Assembly (NCBI GenBank): GCA_027082925.1
Contig: JALWTD010000010.1
Coordinates: forward strand, 1 to 64,000
Direction of reading: 5' to 3'
Length of the DNA: 64,000 nucleotides
Origin: Flavobacteriaceae bacterium
GTDB lineage: Bacteria > Bacteroidota > Bacteroidia > Flavobacteriales > Flavobacteriaceae
Shown here: positions 1 through 64,000 of the stretch, piece after piece
How the letters are laid out: each line of letters starts with the position of its first letter
How positions within the stretch are numbered: the first letter of the stretch is position 1
Notes under the pieces: model-generated
The model's input: the letters and a program-made list of their open reading frames with translations, nothing else
What the model was told of the DNA's origin: nothing
Databases searched by the model: none
Made by a program: the position numbers and the translations under genes

Positions 1-206
1 TTATTGCTATTAATAATCTTTTCATTATTAAACCTCTCAAACCATTTATCAAATTCTTCTATGTCATCATGTGCTAACCTAAAATGCTCAAGACAATATT
101 GACCATCTATTCCAGCACCTGTCCAAATTTCTTCTGAATCAATGCCACAAAAATCACATTTATGTTTAGTTCTATCTTTTGATTTGTTCTTATTTTTTAT
201 TTTCAT
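1..206 (-). CDS. Hypothetical protein with CxxC/CxxH zinc-finger-like motif, truncated by window start
   Basis: Minus-strand reading frame from CAT at 204-206: MKIKNKNKSKDRTKHKCDFCGIDSEEIWTGAGIDGQYCLEHFRLAHDDIEEFDKWFERFNNEKIINSN..., open to the window edge; not in the ORF track. Confidence 0.6.
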   Translation of the reverse strand, partial: MKIKNKNKSKDRTKHKCDFCGIDSEEIWTGAGIDGQYCLEHFRLAHDDIEEFDKWFERFNNEKIINSN

Positions 207-597
207 TTTTCTTAAACCTATTTGAGAATGATAAAAAATTAGGATCTAGTTGTCCTTCTGCCCTAAAAATTTTATACATTAATGGATGCTTAAAGTATTC
301 TTCTTCTGTCATATTTCTAGTATATTTTAAATACTCTTTACGAGTCATTTGTCTGCCGTTCATAATATGACCATTAACTATTTTAGATCCTTTAAACATA
401 TTTCTATATTTAATTAATTCTTCAGGATGATCTTCCTTAATTACTGGTGCCACTTTATTATTGGAACATTCTTCACTATTTTTAATTTTTTCATTACATA
501 AAATAGATTTACTTTCATTTTTTTCTTCATTAAAAAACTCCGTTATAGGTTTACCTGTTATTTGTGCTAATTTTTTAGCTATCTCTAATTTATTCAT
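190..597 (-). CDS. Hypothetical protein
   Basis: 135-aa ORF in a minus-strand operon, overlaps neighbours by a few nt. Confidence 0.7.
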   Translation of the reverse strand: MNKLEIAKKLAQITGKPITEFFNEEKNESKSILCNEKIKNSEECSNNKVAPVIKEDHPEELIKYRNMFKGSKIVNGHIMNGRQMTRKEYLKYTRNMTEEEYFKHPLMYKIFRAEGQLDPNFLSFSNRFKKNENKK

Positions 598-1270
598 ATC
601 TATCTCCTTTACTTAAGTTATCTTTAGCCCATAGTGGTTGTAAGTTATTATAATTACAGGCTTTTAATAATTCTTCTCTATTTTCTAAATTAAAACTAGA
701 TAAAGGCTTAATATGATCTATATGCCATTCTCCATAATTATCCCAGGACATGCCTTCTGTAAATTTAGATTCTAAATGCTTTTTAAGTTCTTCTATAGAA
801 CAACCTAAGTCTTTTACAGCTGAACCTGTTTTTTGGTTGTTTTTGATAGCTTTTCTTAGTCTAGATCTAAGGTTATCAGCTAATTGATTGTTTTTGTTTT
901 TTAAATAATTGTGCATATATTTTTTTCTATAACCAGTATTTTTATTATAATGTCTTATTCTTGCGTTTTTACAATCATTACAGTCCGACCTATATCCATT
1001 CCAACTTTTAATTTCTAAAGAAAATTCAATTTTATTTTTAATTTTTTTACATTTAGAACATTCAATTTTATCATTATTAAATAATGATATTTTTCTTTGT
1101 TGCTTTTTATTATGTAAAATAACTTCTAATTTTGAATTTCGCCTATTTTTTTCAATACTTTTTATACATTCTTTACATTGTGTTTTATATCCATTTTTTG
1201 TCTTATAGAAGCAATCAATAGGTAAATTATTATTGCACTTAGTGCACACTCTATTCATCATTTTTTTCAC
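590..1270 (-). CDS. HNH homing endonuclease (free-standing)
   Basis: N-terminal Cys pairs (CTKCNN, CKECIK), C-terminal [16 protein letters not shown]...[19 protein letters not shown]. Confidence 0.9.
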   Translation of the reverse strand: MKKMMNRVCTKCNNNLPIDCFYKTKNGYKTQCKECIKSIEKNRRNSKLEVILHNKKQQRKISLFNNDKIECSKCKKIKNKIEFSLEIKSWNGYRSDCNDCKNARIRHYNKNTGYRKKYMHNYLKNKNNQLADNLRSRLRKAIKNNQKTGSAVKDLGCSIEELKKHLESKFTEGMSWDNYGEWHIDHIKPLSSFNLENREELLKACNYNNLQPLWAKDNLSKGDRYE

Positions 1271-2261
1271 CTATACCTGCTGTGCTTAATAAGTCATTAA
1301 TTTTACCCTGTTGTATTTTAGCCATATGTTCTGCTGTTATTGGAACATATCTACCTTTATCAAAAGCACATTCTATTTTCATACCTTGATAACCGAATCT
1401 GTCTTTCTTGATATGAAAAGCAGTTGTTTTAGTTTCAAAATCAGGAATGATTTCGATGCAAACAGTTGCTGCCTCGTAGACACTTGGACAATCTTTTATT
1501 CTGCTATCGAGCTCAGTATTATTTCTTTTACCCATTGAGTGAAGCTGCGCAAACATAACAACGGGTATATTCGATTCCCTAATGTATCTCCCTATCCACA
1601 TTCTAAGGTCAGTTAATGTATCAAATGGTTTTTTATTTGGGTATTTAACTGACTTTTGTGCTTGTTGAAAATAATCAATCATTACAGCTGAATAATCAGC
1701 GCTCTTAACTGCTGTTAATATATTTTTAATACCCTCTATAGTAAACGTTAATCCATTTCTATAATTAACATCGATTACTTTAACATATTTGCATATATCT
1801 GGATATAATTTCATACATTGCTTTTGTTGTGATAGTGGCATCATACCCTTTTTGTAATCATTAAAATTATATCCAATCTCTAAACATGCAATTCTATAAA
1901 TAACATCTTGCTGAGGCTCTTCGTTTGATATAACTAGTGTTTTTTTACCCTCTTTATATAAAGCATAAGATATATTTGCTGCTATTGTAGATTTACCATT
2001 ACCAGAATATCCACACATTAAATATAAATTTTCTCTAGTAAATGGAACCACTGCTGTTAGTGCTTCATTGACAAAAGTTATTTTTTGATTAAGCATGTTA
2101 TTGTATGATTTAACTGATTCATACATTTCTTTTATTGATTCTTTATTTCCAAATGAGTTAACATCATCTAATGAAACATTAAGATTAATAGTTTCAGTAT
2201 CTTGTTGTTTACTCGGTGGATTTAATGCGGCTGCAATTTGATCAGGTGTTAATTTACTCAT
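1251..2261 (-). CDS. Replicative helicase / RecA-fold ATPase (DnaB-like)
   Basis: Walker A GYSGNGKSTIA, VISNEEPQQDVIYRIACLEIG, Walker B-like SAVMIDYFQQ. Confidence 0.85.
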   Translation of the reverse strand: MSKLTPDQIAAALNPPSKQQDTETINLNVSLDDVNSFGNKESIKEMYESVKSYNNMLNQKITFVNEALTAVVPFTRENLYLMCGYSGNGKSTIAANISYALYKEGKKTLVISNEEPQQDVIYRIACLEIGYNFNDYKKGMMPLSQQKQCMKLYPDICKYVKVIDVNYRNGLTFTIEGIKNILTAVKSADYSAVMIDYFQQAQKSVKYPNKKPFDTLTDLRMWIGRYIRESNIPVVMFAQLHSMGKRNNTELDSRIKDCPSVYEAATVCIEIIPDFETKTTAFHIKKDRFGYQGMKIECAFDKGRYVPITAEHMAKIQQGKINDLLSTAGIGEKNDE

Positions 2262-2800
2262 TATAATTCTCCTAGATCAATGTCAACATCAATTGCATCT
2301 AAATCAATATCTGGAACAACAGTTTTTGTTTCATCTATATCTTTATTTGCCGCTTTTTCTTTTTCTCTAACAATGGCTTCCCAATCTATTGTTGGAATTG
2401 AATCTAAATATTGTCTTTGTTTAACTCTTTCAACTTTAGATTGTCCACCTATTTTTTTATTAGTTGCTCCATCTATACCTTCAATCTCATAAAATGCAAA
2501 AAATACACGTTTAGCAGTATCTGATATAAGTTTTTTCCAAGATTTAGAAAAATTCTCATAATTTTCAGTTCCAGGATATTTTTTCATTTTTCTATATGTA
2601 TTTTTTATAACATACTCTGTTGGATAATGAGCTTCATATGCTTTTTCTAAAAATGGTAAAGCTACATTCATTTTAATTTTAGCTCTATACATAGCATCAA
2701 ATAATAATTCAAAATTACCTTCTATTTGATCTCGTGATTTATCCATTTCAGCTAATTCAGCTTTCCATTTCATAAAGATAAGCTCTGCTTTACTTGGCAT
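2261..2800 (-). CDS. Hypothetical protein, acidic C-terminus
   Basis: 179-aa ORF, start/stop overlap with helicase gene. Confidence 0.7.
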   Translation of the reverse strand: MPSKAELIFMKWKAELAEMDKSRDQIEGNFELLFDAMYRAKIKMNVALPFLEKAYEAHYPTEYVIKNTYRKMKKYPGTENYENFSKSWKKLISDTAKRVFFAFYEIEGIDGATNKKIGGQSKVERVKQRQYLDSIPTIDWEAIVREKEKAANKDIDETKTVVPDIDLDAIDVDIDLGEL

Positions 2801-2975
2801 TACTCACCTCCAAAGTTTCAACTTTTTTAGTTTTTAAATTGGTGATTAATATTTTAGCTGAATGATTTATCTTATCGATAAATAATAATTTGATTTCGTA
2901 TTCACCATTGATATTGAAAGGTTTAGACTTCCCTAACCAATAATAAATAGAATCTTTGAGATTCTTTTCTTTCAT
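2790..2975 (-). CDS. Hypothetical protein
   Basis: 61-aa ORF with strong RBS (aggagga in revcomp) upstream. Confidence 0.65.
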   Translation of the reverse strand: MKEKNLKDSIYYWLGKSKPFNINGEYEIKLLFIDKINHSAKILITNLKTKKVETLEVSNAK

Positions 2976-3009
2976 TTCTCCTCCTAAAAAACGTTTGTAT
3001 ATTCAAATT

Positions 3010-3024
3010 CATATATAAATTATA
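3010..3024 (-). promoter_or_regulatory. Phage-type promoter TATAAT-N6-ATG (minus strand)
   Basis: Revcomp reads cgTATAATttatatATGaatttg, directly upstream of the minus-strand operon. Confidence 0.55.
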
Positions 3025-3050
3025 CGAATTAAATTTATAATACTTATGCG

Positions 3051-3065
3051 TATAATATGCTAATG
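3051..3065 (+). promoter_or_regulatory. Promoter TATAAT-N6-ATG; predicted leaderless start of helicase gene at 3063
   Basis: gcgTATAATatgctaATGaaagcc. Confidence 0.6.
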
Positions 3066-4445
3066 AAAGCCATTATAACAAACAAATTCACTTTAATTCA
3101 AAATCCGTCTGAAAACGTTATACATCAATTGAAAATGATGATGTCTTATACTGACAAACAGAAAGAGTATCAACTAAAGCGAATGAAGCGTAATCCATTT
3201 CAGAAAAATTCAGGTTATATAAAAAAGTTAGAAAAAGAAGTAAATTGTAGTCTTCTTAAGGTTATAGCCGGAGGTCACGTCACTTTTAATTCAGGTTTAT
3301 CTTATCAAATTGAGAATAGTGGTTTTCAAATTGATGACAGAAGATGTGAAACTGGAGTGACAATTGCAATGCCGTGGAAGAAAAAGCCATTTGACTTAAG
3401 ACCTTATCAAGATGAGGCTGTTACTGCAGCTATGAATAAGTGGCGTGGAGTTATTAATATGGCTACAGGATTGGGTAAGACGCTTGTTGCTACGCATTTA
3501 GTAAAGAAATTAAGAAAGAAAACACTAATAGTTGTTCCATCTGAATCTATAGCTAAACAATTCTATAATGAATTATCTAATGCTTTTGGAGAAAATAGAA
3601 TCGGATATTATGGTGGTGGAAAAAAGAAAATAAATGATATAACAGTAGGTATAGCTGCTTCTATAATAAGAAATATACCTGAATTTAAAAAAGCAGAATT
3701 AGGCGTAATTATCTTTGATGAAACGCACCATATTGCTGCTTCTACTTTTTATGAAATAGCTGTTGGATTAGGTGATGTTGGTCGAATATATGGTCTTACA
3801 GCTACCGATTATAGATCTGATGGAAAAGATATATTAATAAATGCTGGATGTGGACCTGTTATAGTTAAAAAAGATGTTAAATGGGGGATAGAGCATGGAT
3901 TTTTAGCTAAACCTAAATTTGAAATTAAAGAGGTAAATACTTTAGGTAAAGAATATTCTAGAGATAAATTAAAAAATTATAAAGCTCATGTACTTAATGA
4001 TGATACAATGAAAAAGCAAATACATGATGATATTAAATTTTATATGGATCAAGGTAAATCTGTTTTATGTTTAGTTGGTGAAGTTGCTCATGGAGCAGAA
4101 TTATCAAAACAACTTGGAATACCTTTTGCACAAGGAAAAGATAAAAAATCTCAAAAATATGTTGATGATCTAAATTCAGGTAAAGTTAAGGGACTTATTG
4201 GAACTGGAGGAAAAATTGGGGAAGGCTCAGACACCAAGCGGGTTGATGTTCTTATACTTGCTAACTTTGTTGCGTCTAAAGGTCCTGTCATTCAAGCAGT
4301 TGGAAGAGGTCTTAGAATCTATGGGAATAAGACTGAGTGTATCATCAAGGACTACATACCAAAGGGTTCGAGTATGTTGTCCCGTCACGCAAACAATAGA
4401 ATTAATTTTTATAAAGAGATAACTAATGATGTCAAAATTATTTAA
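3063..4445 (+). CDS. DEAD/DEAH superfamily 2 helicase (UvsW-like)
   Basis: GLGKTLVATHL, VIIFDETHH, GLTATD, QAVGRGLR; track start 3057 moved to 3063 on the promoter-spacing argument. Confidence 0.88.
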   Translation: MKAIITNKFTLIQNPSENVIHQLKMMMSYTDKQKEYQLKRMKRNPFQKNSGYIKKLEKEVNCSLLKVIAGGHVTFNSGLSYQIENSGFQIDDRRCETGVTIAMPWKKKPFDLRPYQDEAVTAAMNKWRGVINMATGLGKTLVATHLVKKLRKKTLIVVPSESIAKQFYNELSNAFGENRIGYYGGGKKKINDITVGIAASIIRNIPEFKKAELGVIIFDETHHIAASTFYEIAVGLGDVGRIYGLTATDYRSDGKDILINAGCGPVIVKKDVKWGIEHGFLAKPKFEIKEVNTLGKEYSRDKLKNYKAHVLNDDTMKKQIHDDIKFYMDQGKSVLCLVGEVAHGAELSKQLGIPFAQGKDKKSQKYVDDLNSGKVKGLIGTGGKIGEGSDTKRVDVLILANFVASKGPVIQAVGRGLRIYGNKTECIIKDYIPKGSSMLSRHANNRINFYKEITNDVKII

Positions 4446-4767
4446 AGTATTAAAATTGATAAGTGTTGTGGCAGTGTCTACTGCAGTATGCTATTATGGA
4501 ATGCTATATTTAGGTTGGATACAATTTTTTGGATGGTTATACTCTGGAGCATTCGCTTTATCTGCTCTACCTCAGGCTGTTAGATCATATAAAGAAGGGC
4601 ATTCAAGTGGAGTAGCTGATGGAACTTTGGTATTGTGGTTTATAGGCGAAATAGCTGGATTAGTATATGGCATAGGGTTAATGCAATTTCCTATAATACT
4701 AAATTGCTTAATTAATACTATATTTGTAGGAGTTATAGTTTGGTATAGAATAAAGCCTCGAAAGTGA
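4426..4767 (+). CDS. Small membrane protein with PQ-loop / SemiSWEET-like motif
   Basis: FGWLYSGAFALSALPQAVRSYKEGHSSGVADGTLVLWFIGEIAGLVYGI with about 3 TM segments. Confidence 0.7.
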   Translation: MMSKLFKVLKLISVVAVSTAVCYYGMLYLGWIQFFGWLYSGAFALSALPQAVRSYKEGHSSGVADGTLVLWFIGEIAGLVYGIGLMQFPIILNCLINTIFVGVIVWYRIKPRK

Positions 4768-4782
4768 TATAATATAACTATA
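4768..4782 (+). promoter_or_regulatory. Promoter TATAAT-N6-ATA
   Basis: gaTATAATataactATAggag upstream of the M15 peptidase gene. Confidence 0.55.
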
Positions 4783-4792
4783 GGAGATTATT

Positions 4793-5263
4793 ATGTCAAA
4801 TATCAAAACATTTAAAAAGGGCGATAGAACTAAACTTTCAACTAATTTTTCTGCAAATGAGTTTGATTGTAAATGTGATCACTGTACAGAAACCTTGATT
4901 GATCTAGATCATGTAGTTAAATTACAACAACTTAGAGAAGATCTTAATGCTTCTATACGTATTAATTCTGGATATAGATGTCCAGCCCATAATGCTGCAA
5001 TCGGTGGAGCTAAAAACTCACAGCACAAACTTGGTACTGCTACTGATATTGTTGTTTCAGGTCTAACTCCAGATGAAGTAGCTGATGCTTGTGAGCACTT
5101 TAATGGACTTGGTAGATATAATACATTTACTCACGTTGATTCGCGAAAATCTAATAAAGCACGCTGGGATAATAGGACAATTAAAGAATTGCTTCCAAAT
5201 GGTCCAACTGAGGAAGATATAAGCATTACATTAGAGGATTTAGAAAGAGATCTGGGTCTTTAA
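4793..5263 (+). CDS. Endolysin, peptidase M15 (D-Ala-D-Ala carboxypeptidase family)
   Basis: INSGYRCPAHNAAIGGAKNSQHKLGTATDIVV...FTHVDSR. Confidence 0.85.
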   Translation: MSNIKTFKKGDRTKLSTNFSANEFDCKCDHCTETLIDLDHVVKLQQLREDLNASIRINSGYRCPAHNAAIGGAKNSQHKLGTATDIVVSGLTPDEVADACEHFNGLGRYNTFTHVDSRKSNKARWDNRTIKELLPNGPTEEDISITLEDLERDLGL

Positions 5264-5517
5264 TGAGTAATTTTACTTTACCAGATTTTGAAATAGGAAT
5301 GGTTGTTGTTACTCCTTCAAAAGATGTTCCACTTTTAACAGAAGATAAATATTATATAATAGAAGATATAACAGAAGATCATTTAGGAGTTAGGAATGAC
5401 TCTGACGACTTAAAATACTATAGTTCTCATATATTTATTGAAGCAAATGTTTACTATAATATGATTTTGTGGCTTTCAATGCTAAGACTTTTTGAAATCA
5501 ACCCTAAATCCTTATAA
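5263..5517 (+). CDS. Hypothetical protein
   Basis: 84-aa ORF, start overlaps previous stop. Confidence 0.65.
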   Translation: MSNFTLPDFEIGMVVVTPSKDVPLLTEDKYYIIEDITEDHLGVRNDSDDLKYYSSHIFIEANVYYNMILWLSMLRLFEINPKSL

Positions 5518-5661
5518 TTGTTTTAAAAATCAAAATAACTTAAATTATTTTTCACAAATTCACTTCTTTTCTTGCCAACAACGGTATAATAGGTACTGTA
5601 CCGTACTAGAACTATACTATTACTCTTCCTAACTATAAAACATCAAAAATCTTTTCCTATG

Positions 5662-5676
5662 TATAATCCAATTATG
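5662..5676 (+). promoter_or_regulatory. Promoter TATAAT-N6-ATG; predicted leaderless start at 5674
   Basis: cctatgTATAATccaattATGgaaata. Confidence 0.5.
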
Positions 5677-5880
5677 GAAATAACACATGAAGAATTTGAT
5701 ATATATAGGGAACTACTATTGTTCTTTATTAAATTAAGGCTTCCCTATCCTAAATATGCATTAAATGTACGATTAATATCTAAGGAGCATATTAGAATAA
5801 TAGGTCAAATAATGCCAATACAATTAAATAACGATATATATAAATATTATATTTTAGGAGGAAAATATGGACAAATTTAA
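5674..5880 (+). CDS. Hypothetical protein
   Basis: ORF MEITHEEFDIYRELLLFF...; track start 5659 lies upstream of/within the -10 element. Confidence 0.6.
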   Translation: MEITHEEFDIYRELLLFFIKLRLPYPKYALNVRLISKEHIRIIGQIMPIQLNNDIYKYYILGGKYGQI

Positions 5881-6307
5881 AATTGAAGTAGAAGTATTAG
5901 AAGATGGAAAGTTGCCATGTAAAGCACATAAAACAGATGCGGGATTCGATCTATTTGCTACACGTGATGTATATGCAGCTCATGGCGTTATAAATAAAAT
6001 TCCATTAAATATTAAAATGAAATTGCCAGAGGGCACATATGCTCAAATTACATCTAAATCAGGTCTTGGAAGTAAAGGGCTTTTGGTTTATGCTGGTATT
6101 ATTGATGAATCATATAGAGGAATTCCACACGTAGTATGCACTAATCTTCGAGATAATGGGGAAGTACTGTTAATTAAAAAAGGTCAAAAGTTAGCACAAT
6201 TAATAATGCATAGTTATGATTCTCGTTATTACATGGTTCAAGTTGAAAGTGTTTCTGAAGATACAGAGCGAGGCACTGGTGGATTTGGTTCATCAGGGGA
6301 ATTTTAA
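5867..6307 (+). CDS. dut: dUTPase
   Basis: CKAHKTDAGFDLFA, SKSGLGSKGLLVYAGIIDESYRG, C-terminal RGTGGFGSSG. Confidence 0.95.
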   Translation: MDKFKIEVEVLEDGKLPCKAHKTDAGFDLFATRDVYAAHGVINKIPLNIKMKLPEGTYAQITSKSGLGSKGLLVYAGIIDESYRGIPHVVCTNLRDNGEVLLIKKGQKLAQLIMHSYDSRYYMVQVESVSEDTERGTGGFGSSGEF

Positions 6308-6309
6308 TT

Positions 6310-6792
6310 ATGTCAGTGTGCATATACAATATGGATTTAAATAGCATAATTAAGATACTTCAAGAAGAATTTAATAGGGTAGATTTAAATCTTGAAAAGA
6401 CTAACATAGAAATGATGGAAATGGCTGGATGGATGAGTTTTACGTCTCCACTAAAGCGACCAACATATAAATTGATTATTAAGTTTGAATGTTCAGAAGA
6501 TGAATTTAAATATATTAGACCATTTGTTAGATATATGAAATATACGCAAGTGCCAGTTGAAAATCATGCAATATTTGATAAACGAAAATTTTGGAACCAC
6601 GATACAGCCACTGTATATGAAACTTATGTAGTATGTGAATGTACGATAGAGCTTCAAATCGATGGAGATAATTTTATGGATTTTATTCATTCTTTTAGAA
6701 AAGAACTTCAACCACTTTATGAGGCTGCAGAATCACGTAAATTTGATGAAGAAGTAGAAAGGATGCTTAAAGAAGATGAGTATAATAACTAA
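6310..6792 (+). CDS. Hypothetical protein
   Basis: 160-aa ORF. Confidence 0.7.
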   Translation: MSVCIYNMDLNSIIKILQEEFNRVDLNLEKTNIEMMEMAGWMSFTSPLKRPTYKLIIKFECSEDEFKYIRPFVRYMKYTQVPVENHAIFDKRKFWNHDTATVYETYVVCECTIELQIDGDNFMDFIHSFRKELQPLYEAAESRKFDEEVERMLKEDEYNN

Positions 6793-6795
6793 ATG
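6781..6795 (+). promoter_or_regulatory. Promoter TATAAT-N6-ATG; predicted leaderless start at 6793
   Basis: gagTATAATaactaaATGgatata, overlapping the 3' end of the previous ORF. Confidence 0.5.
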
Positions 6796-7488
6796 GATAT
6801 AAAGAATTTATTTGCAACAAATATTAGAATAGGAAACTTAGATCCGTTAGATGAAAATTCTATATGGCCAAATAATATAGAGGTCACTATCTGTCGAATT
6901 CCAATTCGTAAGAGAGATGGTTATTCAGTAGATAAGATAAAAAAACTAGCAAATAAATTAAAAGCAAATACTGTAAAAAATGGTATAGTCTTTTTACTTT
7001 GTTATGCTCCAAACGAATGTAAGTCAAGACCTTTTGAAATAGCAAAGGCAATGACAGATGCAGGATTTAATCATATAGATAATATTATTATAAATAAATC
7101 TTGGCTACCTGGAAAAAGAAGTGAATCTAATTTAGTTAATTCTCATGAATATGCTTTGTACTTTTGTAATGGTAAGGTATGGAAATTAGATAGATTGCCA
7201 ATTAAAGAATATTTAGGATTAGAGGAAGAAGCAAGTTGTCCGGGTAATTCTTGGACTGTAGAAACAGGTTCTTTAGAAGAAGCCTATCCCCTAGATCTAG
7301 CTGAATTACTAATTCGCATGACAGATGCACTTCCAGGATCAATCATATTTGATCCTTATATGGGAACTTCTGCTTCACTGCAAGCATGCCTTAAATATGG
7401 CCATTCATTTTATGGGTTTGAAACTGATTCACGTAAATTAAATAAGTATAAAAAAATTATAAATAAATATCAAGATAAAGGGAATTAG
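6793..7488 (+). CDS. DNA methyltransferase-like protein (N6/N4-MTase fold), no recognisable DPPY motif
   Basis: SAM-binding-like FDPYMGTSASLQACLKYGHSFYGFETD at C-terminus. Confidence 0.7.
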   Translation: MDIKNLFATNIRIGNLDPLDENSIWPNNIEVTICRIPIRKRDGYSVDKIKKLANKLKANTVKNGIVFLLCYAPNECKSRPFEIAKAMTDAGFNHIDNIIINKSWLPGKRSESNLVNSHEYALYFCNGKVWKLDRLPIKEYLGLEEEASCPGNSWTVETGSLEEAYPLDLAELLIRMTDALPGSIIFDPYMGTSASLQACLKYGHSFYGFETDSRKLNKYKKIINKYQDKGN

Positions 7489-8285
7489 TGAGTAAAAAGT
7501 TAAAATTAGAAGAAGCACAAAAAAAATTAGATTTATTGTATCCAGGTAAATTTACACTTATTTCATATTCAGGGTATAAAGATAAATGTAAATTTAAATG
7601 GAATAGTACAGGCGAGATAGATTCTTATTGGTTTTTTAAATTTTTTTTACCGACTTTTAAAAGATTTGAGCCATCTAAAAGAAAATCTGAACACGCTAAA
7701 ATAAAATTATCTTTTAATGAAAGAAAAGAAAGAGTTAAAAAATATACTAATAATGCAAAATTGTTGGAGTTTGATGAAATTACACAAAAATGTAAAGTTG
7801 AATGGCCAAATGGTGAAATAAGTAATCATTCTTATTCTAGCCTACTCAGCACACGCTCAAGACTAGGACCTCCATCAACTAAAGAAGAGCGAACTAAAGC
7901 TACAATGATAAAAAGATATGGATTTGATCATCCATCAAAAGTACCATCTATTGCATTAAAGATAGCTAAAAAAATTAATAATTCTTCTATAAAGTATCAT
8001 TGGGAAACAAATGAGGAATTAGTTTGTCAGGGGAGTTATGAAGCTAAAACGGTTGATTATTTAAATAATAATAAAATAAAATACAAATGGCAATGTGAAA
8101 CTTTTATTTTGCCAAATAATTCTACATATAGACCAGATTTATATTTAATAGATGATGATATGTGGATAGAAATTAAGGGATATTTAAGACCAGATGCTAA
8201 AATAAAATGGGAACTTTTTACTAAAATTAAACCTAATAGTGAAATGTGGACAAAAGAAATTTTAAAATCAAAAAATATATTATAA
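7488..8285 (+). CDS. Vsr/PD-(D/E)xK-type homing endonuclease-like protein
   Basis: YGFDHPSKVPSIALK motif and YRPDLYLIDDDMWIEIKGYLRPDAKIKW nuclease core; GTG start. Confidence 0.7.
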   Translation: MSKKLKLEEAQKKLDLLYPGKFTLISYSGYKDKCKFKWNSTGEIDSYWFFKFFLPTFKRFEPSKRKSEHAKIKLSFNERKERVKKYTNNAKLLEFDEITQKCKVEWPNGEISNHSYSSLLSTRSRLGPPSTKEERTKATMIKRYGFDHPSKVPSIALKIAKKINNSSIKYHWETNEELVCQGSYEAKTVDYLNNNKIKYKWQCETFILPNNSTYRPDLYLIDDDMWIEIKGYLRPDAKIKWELFTKIKPNSEMWTKEILKSKNIL

Positions 8286-8308
8286 ATTTAAAAATATAGG
8301 AGAATTGC

Positions 8309-9982
8309 ATGTTATATGAGAGATCTAAAGCTAAAGATATCATAGCAGATAAAGAAAAACTTAATAAAATTGTAGGTGAAACTATCGATAAAATGGCCAC
8401 AATTGTCGGATCTACGCTTGGCCCTGGAGGACGAGCTGTTTTGATTGAAAGAGATGGATTACCACCACTCGCGACGAAAGACGGTGTAACTGTAGCTAAA
8501 GCTATTGGAGTTGATAAAGCTGAAAATAATATTATAGTTGAAGCTTGTAAAGAAATTTGCATAAATACAGCTAAAGAAGCTGGAGATGGAACGACTACTG
8601 CGATTGTGTTAGCTAATGCAATCACAAAACACGGTCAAGATTTTGTAAATAGCAATACAAAATATAATCCGCAGAGAATTGTAAATGATCTTGAAGAATT
8701 ATATGAAGATGTAATAGTTCCATATATAAAATCTCAAGCATTATCTGTTGATGATGATGATAAACTACGAAGCGTAGCCACTATCTCTTCAAACGGAGAT
8801 AAGAAAATTGCAGATATTGTTGTAGATGCAGTCATGTCAGCTGGTGAAGATGGGCATATTATTCTTGAAGAAGCTCAAGGTAATGAAATGAGAGTTGAAA
8901 CTATTGATGGATATATTATAACTACAGGACTTAAGGATTTAGGTCAACTTGGACCAATGTTCATCAATGATAGAACAAATCAGCAATGCAAAATGGATAA
9001 TGGATTTGTTTTTTTATACAATGGATCAATAAATGATCTTAAAGCATTAGCATTTGTACAAGAAGCAATAGAGGGAACAGATATATGTGGATCTCCTCTT
9101 ATTCTTATTGCACATGATTTTGCGGATAATGTAATGGACAAAATTGCTCAAAATGTTAAAGGTGGAATAACAATTTGTCCTATCAAAACCCCTAGATCAG
9201 GTTTACCTAATTCTAAAACAGTGTTTTTAGAAGATATGGCTGCTTACACAGGTGGAAAAGTATTTGACCCGTCTAATATTGAAGAAATTGAAGAAGATGA
9301 TTTTGGATCTTTTATATTTGCTAAATCTAACACTTATGAAACTTTTATAATGGCAGAACCAGATGAAGAAAAATTAGAAAGTAGAATTTTAGAACTTAAA
9401 GCATTAGAAGAAGCTTGTTTTTCTGATATGGATAAAATGCATGTTCGTGCTAATATAGCTAAATTAACTGGTGGTATTTCTACTATATTCGTAGGTGGAG
9501 TATCTGATCTTAAGGTCAGAGAACGCAAAGCAAGAGTTGAAGATGCTGTTGAAGCAGTTAGATCTGCTATAGCAGAAGGGACAATAGCTGGTGGTTGTAA
9601 AATTCAATTAGAATTATCTAATCTTATAGCTAATCATAAAAATAAAAAAGCGTCTTGGGTAATTATGGAAAATGCCCTTAAGGAACCATTTAAACTATTG
9701 CTTACAAATTGTGGAGAAGATCACGACAAAGTCCTCAAAGACCTTAAGCCAGGCTATGTATTCGATGCAAATGCGCATAACTACGTTGAAGCTTACAAAG
9801 CGGGTATTATCGAACCGGCAAAAGTCGCTCGTGTTGCTATTGGAAATGCTTTGTCAGTTGCTTCACTTTTAATTACATGCGGGGGAATTGTTTGTGAAAG
9901 AAGAAATCCAGAATTAGAGGCGCAATTAGCAATGGCAAATCAATCATTTAAACAAATGATGAGCACTACTAGCGGATCTTAA
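8309..9982 (+). CDS. groEL: GroEL-like chaperonin (Hsp60)
   Basis: STLGPGGRAVLI, KDGVTVAKAI, EAGDGTTTAIVLA, GGISTIFVGG. Confidence 0.93.
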   Translation: MLYERSKAKDIIADKEKLNKIVGETIDKMATIVGSTLGPGGRAVLIERDGLPPLATKDGVTVAKAIGVDKAENNIIVEACKEICINTAKEAGDGTTTAIVLANAITKHGQDFVNSNTKYNPQRIVNDLEELYEDVIVPYIKSQALSVDDDDKLRSVATISSNGDKKIADIVVDAVMSAGEDGHIILEEAQGNEMRVETIDGYIITTGLKDLGQLGPMFINDRTNQQCKMDNGFVFLYNGSINDLKALAFVQEAIEGTDICGSPLILIAHDFADNVMDKIAQNVKGGITICPIKTPRSGLPNSKTVFLEDMAAYTGGKVFDPSNIEEIEEDDFGSFIFAKSNTYETFIMAEPDEEKLESRILELKALEEACFSDMDKMHVRANIAKLTGGISTIFVGGVSDLKVRERKARVEDAVEAVRSAIAEGTIAGGCKIQLELSNLIANHKNKKASWVIMENALKEPFKLLLTNCGEDHDKVLKDLKPGYVFDANAHNYVEAYKAGIIEPAKVARVAIGNALSVASLLITCGGIVCERRNPELEAQLAMANQSFKQMMSTTSGS

Positions 9983-9985
9983 TAA

Positions 9986-10036
9986 ATGAAATTATGTACT
10001 AAATGTAAAATTAATAAGACGCTAGATAAGGAATAA
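9986..10036 (+). pseudogene. Relic of an HNH endonuclease N-terminus
   Basis: MKLCTKCKINKTLDKE*, matching the Zn-binding start of the HNH proteins in this window (e.g. VCTKCNNNLPIDCF). Confidence 0.55.
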
Positions 10037-10037
10037 T

Positions 10038-10742
10038 ATGAAAGCATTATTACAATTAGAGTGGATTCGCTACGTAACAGTGTTATTAATAGGTGTTGCA
10101 ATAGGTGCGATATTCTATCCTTCTAAAACTATCACTAAAGAAGAAATGTACGAACTTAAACAAAAAGTTGTTCGATTAGAGAATGAAAAGAAATTTATTA
10201 CTACATTCTTTGAGAAGAAAATTAATATGGAAAAGTCTCAAAGTAAGAAATATCATGAACAAGTAACTAAAAATATAGAATCACTTAAACAAGAGAATTT
10301 TAGACTTAAGCAGAAAGTATCTGAAAAAAGATTTAAAATTGTTAAACCAGATGGCACTATAGAAGAAAAATGGTTTAAGGAGTCTGAAACAGATGTCGTT
10401 TCTTCAGTTGTAACTAAAATTAAATCAGAGTTTACACGCAAAGTTAAATCAATTGAAAATAAATGGAAAAAAATACATGAAAAAAGAATTAATAAAATTA
10501 AGAAGATGTATGAAAAGAAAATTAAATTGCAAAGTGAATATAAAGAGCGAAAAGTTACTAAAGTAAAGACTGAGATTAATAAGCGTAATTTTGGCATTTC
10601 TTTAGGGTTTACAACTAAACAAAACTATTTCTCGTCAATAACATATGATATATATGGCCCATTCTTTTTAGACATACTTTTAAAATCAAATAATAATTTT
10701 TCAGATAAAGGTGCAGGTATAGGTATTGGGATTAGATTTTAA
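10038..10742 (+). CDS. Single-TM coiled-coil protein
   Basis: N-terminal TM IRYVTVLLIGVAIGAIF followed by a long charged coiled coil and a beta-rich tail. Confidence 0.7.
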   Translation: MKALLQLEWIRYVTVLLIGVAIGAIFYPSKTITKEEMYELKQKVVRLENEKKFITTFFEKKINMEKSQSKKYHEQVTKNIESLKQENFRLKQKVSEKRFKIVKPDGTIEEKWFKESETDVVSSVVTKIKSEFTRKVKSIENKWKKIHEKRINKIKKMYEKKIKLQSEYKERKVTKVKTEINKRNFGISLGFTTKQNYFSSITYDIYGPFFLDILLKSNNNFSDKGAGIGIGIRF

Positions 10743-10834
10743 TGTTAAATAAAGTACTAAAATTAATTAAAAAAAATAAAAATAAAATTATAGAAGCTAT
10801 TATAAAAGCTTTATCTAAAATATTGAGGAAATAA
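10742..10834 (+). CDS. 30-aa cationic amphipathic peptide
   Basis: MLNKVLKLIKKNKNKIIEAIIKALSKILRK*; start overlaps previous stop, TAA overlaps next ATG. Confidence 0.55.
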   Translation: MLNKVLKLIKKNKNKIIEAIIKALSKILRK

Positions 10835-11184
10835 TGCCTAAATATGTATATAAATGTGAATGTGGAATATCTTTTCAAAAATATGTTAAATCTACAATTA
10901 AAGAATGTAAGTGCGAATGTGGTAAGATGGCCAAACGCCAAATGCCTAATTTAAGAGGTCTTAAAAATACAGAGACAGTAGATAAATTTACTAATAAAAA
11001 ACACTTAAATAATCATCAAGAAATTTTAAAAGAACGTAAGGCAGATCATTATTGGGAAGTCCTGGTTCCTAAAATGGTAAACTCTGGCACTTATTCTATA
11101 GAGACAATGTTAGAACGAGGATGGGTGTATTATAATGAAAAAAAAGAATTAGTAACTAGAACCAAACCGCCTCAAAAATCATAA
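10834..11184 (+). CDS. FmdB-like zinc ribbon protein
   Basis: MPKYVYKCECGISFQKYVKSTIKECKCECGKMAKRQ. Confidence 0.7.
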   Translation: MPKYVYKCECGISFQKYVKSTIKECKCECGKMAKRQMPNLRGLKNTETVDKFTNKKHLNNHQEILKERKADHYWEVLVPKMVNSGTYSIETMLERGWVYYNEKKELVTRTKPPQKS

Positions 11185-11588
11185 TGAAAATAGCCATATT
11201 AATATCCCTATTATTGCATTTATTTATATTTTTGAATATTTCAAAAGACACAAAAAAGAAACCAAAGCCTAATCCCAAACATAAAATAGCAAAAAAGACT
11301 AAAGTTAAAATTAAGTTCACTGATATGACGAAAGTTGGCAAAAAGACATGTTCAAATTTTTATATAGGTATTGGTATATCTTATAGTCGCTTACTTTGGG
11401 AAGTGTTAGATGTTGCACCTGGTGGACCTGCTTATTTTGCTGATATTAGAGTTGGTGATATTTTATTAACAAATGAAAAGTATGAAGACTTAAAGATTAA
11501 TACTCTAGTAAAGGTTACTATTCTTAGAAATGGTATAACCATTACAAAGAAACTTAAAATTAGTAAAATTTGTGAACGTGAGGAGTAA
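11184..11588 (+). CDS. Membrane-anchored PDZ-domain protein
   Basis: N-terminal TM then LDVAPGGPAYFADIRVGDILLT...VTILRNGITITKKLKI. Confidence 0.7.
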   Translation: MKIAILISLLLHLFIFLNISKDTKKKPKPNPKHKIAKKTKVKIKFTDMTKVGKKTCSNFYIGIGISYSRLLWEVLDVAPGGPAYFADIRVGDILLTNEKYEDLKINTLVKVTILRNGITITKKLKISKICEREE

Positions 11589-11590
11589 TT

Positions 11591-13300
11591 TTGAAAATTA
11601 ATTGTTTAGAAATTAACAATATACTTTCAATAGAGCATGCATCTTTAACCTTTGAAGATACTGGATTAGTTTTAATAGAAGGATATGATTATGACACGGG
11701 CAGAGCAAATGGCGCTGGAAAATCAGCTATATTCAATGCTTTATCGTTTGCTTTATACAACAAAGTACCGAGACGAATTACTAAATCTGAAATCGTACGT
11801 AAAGGGTGCAAAAAGGGGAGTACATATGTTGAAGTTTCAACTAATGTTGGACGATATGGCATTAAGAGATCCAGGCCTATGGCGGTTCAGTTCTTTAAAG
11901 ACGGAAAAGAAATAGATATGACTCAAGAAGAGTTTGAAGAAATAATTGGACTCAATTACGAACAATTTCTAATTACAATGTATACTGCCCAAGATACACC
12001 AGAAAAATTTATAAATTTAAATGATTCACAAAAGAAAAACTTTATATTAAAAATAATGAAATTAGGTCAATTTTCTAAAGCTAAATTAGAAACTACTGAG
12101 CAACAAAAAAAATTAAAACAAGAAAAAGAAATAATTAAAACTAAATTAGATGGATATAAAACTAATATTGAAATATATAAAGATTCAATAGTTGATCCTA
12201 TTATTATACAGTCTAAAATAGAACAAAATAATAAAGATATAACTACATATATAAATGCAATTAAAAAATTAGAAGATATTAAAGAGCCTGATATGTCTAA
12301 ATATATAGATACTGAAAATAAAATTCAACAAGAACTAATGAATATACATACTATTAAAATTCAGTGCCAAACTAAAAGAGAAGAATTAACACAATTACAA
12401 AATATATCACCAGACGATCAATGTCCAGAATGTAATGCTGATCTTAATATAATTAATGGCCGTTTACATAAAGTTGGAAATCAATCTATTATAGACGAGC
12501 AAATCAAAAAAATTAATTCTCAAATTAATACATATGAGATTGATATTGCTAAAGAGAGCGATATTAAAGAACTTATTTGTAAAATCAAACTCAAAAAATT
12601 AGAAAAATATGCTGACTATAATAGCGCGCAACAGTCTATCTCTGAATATAAAAATTCTATAAACTTAAAGACAGCAGAAAATAAAAACTTAATATCACAA
12701 ATTGCTAAAAATGATGAAATAAAAATTAAAATAAAAGACATAGTTAATAATGCTAAACTTATAAGTATGAGATTAACGGAAGTAAATAATGAGCTTTTAT
12801 TGCTGGATGCTGTTAGTTCTATATTCGACTCAACTGGGGCACCTGCATATGTTATGGATAATATAGTTGATAGTTTTAATGAATCAGTATCAGAATTTAT
12901 TGGTGAAATATGGCCAAATGCGACTTATTCCCTACAAACATATAAGACTAATAAAGATAAGTCAATTAAAGCTAAATTTTCAGAAATACTTACTATTAAT
13001 GGTAAAGATAGGTCAATAGGGTCATTGTCTGGCGGAGAAGTTAGGGCATTATCATTGGTATTAGATTTTGCCATAATAGAGGTTCTAAGCGCTCAATACG
13101 GTCTCTCATTGAATCCTATTATCTTAGATGAACCATTTAATGGATTAGATTCTGTTGGTAGAGAAATGATTATAGATCTTTTAACTAAATTCTCTCAATT
13201 TCGTCAAATATGGATAGTTGACCACGCTACAGAAGTTAAGGCGATGTTTGATAAAACAATTATGGTAGAAAAGCGCAATGGAATATCTAAGATAGTTTAG
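11591..13300 (+). CDS. SbcC/gp46-like recombination exonuclease subunit (SMC-type ATPase)
   Basis: GRANGAGKSAIFNALSFALY, zinc-hook-like CPEC, LSGGEVRALSLVLDFA, ILDEPFNGLD; TTG start. Confidence 0.9.
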   Translation: MKINCLEINNILSIEHASLTFEDTGLVLIEGYDYDTGRANGAGKSAIFNALSFALYNKVPRRITKSEIVRKGCKKGSTYVEVSTNVGRYGIKRSRPMAVQFFKDGKEIDMTQEEFEEIIGLNYEQFLITMYTAQDTPEKFINLNDSQKKNFILKIMKLGQFSKAKLETTEQQKKLKQEKEIIKTKLDGYKTNIEIYKDSIVDPIIIQSKIEQNNKDITTYINAIKKLEDIKEPDMSKYIDTENKIQQELMNIHTIKIQCQTKREELTQLQNISPDDQCPECNADLNIINGRLHKVGNQSIIDEQIKKINSQINTYEIDIAKESDIKELICKIKLKKLEKYADYNSAQQSISEYKNSINLKTAENKNLISQIAKNDEIKIKIKDIVNNAKLISMRLTEVNNELLLLDAVSSIFDSTGAPAYVMDNIVDSFNESVSEFIGEIWPNATYSLQTYKTNKDKSIKAKFSEILTINGKDRSIGSLSGGEVRALSLVLDFAIIEVLSAQYGLSLNPIILDEPFNGLDSVGREMIIDLLTKFSQFRQIWIVDHATEVKAMFDKTIMVEKRNGISKIV

Positions 13301-13307
13301 ATTATGG

Positions 13308-13322
13308 TATAATAAAGTCATA
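13308..13322 (+). promoter_or_regulatory. Promoter TGGTATAAT-N6-ATA
   Basis: atggTATAATaaagtcATAcaaagg upstream of 13338. Confidence 0.6.
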
Positions 13323-13337
13323 CAAAGGATAATAAGT

Positions 13338-14282
13338 ATGACCGATAATCTAAAAGATAAGTTATTGAAATTAAAAGAGCAATTATCTAAGGCTATGAAA
13401 CAAGGTGGAATTGGCGGTCAAGGCGCTGTTAAGGCAGGAGCAGTTCTTCCCTCAATTAAAAGAGTAACTTCAGCTGGAAAAGCAGGCGGTAATAACTCAA
13501 CAACTCCTAGTGTAGGTATTACTCAACCATCTAAAAAAAATCCAATTAAGCAAGCCGAACAAATTCAAAATAAAGATCTTAAAGATATTAAAATGCAAGA
13601 TGCACAAGCTCAACTAAAAAGCAACCCTTTAATTAAATTTGATAAAAATGGACAATGGTCACTAAATAAGGCAGAAAAGAAATCTAAAGTTTTAATAAGA
13701 AAACCCGGAGAAAGCAAAGGAATCACTTCTACTAAGCGTAATGACAAAAAAGCTCAAGCTGAAATGGAGGCAAAATTAAAAGATCCTAATTTTAAATTAA
13801 AGGCATTAATGCATCAACAAAAAGAAGCTAATAAATATGCTGCATATGATAAATCAGTCGAAACATTCGATCCAGACCATAGACCGCCTGTAGCCAATAA
13901 AAAAAGAACTGCTACATATATTGCGCAGTTTAATAGGAGAAAAGAAGCGCCTGATAAAAAATTAATTAATAGAGAAAATAAAGGTGAATTAAAAATAAAA
14001 AAATCTTTAATTAAATTTGATAAAAATGGACAATGGTCATTAGATAAATCTGGATATAAAGGTTATACAGAAACCGACAATATAAAGCGTAAAGAAAACA
14101 ATATGCCAGAAACAACAGGTATACATACTATGAATAGTGTTAAAAGATATGGAGGTTCTGGTCCAAATGCAGCTACTCGTGAAGTTGCAGAAATGAGACG
14201 CAAGTCTAAAAAAAATCCAGTTAAAATTTATAGTAAAGAAGAAATAGAGGCTATAAATGCAGAACGTAAAAAACAAGGATAG
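13338..14282 (+). CDS. Hypothetical basic protein with internal repeat LIKFDKNGQWSL
   Basis: Two copies of (L)IKFDKNGQWSL(N/D)K. Confidence 0.75.
   Translation: MTDNLKDKLLKLKEQLSKAMKQGGIGGQGAVKAGAVLPSIKRVTSAGKAGGNNSTTPSVGITQPSKKNPIKQAEQIQNKDLKDIKMQDAQAQLKSNPLIKFDKNGQWSLNKAEKKSKVLIRKPGESKGITSTKRNDKKAQAEMEAKLKDPNFKLKALMHQQKEANKYAAYDKSVETFDPDHRPPVANKKRTATYIAQFNRRKEAPDKKLINRENKGELKIKKSLIKFDKNGQWSLDKSGYKGYTETDNIKRKENNMPETTGIHTMNSVKRYGGSGPNAATREVAEMRRKSKKNPVKIYSKEEIEAINAERKKQG
13628..13661 (+). repeat. 34-bp direct repeat copy 1 (second copy 14006-14039)
   Basis: tttaattaaatttgataaaaatggacaatggtca in both places. Confidence 0.85.
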
Positions 14283-14286
14283 CTGG

Positions 14287-14421
14287 ATGCAAAAAATAGA
14301 AGAAAAAATAGATTTAAAGCTTATTGAATTACTTTGCATCTTATCGATATTAAATGAACTTCAATCTAAACCAGTCACAAAAGAATTCCAAAAATTAAGC
14401 ATAAAGAACATTTTAGATTAA
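14287..14421 (+). CDS. Small hypothetical protein (44 aa)
   Basis: MQKIEEKIDLKLIELLCILSILNELQSKPVTKEFQKLSIKNILD*; below track cutoff. Confidence 0.5.
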   Translation: MQKIEEKIDLKLIELLCILSILNELQSKPVTKEFQKLSIKNILD

Positions 14422-14430
14422 TAGTCTAAG

Positions 14431-14445
14431 TATAATCTCACTATA
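14431..14445 (+). promoter_or_regulatory. Promoter AGTATAAT-N6-ATA
   Basis: ctaagTATAATctcactATAagac upstream of the PhoH gene. Confidence 0.6.
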
Positions 14446-14466
14446 AGACTTAAGCAAAGGAAATAA

Positions 14467-15747
14467 ATGAAGAAAAAGTTCGTACTAGACACAAATGTCA
14501 TCCTTTCAGATCCAAAATGTATTTATAAATTTGACGATAATGATATTCATATTCCACTAATAGTTATTGAAGAAGTAGATCGGCATAAAAAAGGTCAAGA
14601 ACAAAAAGCGCGCAATGCTAGGGCATTTGCTAGAGAAGTAGATGAATTAAGAAAAAAAGGTGGATTAGCAAATGGTGTTAAGCTTTATACTGGCGGCAAA
14701 TTATTTCTTACTGTAGTAAAACAAGATGAAAAAATTCCATTGGGTCTTGATCTTAAAATAAACGATGATTTGATTTTATATACTGCATTTAAAATTGGTG
14801 GTATAGTAGTATCTAAAGATTTAAATGTGAGACTTAAGGCAGATGCCATTAAAGTTCCAGCTGAAGATTATAAAGCTGGAAAAGTCCAAGTTGAAAACGA
14901 TAAATTATATTCAGGTCATAATAGTACCTATGTAACTAAAGAAGAACTAGATGAGTTTAGAGGCAATGGCATTATTAAATTTAAGGGTAAGCATGATAAT
15001 GAATACTTTATCATTAAAGAAGATGGCAATGATAAAAATTCTGCTTTAGGTAGATATTCTAAAATATCTGGAGGATTAGTTCCTTTAATTAGTAATCAAG
15101 CTACGTGGGGAATTACACCTAAAAATGCAGAACAAAGATTTGCATTGGATGCTCTTTTAAATGATGATATTAAGTTAGTATCTTTAGTCGGTAAAGCTGG
15201 TACTGGCAAAACACTATTAGCTGTAGCTGCTGGATTAGCAAAAACGCTAGAAGAATCTAAATATAAGAAGATATTAATTTCAAGACCGGTTATCCCTATG
15301 GGTAAAGATATAGGATTTCTCCCTGGGTCATTAGAAGAAAAACTTGATCCATGGATGCAACCAATTTATGATAATTTAGATTATTTATTTGGTGAACATG
15401 GCGGAATGAATCAACAGTGGAAAATGTTAGTTGAACAAGGTTTAATTAAAGTTGAAGCTCTTACTTATATTAGAGGACGTTCAATACCAGAACAGTTTTT
15501 GATTGTTGATGAAGCACAAAACTTATCAACTCATGAAATTAAAACTATCATAACCCGTGTTGGAGAAGGAACAAAAGTAGTTTTAACTGGTGATGCCGAC
15601 CAAATCGATAGTCCTTATTTGGATTGTATAAATAATGGTTTAACATACGCAGCAGATAGAATGAAAAATGAGAGTATTGTAGCCCATATTGAACTTACTA
15701 AAGGTGAGCGTTCTAAATTAGCAGATTTAGCGGCAAAGTTATTGTAA
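14467..15747 (+). CDS. phoH: PIN-domain/PhoH-like ATPase
   Basis: PIN start KKFVLDTNVILSD; PhoH GKAGTGKTLLAVAAGLA, FLIVDEAQNLSTHEIKTIITR, VVLTGD. Confidence 0.93.
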   Translation: MKKKFVLDTNVILSDPKCIYKFDDNDIHIPLIVIEEVDRHKKGQEQKARNARAFAREVDELRKKGGLANGVKLYTGGKLFLTVVKQDEKIPLGLDLKINDDLILYTAFKIGGIVVSKDLNVRLKADAIKVPAEDYKAGKVQVENDKLYSGHNSTYVTKEELDEFRGNGIIKFKGKHDNEYFIIKEDGNDKNSALGRYSKISGGLVPLISNQATWGITPKNAEQRFALDALLNDDIKLVSLVGKAGTGKTLLAVAAGLAKTLEESKYKKILISRPVIPMGKDIGFLPGSLEEKLDPWMQPIYDNLDYLFGEHGGMNQQWKMLVEQGLIKVEALTYIRGRSIPEQFLIVDEAQNLSTHEIKTIITRVGEGTKVVLTGDADQIDSPYLDCINNGLTYAADRMKNESIVAHIELTKGERSKLADLAAKLL

Positions 15748-15748
15748 G

Positions 15749-15763
15749 TATAATGCTAGTATG
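15749..15763 (+). promoter_or_regulatory. Promoter TATAAT-N6-ATG; predicted leaderless RuvC start
   Basis: taagTATAATgctagtATGaaagta. Confidence 0.55.
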
Positions 15764-16402
15764 AAAGTATTAATACTAGACCCTGCTACTACAACTGGAT
15801 ATTGTATTTTTGAATATGATAAAAATAAAACATTAGCTAATATAGTTAATTGGGGCTTTATAGAAGTAGAAGATCATGAAATTTTAGGCGATCGTTATTT
15901 AGATTATTTATCTAAAATAGAAAAATTAATTAAAGATAATAATATAGAAGATGTAGCTCTTGAAGATTATTTTTTTAGTCGACGAACACCACAAGGAGCA
16001 AATTTAAATTGTGCTTATAGAGCAATGATTCACATGAAGTGTAGAGAGTTAAATTTAAATTATACTATTCTAAATATTTCTTTATGGAAAAAATTTATAG
16101 CAGGTAGAACTACTCCAACAAAAGAGCAAAAGAAAAAATGGGGAAAAGAGGCTTCTAAAAAATTAATGATTCAAGAAGCATTATTTAAAAAATGGAAAAT
16201 AAAATTCCCCAACCATTCCATATCTTCTAAAACTGGAAAACCAGTTAAATTTAAATATGATATAGTTGATGCTGTTGGTATGGCTATATTTTATGCTTCT
16301 ATTTATCTTCATACAAAATCAATTGCGTATAGTGTTATTATGAACAACGACGTGAAATGGAAAAAAACACCAAAAGGTATTTACGACTATGGAGGAAAGT
16401 AA
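15761..16402 (+). CDS. RuvC-like Holliday junction resolvase
   Basis: LILDPATTTGYCIFE, DVALEDYFFSRR, YDIVDAVGMAIFY. Confidence 0.8.
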   Translation: MKVLILDPATTTGYCIFEYDKNKTLANIVNWGFIEVEDHEILGDRYLDYLSKIEKLIKDNNIEDVALEDYFFSRRTPQGANLNCAYRAMIHMKCRELNLNYTILNISLWKKFIAGRTTPTKEQKKKWGKEASKKLMIQEALFKKWKIKFPNHSISSKTGKPVKFKYDIVDAVGMAIFYASIYLHTKSIAYSVIMNNDVKWKKTPKGIYDYGGK

Positions 16403-16692
16403 TGGCTAGTAAGAATAAATGGGAAAAAGTATTAACTGAATCTTATGTGGCGTCTAAAGCAGATATCACTGAAGCAGAAGCTGAAAAAGAACTTATTACA
16501 GCAGAATTTGCTATTAAGCAGTTATTCTATGAAAAAGAGCAAGATCAGCAATTAACTGCAGCTAAAGAAATTGTTAAAGATTTAAATGCTGGATATAGTT
16601 CTGCTGCTAAATACGAAAAAGCTAAGATTGAGTTTTTACTTGAAAAAATTGAAAGTATTAGATATGCTAAAAAAACCAATGGAGGTGAATAA
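16402..16692 (+). CDS. Hypothetical protein
   Basis: MASKNKWEKVLTESYVASK...; RBS ggagga; start moved from 16357. Confidence 0.7.
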   Translation: MASKNKWEKVLTESYVASKADITEAEAEKELITAEFAIKQLFYEKEQDQQLTAAKEIVKDLNAGYSSAAKYEKAKIEFLLEKIESIRYAKKTNGGE

Positions 16693-17051
16693 TGAGTTTA
16701 AAAGAAGATTATTCAGGAGTTTGCACTGGTGGCTTTGATAGTGATATGGCGACAGTATTTCAAGCTGGCTTTGATTATGTGGGTACTCAAACTTCACCAG
16801 GGCCGGCATATACAGCTATTTCTACTGCATTAAGTGCTGCAGCAGCAGCTGGCACTAAAGTACTTACTGTTACTACCGATGTTACTTTTGAACCAAGTAA
16901 TTTAAAACTAAATGGCATTCATCAGCAGACTTTTTTTGCTGGAGCGTTGGATGCTCTTGCTCATGAAGGTATTTATTCAATGTATGTTTCATTAACACTA
17001 AATACCTCTGATACAGCAGTTACAAAAATAGATTTTAATTTTGTAATGTAA
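16692..17051 (+). CDS. Hypothetical protein, possible structural protein
   Basis: 119-aa ORF MSLKEDYSGVCTGGFDSDMATVFQAGFDYVG... Confidence 0.7.
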   Translation: MSLKEDYSGVCTGGFDSDMATVFQAGFDYVGTQTSPGPAYTAISTALSAAAAAGTKVLTVTTDVTFEPSNLKLNGIHQQTFFAGALDALAHEGIYSMYVSLTLNTSDTAVTKIDFNFVM

Positions 17052-17123
17052 AATTCAATATTTATACAATTAATATAACTAAATCTTAACCCCTTCAAGT
17101 AATTTGAAGTCTAAGGAGTATAA

Positions 17124-19910
17124 ATGAATTATCTCTTTCTCGATGTAGAGACAACTGGTCTTAATGAAAAAAAGAATGACATTATTCAATTGGCATGTAT
17201 ACCTATAATTAACGGAGTTCAACAAAAAACTTTTAATGAATTTTGTAAGCCGATTAATTGGAATGCTATTGATCCCTATGCTTTAAAAGTAACAGGGACA
17301 ACAGTAGAAATGTTAAAAACTTATCAAACACCTCAAGAAATGATTGAGAAGTTTGTGCAATATGTAGATTCATTTGGTGTTAAATTCACTATAGCAGGAT
17401 ATAATGTAGAATTTGATAAACGATTTATCTCATCTACATTTAAAAAATTAAACAGAACATCTGATTTTTTTAGAATGTTTGATATAACAGTTCATTGCAC
17501 ATTTAAAAGAGCTAAAAGTGTAAAAACTAAAATAGCATCACCAAATTTAAAATTAGGCACATTAGCTGATTTATATAACATTCCAATTAATGCACATGAT
17601 GCATTATCTGACATAGAAGCAACAATAAAAGTAGATAAAATTTTATCTAAATTGTTAGAAGAAGATGATACGACATACACCCCTGATATTTTAGTTGAAG
17701 ACATTAATATTAATACGGTATTCCCTGAAATGGCTCAATTACATGTACATTCTCAATATAATATGACAGATGGTGTACCACTTCCAAATGAGTGGTATAA
17801 ATGGGCAGCAGACAACAATGTTCCTGGTATTTCAATAGTAGATCAAGGGTCAGCTATATCGTTATTTAATTCAATTAGAAACAAAGAAAATACTGTAGCA
17901 GTGTCTGGTGTAGGTTTAAATATTTTACCAGAAGGAGAAGATGTCCCATATACTATTAATGCTTGGGCGTTAAATAACACAGGTTATAACAATTTAGTAA
18001 AACTTTCATCAATAGGATTTGAAACTTCAAAAGACATTAACGGTATCACTACTCCATTACTTACATTAGACCAGGTTGTAAAAAATAAAAGTGGATTAGC
18101 ATTTGGATTTTCAGACATTAGAGGCCCAATTGGTCAAGCATTTCAAGCTGGAGATGCAGAATTAGCTAATAGTAGATTCCATGAATTGAGTGATAAATTA
18201 AAAAATATCTACTTAGAGTTTAATCCAATAGATATAACAAGAGTTTATGATGGTAAGATTGGATTTAGAAATGTTAAAAAGAATGAATTAATAAAAGATG
18301 GAAATTTAAATAAAGCATACAATAAATTCATTTTTCAATATATAAAAGATTTTTCTGACATTAAAGCAATACCGGTATCTGGTGCATATTTTATTGATAG
18401 TTCTGATAAATTAGTTCAAGATTGTTTATCTAAAAATGCACATAAAGATGGTGCACACTTTCACGAATCATATCACATAAAGAAAACAGATCAAATATAT
18501 AAAGAGTTAAAAGTTCATCTTGGGGATGATTTAACTGAACATGAATTTAGTAAATGGATTCAAAATACGTTAGATATAGTAAATAAAGCTAAATCTGTTG
18601 ATGTTACTTTTGATTTTCATTTGCCAGAAATAGAAATTCCTGACTATATTAAGGCAAAAACATCTGATTATGATATGCAAACTTACTATGTAATGATGGA
18701 AAAAATTAAAAAACATGGTAGATGGAAAGATGATCCAGTTTACGTAAAGCGATTTAAAAAAGAATTAGATGTAATAATGAAAAATGAAGCTATGAATTTT
18801 ATTCCATATTTTTTAGTATACGAAGACGTATCTCAATATTCTAGAGATGCTGGATTTTTACAATCAATTGGAAGAGGGTCAGCAGGTGGTTGCTTAATAT
18901 CTTACTATTTACAAATAATCCACGTTGACCCTGTTGCGGCAGAATTGCCATTTGAAAGATTTTTATCTCATGCTCGTATTCGTGCAGGTTCATGGCCAGA
19001 TATTGATATGGATATTTCCAGAACAGCACGTCCTTATGTTATGAATTATTTAAAAGATAAGTATGGTTTAGGATTTGCACAAATATCAACATTTTCAACA
19101 ATGAAAACTAAAAATGCAATTAAAGATGCAATGATGGCAGTATATGGTCGTAATCGTAAAGATTTTGAAATAGATGCAGTGTGCAAAACAATACCAGATT
19201 CACCACAAGGTGTTGAAGAGGTAGATTTTTTATATGGATATACAGATAGAGAGGGTACATATCACACTGGTCAATTAGAAGAAAATGAAATGTTACAGAA
19301 TTTTTTTAATATTTATCCAGATATTGAGGGATTAGTAAAAAAACTATTAGGCGTTGTTAGAGGATGGTCTAGGCATGCTTCCGCATTTGTTATATCAACA
19401 ATTGATTTACGAGATGGACGAGTTCCAACATTAACTATGTATGATAATGGAATGGAGTGCAATATTAATGTTACTCAATATAATGCAAAAATGGTTGAGA
19501 ATAGTTCTTTAGTAAAAGCTGATTTATTAGGTCTTAACACTATGGCAATGGTGACTGATTGTGTTGAATTGTTAAAAGATAAAATAAATTATTTAGAGCA
19601 AGATGAAAATGGTGTAGCGCTTATTTATCGTTTGCCAGAAGATGAAGGTATTTATACTGATTTTTATAATAAAAAAACAGATTCATCATTTCAATTTAAT
19701 ACTGATGTTGTTAAAAATGCAGCCCCACAATTTACGCCAACTGAAAGAGGCCATCTCAGTATAATGACAGCACTTTTGCGACCTGGAGCGATGGATTGTC
19801 ACTTTTCTTCTAACACAACTGTTGTTGTAAAGTATGAAGATGGCAGTGTAGAATATTATGAAGAAAAGGAGTATAAAAAATGGCAAGAAAAATTAAAGAG
19901 TCAAAAATAA
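17124..19910 (+). CDS. DNA polymerase III alpha (DnaE/PolC type), N-terminal portion, with N-terminal DnaQ-like exonuclease
   Basis: FLDVETTGLNEKKNDIIQLA; PHP-like LHVHSQYNMTDGV; GRGSAGGCLISYYL; PDIDMDIS; ends within RPGAMD region. Confidence 0.9.
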   Translation: MNYLFLDVETTGLNEKKNDIIQLACIPIINGVQQKTFNEFCKPINWNAIDPYALKVTGTTVEMLKTYQTPQEMIEKFVQYVDSFGVKFTIAGYNVEFDKRFISSTFKKLNRTSDFFRMFDITVHCTFKRAKSVKTKIASPNLKLGTLADLYNIPINAHDALSDIEATIKVDKILSKLLEEDDTTYTPDILVEDININTVFPEMAQLHVHSQYNMTDGVPLPNEWYKWAADNNVPGISIVDQGSAISLFNSIRNKENTVAVSGVGLNILPEGEDVPYTINAWALNNTGYNNLVKLSSIGFETSKDINGITTPLLTLDQVVKNKSGLAFGFSDIRGPIGQAFQAGDAELANSRFHELSDKLKNIYLEFNPIDITRVYDGKIGFRNVKKNELIKDGNLNKAYNKFIFQYIKDFSDIKAIPVSGAYFIDSSDKLVQDCLSKNAHKDGAHFHESYHIKKTDQIYKELKVHLGDDLTEHEFSKWIQNTLDIVNKAKSVDVTFDFHLPEIEIPDYIKAKTSDYDMQTYYVMMEKIKKHGRWKDDPVYVKRFKKELDVIMKNEAMNFIPYFLVYEDVSQYSRDAGFLQSIGRGSAGGCLISYYLQIIHVDPVAAELPFERFLSHARIRAGSWPDIDMDISRTARPYVMNYLKDKYGLGFAQISTFSTMKTKNAIKDAMMAVYGRNRKDFEIDAVCKTIPDSPQGVEEVDFLYGYTDREGTYHTGQLEENEMLQNFFNIYPDIEGLVKKLLGVVRGWSRHASAFVISTIDLRDGRVPTLTMYDNGMECNINVTQYNAKMVENSSLVKADLLGLNTMAMVTDCVELLKDKINYLEQDENGVALIYRLPEDEGIYTDFYNKKTDSSFQFNTDVVKNAAPQFTPTERGHLSIMTALLRPGAMDCHFSSNTTVVVKYEDGSVEYYEEKEYKKWQEKLKSQK

Positions 19911-20479
19911 AAGAAATGATTTATTTTTACAAAAATAATAATGTATCATTACAACAAGTTGCAGATAAATTTAATGTAAGTAAAGCTACTGTATGGCAAT
20001 ATATGAGGAAAAACAATATTAAAATAGATGCACAGCGGACTAAAATTGGTAAGAAAGCATGGAATAGTGGTTTAACTAAAAATACAGATAGTAGAGTAGC
20101 TAAATATGCTAAAACTAAATCAAAAGATTATATTTTAGATGGATATAAAATGACCTGGTCTGATAAATTAAATAAATCAGTGCGTGAACATCATAAGGTA
20201 TGGTTTGAAAACACAGGTATTTGGCCAAACACTAAAATAGGTGAACAAATTCACCATATAGATGGCGATAAGTTAAATAATAATTTTAATAATTTAGTTT
20301 TATGTACTGCTGCCGAACATACAGAAATCCATAAAAAATATGAACAACTTGTATGTAAGTTAATTAAAAATGGAATAGTAAAATTTAATAAAAAAGATAA
20401 TTCATTAGATATAGAATATTTAGAAGAATTTTTAGACTTAAAAATGGAGTTAGATTATGGATCAGATAGGTCATGGTAA
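19880..20479 (+). CDS. HNH homing endonuclease inserted between the two polymerase ORFs
   Basis: N-terminal HTH (VSLQQVADKFNVSKATVWQYM), HNH IHHIDGDKLNNNFNNLVLCTAAEHTEIHKKY. Confidence 0.88.
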   Translation: MARKIKESKIKEMIYFYKNNNVSLQQVADKFNVSKATVWQYMRKNNIKIDAQRTKIGKKAWNSGLTKNTDSRVAKYAKTKSKDYILDGYKMTWSDKLNKSVREHHKVWFENTGIWPNTKIGEQIHHIDGDKLNNNFNNLVLCTAAEHTEIHKKYEQLVCKLIKNGIVKFNKKDNSLDIEYLEEFLDLKMELDYGSDRSW

Positions 20480-21815
20480 AAAAATAGTAAGTGTAGAATT
20501 AATCCCAGGTATTGCTATAGAGGATAAAGTATCAGCGACTCAACAATATATAGATGTGCGATTAGGTAAAAAGAAAACATCTTATATTCATCCAGATTTA
20601 AAACCAATTCTCGAAGAAACTTATGGAATTATTGTTTATCAAGAGCAGGTTATGAAAATTTTAGTTGATATTTGTGGATATACATTAGAAGAAACAGATC
20701 GAATTAGAGATGCAATTGCTAAGAAAAAGCATGATGTTATGATGTCTGCATTTAAGAGAATTAGGGAAGCAACTGCGCCAAAAGGATGGACAGTAGAGCA
20801 GCAAGATGCATTATGTAATACTATTCAAGCATTTTCAAGATATTCTTTTAATAGATCACATAGTCATTGTTATGCTGAATTAGGATACATCACAATGTAT
20901 CTTAAGCATCATCATCCATTAGAATGGTGGGCAGCAGTTTTAAATAATGAGAGCAAAGAAGATAAAACACGAGCTTTTATTGCCTTATTAGGTGATATCG
21001 TAAAACCACCTTCAATGAAAGATCCTTCTGAGTTTTTTAAGGTAGATGGTGAATATATAACGGCACCTATTTCTGCAATCAAAGGAGTTGGTCCTGCAGC
21101 AGTTTCAGAACTTGTTTTAAAAGGGCCATTTAGAGATTTAGCAGATTATGTAAAAAGAGTTGAACATCGTAAGGTAAATAAAGGAGTTGTTGAGGCTATA
21201 GTTAAAGCTAGAGCAGCGGATTCTTTAATGGACAAATCCCTTCCTACGTACGCAGATCAAAGACTTGCATTTTTAGCTGAATATAATCAGTTAAGGGGAG
21301 GAAAAATAGCTTGGAAACCAGATGTTAAAGATACTAATCCATTAAGTATTTTCTTTATGGAAAAAGATATGAATAAAACTTTTAATAAACACTTATTATC
21401 TGATCAAGAAGTTAAAGATTATTTAAAAACTAAATGGCCACATTTAAAGAATACTGGAAATATTGGTGCACCTTTTTTAATGCCAATGAAAAATGGAAGC
21501 ACTACTACTATTATTAATAATGTTAAAGTTGCTGAAGGATTAATTGATAAAGGGTATAAAAAAGAAATTGGAATGATAATGCTTTATGAAGGTTCTAATG
21601 TTAGAAAAGGTATATCAAAAAAATCAGGTAAAGATTATTGTATGCTTAATATTAAACTTTCTGATGGCTATACTGACGTTGAGTGTGTGGACTGGAATAG
21701 AAAAAGGCCACTGCGCATCCCAGAGAACAGTATTGTTTATGTAAGAGGAACTTTAAAAGAAGGTTGGAAAAAGACGTGTAGTATAAATTTAAAAGAGATT
21801 GAAATTATTAAATAG
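20457..21815 (+). CDS. DNA polymerase III alpha, C-terminal portion
   Basis: YIHPDLKPILEETYGIIVYQEQVMKILVDICGYTLEETDRIRDAIAKKK; FSRYSFNRSHSHCYAELGYITMYLKHHHPLEWWAAVLN; IKGVGPAAV. Confidence 0.9.
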   Translation: MDQIGHGKKIVSVELIPGIAIEDKVSATQQYIDVRLGKKKTSYIHPDLKPILEETYGIIVYQEQVMKILVDICGYTLEETDRIRDAIAKKKHDVMMSAFKRIREATAPKGWTVEQQDALCNTIQAFSRYSFNRSHSHCYAELGYITMYLKHHHPLEWWAAVLNNESKEDKTRAFIALLGDIVKPPSMKDPSEFFKVDGEYITAPISAIKGVGPAAVSELVLKGPFRDLADYVKRVEHRKVNKGVVEAIVKARAADSLMDKSLPTYADQRLAFLAEYNQLRGGKIAWKPDVKDTNPLSIFFMEKDMNKTFNKHLLSDQEVKDYLKTKWPHLKNTGNIGAPFLMPMKNGSTTTIINNVKVAEGLIDKGYKKEIGMIMLYEGSNVRKGISKKSGKDYCMLNIKLSDGYTDVECVDWNRKRPLRIPENSIVYVRGTLKEGWKKTCSINLKEIEIIK

Positions 21816-21824
21816 GAGGAATTA

Positions 21825-22274
21825 GTGCATTATATTAGAATAGACAAGGCACCTGAAAAATTAAAAAATAATGAAATGGTTATTGTAAAACCAAATTTCT
21901 TAGAAGAAATAAAGGCAACTAAAGGAAAACGCGGCGTAAATAAAATTGCCACAGTTAGAAATCTTAGAGATACATTAATGGTTATTACTAATAAATATGA
22001 TAATACTATTAATCCATATCATTTAAAATTACAAAGATATGATAACCTTACTTATAAAGATGATAAAGAATATGCAGATATAATTTTAAGAATTATTAAA
22101 GATAATAATTTAAAACTAATTGATAAAGCAATAGAAAAACAACTATTAACTCGTAAGCCAACGATAGATACAGTTTATTATGTAAGTCCCGATATTGAAG
22201 GGTCTACTGCCTTTATAAGTCTTGGGTTTACTATGAAAAGCGCAAAGAAATCAACTAAAACAAAAGTCAATTAA
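21825..22274 (+). CDS. Hypothetical protein
   Basis: 149-aa ORF with GTG start, RBS aggagg. Confidence 0.7.
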   Translation: MHYIRIDKAPEKLKNNEMVIVKPNFLEEIKATKGKRGVNKIATVRNLRDTLMVITNKYDNTINPYHLKLQRYDNLTYKDDKEYADIILRIIKDNNLKLIDKAIEKQLLTRKPTIDTVYYVSPDIEGSTAFISLGFTMKSAKKSTKTKVN

Positions 22275-22284
22275 AATATTATGG

Positions 22285-22299
22285 TATAATATAAATATG
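22285..22299 (+). promoter_or_regulatory. Promoter TGGTATAAT-N6-ATG upstream of the SSB gene
   Basis: atggTATAATataaatATGccg; ATG opens a 12-codon ORF (MPINGSKTNYGN*). Confidence 0.55.
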
Positions 22300-22354
22300 C
22301 CGATTAACGGTAGTAAGACAAACTATGGCAATTAATGCTAGCTAAGGAGAAACA

Positions 22355-23308
22355 ATGTCAAACATTAAAATTAACCTCGATTCTTTAAATCCAAAATCAT
22401 TCAAAAAGACAGTAAGACACAAAATTCAAGACGGTGATAATATCGTACGTTTTTTGCCGCCCTTTGGCCCAGAAGCTAATGGTTATCCGTATCGTAAGTG
22501 GAATGTTATTTGGGGACTTATTGATCCAAATTCAGGTCGCATGAGACCATTTGCATCGTCTTCAACATATGAGGGACAATGTCCAGTTTATGACTATCTT
22601 GATCTTTTAAAGAAAAAAGTAGACACAATCACAAATGAAGAAACAGTAAAAAAATTAAATGATTTTATTTCACAGCTTCGACCTAAATCAGTATATGCCT
22701 ATAATGCATCAGATAAATCTGGTCAAGTAGGGGTATTAGAACTTAAGACAACTGCCCATAAAAAGGTAATTGCTCTTATGAATCAGTATATTACTGATTA
22801 TAATCAAGACCCAACATCGCTAAATTCAGATCCTTCTGATTCAGGTGTATGGTTTAATGTAACTAGAACCGGTAAAGGATTTGACACAACATATGATGCA
22901 AAGAAAAATCAAACAATGTATAAAGATGCTAATGGTGTTCCGTCTTTTCAAGATGATAGAAGTGCTTTAGCTGAAAATATTGTACAAAACTTTGACTCAG
23001 TTGCATATGACTTAAATAATCTTTATCAAAAATTAACATATGATGAACTTAAGGATATTCTTATTGCTAATTTGCTAAATTCAGCAGCAGAATTACCAGA
23101 ACTACTAATTCCTGGTTTTGGTCTTGAAGAAGGACAAACTCCTGCAACTCAAGAATCGGCACACACTGTCAACACAATACCTCAAGGAAACACAACGGTT
23201 GATCTTAATTTAGGAGAATCTGAGTCAACTCAAGCGCCAGCTTTAAGCAAAGACTCAGAAGACACAGAAGATATTCTAGCTATGGCTGATCAAATTTTTA
23301 ATTCATAA
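22355..23308 (+). CDS. Single-stranded DNA-binding protein, T4 gp32-like
   Basis: DGDNIVRFLPPFG...CPVYDYLDLLKKK and acidic C-tail EDTEDILAMADQIF. Confidence 0.75.
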   Translation: MSNIKINLDSLNPKSFKKTVRHKIQDGDNIVRFLPPFGPEANGYPYRKWNVIWGLIDPNSGRMRPFASSSTYEGQCPVYDYLDLLKKKVDTITNEETVKKLNDFISQLRPKSVYAYNASDKSGQVGVLELKTTAHKKVIALMNQYITDYNQDPTSLNSDPSDSGVWFNVTRTGKGFDTTYDAKKNQTMYKDANGVPSFQDDRSALAENIVQNFDSVAYDLNNLYQKLTYDELKDILIANLLNSAAELPELLIPGFGLEEGQTPATQESAHTVNTIPQGNTTVDLNLGESESTQAPALSKDSEDTEDILAMADQIFNS

Positions 23309-23318
23309 GAGGTATTAA

Positions 23319-23765
23319 ATGACTAATGAGTTACAAAATATAGATGTAACTAAGCTCGTTGAATACACAAGATTGATCTCAGATATTGGAAGTATTAATA
23401 AAATGATGACTCACCAATATCTGAGAGATTTCATTAATGCAATGGATCTTACAAGCGCTATGTTGTCTAAAGCTGTCAAAGCAAATCTAACTTCAAAAGC
23501 AAATTTAGATAAAGCAAAAGCAATTGCTTATTTAGATAAGGCTAAAGATTATTGTGACAATAAAGGCATTAAAATATCTAATGGAGTTCGTGAGATGTAC
23601 GTTGATTTAGACGAAGATGTTATAAGGGCTAAAGAAAAATATGCAGCATCAGAAGCAATGGTTGCTTTTTTGAAAAATAAATATCAAGCATTTCGATGCG
23701 CACACGATGATGTTAAAAAAATCGGATTTAACGAAGTTCAGGGTACAGCATTTGAGGGATTTTAA
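23319..23765 (+). CDS. Hypothetical protein
   Basis: 148-aa ORF in replication/recombination operon. Confidence 0.7.
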   Translation: MTNELQNIDVTKLVEYTRLISDIGSINKMMTHQYLRDFINAMDLTSAMLSKAVKANLTSKANLDKAKAIAYLDKAKDYCDNKGIKISNGVREMYVDLDEDVIRAKEKYAASEAMVAFLKNKYQAFRCAHDDVKKIGFNEVQGTAFEGF

Positions 23766-24035
23766 ATGAGAAAAACATTTGAAGAATTAGCAGTTGAAGT
23801 TTTAAAATTGCATTTAGAAGTTCAAAAAACAAAAAATACTACGTCAACCGCAGTAGACTTCAATCCTGATTTTGATTATGATGTAAATAGTTTGTGTTCA
23901 ATTACTAATTCTGTTGTTAATATTGCTAATCAATTAGCAACAAATCATAGAGAGCGAATGCTTCAGTATGATAAAGAAAATTTTGATAAAGAAGTAGAAA
24001 AAATGTTATCTACAGATAACAAAGATGTGCAATAA
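23766..24035 (+). CDS. Hypothetical protein
   Basis: 89-aa ORF. Confidence 0.65.
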   Translation: MRKTFEELAVEVLKLHLEVQKTKNTTSTAVDFNPDFDYDVNSLCSITNSVVNIANQLATNHRERMLQYDKENFDKEVEKMLSTDNKDVQ

Positions 24036-24079
24036 TAAAGTAAATTCAACGCCAATCCTAAGGAGTAAAGGAGATAAAT

Positions 24080-25186
24080 ATGAGTAGTGTTAAAAAATGG
24101 ATGAGTAAATTAGAAGGAGATTTTGCTAAAGTGGCTTCTAAAGTAGAAAGACCGTCTGAAAATGTAATTCAACTTAAATCACCTAGTTTTAATTGGGCCG
24201 TTGGGAATGGTGGATTAACGGAAGGTAAAGCAATCTGCTTTTATGGGCCGGAAAGTTCTGGGAAATCACTTCTTTCTCAACTTTGCTTAATTGAATTACA
24301 AAAGAAGTATCCTGAATCTATTCAAATTCTTATTGATGCCGAATTTAGTTTCAATGGTGATTGGTTTCAAAAGTTAGGTGGTGATCTTGATAGGCTTTTA
24401 GTTAAACAAACAAATGATCCTTTAGAGATTTTTGATTGGATTGAAAAAGATGTTTTAGAAATGTTACAAGATGGTGCACCAATTAATGGATTAATGATAG
24501 ATTCTGTTAAATCGATTCGTTATCCGGGAGATCATAAAAATAAAACAACAGATATTACTATGGGAGGCAGTGGAGCAAAATATCTCGGCCCTGCTTTAAA
24601 AGGATTATTGCCCATTATTAGAAGATATAATATAACAACATTTTTAATACAGCAAGTTTATGACGAGATGGACCAATACAAGAAAATGAACAACCCATAT
24701 ATAATACCGGACGGTAGAGCCCTTAAGCATTTTTGCGATTATATGCTTCAGGTCGAAAAGTTAGAAACTAAAGTTGGAAGACTAGAAGAGGGTAAAACTA
24801 TTGCAGGTGGCGCTTTTCAAGTAGGCCATAAGGTTCGCGTTAAAGGTAAGAAAAATAGAGTTGGAGCGCCATATAGAGTTGCTGAATTTATGCTACGTTA
24901 CGATACAGGTATTGTAAACACTGAAAATGAGACCTATGAACTAGCTAAATCCTTAGGTGTTATTTATCATCCAATTTCAGAAACAACGGGTAAAGTTAGT
25001 AATATGATGTGGGCATTTGGTAAATATCCGGCTGTTAAAGGCGAGACTAATATGAAATTTTTTATTACCTCTAGTAAGCAAATATTAGATGAAGTATATG
25101 ATGCATGTTTAGCTGCCGATGATGCTGCCTTAAAAGCTAGAAATGAAGAGTTAGAAATAACAAACATTAATATAGAGGAAATTTGA
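24080..25186 (+). CDS. RecA/UvsX-like recombinase
   Basis: GKAICFYGPESSGKSLLSQL, LIDAEFSFN, TTFLIQQVYDEMDQYKKMNNPYIIPDGRALKHFCDYML. Confidence 0.88.
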   Translation: MSSVKKWMSKLEGDFAKVASKVERPSENVIQLKSPSFNWAVGNGGLTEGKAICFYGPESSGKSLLSQLCLIELQKKYPESIQILIDAEFSFNGDWFQKLGGDLDRLLVKQTNDPLEIFDWIEKDVLEMLQDGAPINGLMIDSVKSIRYPGDHKNKTTDITMGGSGAKYLGPALKGLLPIIRRYNITTFLIQQVYDEMDQYKKMNNPYIIPDGRALKHFCDYMLQVEKLETKVGRLEEGKTIAGGAFQVGHKVRVKGKKNRVGAPYRVAEFMLRYDTGIVNTENETYELAKSLGVIYHPISETTGKVSNMMWAFGKYPAVKGETNMKFFITSSKQILDEVYDACLAADDAALKARNEELEITNINIEEI

Positions 25187-25452
25187 TGGGTGTTATTGAT
25201 AAAATTGAAAATAAAGCACTAAAATATGTTGAGTTAGGGTATTCATACCCTAACTTTGTTTTTTTAAGTTCAGATTTATATAGTGAACTTAAAAAGTGTT
25301 TAACAGCTAAATCTGATGTAATGGGGTTAGTTATTTACACGTCTGTTGGTGCACTACGAGTAAAGATTTGTAATTCTTTACCAAATGATACGATAATAAT
25401 CGAAAAAGATAATCCTTTATTAATTGTTTTACAAAAATTAAGAGTTATATAA
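25183..25452 (+). CDS. Hypothetical protein
   Basis: 89-aa ORF. Confidence 0.65.
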   Translation: MMGVIDKIENKALKYVELGYSYPNFVFLSSDLYSELKKCLTAKSDVMGLVIYTSVGALRVKICNSLPNDTIIIEKDNPLLIVLQKLRVI

Positions 25453-25722
25453 ATGAAAAAGCATTTTATAAATAAATTTCCAGGTTTATTAGCTACTGTT
25501 TTAATAGGGTATGGTTGCTATGAGGCTGGCAAATTAAATGTTAAAAAGCAATTACTTAAAAGTACTAGAATTTGCACTAATCATGTTTTGAAAAATATAG
25601 ATAAATATACATTATCTAAATTTTATAGTCATAAAAGTACACTTGGAAATACGTGGAGACACGCTGAAGCTATGATTGAGCAGAAATGGGCTAAATGCTT
25701 TAGGGAAGAATTATATAAGTGA
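25453..25722 (+). CDS. Hypothetical protein with N-terminal hydrophobic segment
   Basis: FPGLLATVLIGYGCYEAGKL. Confidence 0.65.
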   Translation: MKKHFINKFPGLLATVLIGYGCYEAGKLNVKKQLLKSTRICTNHVLKNIDKYTLSKFYSHKSTLGNTWRHAEAMIEQKWAKCFREELYK

Positions 25723-25842
25723 AAGTCTGTAAATGTGAAAAATAATCCTATTTCAAGGAAAGACTGTATCCAGATTACATGTTCCTTGGAATTTACAAAT
25801 CATAACTAAAGAAGAAAATTTAAAGAAGGGAAATAGATTATG
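25721..25842 (+). pseudogene. Decayed, internally deleted HNH endonuclease
   Basis: GTG-KVCKCEK* remnant, then in another frame (from 25748) LFQGKTVSRLHVPWNLQIITKEENLKKGNRLW, matching [29 protein letters not shown] of the HNH at 28365. Confidence 0.85.
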
Positions 25843-26844
25843 GCCAAAATATTATTCATAGGTGATTTACATTTAAAAATTAATCACTTTGAAAGATCTA
25901 TTGCTGCATTAAAGTGGATCGAAAAGGTAGCAGATGAGTATAGGCCTGATATAGTTTGCAACTTAGGCGACTCATTTCACAATCATGCAGTGCTAAGATC
26001 AGAAATATTAACTGAATTTAAAAGGCATGCTGCACGAATTGGATCGAAGCGTCCATATTGGTATGTTGTTGGTAATCACTGTCAATGGAAACCAAAGGAC
26101 AATAAATACCACGCTTTGCAGACCTTAGATAATATTCACGGCTTTACTGTATTTGATAAAATAACTGAGCTCCCAGAATACAATATAACAGTGGTACCAT
26201 ATGTCCAAAAATACGAAGATTTCCCACTTTCAACAAGCTCAATCTGTATCACGCACAACACATTCGTCGGCTGTGATTACGGATTCAAAAGAGAGGATTG
26301 CGGTATTAATGCTGATAAAGTTTCTGCAGACATTATCATATCTGGGCATATCCACAAACGACAATCTTTCGGTAATGTCATCTATCCCGGAACACCCTAT
26401 GCTCATAGCGCCACTGATGTGGATCAGACTAAAGGAATATTGTTATTCGACACTGCTACGTTTGAGCAAACATTCATCGAATCCCCCTTTCCAAAATGGA
26501 AAAGTTTAGAGTTTGAAATTGAGTCAAATAGCCCTATTACGGCCCTACATACTATGCTTGAAAATGAACTTGATAATGAAAATAAATGGATCTTAAAGGT
26601 AACAGGTCCAAAAGCAGAACTTTCTGCTTATTTTAAATCTAAGAAATATTTTAAACTAATTAATGGTAAAAATATTATAGTAAAAACTAATCCAACTGAT
26701 TCAGAAAAGCAAAATAGAGTACAAATTAAGTCATCATCTGTTAATGATATTATAGCAGAATATATTAATAAAGTTTATCATGGTGGGACAGATAAGTCAT
26801 TGATAATACGTAAAGCACAAGAAATCATTAAGAACATCCAATAA
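25840..26844 (+). CDS. SbcD/gp47-like metallophosphoesterase
   Basis: FIGDLHLKINH, CNLGDSFHNH, VGNHC, ISGHIHKRQ, YPGTPYAHSATD. Confidence 0.92.
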   Translation: MAKILFIGDLHLKINHFERSIAALKWIEKVADEYRPDIVCNLGDSFHNHAVLRSEILTEFKRHAARIGSKRPYWYVVGNHCQWKPKDNKYHALQTLDNIHGFTVFDKITELPEYNITVVPYVQKYEDFPLSTSSICITHNTFVGCDYGFKREDCGINADKVSADIIISGHIHKRQSFGNVIYPGTPYAHSATDVDQTKGILLFDTATFEQTFIESPFPKWKSLEFEIESNSPITALHTMLENELDNENKWILKVTGPKAELSAYFKSKKYFKLINGKNIIVKTNPTDSEKQNRVQIKSSSVNDIIAEYINKVYHGGTDKSLIIRKAQEIIKNIQ

Positions 26845-26850
26845 ATTTGG

Positions 26851-26865
26851 TATAATAAAGTAATA
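26851..26865 (+). promoter_or_regulatory. Promoter TGGTATAAT-N6-ATA
   Basis: tttggTATAATaaagtaATAggag. Confidence 0.6.
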
Positions 26866-26874
26866 GGAGAGTAT

Positions 26875-27318
26875 ATGGAAGGTTATATAGGACATCATGA
26901 ATGGTTAGTAAACAATAATTTATTTACTGATCAAATGAAAGACAGTGTGGCAATGTGCGGGTATTGTATAGTTGAAGAGGTGATAGACGTACGTACATCT
27001 TTAGATTTTAATAAAAAGTTAGTGACATACGAGATTGTAATTCCAGATAAACTATATGACAACTTAAAATTATTAGAAAAGTTTGAAAAAGGTGAAAATA
27101 TAGGATTTTTTAAAGCACTTAAGCTTAAAAAATTTATTAAAACTAAAAAAGAAAATGATAAAACTGGTTTAGGGTATAAATTAGAGGAGATAGGGAATAG
27201 GTTTATTAAAGCTTATTTAAATAAGGAATGGACTGTAAGTATTAAACTTTTTAAAGAAACGAAAAATGAAAAAGAAGATTTTTGGCTATATAATGAGAGA
27301 GATAAATCACTTAACTAA
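26875..27318 (+). CDS. Hypothetical protein
   Basis: 147-aa ORF. Confidence 0.65.
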   Translation: MEGYIGHHEWLVNNNLFTDQMKDSVAMCGYCIVEEVIDVRTSLDFNKKLVTYEIVIPDKLYDNLKLLEKFEKGENIGFFKALKLKKFIKTKKENDKTGLGYKLEEIGNRFIKAYLNKEWTVSIKLFKETKNEKEDFWLYNERDKSLN

Positions 27319-27472
27319 TGATGAAGACTTAAGACAAGAATTATGGTTACACTTTCTAGAGGGTAATTCTCTATTATCATTTCAAGAATATCTACAAATA
27401 CTTCAATTAAATCACAATAATACGCTATCAATATATAAAAATGTGGAGTCAAGTTATGGCATTAAAACGTAA
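27266..27472 (+). CDS. Small hypothetical protein (weakly sigma region 2-like)
   Basis: DEDLRQELWLHFLEGNSLLSFQEYLQIL; internal Met at 27290 may be the true start. Confidence 0.5.
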   Translation: MKKKIFGYIMREINHLTNDEDLRQELWLHFLEGNSLLSFQEYLQILQLNHNNTLSIYKNVESSYGIKT

Positions 27473-28070
27473 TTTTAATGAAGATGAAAGAATAGGTTTA
27501 TCTTCGCAGGAAATAGAAATAGGTGAAAAGTATCTTCGCAAGCATAAAACAGCAGGGGTTATAGATGAAATTCAATCTTTAAAACTATATGAATTATTTC
27601 TTATTGGCAGCTCTTTTCATGAAATTCATCACCAATTTCCTCAATATGAACTTGGTCAAATAATTATGACTTCTGCTCTTAGGAAATGGGGACTAGATAG
27701 AGAGAAAATGCAAGGATCACTTAGAGATAGAGTTAGAGCTAAAGTTGTTAAATCAGTAATTGATCAAGTCGATTTTTTAACATCTATGCTCAGCGTTGCT
27801 AATGCTGAACACGTAGAACAAATGAGAAACTATGTATTAGATGCAACCGCCCCTAAACCATCACTTAGAATCAAGACAATTAAAGATTATAAAGAAGTAA
27901 CAGAGACACTTGGTAAAATTGTTCAAGGGGCAACACCTAATGCTAAAAATAATTCTATGTCACCAATGTTTGATGCATTAGCTCCAAAACCTAAAAAAAT
28001 AACCAAAAAGAAAGACGATGACGACGATATTGATCTAGATGCATTATTAAAGAAAAATAAGGATGATTAG
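27441..28070 (+). CDS. Possible terminase small subunit
   Basis: Position upstream of TerL; helical protein with acidic/basic tail; no decisive motif. Confidence 0.4.
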   Translation: MWSQVMALKRNFNEDERIGLSSQEIEIGEKYLRKHKTAGVIDEIQSLKLYELFLIGSSFHEIHHQFPQYELGQIIMTSALRKWGLDREKMQGSLRDRVRAKVVKSVIDQVDFLTSMLSVANAEHVEQMRNYVLDATAPKPSLRIKTIKDYKEVTETLGKIVQGATPNAKNNSMSPMFDALAPKPKKITKKKDDDDDIDLDALLKKNKDD

Positions 28071-28372
28071 TGATAACAGAACAGGAGTTAGAATTAGCAT
28101 TAAGTTTAAGAGATAAAATTAAAGATCTTAAGTCTACTATAGCAAAATTAGAAAATGTTGTTATATCAGATACGCAAAATTTAAGTAATGGTATAAGTAT
28201 AGACGGTATTAAAATTGCTTGTGATGATTATACTAGAGGGCATCTTATTAGATTTAAAGAAGAAATATTAGAGATGTATAGATTAAAATTAACAGATTTA
28301 AAAGCAAGATATAAAGAAATAATAGAATCACCAAATGATACACTTAGAAGGATGATAGAAGAGAATGGCTAA
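28070..28372 (+). CDS. Hypothetical coiled-coil protein
   Basis: 100-aa ORF. Confidence 0.65.
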
Positions 28373-28898
28373 AACTTGCAATGTCTGTAATATATTAAAA
28401 GACAATGAATATTTTTACAAAAATATTTTATCTAAAGATGGATTTAGAAATAACTGTAAACAATGTGAAAAAAAAAGAAAAAAAATATATTATAGTAAAC
28501 CAGAAATAAAAGCAAAAGAAAAAGAGAAAAAAAATAAATATAGAAATATAGAAAAAAACAAAATAATAGCAAGAAAAAAAACCAATGAATGGTATCATAA
28601 TAATAAAAATAAAGTTAAAAAATATCAAAAAGAAAATGCATATAAACTTTTAGCTAATAATGCCAAATATAGAGCTAAGAAATTAAATGCCACTCCAAAA
28701 TGGCTTACTAAGGAGCATTTAAAAGAAATAAGAGAAATTTATAAAAATAGTTCTAAAGATCACCACGTAGACCATATAGTCCCACTTCAAGGAAAGTCTG
28801 TATCTGGATTGCATGTTCCTTGGAATTTAAGAGTTATAACTAAGGAAGAAAATTTAAGTAAAAGCAATAAGTTATTAAAAGAGGCAATAAATGGCTAA
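28365..28898 (+). CDS. HNH homing endonuclease
   Basis: [54 protein letters not shown]. Confidence 0.92.
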
Positions 28899-31800
28899 TC
28901 AAAGTGTTGATCTTAGTAAAATACCTTTAAAACAAAGATCAAAGTTGTTTTTTAAAAAATGTAAAACTAAAGAAGAATTATCTAAGTTTATTCAGGTATT
29001 TTTTGGATTATATTTACCAGATCAAACTGTATCTAGATTTGCAGATACTAATCCATTACAGATTATTTGGGAAGTTTACGATATAACTGTTAATAAGAAT
29101 AACCCAGAAGGGATTGAAGAATTATTGTATGTTGCTGGTCGTGGATCAGGAAAATGCTCTTTGAAGGGTACTTATATATCTACACCTAGCGGACCTAAGA
29201 TGATTGAAAACATATTAAAGAATGACTATGTTTATACAGGTTCGGGTCAGCGTCAACGCGTATTAGAGACATTTTCCGAAGGTACAAAAGAAGGTATAAA
29301 AGTTATAACAAAAGTAGGCAAAAAACAAGGAGTTTTTTCAATTACTGGATCTTTGAGGCACCGAGTTCAGGCCTTACAGCCAGATGGAACAGTTTGCTGG
29401 AAGTACTTACCTGATTTAAAAAAAGGAGATATATTATATAAAACAGCAGAAATGTCAGATATATCTGTAGATCAATCTTCAGAAGATTATAATAAAGGAT
29501 GGATAGCTGGCTGTATTACCGGTGATGGGCATGTAAATAAAGAAAACATGCATATTTCGCTGTGTGGATCAGATACTCATCAAATGGCAGCATTTACTAA
29601 CAAAGTTAAACAATACTTTCCCGATGTAAAAGTTAATTATAATTTTAGTAAAAGAGAAGAACATTACACAGGTCATTACAATGTCACGATAAAAAGTAAA
29701 ATATTTAAAAGTTGGTTTAATTCATTGATAAAAGGTAGATTAAGCTACGATAAACAACTACGTACATTAGAGCATTCATATGACTTTTTAGCTGGATTCT
29801 TTGCTGGAATGATGGATACGGATGGATCTAAAAGTAGTATCACTTTAGCAAACAAGGGCTTAACTTATCAATTAGGCCAAATTCTTACTTTGTTTGGGGG
29901 GCATGGGGTGGTAAATAATAGACGAAGACCACCAAGATACTCTAAAATAATTAAAAAGAATGTGGAATATTATTCTCTTGAATACAAATCTAAGTTACCA
30001 CATTATATGCTGCCATTATATTCTAAGCGAAGCAATTTTATAAAGCATATCAATAAGAAAAACGAGCAATTTAGGTACCCTAAACAAATTATATTATCAT
30101 TTGGTAAGTTTATAAAAGAGAAATATGAAATAGCAAATGGATATTGGAAATTAGCGCCAGGTAAAAAGACTCATTCTAAAATAAAGTATTCTAAAGATCT
30201 CTGGGGACCAAAAGCAGAAAAGGAAAATTTTATTTGTGGTTACAAAGTTGAGTACTTTATAGAACTAGCGAAATTTCTGAGGGAAGATGAATGGGTAGAT
30301 AAACTATCATTCTTTAAAAATGGATACTATGAACAAGTAGATAAGTTGATTCCAGGTAAATATGAATTTTATGACCTATCAATAGAAAATGATCATACTT
30401 ATGTAAGTAATGGTTTCATTTCTCATAATACTTTAGGTATGGCTATAGCTGAATTACTTATTATGCTACATGATAGTAGAGACGTGTGTCATGTTGGTGC
30501 TGTTATTGCTCAAGCAAAACGCTGCTATGAATACCAAACTAATTTCATGCTTAGCCCTAGAATCAGACCTATATTAGACAATAAAAAACTACCTCAAGAT
30601 AGTAGAGTTCTTCAAAAGTTAAATATGGAGAAATCTGCATTTAACATAGATGGTAAACCAGTAACACTAGAAGTTTTACCGTGTACTTTAAAGGCATGTA
30701 ATGGACCGCATGTTCCATTAGTTGTTACAGATGAGATCGATACTGTTTCAGGTGAAGGCTTAAAAGCATTTAAAGAAATTTCAGGAATGTTGGATTCTAG
30801 AGGAGATAAGGTTGCTCTTAGAGTTGGAATTTCAACACGAAAGTCTAGATATGGACTTATGAATAAGATGATGGAAGATGCTGAAAGTGCTGGTAGGCAT
30901 GTGCGCAGATGGACAGCTTGGGAATTTACAGCTAAATGTCCAGACGAAAGATCGGGAACTATACCTACGAAATCATATCATATATTAGATGATATGGAAG
31001 TTATAGATGAAAAAACTTATAAACGAAAAGATCCTAAAAAACAAAAAGAATATACTGAACATATATTACCAGGAGAAAAGTGTCTTAAGTGTCCTGCTGC
31101 AGCAATTTGTTTAGGTGATGCTAAAAAACAAACATCTAAGTCATGGATGTTAAAGCCAGTAAGTGAGTTGATAAAAAAAGTAAGATCAGAAGGCACAGAT
31201 TGGGCACTTTCTCAATTAATGAATCTTAAACCTTCTGTTGAAGGAATTATATATAAGGAATTTGATGAAAAAATACATGTAAAAGATTGGAATCAAATGT
31301 GGAAAACATTAACAGGAGTTAACTATCCTGGAGAATGCACTCATGATATTTTTGTTAAAAAATGCCATGCAATGAAATTACAATGTTATGCTGGAGTGGA
31401 CTGGGGATGGTCTAATCCAAATACTGTTGTTTATTTCTTTGTAGATAAAAAAGATAATATTTTTATAGTTAGAGCCGATGGTATGACATACGTGTCTCAG
31501 CCTGAGTGGGTGCACTACATAAAGTCTAGATATCATAATATGTATAGATGTCAACTATATTTTCCAGACTGTGCTGATCAAGGTGCAGTAACTGAAATGA
31601 GAAAAGCAGGGTTACCTGTTTCATCTGAAATTGATAAAGCTATAAACACCGGTATACAGGTTATAAAAAAGCTACTAAGGGTCCCTGGATCGCAGGATAC
31701 AAAAATACATTTAGCTAAAGAAACAACCACGTCATTAAGGGACGAATTCTTAACATATCACTTTAAAACATCGGCAGATGGAACTATAACAGAAAATCCA

Positions 31801-32094
31801 GAATCAGAATATGATCATTGGTTAGATGCACTTCGATATCCGCTTACTATTTTAATGGGAAAAGGCACTATGGTTTTAGGTAAAACTGCAGATGTTGATG
31901 TAAATAAAACACAAGATAGTAGAGGTAATTTTTATAGAACTCCAACAGCTGAAGAATTTGCTGCTGCAAATAATATATCCATCAATGCAGAAGAGCCAGA
32001 TTTATCAAAATTAGGTAAAATTGGTAAATTATCTGATCTTGATGACGATGACGATGAGTGGAACGGTGGTGGAGGTTTTTTATGGAGTTTATAA
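28891..32094 (+). CDS. Terminase large subunit containing an intein
   Basis: Split Walker A GRGSGK|[intein]|[10 protein letters not shown], ATPase LVVTDEIDT, nuclease [33 protein letters not shown]. Confidence 0.92.
29155..30429 (+). mobile_element. LAGLIDADG-containing intein (425 aa) in TerL Walker A
   Basis: Starts Cys ([20 protein letters not shown]), LAGLIDADG-type [12 protein letters not shown] and [14 protein letters not shown], ends [23 protein letters not shown] followed by Thr. Confidence 0.93.
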
Positions 32095-32109
32095 AACAAG
32101 CATCTAGCC

Positions 32110-32129
32110 AAAGATCAGTATAATATTAA
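32110..32129 (+). repeat. aaagatcagtataatattaa repeat copy A (copy B 32705-32724; partial copy C 33359-33373)
   Basis: 20-bp identity A/B; B and C share 18 bp actaaagatcagtataat (32702-32719 and 33356-33373). Confidence 0.85.
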
Positions 32130-32133
32130 CATG
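32119..32133 (+). promoter_or_regulatory. Promoter TATAAT-N6-ATG; leaderless HNH start
   Basis: cagTATAATattaacATGatag. Confidence 0.6.
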
Positions 32134-32706
32134 ATAGATTTAACAGACTTTATTTTTATAGGTAAAAACAAAAAAACTAAAAGATATAAACTTTATTGTG
32201 ATAAATGTGGAGCGGACAGAAAATATGGAATGAAATCTAGATCAAAATCTTTGTGCAAAAGATGTACTCATAAAGGTAAAGATTATTTAAAAGATAAGCG
32301 AACATCTAAATATAAAGCCAACATGAGTAAAGTTAAAAAGGGATGTGCTGTGTGGAATATGGGAACTAGCGAATACACAAAAGAACACTTAATATTGCGA
32401 AATAATATGAGTGCGGCTATAAGAAGTAGATTGTTTAAAAGAGGATCTAGCAAAAAAGGTAATTCTTATTTGGATAAAGTTGGTTATTCTATAGAAGAAC
32501 TTAAAAAGCATTTAGAGTCTAAATTTCAACCAGGAATGACTTGGGATAATTATGGCTTAAAAGGTTGGCACATAGATCATATTAAGCCAGATAGTTTATT
32601 TAATTATAAAACAATGGATTGTCCTGAGTTTAAAGAGTGTTGGGCATTAAATAATTTACAGCCTTTGTGGGCTAAAGATAATTTAAGTAAAGGTTGTAAG
32701 TACTAA
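32131..32706 (+). CDS. HNH homing endonuclease
   Basis: [39 protein letters not shown]...[15 protein letters not shown]. Confidence 0.92.
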   Translation: MIDLTDFIFIGKNKKTKRYKLYCDKCGADRKYGMKSRSKSLCKRCTHKGKDYLKDKRTSKYKANMSKVKKGCAVWNMGTSEYTKEHLILRNNMSAAIRSRLFKRGSSKKGNSYLDKVGYSIEELKKHLESKFQPGMTWDNYGLKGWHIDHIKPDSLFNYKTMDCPEFKECWALNNLQPLWAKDNLSKGCKY

Positions 32707-32713
32707 AGATCAG

Positions 32714-32728
32714 TATAATATTAATATG
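32714..32728 (+). promoter_or_regulatory. Promoter TATAAT-N6-ATG; leaderless HNH start
   Basis: cagTATAATattaatATGggtcg. Confidence 0.6.
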
Positions 32729-33412
32729 GGTCGTTTAAAGAAAATTCCAAAAAGAGTGTATAACTTTATAGATTATGATGATTGGATTGAGAAAGAAGGC
32801 GGTAGAAGACTTTATAAGGCTTCATGTAAAGAGTGTGGTTCTGATAGAGGATATAAGCGCCCTAATAAGTTTATGCAAACTTGTAAAAAATGCTCTAATG
32901 CTAAAAATAGACTTAAAATAACTAAAAAACATAGAGAAGAACATTCTAAAAGAATGATAAATAGAATTCCATGGAATAAAGGACAAACAAAAGAAACCAA
33001 TGATAGTTTAATTAAAATATCAAAAGCCATGTCTAAAAGAGAGGTAAAATTAGAAACTAGAATAAAATCATCATGCACTCAAAGAGGTATTCAGTTTAAC
33101 GAATTTGATGATTTTACGAATAACAAAAATGATAAAGAAAGATTAAAATTTAAAGGCTATAGACTTAATCACGAGTGTCTTCAAAAAGCTAATTTTACTT
33201 GTGATATATCTGGTCAAAAAGGAATAAAATTAGTCGCTCATCATTTAAATAGTTGGAATTTATTTCCAGAGCAAAGATTTGATTTAAATAATTTAGTTTG
33301 TATGTCAGAAGAATTGCATAAAAAGTTTCATTCACTGTACGGTTATGGTAATAATACTAAAGATCAGTATAATGAGTTTAAAGATAAATGGAGAAAAAAT
33401 GGGAATATTTGA
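32726..33412 (+). CDS. HNH homing endonuclease
   Basis: CKECGSDRGY, KLVAHHLNSWNLFPEQRFDLNNLVCMSEELHKKFHSLYG. Confidence 0.88.
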   Translation: MGRLKKIPKRVYNFIDYDDWIEKEGGRRLYKASCKECGSDRGYKRPNKFMQTCKKCSNAKNRLKITKKHREEHSKRMINRIPWNKGQTKETNDSLIKISKAMSKREVKLETRIKSSCTQRGIQFNEFDDFTNNKNDKERLKFKGYRLNHECLQKANFTCDISGQKGIKLVAHHLNSWNLFPEQRFDLNNLVCMSEELHKKFHSLYGYGNNTKDQYNEFKDKWRKNGNI

Positions 33413-35327
33413 TAATTGGATTAAATCTAGTGTAAAAAAAGAGTTAGAAGAACTTAATAAAGCAACTAATCCAGACTTAATACCTGAAAAACCGGATACA
33501 ACACCAGAAGATAGTGCTAATGAAATCGGTCGTAAAGCAATACTTACTGACCCATTTTATACCCAGCAAAGTCAGCAAACTTTATTTAAATTTAGATTAT
33601 CAAGGTTGTCAAATCAAACGTTAAAAAGTGTTTCGTTGAGAGATTGGCTAGTGTCTACAATCATTCAAAATAGAATAGATTTACTTTTAAGGTTTTCTAG
33701 ACCACAACTTAAAAAGTTTGATATGGGATTTAGAGTAGTAAAAAGAGATATTACTGAAGAAAATACAAAAGAAGATTTAAAAGAAATAGAAAACTTACAA
33801 GCATTTATTTATAATTGTGGTAGATTAAAAGATACACCAGATGATGATAAAATGCTTTTTGGTGAATTTCTTAAAATGGTAGTTAGAGATGCACTTACTT
33901 TTGGCAATATTTCAGTTGAAAAAATATTAACACGAAAAGGTGCACTGCATAGATTTAGACCGGTGCCTGCTGAATCTGTTTATCATATTAATGAAACTGC
34001 GTCAAAAAAACAAATTGAAGAGCATTTAAAGTCAGTAAAAAAAATAAATAAACCCCAATCAGACAATGATCCTCGTACAGGATATGTTGTCAATGAACGT
34101 CCATTGGATTATTATAAGTATGTTCAGGTATCTTATGATAATAATCCAATGGCAGTTTTTGGCGATGAAGATATGATATTCAGACTATTTAATCCTCAAA
34201 ATTTTGCAGATGGTCAAGGATATTGCTATTCTCCGACAGAAATGGCTATTGTGAATATTACTCATCACATGAACACTGAACAATATAATTCTAATTTCTT
34301 TACTCACGGACAAGCAGCAAAAGGCATATTGCACCTTAAAGGGACAGTTACTCAAACTCAAATGACTGCTTTTCGTAGGCAGTTTTATAATTTAATAAAT
34401 GGATCGCAAAGTGCTTGGCGAACTCCAATAATTGCTGGTCTTGAAGATGTGCAATGGGTTCCAATGGCTGGTGGATCTAAAGATATGGAATATTTAAATT
34501 ACAATAATCATTTGATGAGAGCAGTTTGTGCTCAATTTCAAATTGATCCAATAGAATTAGGATTAGATCAGTTGTCCGGTGGTAAAACTACGTCTGGACA
34601 AGATGGAAATGCTTCTCAAATTGAGTTTTCTAGAGAAAAAGGCTTATATCCAATTTTAATGTTTTTAGAGGATGTAATAAATAGAGATATTATTCCAGCA
34701 ATTGACCCAGAGTATTCTAAAAAATATAAATTTCAATTTGAAGGTTATACAGATGAAACACCACAAACAGAAGTGGCACTGTTACAGGCTGAAATGACTG
34801 TTAATAAAACTATGAATGATTTATTGACCGCAGCTAGAAAAGAAAAAATAAAACATCCAGTTGCTGATTTGCCAATGAATCAATCTTTTTGGGCTATTGT
34901 AGAAAAAAATATGACACGTGGTGAAATTAGAGAGCTTTTTTTTGGAGATAAGGGTGCTTCTCAAAAGAGAGAATTACAATATATACCAGAAGATGCTGCA
35001 TTTTTAAATTGGCAGCAAATGTTGTTTCAGCTTGACCAAACTAAAAAACAAGAAGAGCAAATGCAACAACAAGCTCAAGCTGAACAAGAACAAGCTCAAG
35101 CTGAACAAGAGGCGGCAGATCACCAAAGACAATTAGATGAAGCTGCTCATAATCGCGAACAAGAAAAGCATGATGCTGAAATGAATCAAATTAAAGGTCA
35201 AGCAGCTTTAAATGCAGTTATGCAAGGAAAATCTACTAAAGACATTGCAAAGGCTACTGGAAATACTAGTGCTGCTAATATACATGGCACCAATGTTAGC
35301 AATCCTCTAAATAAGAACGACGGCTAA
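33399..35327 (+). CDS. Portal protein
   Basis: MGIFDNWIKSS...; GTVTQTQMTAFRRQFYNLINGSQSAWRTPIIAGLEDVQWVPM; follows TerL; start moved from 33345 (RBS gga-gaaaaa). Confidence 0.8.
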   Translation: MGIFDNWIKSSVKKELEELNKATNPDLIPEKPDTTPEDSANEIGRKAILTDPFYTQQSQQTLFKFRLSRLSNQTLKSVSLRDWLVSTIIQNRIDLLLRFSRPQLKKFDMGFRVVKRDITEENTKEDLKEIENLQAFIYNCGRLKDTPDDDKMLFGEFLKMVVRDALTFGNISVEKILTRKGALHRFRPVPAESVYHINETASKKQIEEHLKSVKKINKPQSDNDPRTGYVVNERPLDYYKYVQVSYDNNPMAVFGDEDMIFRLFNPQNFADGQGYCYSPTEMAIVNITHHMNTEQYNSNFFTHGQAAKGILHLKGTVTQTQMTAFRRQFYNLINGSQSAWRTPIIAGLEDVQWVPMAGGSKDMEYLNYNNHLMRAVCAQFQIDPIELGLDQLSGGKTTSGQDGNASQIEFSREKGLYPILMFLEDVINRDIIPAIDPEYSKKYKFQFEGYTDETPQTEVALLQAEMTVNKTMNDLLTAARKEKIKHPVADLPMNQSFWAIVEKNMTRGEIRELFFGDKGASQKRELQYIPEDAAFLNWQQMLFQLDQTKKQEEQMQQQAQAEQEQAQAEQEAADHQRQLDEAAHNREQEKHDAEMNQIKGQAALNAVMQGKSTKDIAKATGNTSAANIHGTNVSNPLNKNDG

Positions 35328-35345
35328 CACCTCCTCCCTCTCTTG

Positions 35346-35376
35346 AAAAGGCCTCTTTATGAGGCCTTTTCTTTTT
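35346..35376 (+). terminator. Rho-independent terminator downstream of portal gene
   Basis: Perfect 10-bp stem aaaaggcctc-tttat-gaggcctttt followed by cttttt. Confidence 0.9.
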
Positions 35377-35385
35377 CAATATAGG

Positions 35386-35400
35386 TATAATAAATTTATA
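35386..35400 (+). promoter_or_regulatory. Promoter AGGTATAAT-N6-ATA
   Basis: ataggTATAATaaatttATAgaattc directly after the terminator. Confidence 0.65.
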
Positions 35401-35424
35401 GAATTCTATATGGAGGAATAATTA

Positions 35425-36237
35425 ATGACATGGGTATTATTAGAAGGAATCGACCGTTCAGGAAAATCGACTATAGCCAATCTTTATAAAGAAAAAGGTT
35501 ATGAAATTATTCACATGGACGCTCCTAATAAAAAATATTATGAACCTGGATATTCTGGACCATCTTATCTTGAAGAGATTGTAGAAATGTATAGTGTTTA
35601 TAGTGGCAAAGACGTAGTATTTGACCGTTCACCTTATGGTGAATGTATTTGGTCAGAAATATTTAATAGACAGGCCTTATTAAATAGTGAAGATTTTGAA
35701 TATCTTCAAAAAATAGAATACAATAATAATACAATAAGGTATTTAATGTTTGATGAAGATGTAGAAGCACATTGGCAAAGATGCATAGACAATAAAGAAC
35801 CAATAAATAGATTACAGTTTATACAGACAATGAGGTTATATGATGAGCTCGCAATTAAATACAACTTTGAAAAAAAACAACTTCGGGACTTTGACATCAA
35901 ATCAGAAGAAAGACATAAAGATAAAATCTCTTTTGATAGAGATACTAATAGTGTTGGGGATATACGATCGAATACAAGGACCGATGATATTTCCATGGTC
36001 AAAAATTACACTCTCGAACAAAGACTTGAACGGGCAAATGCTATCAGAAGTCTTCTTAAATCACCGCTTGTTAAAAAAAAGGGAGAAGTCTTTAGGGAAT
36101 TAGAGCAAAGTATAAAATTATTTTTAGAACAAGAATTAGAAAGTATATTTTCAAAACCAAAAGAAAATGATTTTACACAAGATGAGGTGCAGATATTAAA
36201 AATTTATGCTCAGCGCATAAAGGAAAAAATGGGATAA
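35425..36237 (+). CDS. Thymidylate/nucleoside monophosphate kinase-like protein with C-terminal extension
   Basis: VLLEGIDRSGKSTIANLY, VFDRSPYGECIW, then about 100 aa of unrelated helical extension. Confidence 0.7.
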   Translation: MTWVLLEGIDRSGKSTIANLYKEKGYEIIHMDAPNKKYYEPGYSGPSYLEEIVEMYSVYSGKDVVFDRSPYGECIWSEIFNRQALLNSEDFEYLQKIEYNNNTIRYLMFDEDVEAHWQRCIDNKEPINRLQFIQTMRLYDELAIKYNFEKKQLRDFDIKSEERHKDKISFDRDTNSVGDIRSNTRTDDISMVKNYTLEQRLERANAIRSLLKSPLVKKKGEVFRELEQSIKLFLEQELESIFSKPKENDFTQDEVQILKIYAQRIKEKMG

Positions 36238-36243
36238 TGTGCG

Positions 36244-36462
36244 GTGGAAAAATTAGTAATTAATTTTCTAAAAAATATTAATTTAAAGCGCAATAAAAAA
36301 CGATGGCAAAATGTAACAAAGTGGAATATACCAATTCGCGGTATTATGGAACATAAATTAATATATACTGGTGAAGCAATTGAAACTATAGACACTATCA
36401 TATATAATGATTTACGTAAAATATTAAAGAAATTAAACATCATGGAGGAAAAACTGAAATGA
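36244..36462 (+). CDS. Hypothetical protein
   Basis: 72-aa ORF overlapping next start. Confidence 0.55.
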   Translation: MEKLVINFLKNINLKRNKKRWQNVTKWNIPIRGIMEHKLIYTGEAIETIDTIIYNDLRKILKKLNIMEEKLK

Positions 36463-37034
36463 TCAAAATTTGTATTTTTTGTTTAAAGAAATATAATGCA
36501 AAACAAATTAATAGTAGATTTTGTTCTAAAAAGTGTAATAGAAAAAAATATGTTAAAGATAATATAGAAAAAATAAAAATAATAGATCAAACTAGTTATT
36601 TAAAAAATAGAAATAAAAGAATTTTAAAATCATCTACTTATTATATTAACAATAAAAGTAAGGTTAAGAAGTATAAAAAAGAGTACAATAAAATAAATAA
36701 AGAAAAAATAAAATATCAACAAAAATGTTGGAATAATAAAAACAGTGAATCTAATGACTATAAGGCTAAAAACGCTGCTCAAACAGCTAAATATAGAGCT
36801 CAAAAGTTAAAGGCTACACCTAAATGGTTAACTGAAAATCATTTTAAGGAAATTAGGGAGACATATAATGATTGTCAAGATTTACAATGGCTTTCAGAAG
36901 AAAGATTAGAAGTTGATCATATAATACCATTACAAGGAAAGACGGTAAGTGGACTACATGTTCCTTGGAATTTACAGATTTTATTAAGAAGTGTTAATAT
37001 AAGAAAAAGTAACAACATCGTGGAGGAAAAATGA
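36459..37034 (+). CDS. HNH homing endonuclease
   Basis: [53 protein letters not shown]. Confidence 0.9.
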   Translation: MIKICIFCLKKYNAKQINSRFCSKKCNRKKYVKDNIEKIKIIDQTSYLKNRNKRILKSSTYYINNKSKVKKYKKEYNKINKEKIKYQQKCWNNKNSESNDYKAKNAAQTAKYRAQKLKATPKWLTENHFKEIRETYNDCQDLQWLSEERLEVDHIIPLQGKTVSGLHVPWNLQILLRSVNIRKSNNIVEEK

Positions 37035-37603
37035 AAGGAATGAAGCAGAATAAAGCACCGTCAACTAAAGATAGAATTAGAGAATTAGAAGTTGCTATGC
37101 AAAACACGCAAATGGCAATGCAAATGTCTCAAATGATGGTAAAACACCTTACAGATCAATTTCAAACATTTCAAAATGATTTAGGTAGCACGATGGGAAT
37201 GCTAAACGATTTTCAATATAGAACATTAGCCATGTTGGAATTAGGTAATTTTAAAACTGAAGACATTGATGCTAAAGCTGAAGAGTTTAAATTAAAAGAT
37301 TTTAATAAAGCTTCTGATAAAGAGGATGAAATTAAAGGATATATTAACGATGATACTGGGATTGTTAATGAAGATAGCATTGTTATTCTTACCTCCTCAA
37401 CGCCAGATTTAGAGGAAGATCAGGGTATTTTCAGAAGCAAATTCCCTATGTCAGAATGCTTAACTCCTGAACTTAGAGAGAGCTTATTGGGCTCTAAAGT
37501 TGGTGACTCAATTTTTTCTGATCTTTCGGGTATTAATCATAAGATTACTATTTTAGGCATTAAAAAGGTAAAGGATAAGAAAGAAGAAGAGAAGGGAGAA
37601 TAA
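37031..37603 (+). CDS. Coiled-coil protein with GreA/GreB C-terminal-like domain
   Basis: N-terminal coiled coil; C-terminal LTPELRESLLGSKVGDSIFSDLSGINHKITILGIKKV. Confidence 0.5.
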   Translation: MKGMKQNKAPSTKDRIRELEVAMQNTQMAMQMSQMMVKHLTDQFQTFQNDLGSTMGMLNDFQYRTLAMLELGNFKTEDIDAKAEEFKLKDFNKASDKEDEIKGYINDDTGIVNEDSIVILTSSTPDLEEDQGIFRSKFPMSECLTPELRESLLGSKVGDSIFSDLSGINHKITILGIKKVKDKKEEEKGE

Positions 37604-38151
37604 TGACAGTAGTTGTAAATATGTTAGGTGGTAGTGGATTAGGTAAGTCAACTACTGCCGCAGGTTTATATCATCAAATGAAACTTGATGGTAAAAATGT
37701 AGAATTAGTAAGAGAATATGTAAAAAATTGGGCTTGGGATGGTAAAAAAATTGGTCAATATGATCAAATTTATATCTTTGGCAAGCAAGCAAGATCAGAA
37801 TATATGTTATATAATAAAGTTGATTATATAATAACTGACTCACCTATTATTCTTTCTCCAGTCTATGAAAAATTTTATAACAATGGTGAATCAATGATTG
37901 AAGAAGCATCCATAAAATTTTTAGAAAAAGCAAAAAAGAATGGTGTTAAACATATAAATTTTTTACTTGATCGAAAAAAACCATTTAATCCGGAAGGCAG
38001 ATATGAAACTGAGGAGCAGGCTAAAACTGTAGATGTTAAAGTAAGTGAATTCTTAGCTGATCATGGTTTAACATATGAAAAAGTAGATTGTGTTGATGAA
38101 GAAAGAATCAAATTTATGATGGATTTTTTAAATGAAATGCAAAAAATGTAA
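37603..38151 (+). CDS. P-loop ATPase/kinase (NadR/AAA-like)
   Basis: VVNMLGGSGLGKSTTAAGLYHQMK, YIITDSPIILSPVY. Confidence 0.7.
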   Translation: MTVVVNMLGGSGLGKSTTAAGLYHQMKLDGKNVELVREYVKNWAWDGKKIGQYDQIYIFGKQARSEYMLYNKVDYIITDSPIILSPVYEKFYNNGESMIEEASIKFLEKAKKNGVKHINFLLDRKKPFNPEGRYETEEQAKTVDVKVSEFLADHGLTYEKVDCVDEERIKFMMDFLNEMQKM

Positions 38152-38773
38152 TATAAATAATATAGAGCATAGATATTTGTGTTTATGCTCTAATTGTTAC
38201 AGGGAGAAAAGAAAAAATGATTGGAAAATTAATGAGCAAAAAAGAATAGAAAAAGACAAAGATAGAATAAAAAAAAAGAAAATTTATAATAAAAAATACT
38301 ATGAAGCTAATAAAACTTTAGTAAATAAGAAATGTGTTGATTGTGGACAATCTGCTTTAAAAGGATCTCGCTATAGTCAGTGTCGTTTATGTTCTAATAA
38401 AAGAATGGCTAAAAATAAAGTTATTTATCAAATAAATAGAAAGAAAACTCATCTTCCAACTAAAATCAGAAACAAACTATCCTCAAGACTAAAAGATTTT
38501 TTAAAAACTCACAATAAAGATAAGAGTAAATCTATAGTTGATTTTTTAGGTTGTACTATAGAGGAGTTTATAGTTTATATAGAGAGTAAATTTCAACCAG
38601 GAATGACTTGGGATAATTATGGCTTAAAGGGTTGGCATTTTGATCACATTAAACCAGTTTCTGCTTTTGATCCGAATGACGAAAATGATCTTAATAAAAT
38701 GTCTCATTATACTAACTTACAGCCACTGTGGGCTAAAGATAACCTAAGTAAAGGAAATAGGTATGAAGAATAA
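38132..38773 (+). CDS. HNH homing endonuclease
   Basis: [45 protein letters not shown]...[19 protein letters not shown]. Confidence 0.92.
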   Translation: MKCKKCNINNIEHRYLCLCSNCYREKRKNDWKINEQKRIEKDKDRIKKKKIYNKKYYEANKTLVNKKCVDCGQSALKGSRYSQCRLCSNKRMAKNKVIYQINRKKTHLPTKIRNKLSSRLKDFLKTHNKDKSKSIVDFLGCTIEEFIVYIESKFQPGMTWDNYGLKGWHFDHIKPVSAFDPNDENDLNKMSHYTNLQPLWAKDNLSKGNRYEE

Positions 38774-39104
38774 AATGGATCCAAGATGCCCAAGAAAATT
38801 AGATGAATTACCGTGTGAATATTGTCCACTTGCTGTACTCAGATTGAAATCTCTTCGCAATAATGAAAAAGAATTAACAGAAGAAGAAGAGGCTTTATTA
38901 CCGGGATGCGTGTGGGCAGTAAATCATCAAATGTCTAATTATTGCTTTTTTAATTACACTGCTAATTATCTAAATAAGCCGCCATCTGATAAAGAAATAG
39001 CTCACATGAATAATGTGTCAATAGAAGTGGTTAAAGAAACGGCAAAACAAGCACTAGAAAAAATAAAAGAATTTAAACTTATTAAGCATTTAGGCAACAA
39101 ATGA
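38763..39104 (+). CDS. Cys-rich HTH protein, sigma-70 region 4-like
   Basis: CEYCPL; PPSDKEIAHMNNVSIEVVKETAKQALEKIKE. Confidence 0.5.
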   Translation: MKNKMDPRCPRKLDELPCEYCPLAVLRLKSLRNNEKELTEEEEALLPGCVWAVNHQMSNYCFFNYTANYLNKPPSDKEIAHMNNVSIEVVKETAKQALEKIKEFKLIKHLGNK

Positions 39105-39328
39105 GTGAGTATAAAGGTTTTACAGATTGGAAAAAACATGATAATGTTATAGAAGGTCATATTTTTAAGCAAAAAATAATTAAAACTTTAATTAAACTAA
39201 ATCTACATCCAGAAGATCCTTTGGCTATTTTTTTAGAAGAAATGAGGCGAAGCGTTGGAATTCCAGATAAAATATTCATAAGTCCTAAACAGTCCAAAGC
39301 GCTCCAAAAAATTAAAAAAGATAAGTAA
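39101..39328 (+). CDS. Hypothetical protein
   Basis: 75-aa ORF. Confidence 0.65.
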   Translation: MSEYKGFTDWKKHDNVIEGHIFKQKIIKTLIKLNLHPEDPLAIFLEEMRRSVGIPDKIFISPKQSKALQKIKKDK

Positions 39329-39329
39329 T

Positions 39330-40421
39330 ATGAATAAAATAATCACTAAAAAAGTTAAATATCTTGGAAAAGAGATTTCTGTTGACGATTTAAAAGAAAA
39401 TTCTAATATAAAAATAACTGTAGAGTGTAAACACGGCCAACGTGAGGTGCGTTGGTGTCGTAGATTTCAAATGTGTCGCAAGTGTGTATCTGAAGCAGGA
39501 TTATATAATACTTCTAAAAAAGGTAGAAAAATTACTTGGGGAGACAAAATATCTAAAGCTAAGAAAGGTATTAAGTTTACAAAAAAACATAAAAAGGCGT
39601 TATTGGAATCTAGAATTAAAAAAATTTGTAATAAAAAAGGAATAAAAAGACAGGATTTTGACGGATTTCCAACTAAAGGTGAGCAATTTAAGGTACGACA
39701 ATATATTATGAGTATTTTAAATAAAAGTGCAATAAAAATAAGTACAAAAGAGCAAGATAAATTATGTATTAAAAATTTAAACTATACATCAGAAGAACTT
39801 AAAAAACACTTAGAAAACCAATTTCAAGAAGGAATGACTTGGGATAATTATGGAGAATGGCATATAGATCATATTAAACCAGAAAGTTGGTTTTCATATA
39901 AAGAAATAGGGGATAGTGAATTTAAAAAGTGTTGGGCATTAAGTAATTTGCAGCCGCTGTGGGCATGGCAAAATATAGATAAAAGTAATAAATATGAAGG
40001 TAAATATAAAATTAGAAAAATCTATATGTTAGGTGGACAATTTGGAGTAGGCAAAACGACTGCATGTTTAAGATTGTCAAATAAATTTAATATTATTAGT
40101 TACGATAAGTGTAATATTAAGAATTTAGATAGTATTATAGCTAATAATTATTATAAAGACAAGCCAATACTACTAGATGTTCCTACAAACATTTCAACAT
40201 TATACAATAGATATGTAAATAAAAAATATGAAGTTCACTTAGTGATGTTAATAGAATCACCAAATATAGTTAAACAGAGACTATTAAGTAGAGATGGAAA
40301 AATTAACGATGATGCTATTAATAAAAGGTATATTAGAATGTTATCGTTAAGAGATAATTATTCTAATTTTAGTGGCACTTTTAATGAAGTCATAGAGTAT
40401 TTTTCCAACCTAAAAATCTAG
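39330..40421 (+). CDS. HNH endonuclease fused to C-terminal P-loop NTPase/kinase-like domain
   Basis: [38 protein letters not shown]-loop: KIYMLGGQFGVGKTTACLRLSNKFNIISYDK. Confidence 0.88.
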   Translation: MNKIITKKVKYLGKEISVDDLKENSNIKITVECKHGQREVRWCRRFQMCRKCVSEAGLYNTSKKGRKITWGDKISKAKKGIKFTKKHKKALLESRIKKICNKKGIKRQDFDGFPTKGEQFKVRQYIMSILNKSAIKISTKEQDKLCIKNLNYTSEELKKHLENQFQEGMTWDNYGEWHIDHIKPESWFSYKEIGDSEFKKCWALSNLQPLWAWQNIDKSNKYEGKYKIRKIYMLGGQFGVGKTTACLRLSNKFNIISYDKCNIKNLDSIIANNYYKDKPILLDVPTNISTLYNRYVNKKYEVHLVMLIESPNIVKQRLLSRDGKINDDAINKRYIRMLSLRDNYSNFSGTFNEVIEYFSNLKI

Positions 40422-40446
40422 TATAATAGTTATAGGAGTTTATTCT

Positions 40447-42093
40447 ATGGCTAAAAAAGATAAAAGATTATGGTTAGATATGTGTGCAGGTTCAGAATTA
40501 ATGGACACACAAGGCGAAACTCTTAGTGTTGAAGGTGCAGATATAAGTGAACTTAGAAGACTGAATGATAATCATGGAAAAGGTTTTTTTAATAATTTAG
40601 GCATAATAACTGAATCAAAAAAAATATTTAAACGCGAAGATTGTGAAAATGAACGTCAAGAGTATTATTGGAATAAAATAAAAGCACCTTATATATATGC
40701 TAAAGGTTATTTACATAATGACGAAGACCATCCTAATGCTAGAGCTGCTGCTGCAATACTAAGAAATATCCATAGAGAAGATTGCCCTTTAAAGCTTAAA
40801 AGTAGTGTTGAAGGTGGAGTTGTAGCCAGAGGAATCAAGGATCCTTCACGCTTAGTTAGAACCAAAATACATTCAGTCGCTCTTACTTTTACTCCAGCAA
40901 ATAATGCTACGTTAGTAGAACCGCTTAATTTAGATAAATCTAACTCAAATTGGGAAACAGATAGGCAACTTATTAAGTCAGTTATGCATCTCGCAGAAAC
41001 AAATGTGCCATCTTTTAGGCACATAGAGCGTCACGCTTCCGCTAATACTATTCACGATAATATATTGAAAATACAAGAATTAGCTAAGTCTTTAGGGATT
41101 GATATTGAGATAAAAGAATCAAACCCTGATAATATAATGAAAAATGCAGTTCTTCATAAGGTGTCAAATAATATAAGTAAAATTAACCATTTAGTTAAAG
41201 CTATTCGTAATATGCAACAAGTTATGAGTCCCGCACCTAAAACAAGTCCAGGCAAAGTGGCGATGGCAGCAGAAGAGCAAAAAGCAACTAAATTAAAGGC
41301 TGCAGATGAATTTCAACAAAAAATTGGTAAATTAAAAAATGATCCAACTACTCCAACTAAACCCAAAGATTTAACTCAAAATCCGTCAGGGACAATGAAA
41401 GTCCAAAATGCCTCAAAGGTAAAAGTAACTAATACATTGAAATCTCACGCTAGTAAAGCAATGAAAGATCCAGAACACTTAAATAATATACAAAAACAAC
41501 TAATAGAGCGAGGAATGCACCCTGATAAGGTTAACGCCATTATTAATAAAATTAAAGAACATTTAGTTAAATCTATAGATGAAAATAAAATGGAAAAAGG
41601 TGAATTAGGTCAAACTGCTAAAAATTTACTTTTGGCTGGAACAATGGCTATTGGCATTAATCAATCTGCTCGCAAAGTCCCCAAAAATCAACTAAAAACT
41701 GAAATTAAAAGAGAAATAGCATCTAAACCTAAAAAGCCTAAAAGTACAAGATTTGAAGGTGAAAATGCTGATTATTTTAACGCTATAGATGATAAACAAA
41801 AAATTAGAGCCAATAAGGTTAAAGCAAAATATTCAAAAATAAAAAGTAAACTAAAAAAGGCTTTAACCGCCGGATATGGTGGGGCAGGCGCTCCTAGTGC
41901 AATGACTGGAGGCAGTGTCATTCAGTCTGAAAGTTTAGATGATGGTCGAGCCAAGAAGACGGAAACAACAGATGGATTTTCATATATTTCTTGCGATACC
42001 TGTGGTCATGAGCAAGTTTATATGAAGCATCAAGTAAAGTGTCGCAAATGTAGAAAAAATTTTTCACTTGATAAACTTCAAAATCACTTCTAA
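40447..42093 (+). CDS. Prohead protease with C-terminal scaffold-like region and zinc ribbon
   Basis: KLKSSVEGGVVARGIKDPSRLVRTKIHSVALTFTPANNATL; C-term CDTCGHEQVYMKHQVKCRKCRK. Confidence 0.7.
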   Translation: MAKKDKRLWLDMCAGSELMDTQGETLSVEGADISELRRLNDNHGKGFFNNLGIITESKKIFKREDCENERQEYYWNKIKAPYIYAKGYLHNDEDHPNARAAAAILRNIHREDCPLKLKSSVEGGVVARGIKDPSRLVRTKIHSVALTFTPANNATLVEPLNLDKSNSNWETDRQLIKSVMHLAETNVPSFRHIERHASANTIHDNILKIQELAKSLGIDIEIKESNPDNIMKNAVLHKVSNNISKINHLVKAIRNMQQVMSPAPKTSPGKVAMAAEEQKATKLKAADEFQQKIGKLKNDPTTPTKPKDLTQNPSGTMKVQNASKVKVTNTLKSHASKAMKDPEHLNNIQKQLIERGMHPDKVNAIINKIKEHLVKSIDENKMEKGELGQTAKNLLLAGTMAIGINQSARKVPKNQLKTEIKREIASKPKKPKSTRFEGENADYFNAIDDKQKIRANKVKAKYSKIKSKLKKALTAGYGGAGAPSAMTGGSVIQSESLDDGRAKKTETTDGFSYISCDTCGHEQVYMKHQVKCRKCRKNFSLDKLQNHF

Positions 42094-42101
42094 AATCTAA
42101 G

Positions 42102-42116
42102 TATAATAGAAGCATG
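42102..42116 (+). promoter_or_regulatory. Promoter TATAAT-N6-ATG; leaderless GIY-YIG start
   Basis: ctaagTATAATagaagcATGaggc. Confidence 0.6.
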
Positions 42117-42743
42117 AGGCATACAATATCTAAAGTGTATGTATATAAGGTTACTTCTCCATCTAATAAGTGCTATATTGGAATAACCAATAACTGGTAC
42201 AAAAGATGGAGTGATCATATACATAACAGTAAAACTCCAGATTATATATTTCATAAAGCAATCAATAAATACTCTCCTGAAAATATGCTATGGGAAATAA
42301 TAGATACGGCCGAAACTTATGAAAAAGCTTATAACCTTGAAAGATATTATATAAATGCAAACGACTCCTATAAGAATGGATATAATTCTACAATAGGGGG
42401 TGATGGTGTAGCAAAGTGGACTAAGGATAAATTGAAAAAGGAGGCGCTTAAATATAAAACTAAAATTGAATTTAAGCAAAATAATCAGTCAGCGTATGTA
42501 ATATTAAATAGTTATAAGAAAATTGATTTATTATTTTACAAAGAATGTACATTACATTTTATAAAAAAGAATAAACCTTATAAATCCAAGTGGACAATTG
42601 ATGTCATTAAAGATGCAGTATCTAATTATAAAACATTAAAGGGTATACGTATTAACAATATGCCGTTATATGCTGCATTAGGTAGACTAAGAAGGTCAAA
42701 ATATGATTTATATCGTGATATTGTTTTAAGCCTAAGCATCTGA
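42114..42743 (+). CDS. GIY-YIG homing endonuclease
   Basis: VYKVTSPSNKCYIGITNNWYKRWSDHIHN, EKAYNLERYYINANDSYKNGYNSTIGGDG. Confidence 0.92.
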   Translation: MRHTISKVYVYKVTSPSNKCYIGITNNWYKRWSDHIHNSKTPDYIFHKAINKYSPENMLWEIIDTAETYEKAYNLERYYINANDSYKNGYNSTIGGDGVAKWTKDKLKKEALKYKTKIEFKQNNQSAYVILNSYKKIDLLFYKECTLHFIKKNKPYKSKWTIDVIKDAVSNYKTLKGIRINNMPLYAALGRLRRSKYDLYRDIVLSLSI

Positions 42744-42799
42744 TATAGTATAGGCTGAAATATGAAATAACGTTATTATAAACCGTAAGGAGAAAACAA

Positions 42800-43141
42800 A
42801 TGGCGAACGAAGTACAAATTTTGGATAAAATCCAACGTAATTGTGAGCAAGCTGGTATTGCAGTAGCAAGAACAAGCGCAACTTCATTAACTGCTGCTGG
42901 CATGGTAATCACATACAGTGCTGCTGTTATTGATGCACCAATGGGTGGAGTCGATGATTCAATTAATCCTTTTCTAGGAATTGGTGTTGCTAATCCAGGA
43001 AAACTAAATCTAAGCGCAATTCCCGCAACTCTTGATGAATTTAGAGTTTTAAGAATTATGTCAGGACATGCAAATACTATTGTGGTTGCTGGTCTTGGTG
43101 AATTAGAAGGTCATGTTGATCTTTTAGGTATGGGAGAATAA
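42800..43141 (+). CDS. Putative head decoration/structural protein
   Basis: 113-aa ORF between protease and scaffold genes with strong RBS. Confidence 0.5.
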   Translation: MANEVQILDKIQRNCEQAGIAVARTSATSLTAAGMVITYSAAVIDAPMGGVDDSINPFLGIGVANPGKLNLSAIPATLDEFRVLRIMSGHANTIVVAGLGELEGHVDLLGMGE

Positions 43142-43172
43142 TCAATTAGAGTTTTAATAAGGAGAAAACACT

Positions 43173-43901
43173 ATGGAATTCACTAATGAAGAAATGGTAA
43201 AATCTCTTACATCTCTAATCGATGAAACCCTCGAAGAGATTGAAGAGATTAAAAAGTCTAAGTTCGCCGCTTCTGAGATTAAACTTGGTGAAGACGAAGG
43301 TCTTGCTGGTAGAAGTAAGAATGGTAGTCTAGAAGCTAAGAAAAAAGAAGATGAAGACGACGACGAAGATGATGAAGATATGGATAAAGGTGAAGGTAAA
43401 AACTGCGAAGCTGATCCAGATGCTGGTAAATTTGCTCAAGCACCTAGCGTAGCTAAAGGTGAAAATGAAAAAGCTGATCCAGATGCTGGTAAATTTGCTC
43501 AAGCACCTAGCGTAGCTAAAAAAGAAGAAAAAGACGAGGATGAAGAAGAAGAGAAAGAAAAAATGAAAGAAATGAAAAAATCTCTTGATGAATCTGAAAC
43601 TTTAATGAAATCTTATGTTGATACAAAAATGGAATATTTAGAGGAAAAGCTTTCTAAAATGGCTGCTGCAATCGAAGCTCTTGCTGATGCACCTGTTGAA
43701 AGAAAAAGCGTTCCTGCAGGAATTACTGCATTACATAAGTCTATTCAGGAAGTTGAGCCAATGGCTAAATCTGATATTGCTGAAAAGCTATTTGAACTTA
43801 AAAAGTCTGGCGAAGAAGTTGATTCAACTGACATCTTTAGAGTAGAAACTGGCAGTATTACTGCCGCTAACGAAATTGCAACCAAGTACGGACTAAGATA
43901 A
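43173..43901 (+). CDS. Acidic coiled-coil protein, putative scaffold/head core
   Basis: Position before the capsid gene, acidic repeats and coiled coil. Confidence 0.55.
   Translation: MEFTNEEMVKSLTSLIDETLEEIEEIKKSKFAASEIKLGEDEGLAGRSKNGSLEAKKKEDEDDDEDDEDMDKGEGKNCEADPDAGKFAQAPSVAKGENEKADPDAGKFAQAPSVAKKEEKDEDEEEEKEKMKEMKKSLDESETLMKSYVDTKMEYLEEKLSKMAAAIEALADAPVERKSVPAGITALHKSIQEVEPMAKSDIAEKLFELKKSGEEVDSTDIFRVETGSITAANEIATKYGLR
43410..43457 (+). repeat. 48-bp tandem direct repeat copy 1 (copy 2 43473-43520)
   Basis: gctgatccagatgctggtaaatttgctcaagcacctagcgtagctaaa exact twice (ADPDAGKFAQAPSVAK). Confidence 0.95.
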
Positions 43902-43918
43902 TCTTAAGGAGATAAAAA

Positions 43919-45364
43919 ATGAACGTAAACGAAACTGTTGACCAAATCAATTCGGGGCTTGAGCAGGGGATTGTTTCTCCTCAAGAAGTTGAAGCTCTTA
44001 ACAAAGCCATTACTGCTGGATACGGTGGTGCTGGTAAACCTACTGACCTAACTTATGGTGGTGTTCTTCAAGCTGAAAGTCTTGAGTCTACTCTTAAGAG
44101 TATTACTTTTGATATGAAAAATTTGAAGTTTTGGCCTGCTATTAGTGTGGACAAAGCATACAATCTATTCGAACAATATAATCGTTTAATCGGTTATGGT
44201 TCTGATTCTTCACCATACATTGGAGAAGGTGGAGCACCGAGAGAAGAAGATTCTACATATATCAGAGACGGTCAAAGGATCGTATTCTTTGGTACTCGTA
44301 GAAAAGTATCACATCAAATGACACTTGTTAGAACTACTGTTGGTGATATCGTAGCTCAACAAGCTAAAGAAGGTACAATGCATCTTCTTAAAAACGTAGA
44401 GCGTGAAATGTATTGGGCACATGCTCACTTTACTAATGCTGCTACGGGAGCACAAAATGGAGCACAATCTGATCTTCCTGCTAACTCAATTGCCATGAAT
44501 GGACTTTTACAGCAATTATTAAAAGGTGATGATGATAGCCAACAAAAATCAAAAGAATTTGAAGGATATGGAGAGGTTAGATCAATTGCTAAAGATCTTG
44601 ATGGTGCTGTTCTTTCTCAAGATGACCTAGAAGATCTTGCAGTTATTGCTTTGGAAAACTTCGGTGCTCCAAGTGAACTACATATTGAGCCTCTAGCTCT
44701 TAGTTCTTTTGTTAAGCAATTTTACCCACAATTTAGAAGTGCTCCTGGTATGGGATCACAATCTGTTGGTTATGATGTAAATAAGATGGTTACATCTGCT
44801 GGTAACATTGAATTTAAACCAAATCTTTTCTTACGACCTCGTGGACGCGCAAGAGCAATTGGAATTAAAAATGCACCAGTTGCGCCAGTAATTGCAGCTG
44901 TTGGTGTTGCTACTAATCCAGTTGGTTCTTTAGTTGCTGGTGACAGCTATGATTACACAGTTACAGCTGTTAATGATCATGGTGAAGGTTCAGTTTCTAA
45001 TCAAATTACTGCTGTTGTTCAAGCTAATGGTTCTGCTCAAATTTCAATTGGTGCAGTTGCTGGAGCTAAGTATTACAAAGTTTACCGTAAGGTAACTGGC
45101 GCTGCTGCTGGTTCTGGTCAATTCATTGGGAATTATAGAGCTTCTGGTGATATCACTGATGCTGGTGCTAAAGGTGCTGGTCTTGGTGAAGCATTCTTGC
45201 TTGACATGAGCTCTGAGGTTATGAGATTTAAACAGTTAAGTCCACTTTCAAAAATAAATTTTGCAGTTGTGACTACTGCACTCGAATTTGCTGTTGTTCT
45301 GTACGGCGCACTGTTCGTTTATGCACCGAGATTTAACTGCTTATTTAAAAATTTAGGTAAATAA
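43919..45364 (+). CDS. Major capsid protein with Ig/FN3-like insertion
   Basis: 481 aa, strong RBS, followed by terminator; Ig-like AGDSYDYTVTAVNDHGEGSVSNQITAVV...AKYYKVYRKVTG. Confidence 0.75.
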   Translation: MNVNETVDQINSGLEQGIVSPQEVEALNKAITAGYGGAGKPTDLTYGGVLQAESLESTLKSITFDMKNLKFWPAISVDKAYNLFEQYNRLIGYGSDSSPYIGEGGAPREEDSTYIRDGQRIVFFGTRRKVSHQMTLVRTTVGDIVAQQAKEGTMHLLKNVEREMYWAHAHFTNAATGAQNGAQSDLPANSIAMNGLLQQLLKGDDDSQQKSKEFEGYGEVRSIAKDLDGAVLSQDDLEDLAVIALENFGAPSELHIEPLALSSFVKQFYPQFRSAPGMGSQSVGYDVNKMVTSAGNIEFKPNLFLRPRGRARAIGIKNAPVAPVIAAVGVATNPVGSLVAGDSYDYTVTAVNDHGEGSVSNQITAVVQANGSAQISIGAVAGAKYYKVYRKVTGAAAGSGQFIGNYRASGDITDAGAKGAGLGEAFLLDMSSEVMRFKQLSPLSKINFAVVTTALEFAVVLYGALFVYAPRFNCLFKNLGK

Positions 45365-45393
45365 TTGATTTTACACAATTTTTAATACAAATT

Positions 45394-45418
45394 AGCCCAA
45401 CTTTTGTTGGGCTTTTTT
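45394..45418 (+). terminator. Rho-independent terminator after major capsid gene
   Basis: agcccaac-tttt-gttgggct followed by ttttt. Confidence 0.9.
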
Positions 45419-45483
45419 GTGTCTTTTTCTTAAACTAATATTATTTCTTTTTATTGGTACAATATACTAAAAGGACACCGTAT

Positions 45484-46656
45484 ATGTTTAATAGAAAAAG
45501 AACAAAAGAAATATTTGGATATGATTTAGATTTATCTAAAAAAAGAAGAACAAAAGCAGAAATTGAAACTTCAGGTAGTTCACGAAGAAGAAATTTAAAA
45601 GTAATAGACAATTGTCCTAAATGTAATCGTGAACGACAAATTACTCTACATGCATCTAGAAAGAATAGACTGTGTTCAAAATGCTTTCACAATACGCCTA
45701 AAATGAAAGACGTTAAAAAGAATCAATCAAAATTTGTATCAGAAAAAACTAAAAAAAATATGAGCAACAATCATTGGTCTAAAAAAGGAAGTGAACCGTG
45801 GAATAAAGGTAGAACTCATATTTATTCAGAAGAAACTTTAGACAAAATAAGAAAAGCTGCAATTAAGCAATTTAAAGAAGAAACAAGTGAAGATAAAAAA
45901 GAAAGAATAATTATGACATCATGTTCACTTAGAGGTATTAATAGAGAAGACTTTAAAGGATTTGTAACGCCTATGAATACAAAAATTAGACAATCAAAAA
46001 AATCCAAAGAATGGAAACAAAAATGTTTAAAAAGAGATAATTTTTCATGTAGAGTAAGTGGAAGTAAAGAAAATTTACAAGTACATCATTTAGAGTCATT
46101 TGCATCAAACCCAGACTTAAGGTTTGATGTAGACAATGGCATTACTTTAAATAAAGAAATCCACTCTCAATTTCATTCCATGTATGGAAAAAAGGATAAT
46201 ACTAAGAAACAATTTGAAGATTTTTTGCATATATTGGCAAACCCTATAATTAATAAACCAACTATTTATATTGTTTCTGGTATAGCCGGAGCAGGAAAGT
46301 CTTGGGTATGCAATCAACTTAAAGACATTGATAAGTTCTATTATGTGTCATATGATGAAAATAGAAAAAAAACTCACTTAGATTTGTTAAGGTCAACTCC
46401 TAAAGACAAGATTGCATTATATGATCTTAATATAAAAACTTCTACATTTATACGTAGACATTCTCATGAATTTAACATACACTTTGTAACCATTTTAGGT
46501 GATTTTCTACAAGTTAAACAACAACTTAAAGATCGTGGCGGCAAAATAACTAAAGGAACTTACAAACGCTGGAAGGTTATGCAAAAACGTGCTAAACAAT
46601 ATGGAGAATTTTCTGGCTCATCTCTAGAAGTTTTAAATTACTTAAAAAACCTATAA
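45484..46656 (+). CDS. HNH endonuclease fused to C-terminal P-loop NTPase/kinase-like domain
   Basis: HNH: LQVHHLESFASNPDLRFDVDNGITLNKEIHSQFHSMYG; P-loop: TIYIVSGIAGAGKSWVCNQLKDIDKFYYVSYDE; ATG at 45484 preferred over TTG 45454. Confidence 0.88.
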   Translation: MFNRKRTKEIFGYDLDLSKKRRTKAEIETSGSSRRRNLKVIDNCPKCNRERQITLHASRKNRLCSKCFHNTPKMKDVKKNQSKFVSEKTKKNMSNNHWSKKGSEPWNKGRTHIYSEETLDKIRKAAIKQFKEETSEDKKERIIMTSCSLRGINREDFKGFVTPMNTKIRQSKKSKEWKQKCLKRDNFSCRVSGSKENLQVHHLESFASNPDLRFDVDNGITLNKEIHSQFHSMYGKKDNTKKQFEDFLHILANPIINKPTIYIVSGIAGAGKSWVCNQLKDIDKFYYVSYDENRKKTHLDLLRSTPKDKIALYDLNIKTSTFIRRHSHEFNIHFVTILGDFLQVKQQLKDRGGKITKGTYKRWKVMQKRAKQYGEFSGSSLEVLNYLKNL

Positions 46657-46680
46657 AACAATATAAAATGTTTAAATTAG

Positions 46681-46695
46681 TATAATCTATATATG
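46681..46695 (+). promoter_or_regulatory. Promoter TATAAT-N6-ATG; predicted leaderless start
   Basis: ttagTATAATctatatATGaagaa. Confidence 0.55.
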
Positions 46696-46884
46696 AAGAA
46701 AATACAATATTGGTCATATATTAATAGTGGTGGCAGAATGTACGCTACAGAAGAGGCAATTAAGGCTTATAGAGAACAATCTTTAGAAACTTATAATAAA
46801 TTTTTAAGAGGTGATTTTGAATTCGCAGATGTTCTTCCTAATGAATTATTAATTGAATTAGAATTACTTCGGAGAAATGAATGA
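46693..46884 (+). CDS. Small hypothetical protein
   Basis: 63-aa ORF. Confidence 0.6.
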   Translation: MKKIQYWSYINSGGRMYATEEAIKAYREQSLETYNKFLRGDFEFADVLPNELLIELELLRRNE

Positions 46885-47336
46885 ATTATCTAAAAGATTT
46901 TTTAAAAAAATTAACTAATGATAATCATTATTATGCAGAGATGATAGGTAATGTTGCAGAAATATATATTGATACAGAATCAAAACCAGTAGTTATGTTA
47001 GAATTTGATGGTGAAATATATCATTTGAATTTTAGATGCGATTTAACGTCTAGTATAGTAGCTAAAATTATGTATGATATGACTATTATAAATAAGAATA
47101 TTGTTGTTGGATTAGATTTTTACTCATCTCCAGACACTGGTTTAATATATGGAGAACAAGCTTTAGCACTATATTTTTCATCTGTAATTCAAGCTTTTGA
47201 AAATGCACAAACAAAACAAGAAGAAGCACTATTAGGTGCAATGTACGTAGTAGAATATCCTATAGATACAGCATATGGAAATAAACATGACAAAAAAAAT
47301 AAAATGCAGAGATTGTGGGGAACCGACCTGGAATAG
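46881..47336 (+). CDS. Hypothetical protein
   Basis: 151-aa ORF. Confidence 0.65.
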   Translation: MNYLKDFLKKLTNDNHYYAEMIGNVAEIYIDTESKPVVMLEFDGEIYHLNFRCDLTSSIVAKIMYDMTIINKNIVVGLDFYSSPDTGLIYGEQALALYFSSVIQAFENAQTKQEEALLGAMYVVEYPIDTAYGNKHDKKNKMQRLWGTDLE

Positions 47337-47793
47337 AACAGAGCGTTGTGGGCCCTGTAAAGGAGTATGGAGAAGGAATATGGCGGAAACTAAAGAAGAA
47401 CTTAAAGAGGTTCTTAAGCAACATAAAAAAATAAAACAAAAAAATAAAGATAATGAACAAAAAATATATAAATCTTTAATCAACGCTGTACATAAAAAAC
47501 AAACATGTATAAAGTGTAAAGAGCAAATTACAGTAACAATTAATGGTATGTGTAATACCTGTTTATCTAAGGAAGATGAATTAGATGAAATACAGTACCC
47601 AAAACACTATAATGCGGGAAAAATACAACCAATTGATGTTATTGAATCATGGCAACTTGATTTTAGATTAGCTAATGCTGTAAAATATATTGCTAGACAT
47701 AAACATAAAGGTAGTGCAAAAAAAGATTTAGAAAAAGCAGTATGGTACATAGAAAGATACATAAGCAAAGAGTTAAGTGAGAATATAAAATAA
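47287..47793 (+). CDS. Zinc-ribbon plus DUF3310-like protein
   Basis: CRDCGEPTWNRTERCGPC; C-term YPKHYNAGKIQPIDVIESWQLDFRLANAVKYIARHKHKGSAKKDLEKAVWYIERYI. Confidence 0.75.
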   Translation: MTKKIKCRDCGEPTWNRTERCGPCKGVWRRNMAETKEELKEVLKQHKKIKQKNKDNEQKIYKSLINAVHKKQTCIKCKEQITVTINGMCNTCLSKEDELDEIQYPKHYNAGKIQPIDVIESWQLDFRLANAVKYIARHKHKGSAKKDLEKAVWYIERYISKELSENIK

Positions 47794-48347
47794 TGAGTAA
47801 TTTATTTGCAGTAAATCAATCTATAAACAATTGGACAATAATAGGTAAAGCTAAGCCTAGAAGAACTCCGCAAGGACAGATTAAGCATTATTGGTTATGT
47901 AAATGTATATGCGGTAAATGTAAAGAAGTTTATGCTGGATCTCTTAAATCTAATAAATCTAAAGGGTGCGGATGTAACAGGCTAAATAAAAAAGAAAAAG
48001 GTGAAGCTTCTTTACATAATATATTTTTATGTTATAAAAGTAGAGCTAAAAGAAAAAATCTTGAATTTACTTTAAACAAAGATGAATTTACTACATTAAT
48101 AAAGCAACCATGCTTTTATTGTGATAAAGTAAATTCAAATTATATGATTGCAGGACGAAGAAATGGTGGCTTTTATTATAATGGAATTGATAGAGTTGAC
48201 AATACTAAGGGATACACCAAAGAGAACTGCAACCCTTGCTGTAAGTACTGCAATAAGGCTAAATTAGATCAAACTCATGATGAGTTTTTAAATATGATTA
48301 GTATTATATATAACAAGCACATAAAAAATAAAAAGGATGTGGAGTGA
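47793..48347 (+). CDS. HNH endonuclease-like protein
   Basis: CKCICGKCKEVYAGSLKSNKSKGCGC, CFYCDKVNSN, GIDRVDNTKGYTKENCNPCCKYCNKAK. Confidence 0.75.
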   Translation: MSNLFAVNQSINNWTIIGKAKPRRTPQGQIKHYWLCKCICGKCKEVYAGSLKSNKSKGCGCNRLNKKEKGEASLHNIFLCYKSRAKRKNLEFTLNKDEFTTLIKQPCFYCDKVNSNYMIAGRRNGGFYYNGIDRVDNTKGYTKENCNPCCKYCNKAKLDQTHDEFLNMISIIYNKHIKNKKDVE

Positions 48348-49240
48348 TGGCTAAGACAAAAAAGACAATAAAAAAAGCAAAAAAGAAAACAACTAAGAAA
48401 AAAAGTACTAAAAAATACAAAAGATTTTCGCCTCCAAAAAGTGATATAGGTAAACCTAAAGTTTTGGTTTATGATATAGAAACAGCGCCAGTTTTAGCTT
48501 CAGTTTGGGGATTATTTGATCAAAACGTTGGCTTAAATATGGTTAAATCTGATTGGCATATTATGTCTTGGTCTGCTAAGTGGTTAGATGCTCCAGAAAA
48601 TGAAGTTATGTATATGGATCAACGAAATAAAAAGAATATAGAAGACGACAAAGAACTCCTTAAAGAAATTTGGTCATTATTAGATGAAGCTGATATGGTT
48701 ATTACCCAAAACGGCAAAAAGTTTGATCAAAAAAAATTAAACGCTAGATTCATTCTAAATGGAATGCAGCCGCCAAGCTCATACAAACACATAGATACGC
48801 TAAGAATAGCTAAAAAACACTTTGCCTTTACTAGCAATAAATTGGCATTTATGACAGATAAATTGTGCGTTAAATACAAGAAACTAGATCACGGTAAATT
48901 CCCAGGATTTGAACTTTGGAAAGAATGTATGGCTGGAAATCTAGAAGCTTGGCAAGAAATGGAAGATTATAATAGGCATGACGTTTTATCTCTTGAAGAA
49001 CTATATCATAAGCTAATTCCATGGGATAATACATTTAATTTTAATGTGTATCATGATGAAAATAAAGTTATTTGTAGATGCGGAAGTGAATCATTTTCAA
49101 AAAATGGCTTTTACTACACGACGGCTAGCAAATTTCAAAAATATAAATGTAAAAGCTGCGGTCATGAAACCAGAAGTAAAGTTAATCTACTCTCAAAAGA
49201 TAAGCGTAAATCGCTAAGAATGGACACGCCAAAAACCTAG
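48344..49240 (+). CDS. RNase H-like 3'-5' exonuclease with C-terminal zinc ribbon
   Basis: VLVYDIETAPV, VITQNGKKFDQKKLNARF, NRHDVLSLEELY, CRCGSESF...CKSCGHE. Confidence 0.8.
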   Translation: MMAKTKKTIKKAKKKTTKKKSTKKYKRFSPPKSDIGKPKVLVYDIETAPVLASVWGLFDQNVGLNMVKSDWHIMSWSAKWLDAPENEVMYMDQRNKKNIEDDKELLKEIWSLLDEADMVITQNGKKFDQKKLNARFILNGMQPPSSYKHIDTLRIAKKHFAFTSNKLAFMTDKLCVKYKKLDHGKFPGFELWKECMAGNLEAWQEMEDYNRHDVLSLEELYHKLIPWDNTFNFNVYHDENKVICRCGSESFSKNGFYYTTASKFQKYKCKSCGHETRSKVNLLSKDKRKSLRMDTPKT

Positions 49241-49331
49241 CAAAAGTGCTCTAGCGAAAGTTGGGGCATATTTTATTATGAAAAACGTAATAAGATTCTA
49301 ACAGACAGGCTTATTTAACGGTTAAATCTGG

Positions 49332-49346
49332 TACAATAACTCTATA
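49332..49346 (+). promoter_or_regulatory. Promoter TGGTACAAT-N6-ATA
   Basis: ctggTACAATaactctATAtag. Confidence 0.5.
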
Positions 49347-49372
49347 TAGACAAAATTATATGGAGTTATTGT

Positions 49373-49699
49373 ATGTCACAAAAAAATAAAATCCGCAAAC
49401 AACTTACAAAAAACATAGTAGATGTAGCCCAGGCGCTAGTGTCACTAAATGTTCCTGGTAAAGTCATTACAAATGCCATTAACACTGCCACAGAAGTTGG
49501 AGAAGGTAATATTCTTAGAATACAGACCGCTGGAGATATGTATGTCGCATTTGGAGACGAAGTAACAATGCCTGCAACATCTGCAACTACAAATATTGCA
49601 GTTAAATTAGTTGGAGCTGGAGTTCACTATGTTATATGCCAAAGTAAATACGTAAGAACAGATGTTGCAGCAACAAGAGTTGAGCTTTTAGAGCTTTAA
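49373..49699 (+). CDS. Putative virion/decoration protein
   Basis: 108-aa ORF within head gene cluster. Confidence 0.5.
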   Translation: MSQKNKIRKQLTKNIVDVAQALVSLNVPGKVITNAINTATEVGEGNILRIQTAGDMYVAFGDEVTMPATSATTNIAVKLVGAGVHYVICQSKYVRTDVAATRVELLEL

Positions 49700-49722
49700 A
49701 ACTAATATTAAAAGAGCAATAT

Positions 49723-50856
49723 ATGAAATTAAATAGTTTTAAAGAATTATTATTAAAAAAATCTGAAGACAATAAAAATTTACAAATTCTTATTAAATAT
49801 ATGAGAGATGACTACTTGGTAGGCCATGTAATTGAGTCATTAGAGAAAATGGCCGCTAGTTATAGTAAGAAAAATCCGAACCATGCCATTATGCACTTTG
49901 GCACTAATATAGATAAGGGTACAGAAGGCGACATGTTTCATGATGCATTATCTCATCATGCGTCTAATTACAAATCAGCTTTAAATGCAGGAAATACGAG
50001 AGTTGCCGATCAACATATGGCACAAATATTTAAAATGATGCATATGGCAGATAAGTTAACTAAAGATGGATACAATGATCATTCGGGCGGAAAACTTAAA
50101 ATAGAAGCAATTGATCCTAAACCATGGGAACGATCGTATTTTAAAGATAAAAAAGATAATGGAAAATTTAAAACAGATACTAAAGGGTGGGGTAGAGGAC
50201 CGACGAAAGAAGGTTATAGTTTTCTCAGAGGTGCACCCCATGAATCGTATAAAGGCGAAATAGCAACACATGGTCACAATAAGGCTTACCCATTAAACGA
50301 AATTAAAGTTAATGGTAAATATTTACATATAGATGATTCTAATGATAAAACTAATAATGCATATGAACCACACCCATTTGATTCTCATCCAATAATGAGT
50401 CATTATAAGCGTTCACCTAAAGCCCATGACTCTATTAGTCACGATAAGTATTTAAAAGAATATGATGATTTTCATGCCGATGGCGGTGGAATGGATAAAT
50501 ATTTTGATCTTATTGAGTCAAGAGATCCAGTTGAACATGAAGCTAGAGGATCTAAAAAATCAGATCCTGTACATAAAGATATTGAGGGGCTTGACTTAAG
50601 CGATACTACAAAACGAGATATAGAAAATGCTAAAATTGAAGGATTTGAAAAACCTATTTCTGATAGTATAGAAACAAAACAAGAAAAAAAATTATCAGAA
50701 AAGCCACCTACCCTTGAAGAAGTTAAAGCTAAAATAGCAGCAATAAGAAATTCTAAAAAACCAAACTCTATACGCAGAGAAGACAAATCAGCAAAAAAAT
50801 CACCCACACTTGAAGAAGTTAAGGCTAAATTGGCAGCAATAAGAGGCAAAAAGTAA
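49723..50856 (+). CDS. Structural-region protein with C-terminal repeat PTLEEVKAK(I/L)AAIR
   Basis: Two copies of PTLEEVKAKxAAIR at the C-terminus. Confidence 0.65.
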   Translation: MKLNSFKELLLKKSEDNKNLQILIKYMRDDYLVGHVIESLEKMAASYSKKNPNHAIMHFGTNIDKGTEGDMFHDALSHHASNYKSALNAGNTRVADQHMAQIFKMMHMADKLTKDGYNDHSGGKLKIEAIDPKPWERSYFKDKKDNGKFKTDTKGWGRGPTKEGYSFLRGAPHESYKGEIATHGHNKAYPLNEIKVNGKYLHIDDSNDKTNNAYEPHPFDSHPIMSHYKRSPKAHDSISHDKYLKEYDDFHADGGGMDKYFDLIESRDPVEHEARGSKKSDPVHKDIEGLDLSDTTKRDIENAKIEGFEKPISDSIETKQEKKLSEKPPTLEEVKAKIAAIRNSKKPNSIRREDKSAKKSPTLEEVKAKLAAIRGKK

Positions 50857-52115
50857 TGAATGCTGAACAATTATTAAAATCTATTTCTGAATTAATTAAA
50901 AAAAATTCAAGATTTTTAACAGATAACCCCGATTTTTTTTATGCAATAGAAAATAGATTATTTAAAGCTATCGATTACGCAGACTATAATCCTGAAGATG
51001 AAACGGATGATGAGGATTTTTACAATGACCCATATGATGAATCTGGTATTTCTGATTTATTCGACGATTTACCCGAAGATGACGTTGATGAAGATATGGA
51101 TGGTAAATTATCTGAAGATGAAGCAGATAAATGGTTAAAAGAAAATGAAAAAACTATAAGTCAAGCATCAGACATAGATGGAGATGGTGATCTAGATTTA
51201 ACTGAAAAACAAAAAGAAGAAGTTGCTAACACAGACGCCAAGACTGATAAAAATAAAGTTTCAAGTTCAGGTTATAGAGAATGGCAACCAAAAGATAAAT
51301 ATGAAGATAGCCATCAAGCCAGTATAGATAAATACATGAATGAGGGATGGTCTCATAGAGAAGCTGAAAGACTTGCTGGAGCTCATGATGCCCCATCTAA
51401 TTTTTATGATGCCTTAAAGAGCAGAATTAAACCTTCTCAGCCATCTAATAAAATGTTAGAGCACATGAAGGGTTTAGCTGGAGATTGGCTTAAAAATGCA
51501 GAACGTAAAATTGGAGAATCAGCTGATGCTAAAAAAAATCCAATTAAATACGCATCAGCTAAAGCCTTAACTGCTCATGAAAATGCCAATGGAGATTTTA
51601 AAGCAGCTTATAACGCTTTTTTAGAATCTGATGATGTTAAAGGATTAAAAGGTAGAGAAAGGCATAAAGCCATTAAGGCTTTTAAAGATAAATACCGCGC
51701 AGATAATCCTTCTTATAGAGAAAGCATTACAACTGCAGCTGATTCAGGTAAAGCATTTAAAGAGGCAGAACAGGCAAGAGCTGCGCATTTATTAGAAGGA
51801 CATCGCGCTGTTCAAGATGCTGGTAAAATAGGCGGAGATTTAACAACTGCTAGTGAATTTTCTTCTGCTGCAGCTGGTGGAACTGAGGGTCTAACGGCTC
51901 AAGGGGCTGCTCAAATGGCCGGTGGAGCACAAGAAGAAGGTGGTTATACTACAGGAACAGTAAAGGACCCAAATGCTCACTTCGCTGAAAATAATCAAGA
52001 TTATATAAATTCAAAAACAAGACAAGACAGCATAAAAAGATTAATGTCAAAATTAAGCCCAGAGCAAGCGCAAAGATTTAGTGCTTTACAAGGGGTAAAA
52101 AAGGGGAATAAGTAA
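50856..52115 (+). CDS. Structural-region protein with two EF-hand-like loops
   Basis: DEDMDGKLSEDE (51087-51122) and DIDGDGDLDLTE (51171-51206). Confidence 0.7.
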   Translation: MNAEQLLKSISELIKKNSRFLTDNPDFFYAIENRLFKAIDYADYNPEDETDDEDFYNDPYDESGISDLFDDLPEDDVDEDMDGKLSEDEADKWLKENEKTISQASDIDGDGDLDLTEKQKEEVANTDAKTDKNKVSSSGYREWQPKDKYEDSHQASIDKYMNEGWSHREAERLAGAHDAPSNFYDALKSRIKPSQPSNKMLEHMKGLAGDWLKNAERKIGESADAKKNPIKYASAKALTAHENANGDFKAAYNAFLESDDVKGLKGRERHKAIKAFKDKYRADNPSYRESITTAADSGKAFKEAEQARAAHLLEGHRAVQDAGKIGGDLTTASEFSSAAAGGTEGLTAQGAAQMAGGAQEEGGYTTGTVKDPNAHFAENNQDYINSKTRQDSIKRLMSKLSPEQAQRFSALQGVKKGNK

Positions 52116-52951
52116 TGCCATTATCAAATACACCTCGTCAAGGAATATTTCCTTCGTGGGCGAAAGATGGAGAGGATATAACTAATACTTTTGAAAGGTA
52201 TGCTAGTTTACCTACAGCAGCTCAACTTAAAACTCGCGCACTATTTGGAATTCCATTAAAATCCGCGTTAACAGGCGAAATAATATCAGATGAAACTATT
52301 GATCATTATATTAGTGCTGCAATATCAGAAATTGAGCATGAATTAGATTTATACATAACACCTGTTACTTTTGAAGAAAAACATGATTATCTTAGAGAAA
52401 ATTTTACATGGAATTATAATTATTTAAAGTTAAACCATCCTAATGTTATTGCGGTAGAAAAAGTACAATTATCTTTTTCTAATGATGTAGAGAATTTAGG
52501 GTTTGTTGATTTTCCATTGGAGCATGTGCACTTAATGCCACAAGAAGGAATAATACAGTTAGTTCCTGCGTTTGGAACAAGTTTATCGGGATTTCTTTTA
52601 TCTGCATTTTCAGGTACGCAATTTCATGCTTTACGAGCTATAGGACTAGAGTCATTTCCTGGTGGAATCAGAGTAAAGTATAAATCTGGATTTGAAGAAG
52701 GCAAAGTGCCTACGGCAATAATTGAATTAATAGAAAATATGGCGGCTTGGAAGTTATTGACATTTTTAGGACCTTTGATATTTCCACATACATCAGTTGG
52801 TGTATCAATGGATGGAGTATCTCAATCGGTCGGGACAGCAGGGCCTCAATTTCTAGTTAATCGTATAAAAGATTTAGAAACAATTATAGAAAAACAAAAA
52901 GATGCCATAAAAGGCTATTATCAACGTAGGTATCAAATAGATTCATTCTAA
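52115..52951 (+). CDS. Putative head-tail connector/neck protein
   Basis: 278-aa ORF; position after head genes; helix-rich ISDETIDHYISAAISEIEHELDLYI. Confidence 0.5.
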   Translation: MPLSNTPRQGIFPSWAKDGEDITNTFERYASLPTAAQLKTRALFGIPLKSALTGEIISDETIDHYISAAISEIEHELDLYITPVTFEEKHDYLRENFTWNYNYLKLNHPNVIAVEKVQLSFSNDVENLGFVDFPLEHVHLMPQEGIIQLVPAFGTSLSGFLLSAFSGTQFHALRAIGLESFPGGIRVKYKSGFEEGKVPTAIIELIENMAAWKLLTFLGPLIFPHTSVGVSMDGVSQSVGTAGPQFLVNRIKDLETIIEKQKDAIKGYYQRRYQIDSF

Positions 52952-52954
52952 GAG

Positions 52955-52969
52955 TATAATGATAATATG
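52955..52969 (+). promoter_or_regulatory. Promoter TATAAT-N6-ATG; leaderless HNH start
   Basis: agagTATAATgataatATGaaaaag. Confidence 0.6.
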
Positions 52970-53632
52970 AAAAAGTGTAAAGTGTGTAATTCGACTTCAT
53001 CTACAAAATGGTATTTAGGGCCTGAGTGCAGAAATTGTTATAAAAAAAGAACATATATTCCTAAAGAAAAAAGAATTGTTCAAAAAGAGTGTGCAAACTG
53101 CAAAGCTTCCTTTAAAGATACTACTTTTGGACAAAATAGAAAATATTGCAATAAGTCTTGTTCTGAAAAGAAAAGATACACTCCTAAAATTCCTATAATA
53201 AAAGAGTGTTTAAGTTGTGAATCAAAATTTAAAACTGTTAAAGGTTATCAAAAGTATTGCTCTAAAAAATGCTACGATAAAGAATATAAAAGTAAAAAAA
53301 GTATAACCCTAAAAGATAAACTTAAACATAATTTAAGAAATAGATTGTGTGTTGCTATTAAAAAAGGCTATAAATCAGGTTCAGCTGTTAAAGATTTAGG
53401 TTGTTCTATAGAAGAACTTAAAAAGCATTTAGAATCTAAATTTCAACCAGGAATGACTTGGGATAATTGGAGTAGAGTAGGTTGGCACATAGATCATATT
53501 AAGCCTTTAGCTAGCTTTAACTTATCAAATCCTGAAGAGTTTAAAAAAGCTTGTCATTATACTAATTTACAACCACTATGGGCTAAAGATAACTTAAGTA
53601 AAGGAAGTAGATATGCCATTAAAAGAAGGTAG
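52967..53632 (+). CDS. HNH homing endonuclease
   Basis: Four Cys pairs; [42 protein letters not shown]...[17 protein letters not shown]. Confidence 0.93.
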
Positions 53633-55100
53633 TTCACAAAATACAATATCTGAGAATATAAGCACTGAAATACGTGCTGGAAAACCGCAAAAACAAGCTG
53701 TAGCTATTGCATATTCTAAAGCAGGTAAGTCTATAAAGAAAAAAGAAATTAATATGAACTATAAAGATTTCAAAAATGAACATGAAAGATTAATAAACAT
53801 TTTAGAATCTAAATCTCATAAAGATGATAAAGAAGAAGCTAAAAAGCAAAAGAAAGAACTTGATAATATTGAAAAAGCAGAAGAACAAAAATACCATATT
53901 CATGTTAATGGTCAAAGAATAACAAGTTCTCCTTTAACTATTAAAGAGATAAATGAAAAACATGGTGGAGTTAGAAATATAGAAAAAGAGCCAGGTCATG
54001 TTTTAATTCCGCATAATACAAGTATTGATAAAGCAGAAAAACTACGCATAGAAGAAGAAGCAGATGGAAAGAAAGAATTTGATTTTGGCACAGAAGAACT
54101 TGATAAAGAGCAAAGTTCAGAAGAAGCTCAAGCACAAGCTGCAAATCAAGATGCTCAGCAAGATTACGATATTAAAAATAAGTGGAAAAAATTAAAAAAA
54201 GCAATGGCAGATGATGCTTTTATGACTATAATGGATGAAGATAAAGAAGATGAAGAAGATCAATCTCAAGCAGAAATTCCACAAGATGTTTCAGGATCTG
54301 AACAAGAAGGTGAAGATTTAGATCTTTCTGAAGAAGAACAAGGAATGCTGGATAGTGCTTTAAGTGGAAACGAAGAAGCAGAACCCGATGAGTCTGATGA
54401 TGATCAAGCTGCACAGCTAGATGATTCGGAATCCGAAATGGATTCTGAAGAAGAGGTTCCGTTAAGTGAACTGGAAGATATGATGCGAGAATTAGGTCAT
54501 TCTGATGCAGAAATAGCACATGTATTACATGGACATCACTTCCCTGAAGTAGATGAGGTTGCTCAAGAAAAAGCAGAAACAGAGCGTCAGCAGCGAGAAG
54601 GTGAACTTTCATTAAAGCAATTAGAAATGGAAATTAAAAAAATGGAAGCTGCTTTAAAAGATGGTCACGGTAAAAAGCTTAATGAATTAGAAGCTAATCA
54701 TAAAAAAGAAATACTTGAGCTGGAAAGAGAGCACGCCAAACGAATGAAAGACTTAGAGTATGAAAAAGCTAAACGTGAAGTTGAGGCTAATGATGAAACA
54801 GAGCATAAACAGCGAATGAGAGAAGTTGAATATACAAAGGCTCAAAAAGATATTCCGGGCGATAAGTTTGATGACACAGAACACCAAAAGCGAATGATGG
54901 ATTTAGAGTACGAAAGAGCAAAAAGAGAAATGGAATTAGATTTAGAAATTAAAAAGAAACAAGCTGAATTGAAAATGAAACAAATGCAAGTTGATGCTCA
55001 ACAAAAAGCCAAAGAAAAAAGCTATAGCCTCAAAACAAAAAGAAACAGAAAAAATACAAAACAAGATCCTAAATCCAAATCCAAGGCTAAAGTTAAATGA
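53613..55100 (+). CDS. Acidic coiled-coil structural-region protein
   Basis: [41 protein letters not shown]-terminus then acidic/charged coiled coils. Confidence 0.7.
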
Positions 55101-55885
55101 TAGCTGTATATGAGATATTAAATAAAGTTAATAAAAAAAGATATATTGGATCGTCTAAAGAAGTAAAAAAAAGATTTAAAGTACATTTAAAATCTTTATT
55201 ATCTAATAATCATTATAATTCACATTTACAACATGCTTGGAATAAATATGGAGAACAATCTTTTGAGTTCAATATAATTAAAACATGTAGTGAAGATAAA
55301 CTATTGGCATTGGAAAAGCATTATATAGATACTTTAAATGTATTAGATAGAAAAAACGGATACAACGTAGCACCTAATCCTGGTAAAGGAGCTAGCGGCA
55401 TAAGGTGGAGTCAAAAGTCAAAAGATAAATTATCTAAAACCTTAATAGAGAATTATGCATCAGGTAAAAGAAGTAAAAGTATATTTTTTCATACTTTAGA
55501 AGCTAAAAAGTTAATAAGTAAAGCATCAAAAGGACACATTCCCGTAAATAGAAAAAAAATATGGTGTCATCAAACTGGCATAGAATACTGCTCTTTACAT
55601 GGTGCCGCTAAAATGTTAAAAATAAGTGTATCAGGTGTTTGTGATGTTTTAACAAAAAGAATAAAATCATGCAAAGGATATTCTTTTGAATATGCAAATG
55701 AATCAAATAAAGACATTAGACCTAAGGTACTAACTGTTCCGCAGATTATATGTATAGAAACTGATATTATCTATGACACACAAACTGCTGCTGCTAAATC
55801 AGTAAATGGTAAAAGCGGAGATCTTGGACGAGCAATTAAAAAAGGACGTAAATTTAAAGGCTTTACTTTTAGGAAGGTTAAATGA
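55097..55885 (+). CDS. GIY-YIG homing endonuclease with NUMOD-like modules
   Basis: [78 protein letters not shown]. Confidence 0.92.
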
Positions 55886-56061
55886 TGAGCGAATTTGGCA
55901 TTGTATTATTTATATTGTTTTATGGTGGATTAGCTGCGCTATGTTTTACAGCTGCTTTAAAGAGAGTTAGAATATATAGCGCTAGAAAAAGAAAGCCAAA
56001 ACTTACCTTAATACAGGGTGGTAAAAAAGAAATATATACACAGAGAAATAATCTGTTATAA
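55882..56061 (+). CDS. Small single-TM protein (59 aa)
   Basis: [59 protein letters not shown]; below track cutoff. Confidence 0.6.
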   Translation: MMSEFGIVLFILFYGGLAALCFTAALKRVRIYSARKRKPKLTLIQGGKKEIYTQRNNLL

Positions 56062-56071
56062 TATAGATATA
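56057..56071 (+). promoter_or_regulatory. Promoter-like TATAAT-N6-ATA
   Basis: tgtTATAATatagatATActcc upstream of tail genes. Confidence 0.45.
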
Positions 56072-56121
56072 CTCCTTAATATGGATTAAGGTTTTATGGA
56101 AATGGATGAGGGTCGAGGTAA

Positions 56122-56961
56122 ATGTCTGATTTTACACAACCGCGTATTACAGAAAGAAAATATTTAACTATACCACCTACGTCTTTAACGGCTAATGGTA
56201 CAGTAAATGGTTTAATAACTATAGCAAATACTTATTGTTTTAAAGTAGGTCAAGTTGTTTTATTTAAATCTGGCGCAATCCATAAAATAGCTAAAATTCA
56301 AAGAATATTATCAGAAACGCAGTTTGTTGTTATTGAAAAATCTGAATCAATAACGACAAATAAGAAATTAGATATGTCTGGATTTCTTACTGGATCTACA
56401 GTTGAATTAACAGAGGTTAAACGTCCAGTTATTGATTTATTAGAAATTCAAAGACAAGTGTATGAAGAAGAACCAACTGTAGCTCTTAGAAGTCACTTGG
56501 TTGATTGGCTTGGCAGAAGTTATGATGCAAGTAATCCCATACCAGTTCAATTATCAGATGGAAGTATTGATATTGGAACAGTTAATGCTGACTTAAATGT
56601 GCAACTAACACATCTAGATAATTCACCTGCTATAGGTGATGTACATGATTCTATTAGAATAGGCGGATTATCTGGATTTGAAGCAAACGTAACTAGTACT
56701 AATAGATTAAAGGTTGATACTATAGTATCAACAGCAGATAGCCCAAAAGAATCTATAATGTGTGCAAATGATGTTGTTGCTGATTATGTTTGGCAAGAAA
56801 TTGACGGCGTAAGAAGAATTACTAAAATAACATGGTCATCTGTTAGTGTAGCAACTGAATTAGCATTAAGTTCAGCGTCAGTTGAAAGAAATTACACATA
56901 TCAAAATATTGATCCATTTGATTTAATTAATCGAGTTGACACGTTACTGTTGGTACCTTAA
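56122..56961 (+). CDS. Putative tail/neck structural protein
   Basis: 279-aa ORF starting a plus-strand structural operon. Confidence 0.55.
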   Translation: MSDFTQPRITERKYLTIPPTSLTANGTVNGLITIANTYCFKVGQVVLFKSGAIHKIAKIQRILSETQFVVIEKSESITTNKKLDMSGFLTGSTVELTEVKRPVIDLLEIQRQVYEEEPTVALRSHLVDWLGRSYDASNPIPVQLSDGSIDIGTVNADLNVQLTHLDNSPAIGDVHDSIRIGGLSGFEANVTSTNRLKVDTIVSTADSPKESIMCANDVVADYVWQEIDGVRRITKITWSSVSVATELALSSASVERNYTYQNIDPFDLINRVDTLLLVP

Positions 56962-56962
56962 T

Positions 56963-57418
56963 ATGAGTAAATGCGAAGATATAATTGATTTACATGCTCC
57001 ATTAATACATAAAGCTGCTGATATTCAGTTTCAGCAAAACTACACCAATGGAACACTTCCGGCTTCTATAATTGATTTACCTTTAGGCAAAAATATGCAG
57101 AGAGTATTTGAGGCATACATAAGTCAATTAGGTACTCCTGTTGAAGAAATACCTATAGGTAATATAGACAATAATAATGTTGTTTTTCAAAGTAGTGCAG
57201 AATTTATTCCTGGAAGTTTAGAGATTTTTATAAGTGGAGACAAGTTAGACTCAGATGAATTTACAGTAACAACAACAGGACCATTGGCTTACAAAGAATT
57301 TACAATAATTCTATACTCAAACAATCATGATAAAATTAAATATCCACCCTTTTTTGGGGAAAGCTTAGTGATAAAATATAATAAAAGAATTGCATTTAAT
57401 ACCAAGGGAGGTAGTTAA
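56963..57418 (+). CDS. Putative structural protein
   Basis: MSKCEDIIDLHAPLIHKAADIQFQQ...; start moved from 56936. Confidence 0.55.
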   Translation: MSKCEDIIDLHAPLIHKAADIQFQQNYTNGTLPASIIDLPLGKNMQRVFEAYISQLGTPVEEIPIGNIDNNNVVFQSSAEFIPGSLEIFISGDKLDSDEFTVTTTGPLAYKEFTIILYSNNHDKIKYPPFFGESLVIKYNKRIAFNTKGGS

Positions 57419-58695
57419 TGGCTCAAAAGAATTTAAAAAGAACGTTATTTCAAGCTAAAGTTAATGTTCTAAATTTAAAAAATGATGATAAACAAGATGT
57501 TGATTTTACTGGATATTTTGAAGTTGGTGATACAGTAGATTTTATTGATGAAGGACCTAATGGATTTACTGTTTTAGTGGATAATTTAACTATTTTAGCA
57601 ATAGATGATAATCAAAAATTTGTCGTTTTTGATCAAGTTATAGACACAACTTTAGCTACTCAAAATGCAAAATTTACAGTACAAACAATAGATGATGGTC
57701 ATGAGGCTGTCGATAGACTTTATAGAAGAATATTTAGAGGTGCTGTTGGGTTTAACTTAAGTCAATCTATTTTAGACAGAAAGTTAAATACGCCAATTGT
57801 TGGTCAAACTACTCTATTTGTTGAAGATACATCTTTTTGGCAAATAGGTGATACAGTTGATATATTAGCAGATGAAGGTATTATAGCAACAAACGTAACA
57901 GTTACAGATGTAAAAGTTAATGCTGATGATATTAATAATAGATCTCATATTGCAGTTGCTGCAAATGTTGATACTAATCTATTTACTAATCCAGTTATTA
58001 TTAATACAACTATTAATATGGAAAGTGCAGTAAAAAGATTGCAAGCAGTTATTGATGGAATAGACCATCCTGTAAAAAATGTTTATTTAGGACTTGGAGA
58101 TAATTTTCATTCAGTTTTTAAATTACCAGAAGCAGTTGTCCCTGGTTCAACAATTGTTACTCTTGATGGCTCAAGATCATTAAAAGGAACAGCTGGAACA
58201 AGAGCTACATTAATCCAAGGTACTGGAAATTCTGCTTTAACTTTTACATCAATGATAACAGGAATTAATGGAAATAAAACAACAGTTGAAGTTGTTGCTG
58301 GAACTGGATTAGTTATAAATGTTGGTGGTAGTTTTAAGAATGGTATGACAATCTCAATAACAAATAATGGAGGTGCTGCTACAGCTTTAGATATTGCTAA
58401 TGCTCTAAATAACGACTTAGTTACTCAAAGAATTATTCAAGTTCAATACGGCGGAACAGGGCTTGGCGTTATAACACCTTTTGGCCCTTTTAATTTAACT
58501 GGTGGTTTAGATGATTGGACTTTAGATTATGCAGAATTAGAGCAAATATATGAAAATAATATAACTGGTACAGGTTTCAAGTGGATTAGTTTTAATATAA
58601 ATAAGAATATTAAAAATAGAATGAAAGGACCGCCTGAAGATGATGAAGAATTAATGGTTGATTATACTAGAGCAGCAAGCAATGTAAATAGGTAA
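57418..58695 (+). CDS. Putative virion structural protein
   Basis: 425-aa ORF, beta-rich. Confidence 0.55.
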   Translation: MAQKNLKRTLFQAKVNVLNLKNDDKQDVDFTGYFEVGDTVDFIDEGPNGFTVLVDNLTILAIDDNQKFVVFDQVIDTTLATQNAKFTVQTIDDGHEAVDRLYRRIFRGAVGFNLSQSILDRKLNTPIVGQTTLFVEDTSFWQIGDTVDILADEGIIATNVTVTDVKVNADDINNRSHIAVAANVDTNLFTNPVIINTTINMESAVKRLQAVIDGIDHPVKNVYLGLGDNFHSVFKLPEAVVPGSTIVTLDGSRSLKGTAGTRATLIQGTGNSALTFTSMITGINGNKTTVEVVAGTGLVINVGGSFKNGMTISITNNGGAATALDIANALNNDLVTQRIIQVQYGGTGLGVITPFGPFNLTGGLDDWTLDYAELEQIYENNITGTGFKWISFNINKNIKNRMKGPPEDDEELMVDYTRAASNVNR

Positions 58696-58698
58696 TAG

Positions 58699-59055
58699 AT
58701 GTCACAAAAAGATACACGCAGATTAGATCATAGTAATATTGCAAAATCCATGTTTAGAGACGTAAATATGGAGCAAATTATAAATGATATGATAGAAGAA
58801 GATACAGGGGCTGGTTTTTCAGAAATTATCAAGTCTGGAGTTTTTACTACAGATTTGATAACTTGGACTGATAGTAATAAGACCTTGAAAAGAGCCCATG
58901 TTATCTTTAATAGGACTGGGCCTTTTGTAACAAGTATAACTAAAAATATCTATGATGATGACGGCATAACTATATTAGCATCAAATACTTTTAATATAGC
59001 TAGGGCTGGTGACAATACCGTCGCTAACTTAACAAGTGGAGTAACAAGACCATGA
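58699..59055 (+). CDS. Hypothetical protein, structural operon
   Basis: 118-aa ORF. Confidence 0.6.
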   Translation: MSQKDTRRLDHSNIAKSMFRDVNMEQIINDMIEEDTGAGFSEIIKSGVFTTDLITWTDSNKTLKRAHVIFNRTGPFVTSITKNIYDDDGITILASNTFNIARAGDNTVANLTSGVTRP

Positions 59056-59627
59056 GTATACCATATATAGTAGGTGAAGTTCTTAGTTTTATTACTGGCA
59101 CTAATGGGAAAATAGCAGAAGTAACTAATGATAATAGACTTCAGGTTACTACTAAAGCTTCAGAAATACCATCAGAAGGTATTGCTCATTTTGATAAAAC
59201 ATTGAAATATTCAGATATGAATGCTTTAACTGGCGGCATTACCAGAAAGACAAAAATTTTACAATCCGATCCCTTACCTACAACAGTTTTTAAATACACT
59301 GGAAAAGGTTTATTTGTTGGGTTTATGGTTACATTAGAAGATTTAGATAAAGATTGGCTTGTTTATCTTAAGGTTGATGGGGTTGATATATTTGAAAATG
59401 GAATATCAACTAAAGATTTAGATAAGTCTAGTATTTATAATTTGGATACAACAAAGGACGTATTTAATCCTTGGATGGGTGTAGATGTACAGAAAGATAC
59501 ATTAAGATATCATGTTCCATTTGATAAACCAATTATATACAATACTGATGTAGAAATTTTAGTAAAACCAATAAATTCTGATTTAAAGTTTAAAGCTGGT
59601 TTAGCGGTTTTATCTAAGGAGTTATAG
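59052..59627 (+). CDS. Putative tail-associated protein, paralog of the C-terminal part of 61241-61942
   Basis: FKYTGKGLFVGFMVTLEDLDKDWLVYLKVDG... versus YSYSGKGKMFGFKIKFNSDDIRVKLEIDN. Confidence 0.6.
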   Translation: MSIPYIVGEVLSFITGTNGKIAEVTNDNRLQVTTKASEIPSEGIAHFDKTLKYSDMNALTGGITRKTKILQSDPLPTTVFKYTGKGLFVGFMVTLEDLDKDWLVYLKVDGVDIFENGISTKDLDKSSIYNLDTTKDVFNPWMGVDVQKDTLRYHVPFDKPIIYNTDVEILVKPINSDLKFKAGLAVLSKEL

Positions 59628-60034
59628 TGGCTAAGCCAATAGTAGTAAAATGGTCTGAAATGAAAGCTATTGTAGATTCTAGGAATTTATCTGTACAATA
59701 TGTTGAATTGAGTGATGTATACAAGTTGACAGTTATTGATGGTCCATATACTTTAATAATGGATTTAGATAAAAATCCATCAGATATAACTGACTTAATC
59801 GACTTTGAAACAAATTATAAGCCTAATGGAAATGGTAGAGTTAGAGAAGAATCGTTTACTACAGATAGAAGACTTAGAGTAGAAACAAGTGAATCTTCTA
59901 ATTCAGTAGAACTAACTAGAGAATTAATGTCTACATTAAAAGATATAAAGAATGAACTAAAATTAATAAATAAACATCTTTTTTGCATAAGCGATCAAGA
60001 TATAAATATTGAAGATGACATAAAAAAGGAGTAA
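59627..60034 (+). CDS. Putative tail-associated protein, FETNxKP module
   Basis: KWSEMKAIVDS...LIDFETNYKPNGNGRV. Confidence 0.6.
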   Translation: MAKPIVVKWSEMKAIVDSRNLSVQYVELSDVYKLTVIDGPYTLIMDLDKNPSDITDLIDFETNYKPNGNGRVREESFTTDRRLRVETSESSNSVELTRELMSTLKDIKNELKLINKHLFCISDQDINIEDDIKKE

Positions 60035-60036
60035 AT

Positions 60037-60612
60037 ATGACGACAATAAGAGATCCCCAAACAGGGGATGGCCTTAGGGTAACAAGTAAAGGTAGAGCAT
60101 GCGTTGACAGCGTTGCATCGGGTAGAATATCTAATGTATCATTAGAAAAAGGTAATGCTTATGTTTCTTATTGCAAGAAAACTATAGCAGCATCTAATGT
60201 AGATGAGGAATTATTTTGTTTAACGAGTGTTTCAGAAAACAAAAATTTAATTGTAAAGAAAATAGTTTTATCAACTGATGCAGTTGATATGAAAGTTGAA
60301 ATTTTTATAGATGGAAAGGTGACTTCTTCAGGTACTTCTAAAATAACTCCAATAAATCTTAATTTAAATTCTGGAAATGCTGCAAAAGCAACTGCCTATG
60401 ATGGAGCAAACGATGATTTAGCAATAATAGTTGATCAAACAAAAGAAATACAAGATATCAGACTTACAGCTAATGGATTGCCATCAATGGAAATTAATTT
60501 TGAAGAAGCATTAATAATTCCTAATAATCATAATATTTCAATGATAGTCTCTTCAAGTGCAGTTGGTGGGAAAGTTAGAGCAGCAGTCTACTTTTTTGAA
60601 CAAGATAAATAA
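60037..60612 (+). CDS. Putative tail-associated protein
   Basis: 191-aa ORF. Confidence 0.55.
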   Translation: MTTIRDPQTGDGLRVTSKGRACVDSVASGRISNVSLEKGNAYVSYCKKTIAASNVDEELFCLTSVSENKNLIVKKIVLSTDAVDMKVEIFIDGKVTSSGTSKITPINLNLNSGNAAKATAYDGANDDLAIIVDQTKEIQDIRLTANGLPSMEINFEEALIIPNNHNISMIVSSSAVGGKVRAAVYFFEQDK

Positions 60613-60614
60613 GA

Positions 60615-61241
60615 ATGAGCATTAGTAACTTTATAACAGACAAATTTAAAAAATTTACTGCAAAAGTAAATAGGCATAATGCATTAAAAGTTACTAATTC
60701 TATACCAGAATTGCCACCAGTTGGAACTAAAAATAGAATATCTTATTTTCATAAAGAATTGAAAGATATACATTTAAATACTAATGGTGCCACTATCAAT
60801 AACCCAATTATTGACAGTATTTATGCAAATCAAAAATATGATATTTATATAACTAAAATAACAATAGTTATTGCTGACTCAGACATTAAGATGCATAAAT
60901 TTGGAAATATCTCCCAATTAACAAATGGGTGGAGTTTAATAGTTAATGAAAGTAGTGTAGATAATTTTCTATATCAAAATGCACAAACAAATGGCCATAT
61001 AAATGCTAGGACTGGTTCTGGTGAAATTTTTGGATCTGGAAATGACGTCAATAGAATGAAAGAATGGACTAGATTTGATAATGATGCATTAGTTGTTAGA
61101 TTGGATATTGATAAGATAATACCAGGAGGTATAAGATTAGGTATGGGAACTAAAGATAATATAAGAAGCGTTATTCAAGATGATTTAACTACATTAGACG
61201 CTTTTGAAATTCATTTTTTTGGATATAGGCACGTAGAATAA
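60615..61241 (+). CDS. Putative tail-associated protein
   Basis: 208-aa ORF. Confidence 0.55.
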   Translation: MSISNFITDKFKKFTAKVNRHNALKVTNSIPELPPVGTKNRISYFHKELKDIHLNTNGATINNPIIDSIYANQKYDIYITKITIVIADSDIKMHKFGNISQLTNGWSLIVNESSVDNFLYQNAQTNGHINARTGSGEIFGSGNDVNRMKEWTRFDNDALVVRLDIDKIIPGGIRLGMGTKDNIRSVIQDDLTTLDAFEIHFFGYRHVE

Positions 61242-61942
61242 TGATAGATATAAGATTAAATTGGACTGATTTTAAACAACTTATTGCAAATAAGCAATTG
61301 ATTACTTATTTACAATATAGAGTAAATCCAAAATTTTATATAATAGAAGTAAATGAACAAGATTATCATTTTCATGCATATGTATATACAGATGGTAGTG
61401 ATAATGTTAATAAAATAGATTTTGAAACTAACTTTAAACCAAATGCTAATAAAAAAATTGGGACTTATGATTTTACAGTAGATAATAAACTTAGAGTAGA
61501 ATCAACTTTAGCTGCAAATCCAGCCGATGCACCAGGTTGTCCTGTTATATCAAATAATCTAGTAGTAGATTGGGATAATTCGGAAGTTAGTTTACCTAAA
61601 AAAACTAATCCGTATTTGAGCCTATACTCTTATAGTGGTAAAGGTAAAATGTTTGGTTTCAAAATAAAATTTAATTCTGATGATATACGTGTTAAGCTTG
61701 AAATAGATAATAAAATAATTTTTGATATTGATTGTGAATTTTTAGATGATATATCTGAAGAAGACAGAGAAATATCAAAAATAGAATTTTTGTCATGGGA
61801 TGATGAGGCTAGAACCTTGAATTTTAAACCTTCTTATCCAATATTATATACTTCTTCTATTAATGTTTCAGCAAGATCATTAAATGATTCTACTAAAAGA
61901 AAAATGAAAAATTTGATGATTAATTTAACTAAGGAGCTTTAG
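61241..61942 (+). CDS. Putative tail-associated protein, FETNxKP module
   Basis: NWTDFKQLIAN...KIDFETNFKPNANKKI. Confidence 0.6.
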   Translation: MIDIRLNWTDFKQLIANKQLITYLQYRVNPKFYIIEVNEQDYHFHAYVYTDGSDNVNKIDFETNFKPNANKKIGTYDFTVDNKLRVESTLAANPADAPGCPVISNNLVVDWDNSEVSLPKKTNPYLSLYSYSGKGKMFGFKIKFNSDDIRVKLEIDNKIIFDIDCEFLDDISEEDREISKIEFLSWDDEARTLNFKPSYPILYTSSINVSARSLNDSTKRKMKNLMINLTKEL

Positions 61943-62952
61943 TGAAAGAAATTAAGTTAAAGTGGATAGATTTTAAAGCAAATTTTGTAGAAAAAAGTTT
62001 TAAAAAAACAGATATACAGTATTTCTTAAGAGATAACAGATATACTGTTATGATTTTCGATGGTCCTTTATTAATGCAATCATCTTTTGATGCAGATTCT
62101 CTTGATGGTATAGATTTTGAGACTAATTTTAAACCTACAACAAATTCAAGAATAGCTAAAACTACAAATTTAACTGATTTGCCTATGGTTGCTATATATC
62201 AATCAGAAGGTGATTTTGATTCAATAGTTACACATGATTTGTGCGATAAAACTACTTGGTTTAATGATAGCATTAGAGTAACTACCGAAACATTAATTTT
62301 AAAATCTGGAACTACAGATACATATAAGTCAGCAAATACTTATTGGATAGATTTAACGCATGGCAAGCATGCAAAAGAATACAGAATTAATAGTAATTAT
62401 TTGGTAAATATTTACGATAATGGAGTTAAAATAACAGAAGATGTAGATTATTCTATAGATTATATTGCAGGAGAAATAGTCATTCAACCAAACTATACTG
62501 TAGTTGGAGTTATAACTGCAGATTATAGTTATGCAACTACTTCTAATTTTGTATTAAAACCAAATCCTGGAGAAATATTTAGAATAAATCATGTTGAATT
62601 AGATTTTGCTGCTAATTTAAAGATGTCTCCAGTTGAATTTCAAATATGGGTATATAATCCAGGGTTCAATCCTTCTTTACCAGAAAGTCAGACGAATCCT
62701 TTAAAAGTACTAGCTGATAAGATTTTATATAATAATGAAAAAGATATACTTAAAGTTGGGAATAATATAACAAAAATAGCTCCTTGGGGAGCGCTAACAA
62801 ATTCTGTAATTAGATGTGAATTTGATTATGGAAAACCACTAGATTTAGTGAGTTCAATGGGCTTAGAATTAAGATTAAGAATATTAGATGATATGCCATT
62901 TATAGGTGAATGGTCATCTGCTACATTTTATGTAACAAAGGAGTCTGAATAA
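61942..62952 (+). CDS. Putative tail-associated protein, FETNxKP module
   Basis: KWIDFKANFVEK...GIDFETNFKPTTNSRI; GTG start. Confidence 0.6.
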   Translation: MKEIKLKWIDFKANFVEKSFKKTDIQYFLRDNRYTVMIFDGPLLMQSSFDADSLDGIDFETNFKPTTNSRIAKTTNLTDLPMVAIYQSEGDFDSIVTHDLCDKTTWFNDSIRVTTETLILKSGTTDTYKSANTYWIDLTHGKHAKEYRINSNYLVNIYDNGVKITEDVDYSIDYIAGEIVIQPNYTVVGVITADYSYATTSNFVLKPNPGEIFRINHVELDFAANLKMSPVEFQIWVYNPGFNPSLPESQTNPLKVLADKILYNNEKDILKVGNNITKIAPWGALTNSVIRCEFDYGKPLDLVSSMGLELRLRILDDMPFIGEWSSATFYVTKESE

Positions 62953-63191
62953 TGAAGAAAGATTGTAAAGTTTGTAAATATTTTTGGAATATATTTATAG
63001 CGATTGATCAATTAGCCAATACTGTATTAGGTGGTGATCCAGATGAAACTATTTCATCTAGAGCTGGTAAGCGCCAAGAAACACAAAAATGGGCTAAATG
63101 GCTTTGTTGGCTTTTAAATAAAATAGAAACTGATCATTGTAAAAAATCGATTGAAAAAGATGAAGGTAATAGACAGATTTTAGATGATTAA
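62952..63191 (+). CDS. Small hypothetical protein
   Basis: 79-aa ORF MKKDCKVCKYFWNIFIAIDQLANTVLGGDPDETISSRAGKRQ... Confidence 0.65.
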   Translation: MKKDCKVCKYFWNIFIAIDQLANTVLGGDPDETISSRAGKRQETQKWAKWLCWLLNKIETDHCKKSIEKDEGNRQILDD

Positions 63192-63349
63192 TTATCTAAA
63201 AGCGACTTAAGCTCATGGATAGAACTAGAGGTTTCTCTAATTTTAGCATCTAATCTTCTAGCCTCAACTGCGTGAAAGTCTCTAGATTTTATATCTTTTT
63301 CTAATTCTTCAGTTAACTCTTGTAATCTTTTTAATATTTTATCTTTCAT
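63188..63349 (-). CDS. Small coiled-coil protein (53 aa)
   Basis: Minus strand MKDKILKRLQELTEELEKDIKSRDFHAVEARRLDAKIRETSSSIHELKSLLDN*; convergent to neighbour, fills the gap; below track cutoff. Confidence 0.5.
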   Translation of the reverse strand: MKDKILKRLQELTEELEKDIKSRDFHAVEARRLDAKIRETSSSIHELKSLLDN

Positions 63350-63452
63350 AGTTTAATTATACGCATTTAACTAAATTATATGGTATAATTTAGTTAAACA
63401 TAGTCGCTATTTAAAGTAGTGTATTAGTTTAAACTAATTCTATGGAGTAATT

Positions 63453-63803
63453 ATGAGTGATAAGCTTGATATGATCTACGACTTACTAAAGCAAGATCGA
63501 GAAGACGCATCAGATTTTAGAAAAGAAGTTAGAGAATCACACAAAACAACAAGTGAAAGGCTTAGTATATTAGAGGCTCAAGGTCAAGTTCAAAATCAAC
63601 AACTTGCTGAACATATGAAGCGAACAGAGATTTTAGAAAATCTTCACGGTATTAATTCTAGCAGAATTGACAAAAACGTAAAAAAAATTGAAGAATTAGA
63701 AAAACCTAAAATAGTTTTTTCAACATTAAAGAAATGGCTAATAGGATGTGCCGGTATAGCTGGGGCAATTCTTACTATTTCTAAGTTTATGGGACTATTT
63801 TAA
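63453..63803 (+). CDS. Coiled-coil plus C-terminal TM protein (XhlA/holin-accessory-like)
   Basis: MSDKLDMIYDLLKQDREDASDFRKEV...LKKWLIGCAGIAGAILTISKFMGLF. Confidence 0.55.
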   Translation: MSDKLDMIYDLLKQDREDASDFRKEVRESHKTTSERLSILEAQGQVQNQQLAEHMKRTEILENLHGINSSRIDKNVKKIEELEKPKIVFSTLKKWLIGCAGIAGAILTISKFMGLF

Positions 63804-63849
63804 TAATATGCTGACACTGCTATGGCAGTGACTTATAAAGGAGATTATA

Positions 63850-64000
63850 TGGCGGCACAACACAAAGCAACACAAAGAAAAACATTACGAAGTGCATTAA
63901 AGCACAAAGTAGCAGCTGATACTATTTTGGACAGCATGAGTTCATTAACTACTAATATTGCAGCAGCTAGAGCTAAAATAGCAGCAGATACTAATTTAAC
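63850..64000 (+). CDS. Hypothetical protein, truncated by window end
   Basis: MAAQHKATQRKTLRSALKHKVAADTILDSMSSLTTNIAAARAKIAADTNL...; RBS aaaggag. Confidence 0.55.

Follow-up and report, generated by a model that had tools for sequence, protein, structure and literature searches.

The stretch of DNA analysed here, referred to as the window, comprises 64,000 nucleotides of a 73,242-bp contig in a 2.47-Mb bacterial assembly; the contig looks like a partial SPO1-like phage genome, whose relatives reach 177 kb. Its forward strand carries a major capsid gene (43919..45364; phrog_752, E 3e-59), the product of which is ~30% identical to the major head protein of SPO1. Behind the capsid gene, at a position designated site 1, lies an open reading frame of 390 aa, P0001 (45484..46656, forward strand), which both the reading of the ORF and its predicted fold present as a fusion of an HNH nuclease with a P-loop kinase; the fusion that an initial annotation had placed downstream of the capsid gene is real. 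The frame opens with an ATG at 45484 (an in-frame TTG lies upstream at 45454), closes with a stop codon at 46654-46656 and has a ribosome-binding-like AAAGGA upstream. The 119 bp between the capsid stop codon and the P0001 start contain a terminator-like hairpin with a T run (45400..45425, forward strand, read directly from the sequence), and empty sites also have a hairpin behind the capsid gene. On its right, site 1 is bounded by a gene (46881..47336, forward strand) whose homologue, by locus comparison, directly follows the capsid gene in relatives with an empty site.

P0001 consists, in this order, of a zinc ribbon (C44, C47, C64, C67; 45610..45690), a NUMOD3-like putative DNA-binding stretch (residues 85-123; 45736..45855), an HNH_2 core (H201, H202, N218, H227, H231; 46000..46240) and a P-loop kinase domain assigned by sequence comparison (Walker A G266..K272; D291, D314, R351; 46258..46653), all on the forward strand. 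The cysteines of the ribbon and the named residues of the HNH core are invariant in seven homologues, and the NUMOD3-like stretch scores below the Pfam cut-off in P0001 and above it in the homologue L104. HNH_2 (PF13391) matches residues 189-232 with 21.4 bits, barely above the cut-off of 21, and is flanked in the remainder of the protein by weak AAA and weak NUMOD3 matches. AlphaFold2 modelled the HNH core and the kinase of the full-length protein confidently and the NUMOD region joined to them poorly; the kinase modelled alone was also confident (pLDDT 89.7). In the model, strands 198-202 and 219-223 and helix 224-234 make up a beta-beta-alpha core, and P0001 has the catalytic residues and the predicted core architecture of an HNH endonuclease.

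Another nuclease-kinase fusion, P0002 (363 aa; 39330..40421, forward strand; phrog_1035, phrog_28061), carries an EndoVII-like HNH and lies at site 2, which is empty in the relative L121. Its kinase domain (40014..40418, forward strand), delimited by alignment with that of P0001, is identical to the latter at 45 of 133 positions (34% over 133 aa, E 2e-16). With the first ~22 residues of the pair, including Walker A, removed, the alignment still gave 34% over 112 aa and 46 bits, twice the best of 300 shuffles (22 bits); the two proteins carry homologous kinase domains, as the initial annotation had proposed, and the homology continues past the Walker A motif. The HNH halves were correctly assigned to different subtypes, HNH_2 in P0001 and EndoVII-like in P0002, with no detectable similarity between the cores. 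However, a zinc-ribbon/NUMOD3 N-terminal region with the motif 'GIxREDFxGFxT' is common to both proteins (hhalign probability 92, E 7e-7), so the view of the two fusions as independent is too strong. From the likeness of the kinases and of the N-terminal regions, P0001 and P0002 share ancestry at both ends, and they differ in the catalytic nuclease core. PADLOC returned no defence match for these nuclease-kinase proteins, and Rfam gave no match at the gathering score, and no group I intron, in positions 36000-50000 of the window. An intron-encoded homing endonuclease was rejected on the lack of an Rfam intron and on the nature of both inserts, which are intergenic ORFs.

At least eight more homing-type nuclease genes (EndoVII-like HNH, HNH_2, other HNH and GIY-YIG) lie between virion genes of the same phage (32131-32706, 32726-33412, 36459-37034, 38132-38773, 42114-42743, 47793-48347, 52967-53632 and 55097-55885). 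The gene at 38132-38773 is missing from the close relative L121/L232, and 68 bp (33345-33412) are common to the HNH_2 gene at 32726-33412 and the beginning of the portal gene ORF. A separate observation concerns a stretch of ~30 residues, TAGYGGAG..P....GG..Q.ESL, which is common to the head-maturation-protease-like protein (ORF 40447-42093, stretch at about 41850-42000) and the N-terminus of the capsid protein (about 43990-44090), is about 60% identical by tblastn and is perhaps a protease recognition or scaffold motif.

A capsid-anchored scan of IMG/VR yielded 80 loci. The kinase was present at site 1 in 21 of them, each time with a nuclease directly upstream (21/21). Site 1 was empty in L121, L127, L130, L131 and L135, and it held a nuclease without the kinase in L136, L179, L186 and L189-L192. 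These figures refer to loci and not to independent events, as near-copies are included (L093/L142, L194-L196) and some contigs end early. In L121, the capsid of which is 94% identical to that of the window, both site 1 and site 2 are empty; by sequence comparison, the genes of P0001 and P0002 are polymorphic for presence or absence at fixed sites in close relatives.

Occupied sites differ in the nuclease they hold. When the nuclease types of 20 phages were mapped on the trees, that of the kinase required 12 changes and that of the capsid 13, against shuffled means of 11.4 and 11.3, without clustering on either; with counts this close to the shuffled ones, the nuclease has reassorted freely. 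In L093 and L095, the capsids are 99% and the kinases 98% identical at the protein level, and the nuclease genes between them are entirely unrelated. In the two capsid genes, the first 280 codons have a synonymous divergence of 0.00, which grows to 0.24 and 0.41 in the last windows, with 0.15 in the kinase, whereas the empty pair L127/L131 has no rise toward the capsid end. The gradient in this one pair is consistent with what co-conversion around a homing site, a mechanism reviewed previously (PMC2988022), would leave. Synonymous divergence is also raised at the capsid 3' end between the window and the empty L121, where its reading is ambiguous. In L245, a complete HNH_2 gene stops where the kinase would begin and is followed, 72 bp on, by a GIY-YIG-kinase gene; a deletion in this stacked state would yield an HNH-kinase fusion.

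Scans of IMG/VR with the kinase gave about 30 further loci, and additional copies came to light in 36 records searched in full. Ahead of the kinase we found HNH_2 (P0001, L096, L098, L100, L104, L177, L185), EndoVII-like HNH (P0002, L004, L005, L108, L171, L198, L218, L219, L221, L253), GIY-YIG with NUMOD motifs (L085, L086, L091, L094, L103, L151, L183, L245) and PD-(D/E)XK with helix-turn-helix repeats (L003, L092, L093, L126, L137, L160). L095 has a 511-aa Vsr-like gene followed by the kinase as a separate ORF; the name Vsr-like was given from the motif 'YLDIDGLYYHSEKRK' read by eye, Pfam offering DUF7487 only. The order is reversed in L220, where the kinase precedes GIY-YIG and NUMOD, while in L217 the kinase is joined to NUMOD3 and a NUMOD1-like tail (the tail assigned by eye) and no nuclease domain was found; a MoxR-like ATPase gene adjoins both of these fusions. 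In L198 (5053-6423), an EndoVII-like HNH carries two kinase domains in tandem, of which the first lacks the Walker A lysine. At site 2, the nuclease is EndoVII-like in all five known copies, which group in a single region of the kinase tree.

A tblastn search of 50,697 phage records with the kinase domain returned only Walker A or weak partial matches, or none, and peptide patterns for the HNH half alone found nothing in IMG/VR. The genome-contig scans gave no kinase relative, nor did 99 additional genomes related to that of the host, which makes the family look borne by phages in this setting. Stand-alone kinases of ~135 aa occur in unrelated phages (L109-L116 and L118, around position 5000) and form a separate clade; a search of the annotated phage collection with one of these, L110, gave no match. 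We also noted, in the record of a related phage (L222, from G126), a protein that combines metallophosphatase, ligase and kinase and looks like the RNA-repair enzyme Pnkp, its first two domains named by eye.

The kinase could in principle be a resident phage gene to the 5' end of which incoming nucleases were fused by accident, with the fusion itself functionless. The neighbouring but separate ORFs of L095, where the covalent link is not kept, would fit such a history, as would the unfused kinases of the same superfamily in unrelated phages (L109-L118) and the weak correlation of kinase with capsid distances (Mantel r 0.33, 1/5000 permutations). However, the kinase at site 1 is never without a nuclease (21 of 21 loci), yet empty and nuclease-only sites are common; fusions are found at two other sites too and, in L220, in reverse order, and four nuclease families joined in frame are much to ask of chance. 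We consider an accidental fusion unlikely.

The catalytic positions of the kinase are nearly invariant among 31 fused copies: K14, D33 and R93 are present in 31/31 and D56 in 29/31, while R104 is found in 29 and replaced by K in the other two. In the hhalign register, K14, D33, D56 and R93 fall on K15, D35, D85 and R126 of T4 Pnk, and the fused kinases have, by alignment, equivalents of all four catalytic residues. The dN/dS of the kinase was 0.046 for the window and L003 (a value that rests on a high dS, 1.5), 0.065 for L093-L095 and 0.090 for L004-L005, as low as that of the capsid. As the protein and its catalytic residues persist against strongly diverged synonymous sites, selection acts on the kinase protein. 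These values also bear on the idea that the kinase is a mere downstream homology arm for recombination of the nuclease, or a folding or binding domain, with catalysis irrelevant. Recombination between the capsid 3' end and the kinase does happen, and the first of the tandem kinases of L198 has lost its Walker A lysine; against this, a dN/dS of 0.05-0.09 and catalytic residues kept between copies with far diverged synonymous sites speak for selection on the protein, and L217 retains the kinase though its nuclease is gone. A passive role of this kind seems improbable to us, somewhat more so than an accidental fusion. The kinase is likely an active P-loop phosphotransferase. The initial suggestion of a selected function, drawn from one kinase domain on two HNH types, holds and even understated the case, given four fused nuclease families and an unfused one, two domain orders, three genomic sites, and the purifying selection and near-invariant catalytic positions of the kinase.

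As to the type of kinase, hhalign against a set of four PNK sequences gave 97.9% over 93 columns, while a thymidylate-kinase-like control gave 16%; inclusion of the stand-alone kinases raised the former value to 98.5%. A three-sequence thymidylate-kinase-like set gave 10%. Against single sequences, the probability was 96% for a Pnkp-type kinase, 94% for T4 Pnk over 32 columns only, 90-93% for gluconokinase over 92 columns and 90% for adenylate kinase over the P-loop only. Searches among solved folds favour guanylate kinase (E 4e-5) and gluconokinase, and fold searches in PDB and BFVD gave nothing beyond generic P-loop kinases. The AAA_33 profile matches L217 with 30.1 bits (cut-off 27) and the window proteins below the cut-off, and the window proteins miss all cut-offs of the specific Pfam and NCBIfam kinase families. 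Zeta toxin (PF06414) was rejected at a best window score of 18.6 bits against a cut-off of 22.3. A PNK-like enzyme is our best single guess, the relation being modest.

SPO1 DNA contains hydroxymethyluracil, and the capsid of the window is SPO1-like, which brings up a kinase that modifies DNA bases in the manner of the 5-hydroxymethyl-dU DNA kinases, forming with the nuclease something close to a restriction-modification pair that guards its own allele. The tethering of the kinase to DNA-binding modules would suit this role, and the kinase of L108 has a weak match to HMUDK_HMUD1. However, the HMUDK profile (PF18748) was rejected as an assignment, as this match covers 40 lid residues at 11.9 bits, below the cut-off of 27, and occurs in one of 24 records; of the three alternatives we give base modification the least credence.

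Taken together, we propose that P0001 and P0002 are encoded by free-standing genes of the homing-endonuclease type and that their constant partner is an active PNK-type kinase, both activities being putative and read from sequence; we put the probability of this reading at about two in three. Under the proposed scheme, the genes are optional inserts that sit among the conserved virion genes of a phage resembling SPO1, as the comparison of relatives supports. The nuclease end, with its zinc ribbon and NUMOD3, would target DNA near the insert, which at site 1 is probably the capsid 3' end, and repair of the cut would copy the gene with its flanks; the copying step is supported by comparison, and cutting is the presumed driver of spread. 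Homing of P0001-type genes is well supported by comparison of sequences. Recombination in the flanks, that is, in the capsid 3' end and the kinase, would then swap the nucleases of site 1, with the stacked and unfused states as plausible intermediates, and in this way one kinase lineage would meet HNH_2, EndoVII-like, GIY-YIG, PD-(D/E)XK and Vsr-like nucleases.

The kinase of the proposed element would be an ATP-dependent phosphotransferase kept by selection. It stays linked to DNA-binding modules whether it comes first or last in the protein, and in one case no nuclease is present, from which we infer that its substrate is most likely nucleic acid: a 5'-OH end, which T4 Pnk phosphorylates, or a different group of DNA or RNA. 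This is the weakest step of the scheme. Such a kinase would help the element or its phage. HNH and GIY-YIG nucleases leave 5'-phosphates, so the cut that the element itself makes does not obviously call for simple end healing; the kinase could instead mend breaks made by the host, repair tRNA in the manner of T4 Pnk, or protect the allele. More tentatively, the kinase and not the nuclease could be the persistent core of a distinct class of phage selfish elements. Tethered to DNA, this phosphotransferase would recruit one unrelated nuclease after another for mobility and act on nucleic acid at the target, healing ends, phosphorylating bases or protecting its own allele, and would thereby benefit its phage or disable rivals. 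We hold this to be conceivable rather than probable.

Homing endonucleases have been treated as minimal selfish genes made of a nuclease and DNA-binding parts. In the present family, an enzyme of another class persists beside the nuclease, and in many phages five nuclease families have passed through a single site, which makes site 1 a clear case of a homing site at which the whole nuclease is replaced. Through the kinase partner, 'free-loaders or functionaries?' becomes a testable question, for which the natural empty, nuclease-only, stacked, unfused and nuclease-less alleles are ready controls.

A kinase-bearing homing element is apparently without earlier description: the open-access papers searched, weak evidence in themselves, yielded no homing endonuclease-kinase fusion, and a text search of PMC2988022 and PMC10448857 found no mention of a kinase. 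The role of the kinase will decide whether it counts as a separate class. With T4 Pnk and Pnkp, the fused kinase shares Walker A, the aspartates after strands 2 and 3 and the lid arginine, but it is ~130 aa long, without a 3'-phosphatase or ligase domain, and joined to putative homing nucleases. Nucleoside monophosphate kinases and gluconokinase provide its nearest solved folds; it is shorter than these, and the likeness in sequence lies mostly in the P-loop and lid. The stand-alone kinases L109-L118 have the same domain, aligned over the full length (hhalign 99.9%, E 1e-36), but no nuclease is attached to them and they form their clade with a support of 100/99. The free-standing homing endonuclease genes of phages (T4 seg and mob, those of ICP1 and other phages; PMC2988022, PMC10448857) are likewise optional nuclease genes beside essential virion genes, with NUMOD-type DNA-binding modules and empty alleles; flank divergence of the kind that co-conversion would leave, another of their features, is clear here in one pair (L093-L095). 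Domain swapping among homing endonucleases is known (PMC10448857). What sets the elements described here apart from these is a conserved P-loop kinase, at the C- or N-terminus, that persists as one nuclease family replaces another.
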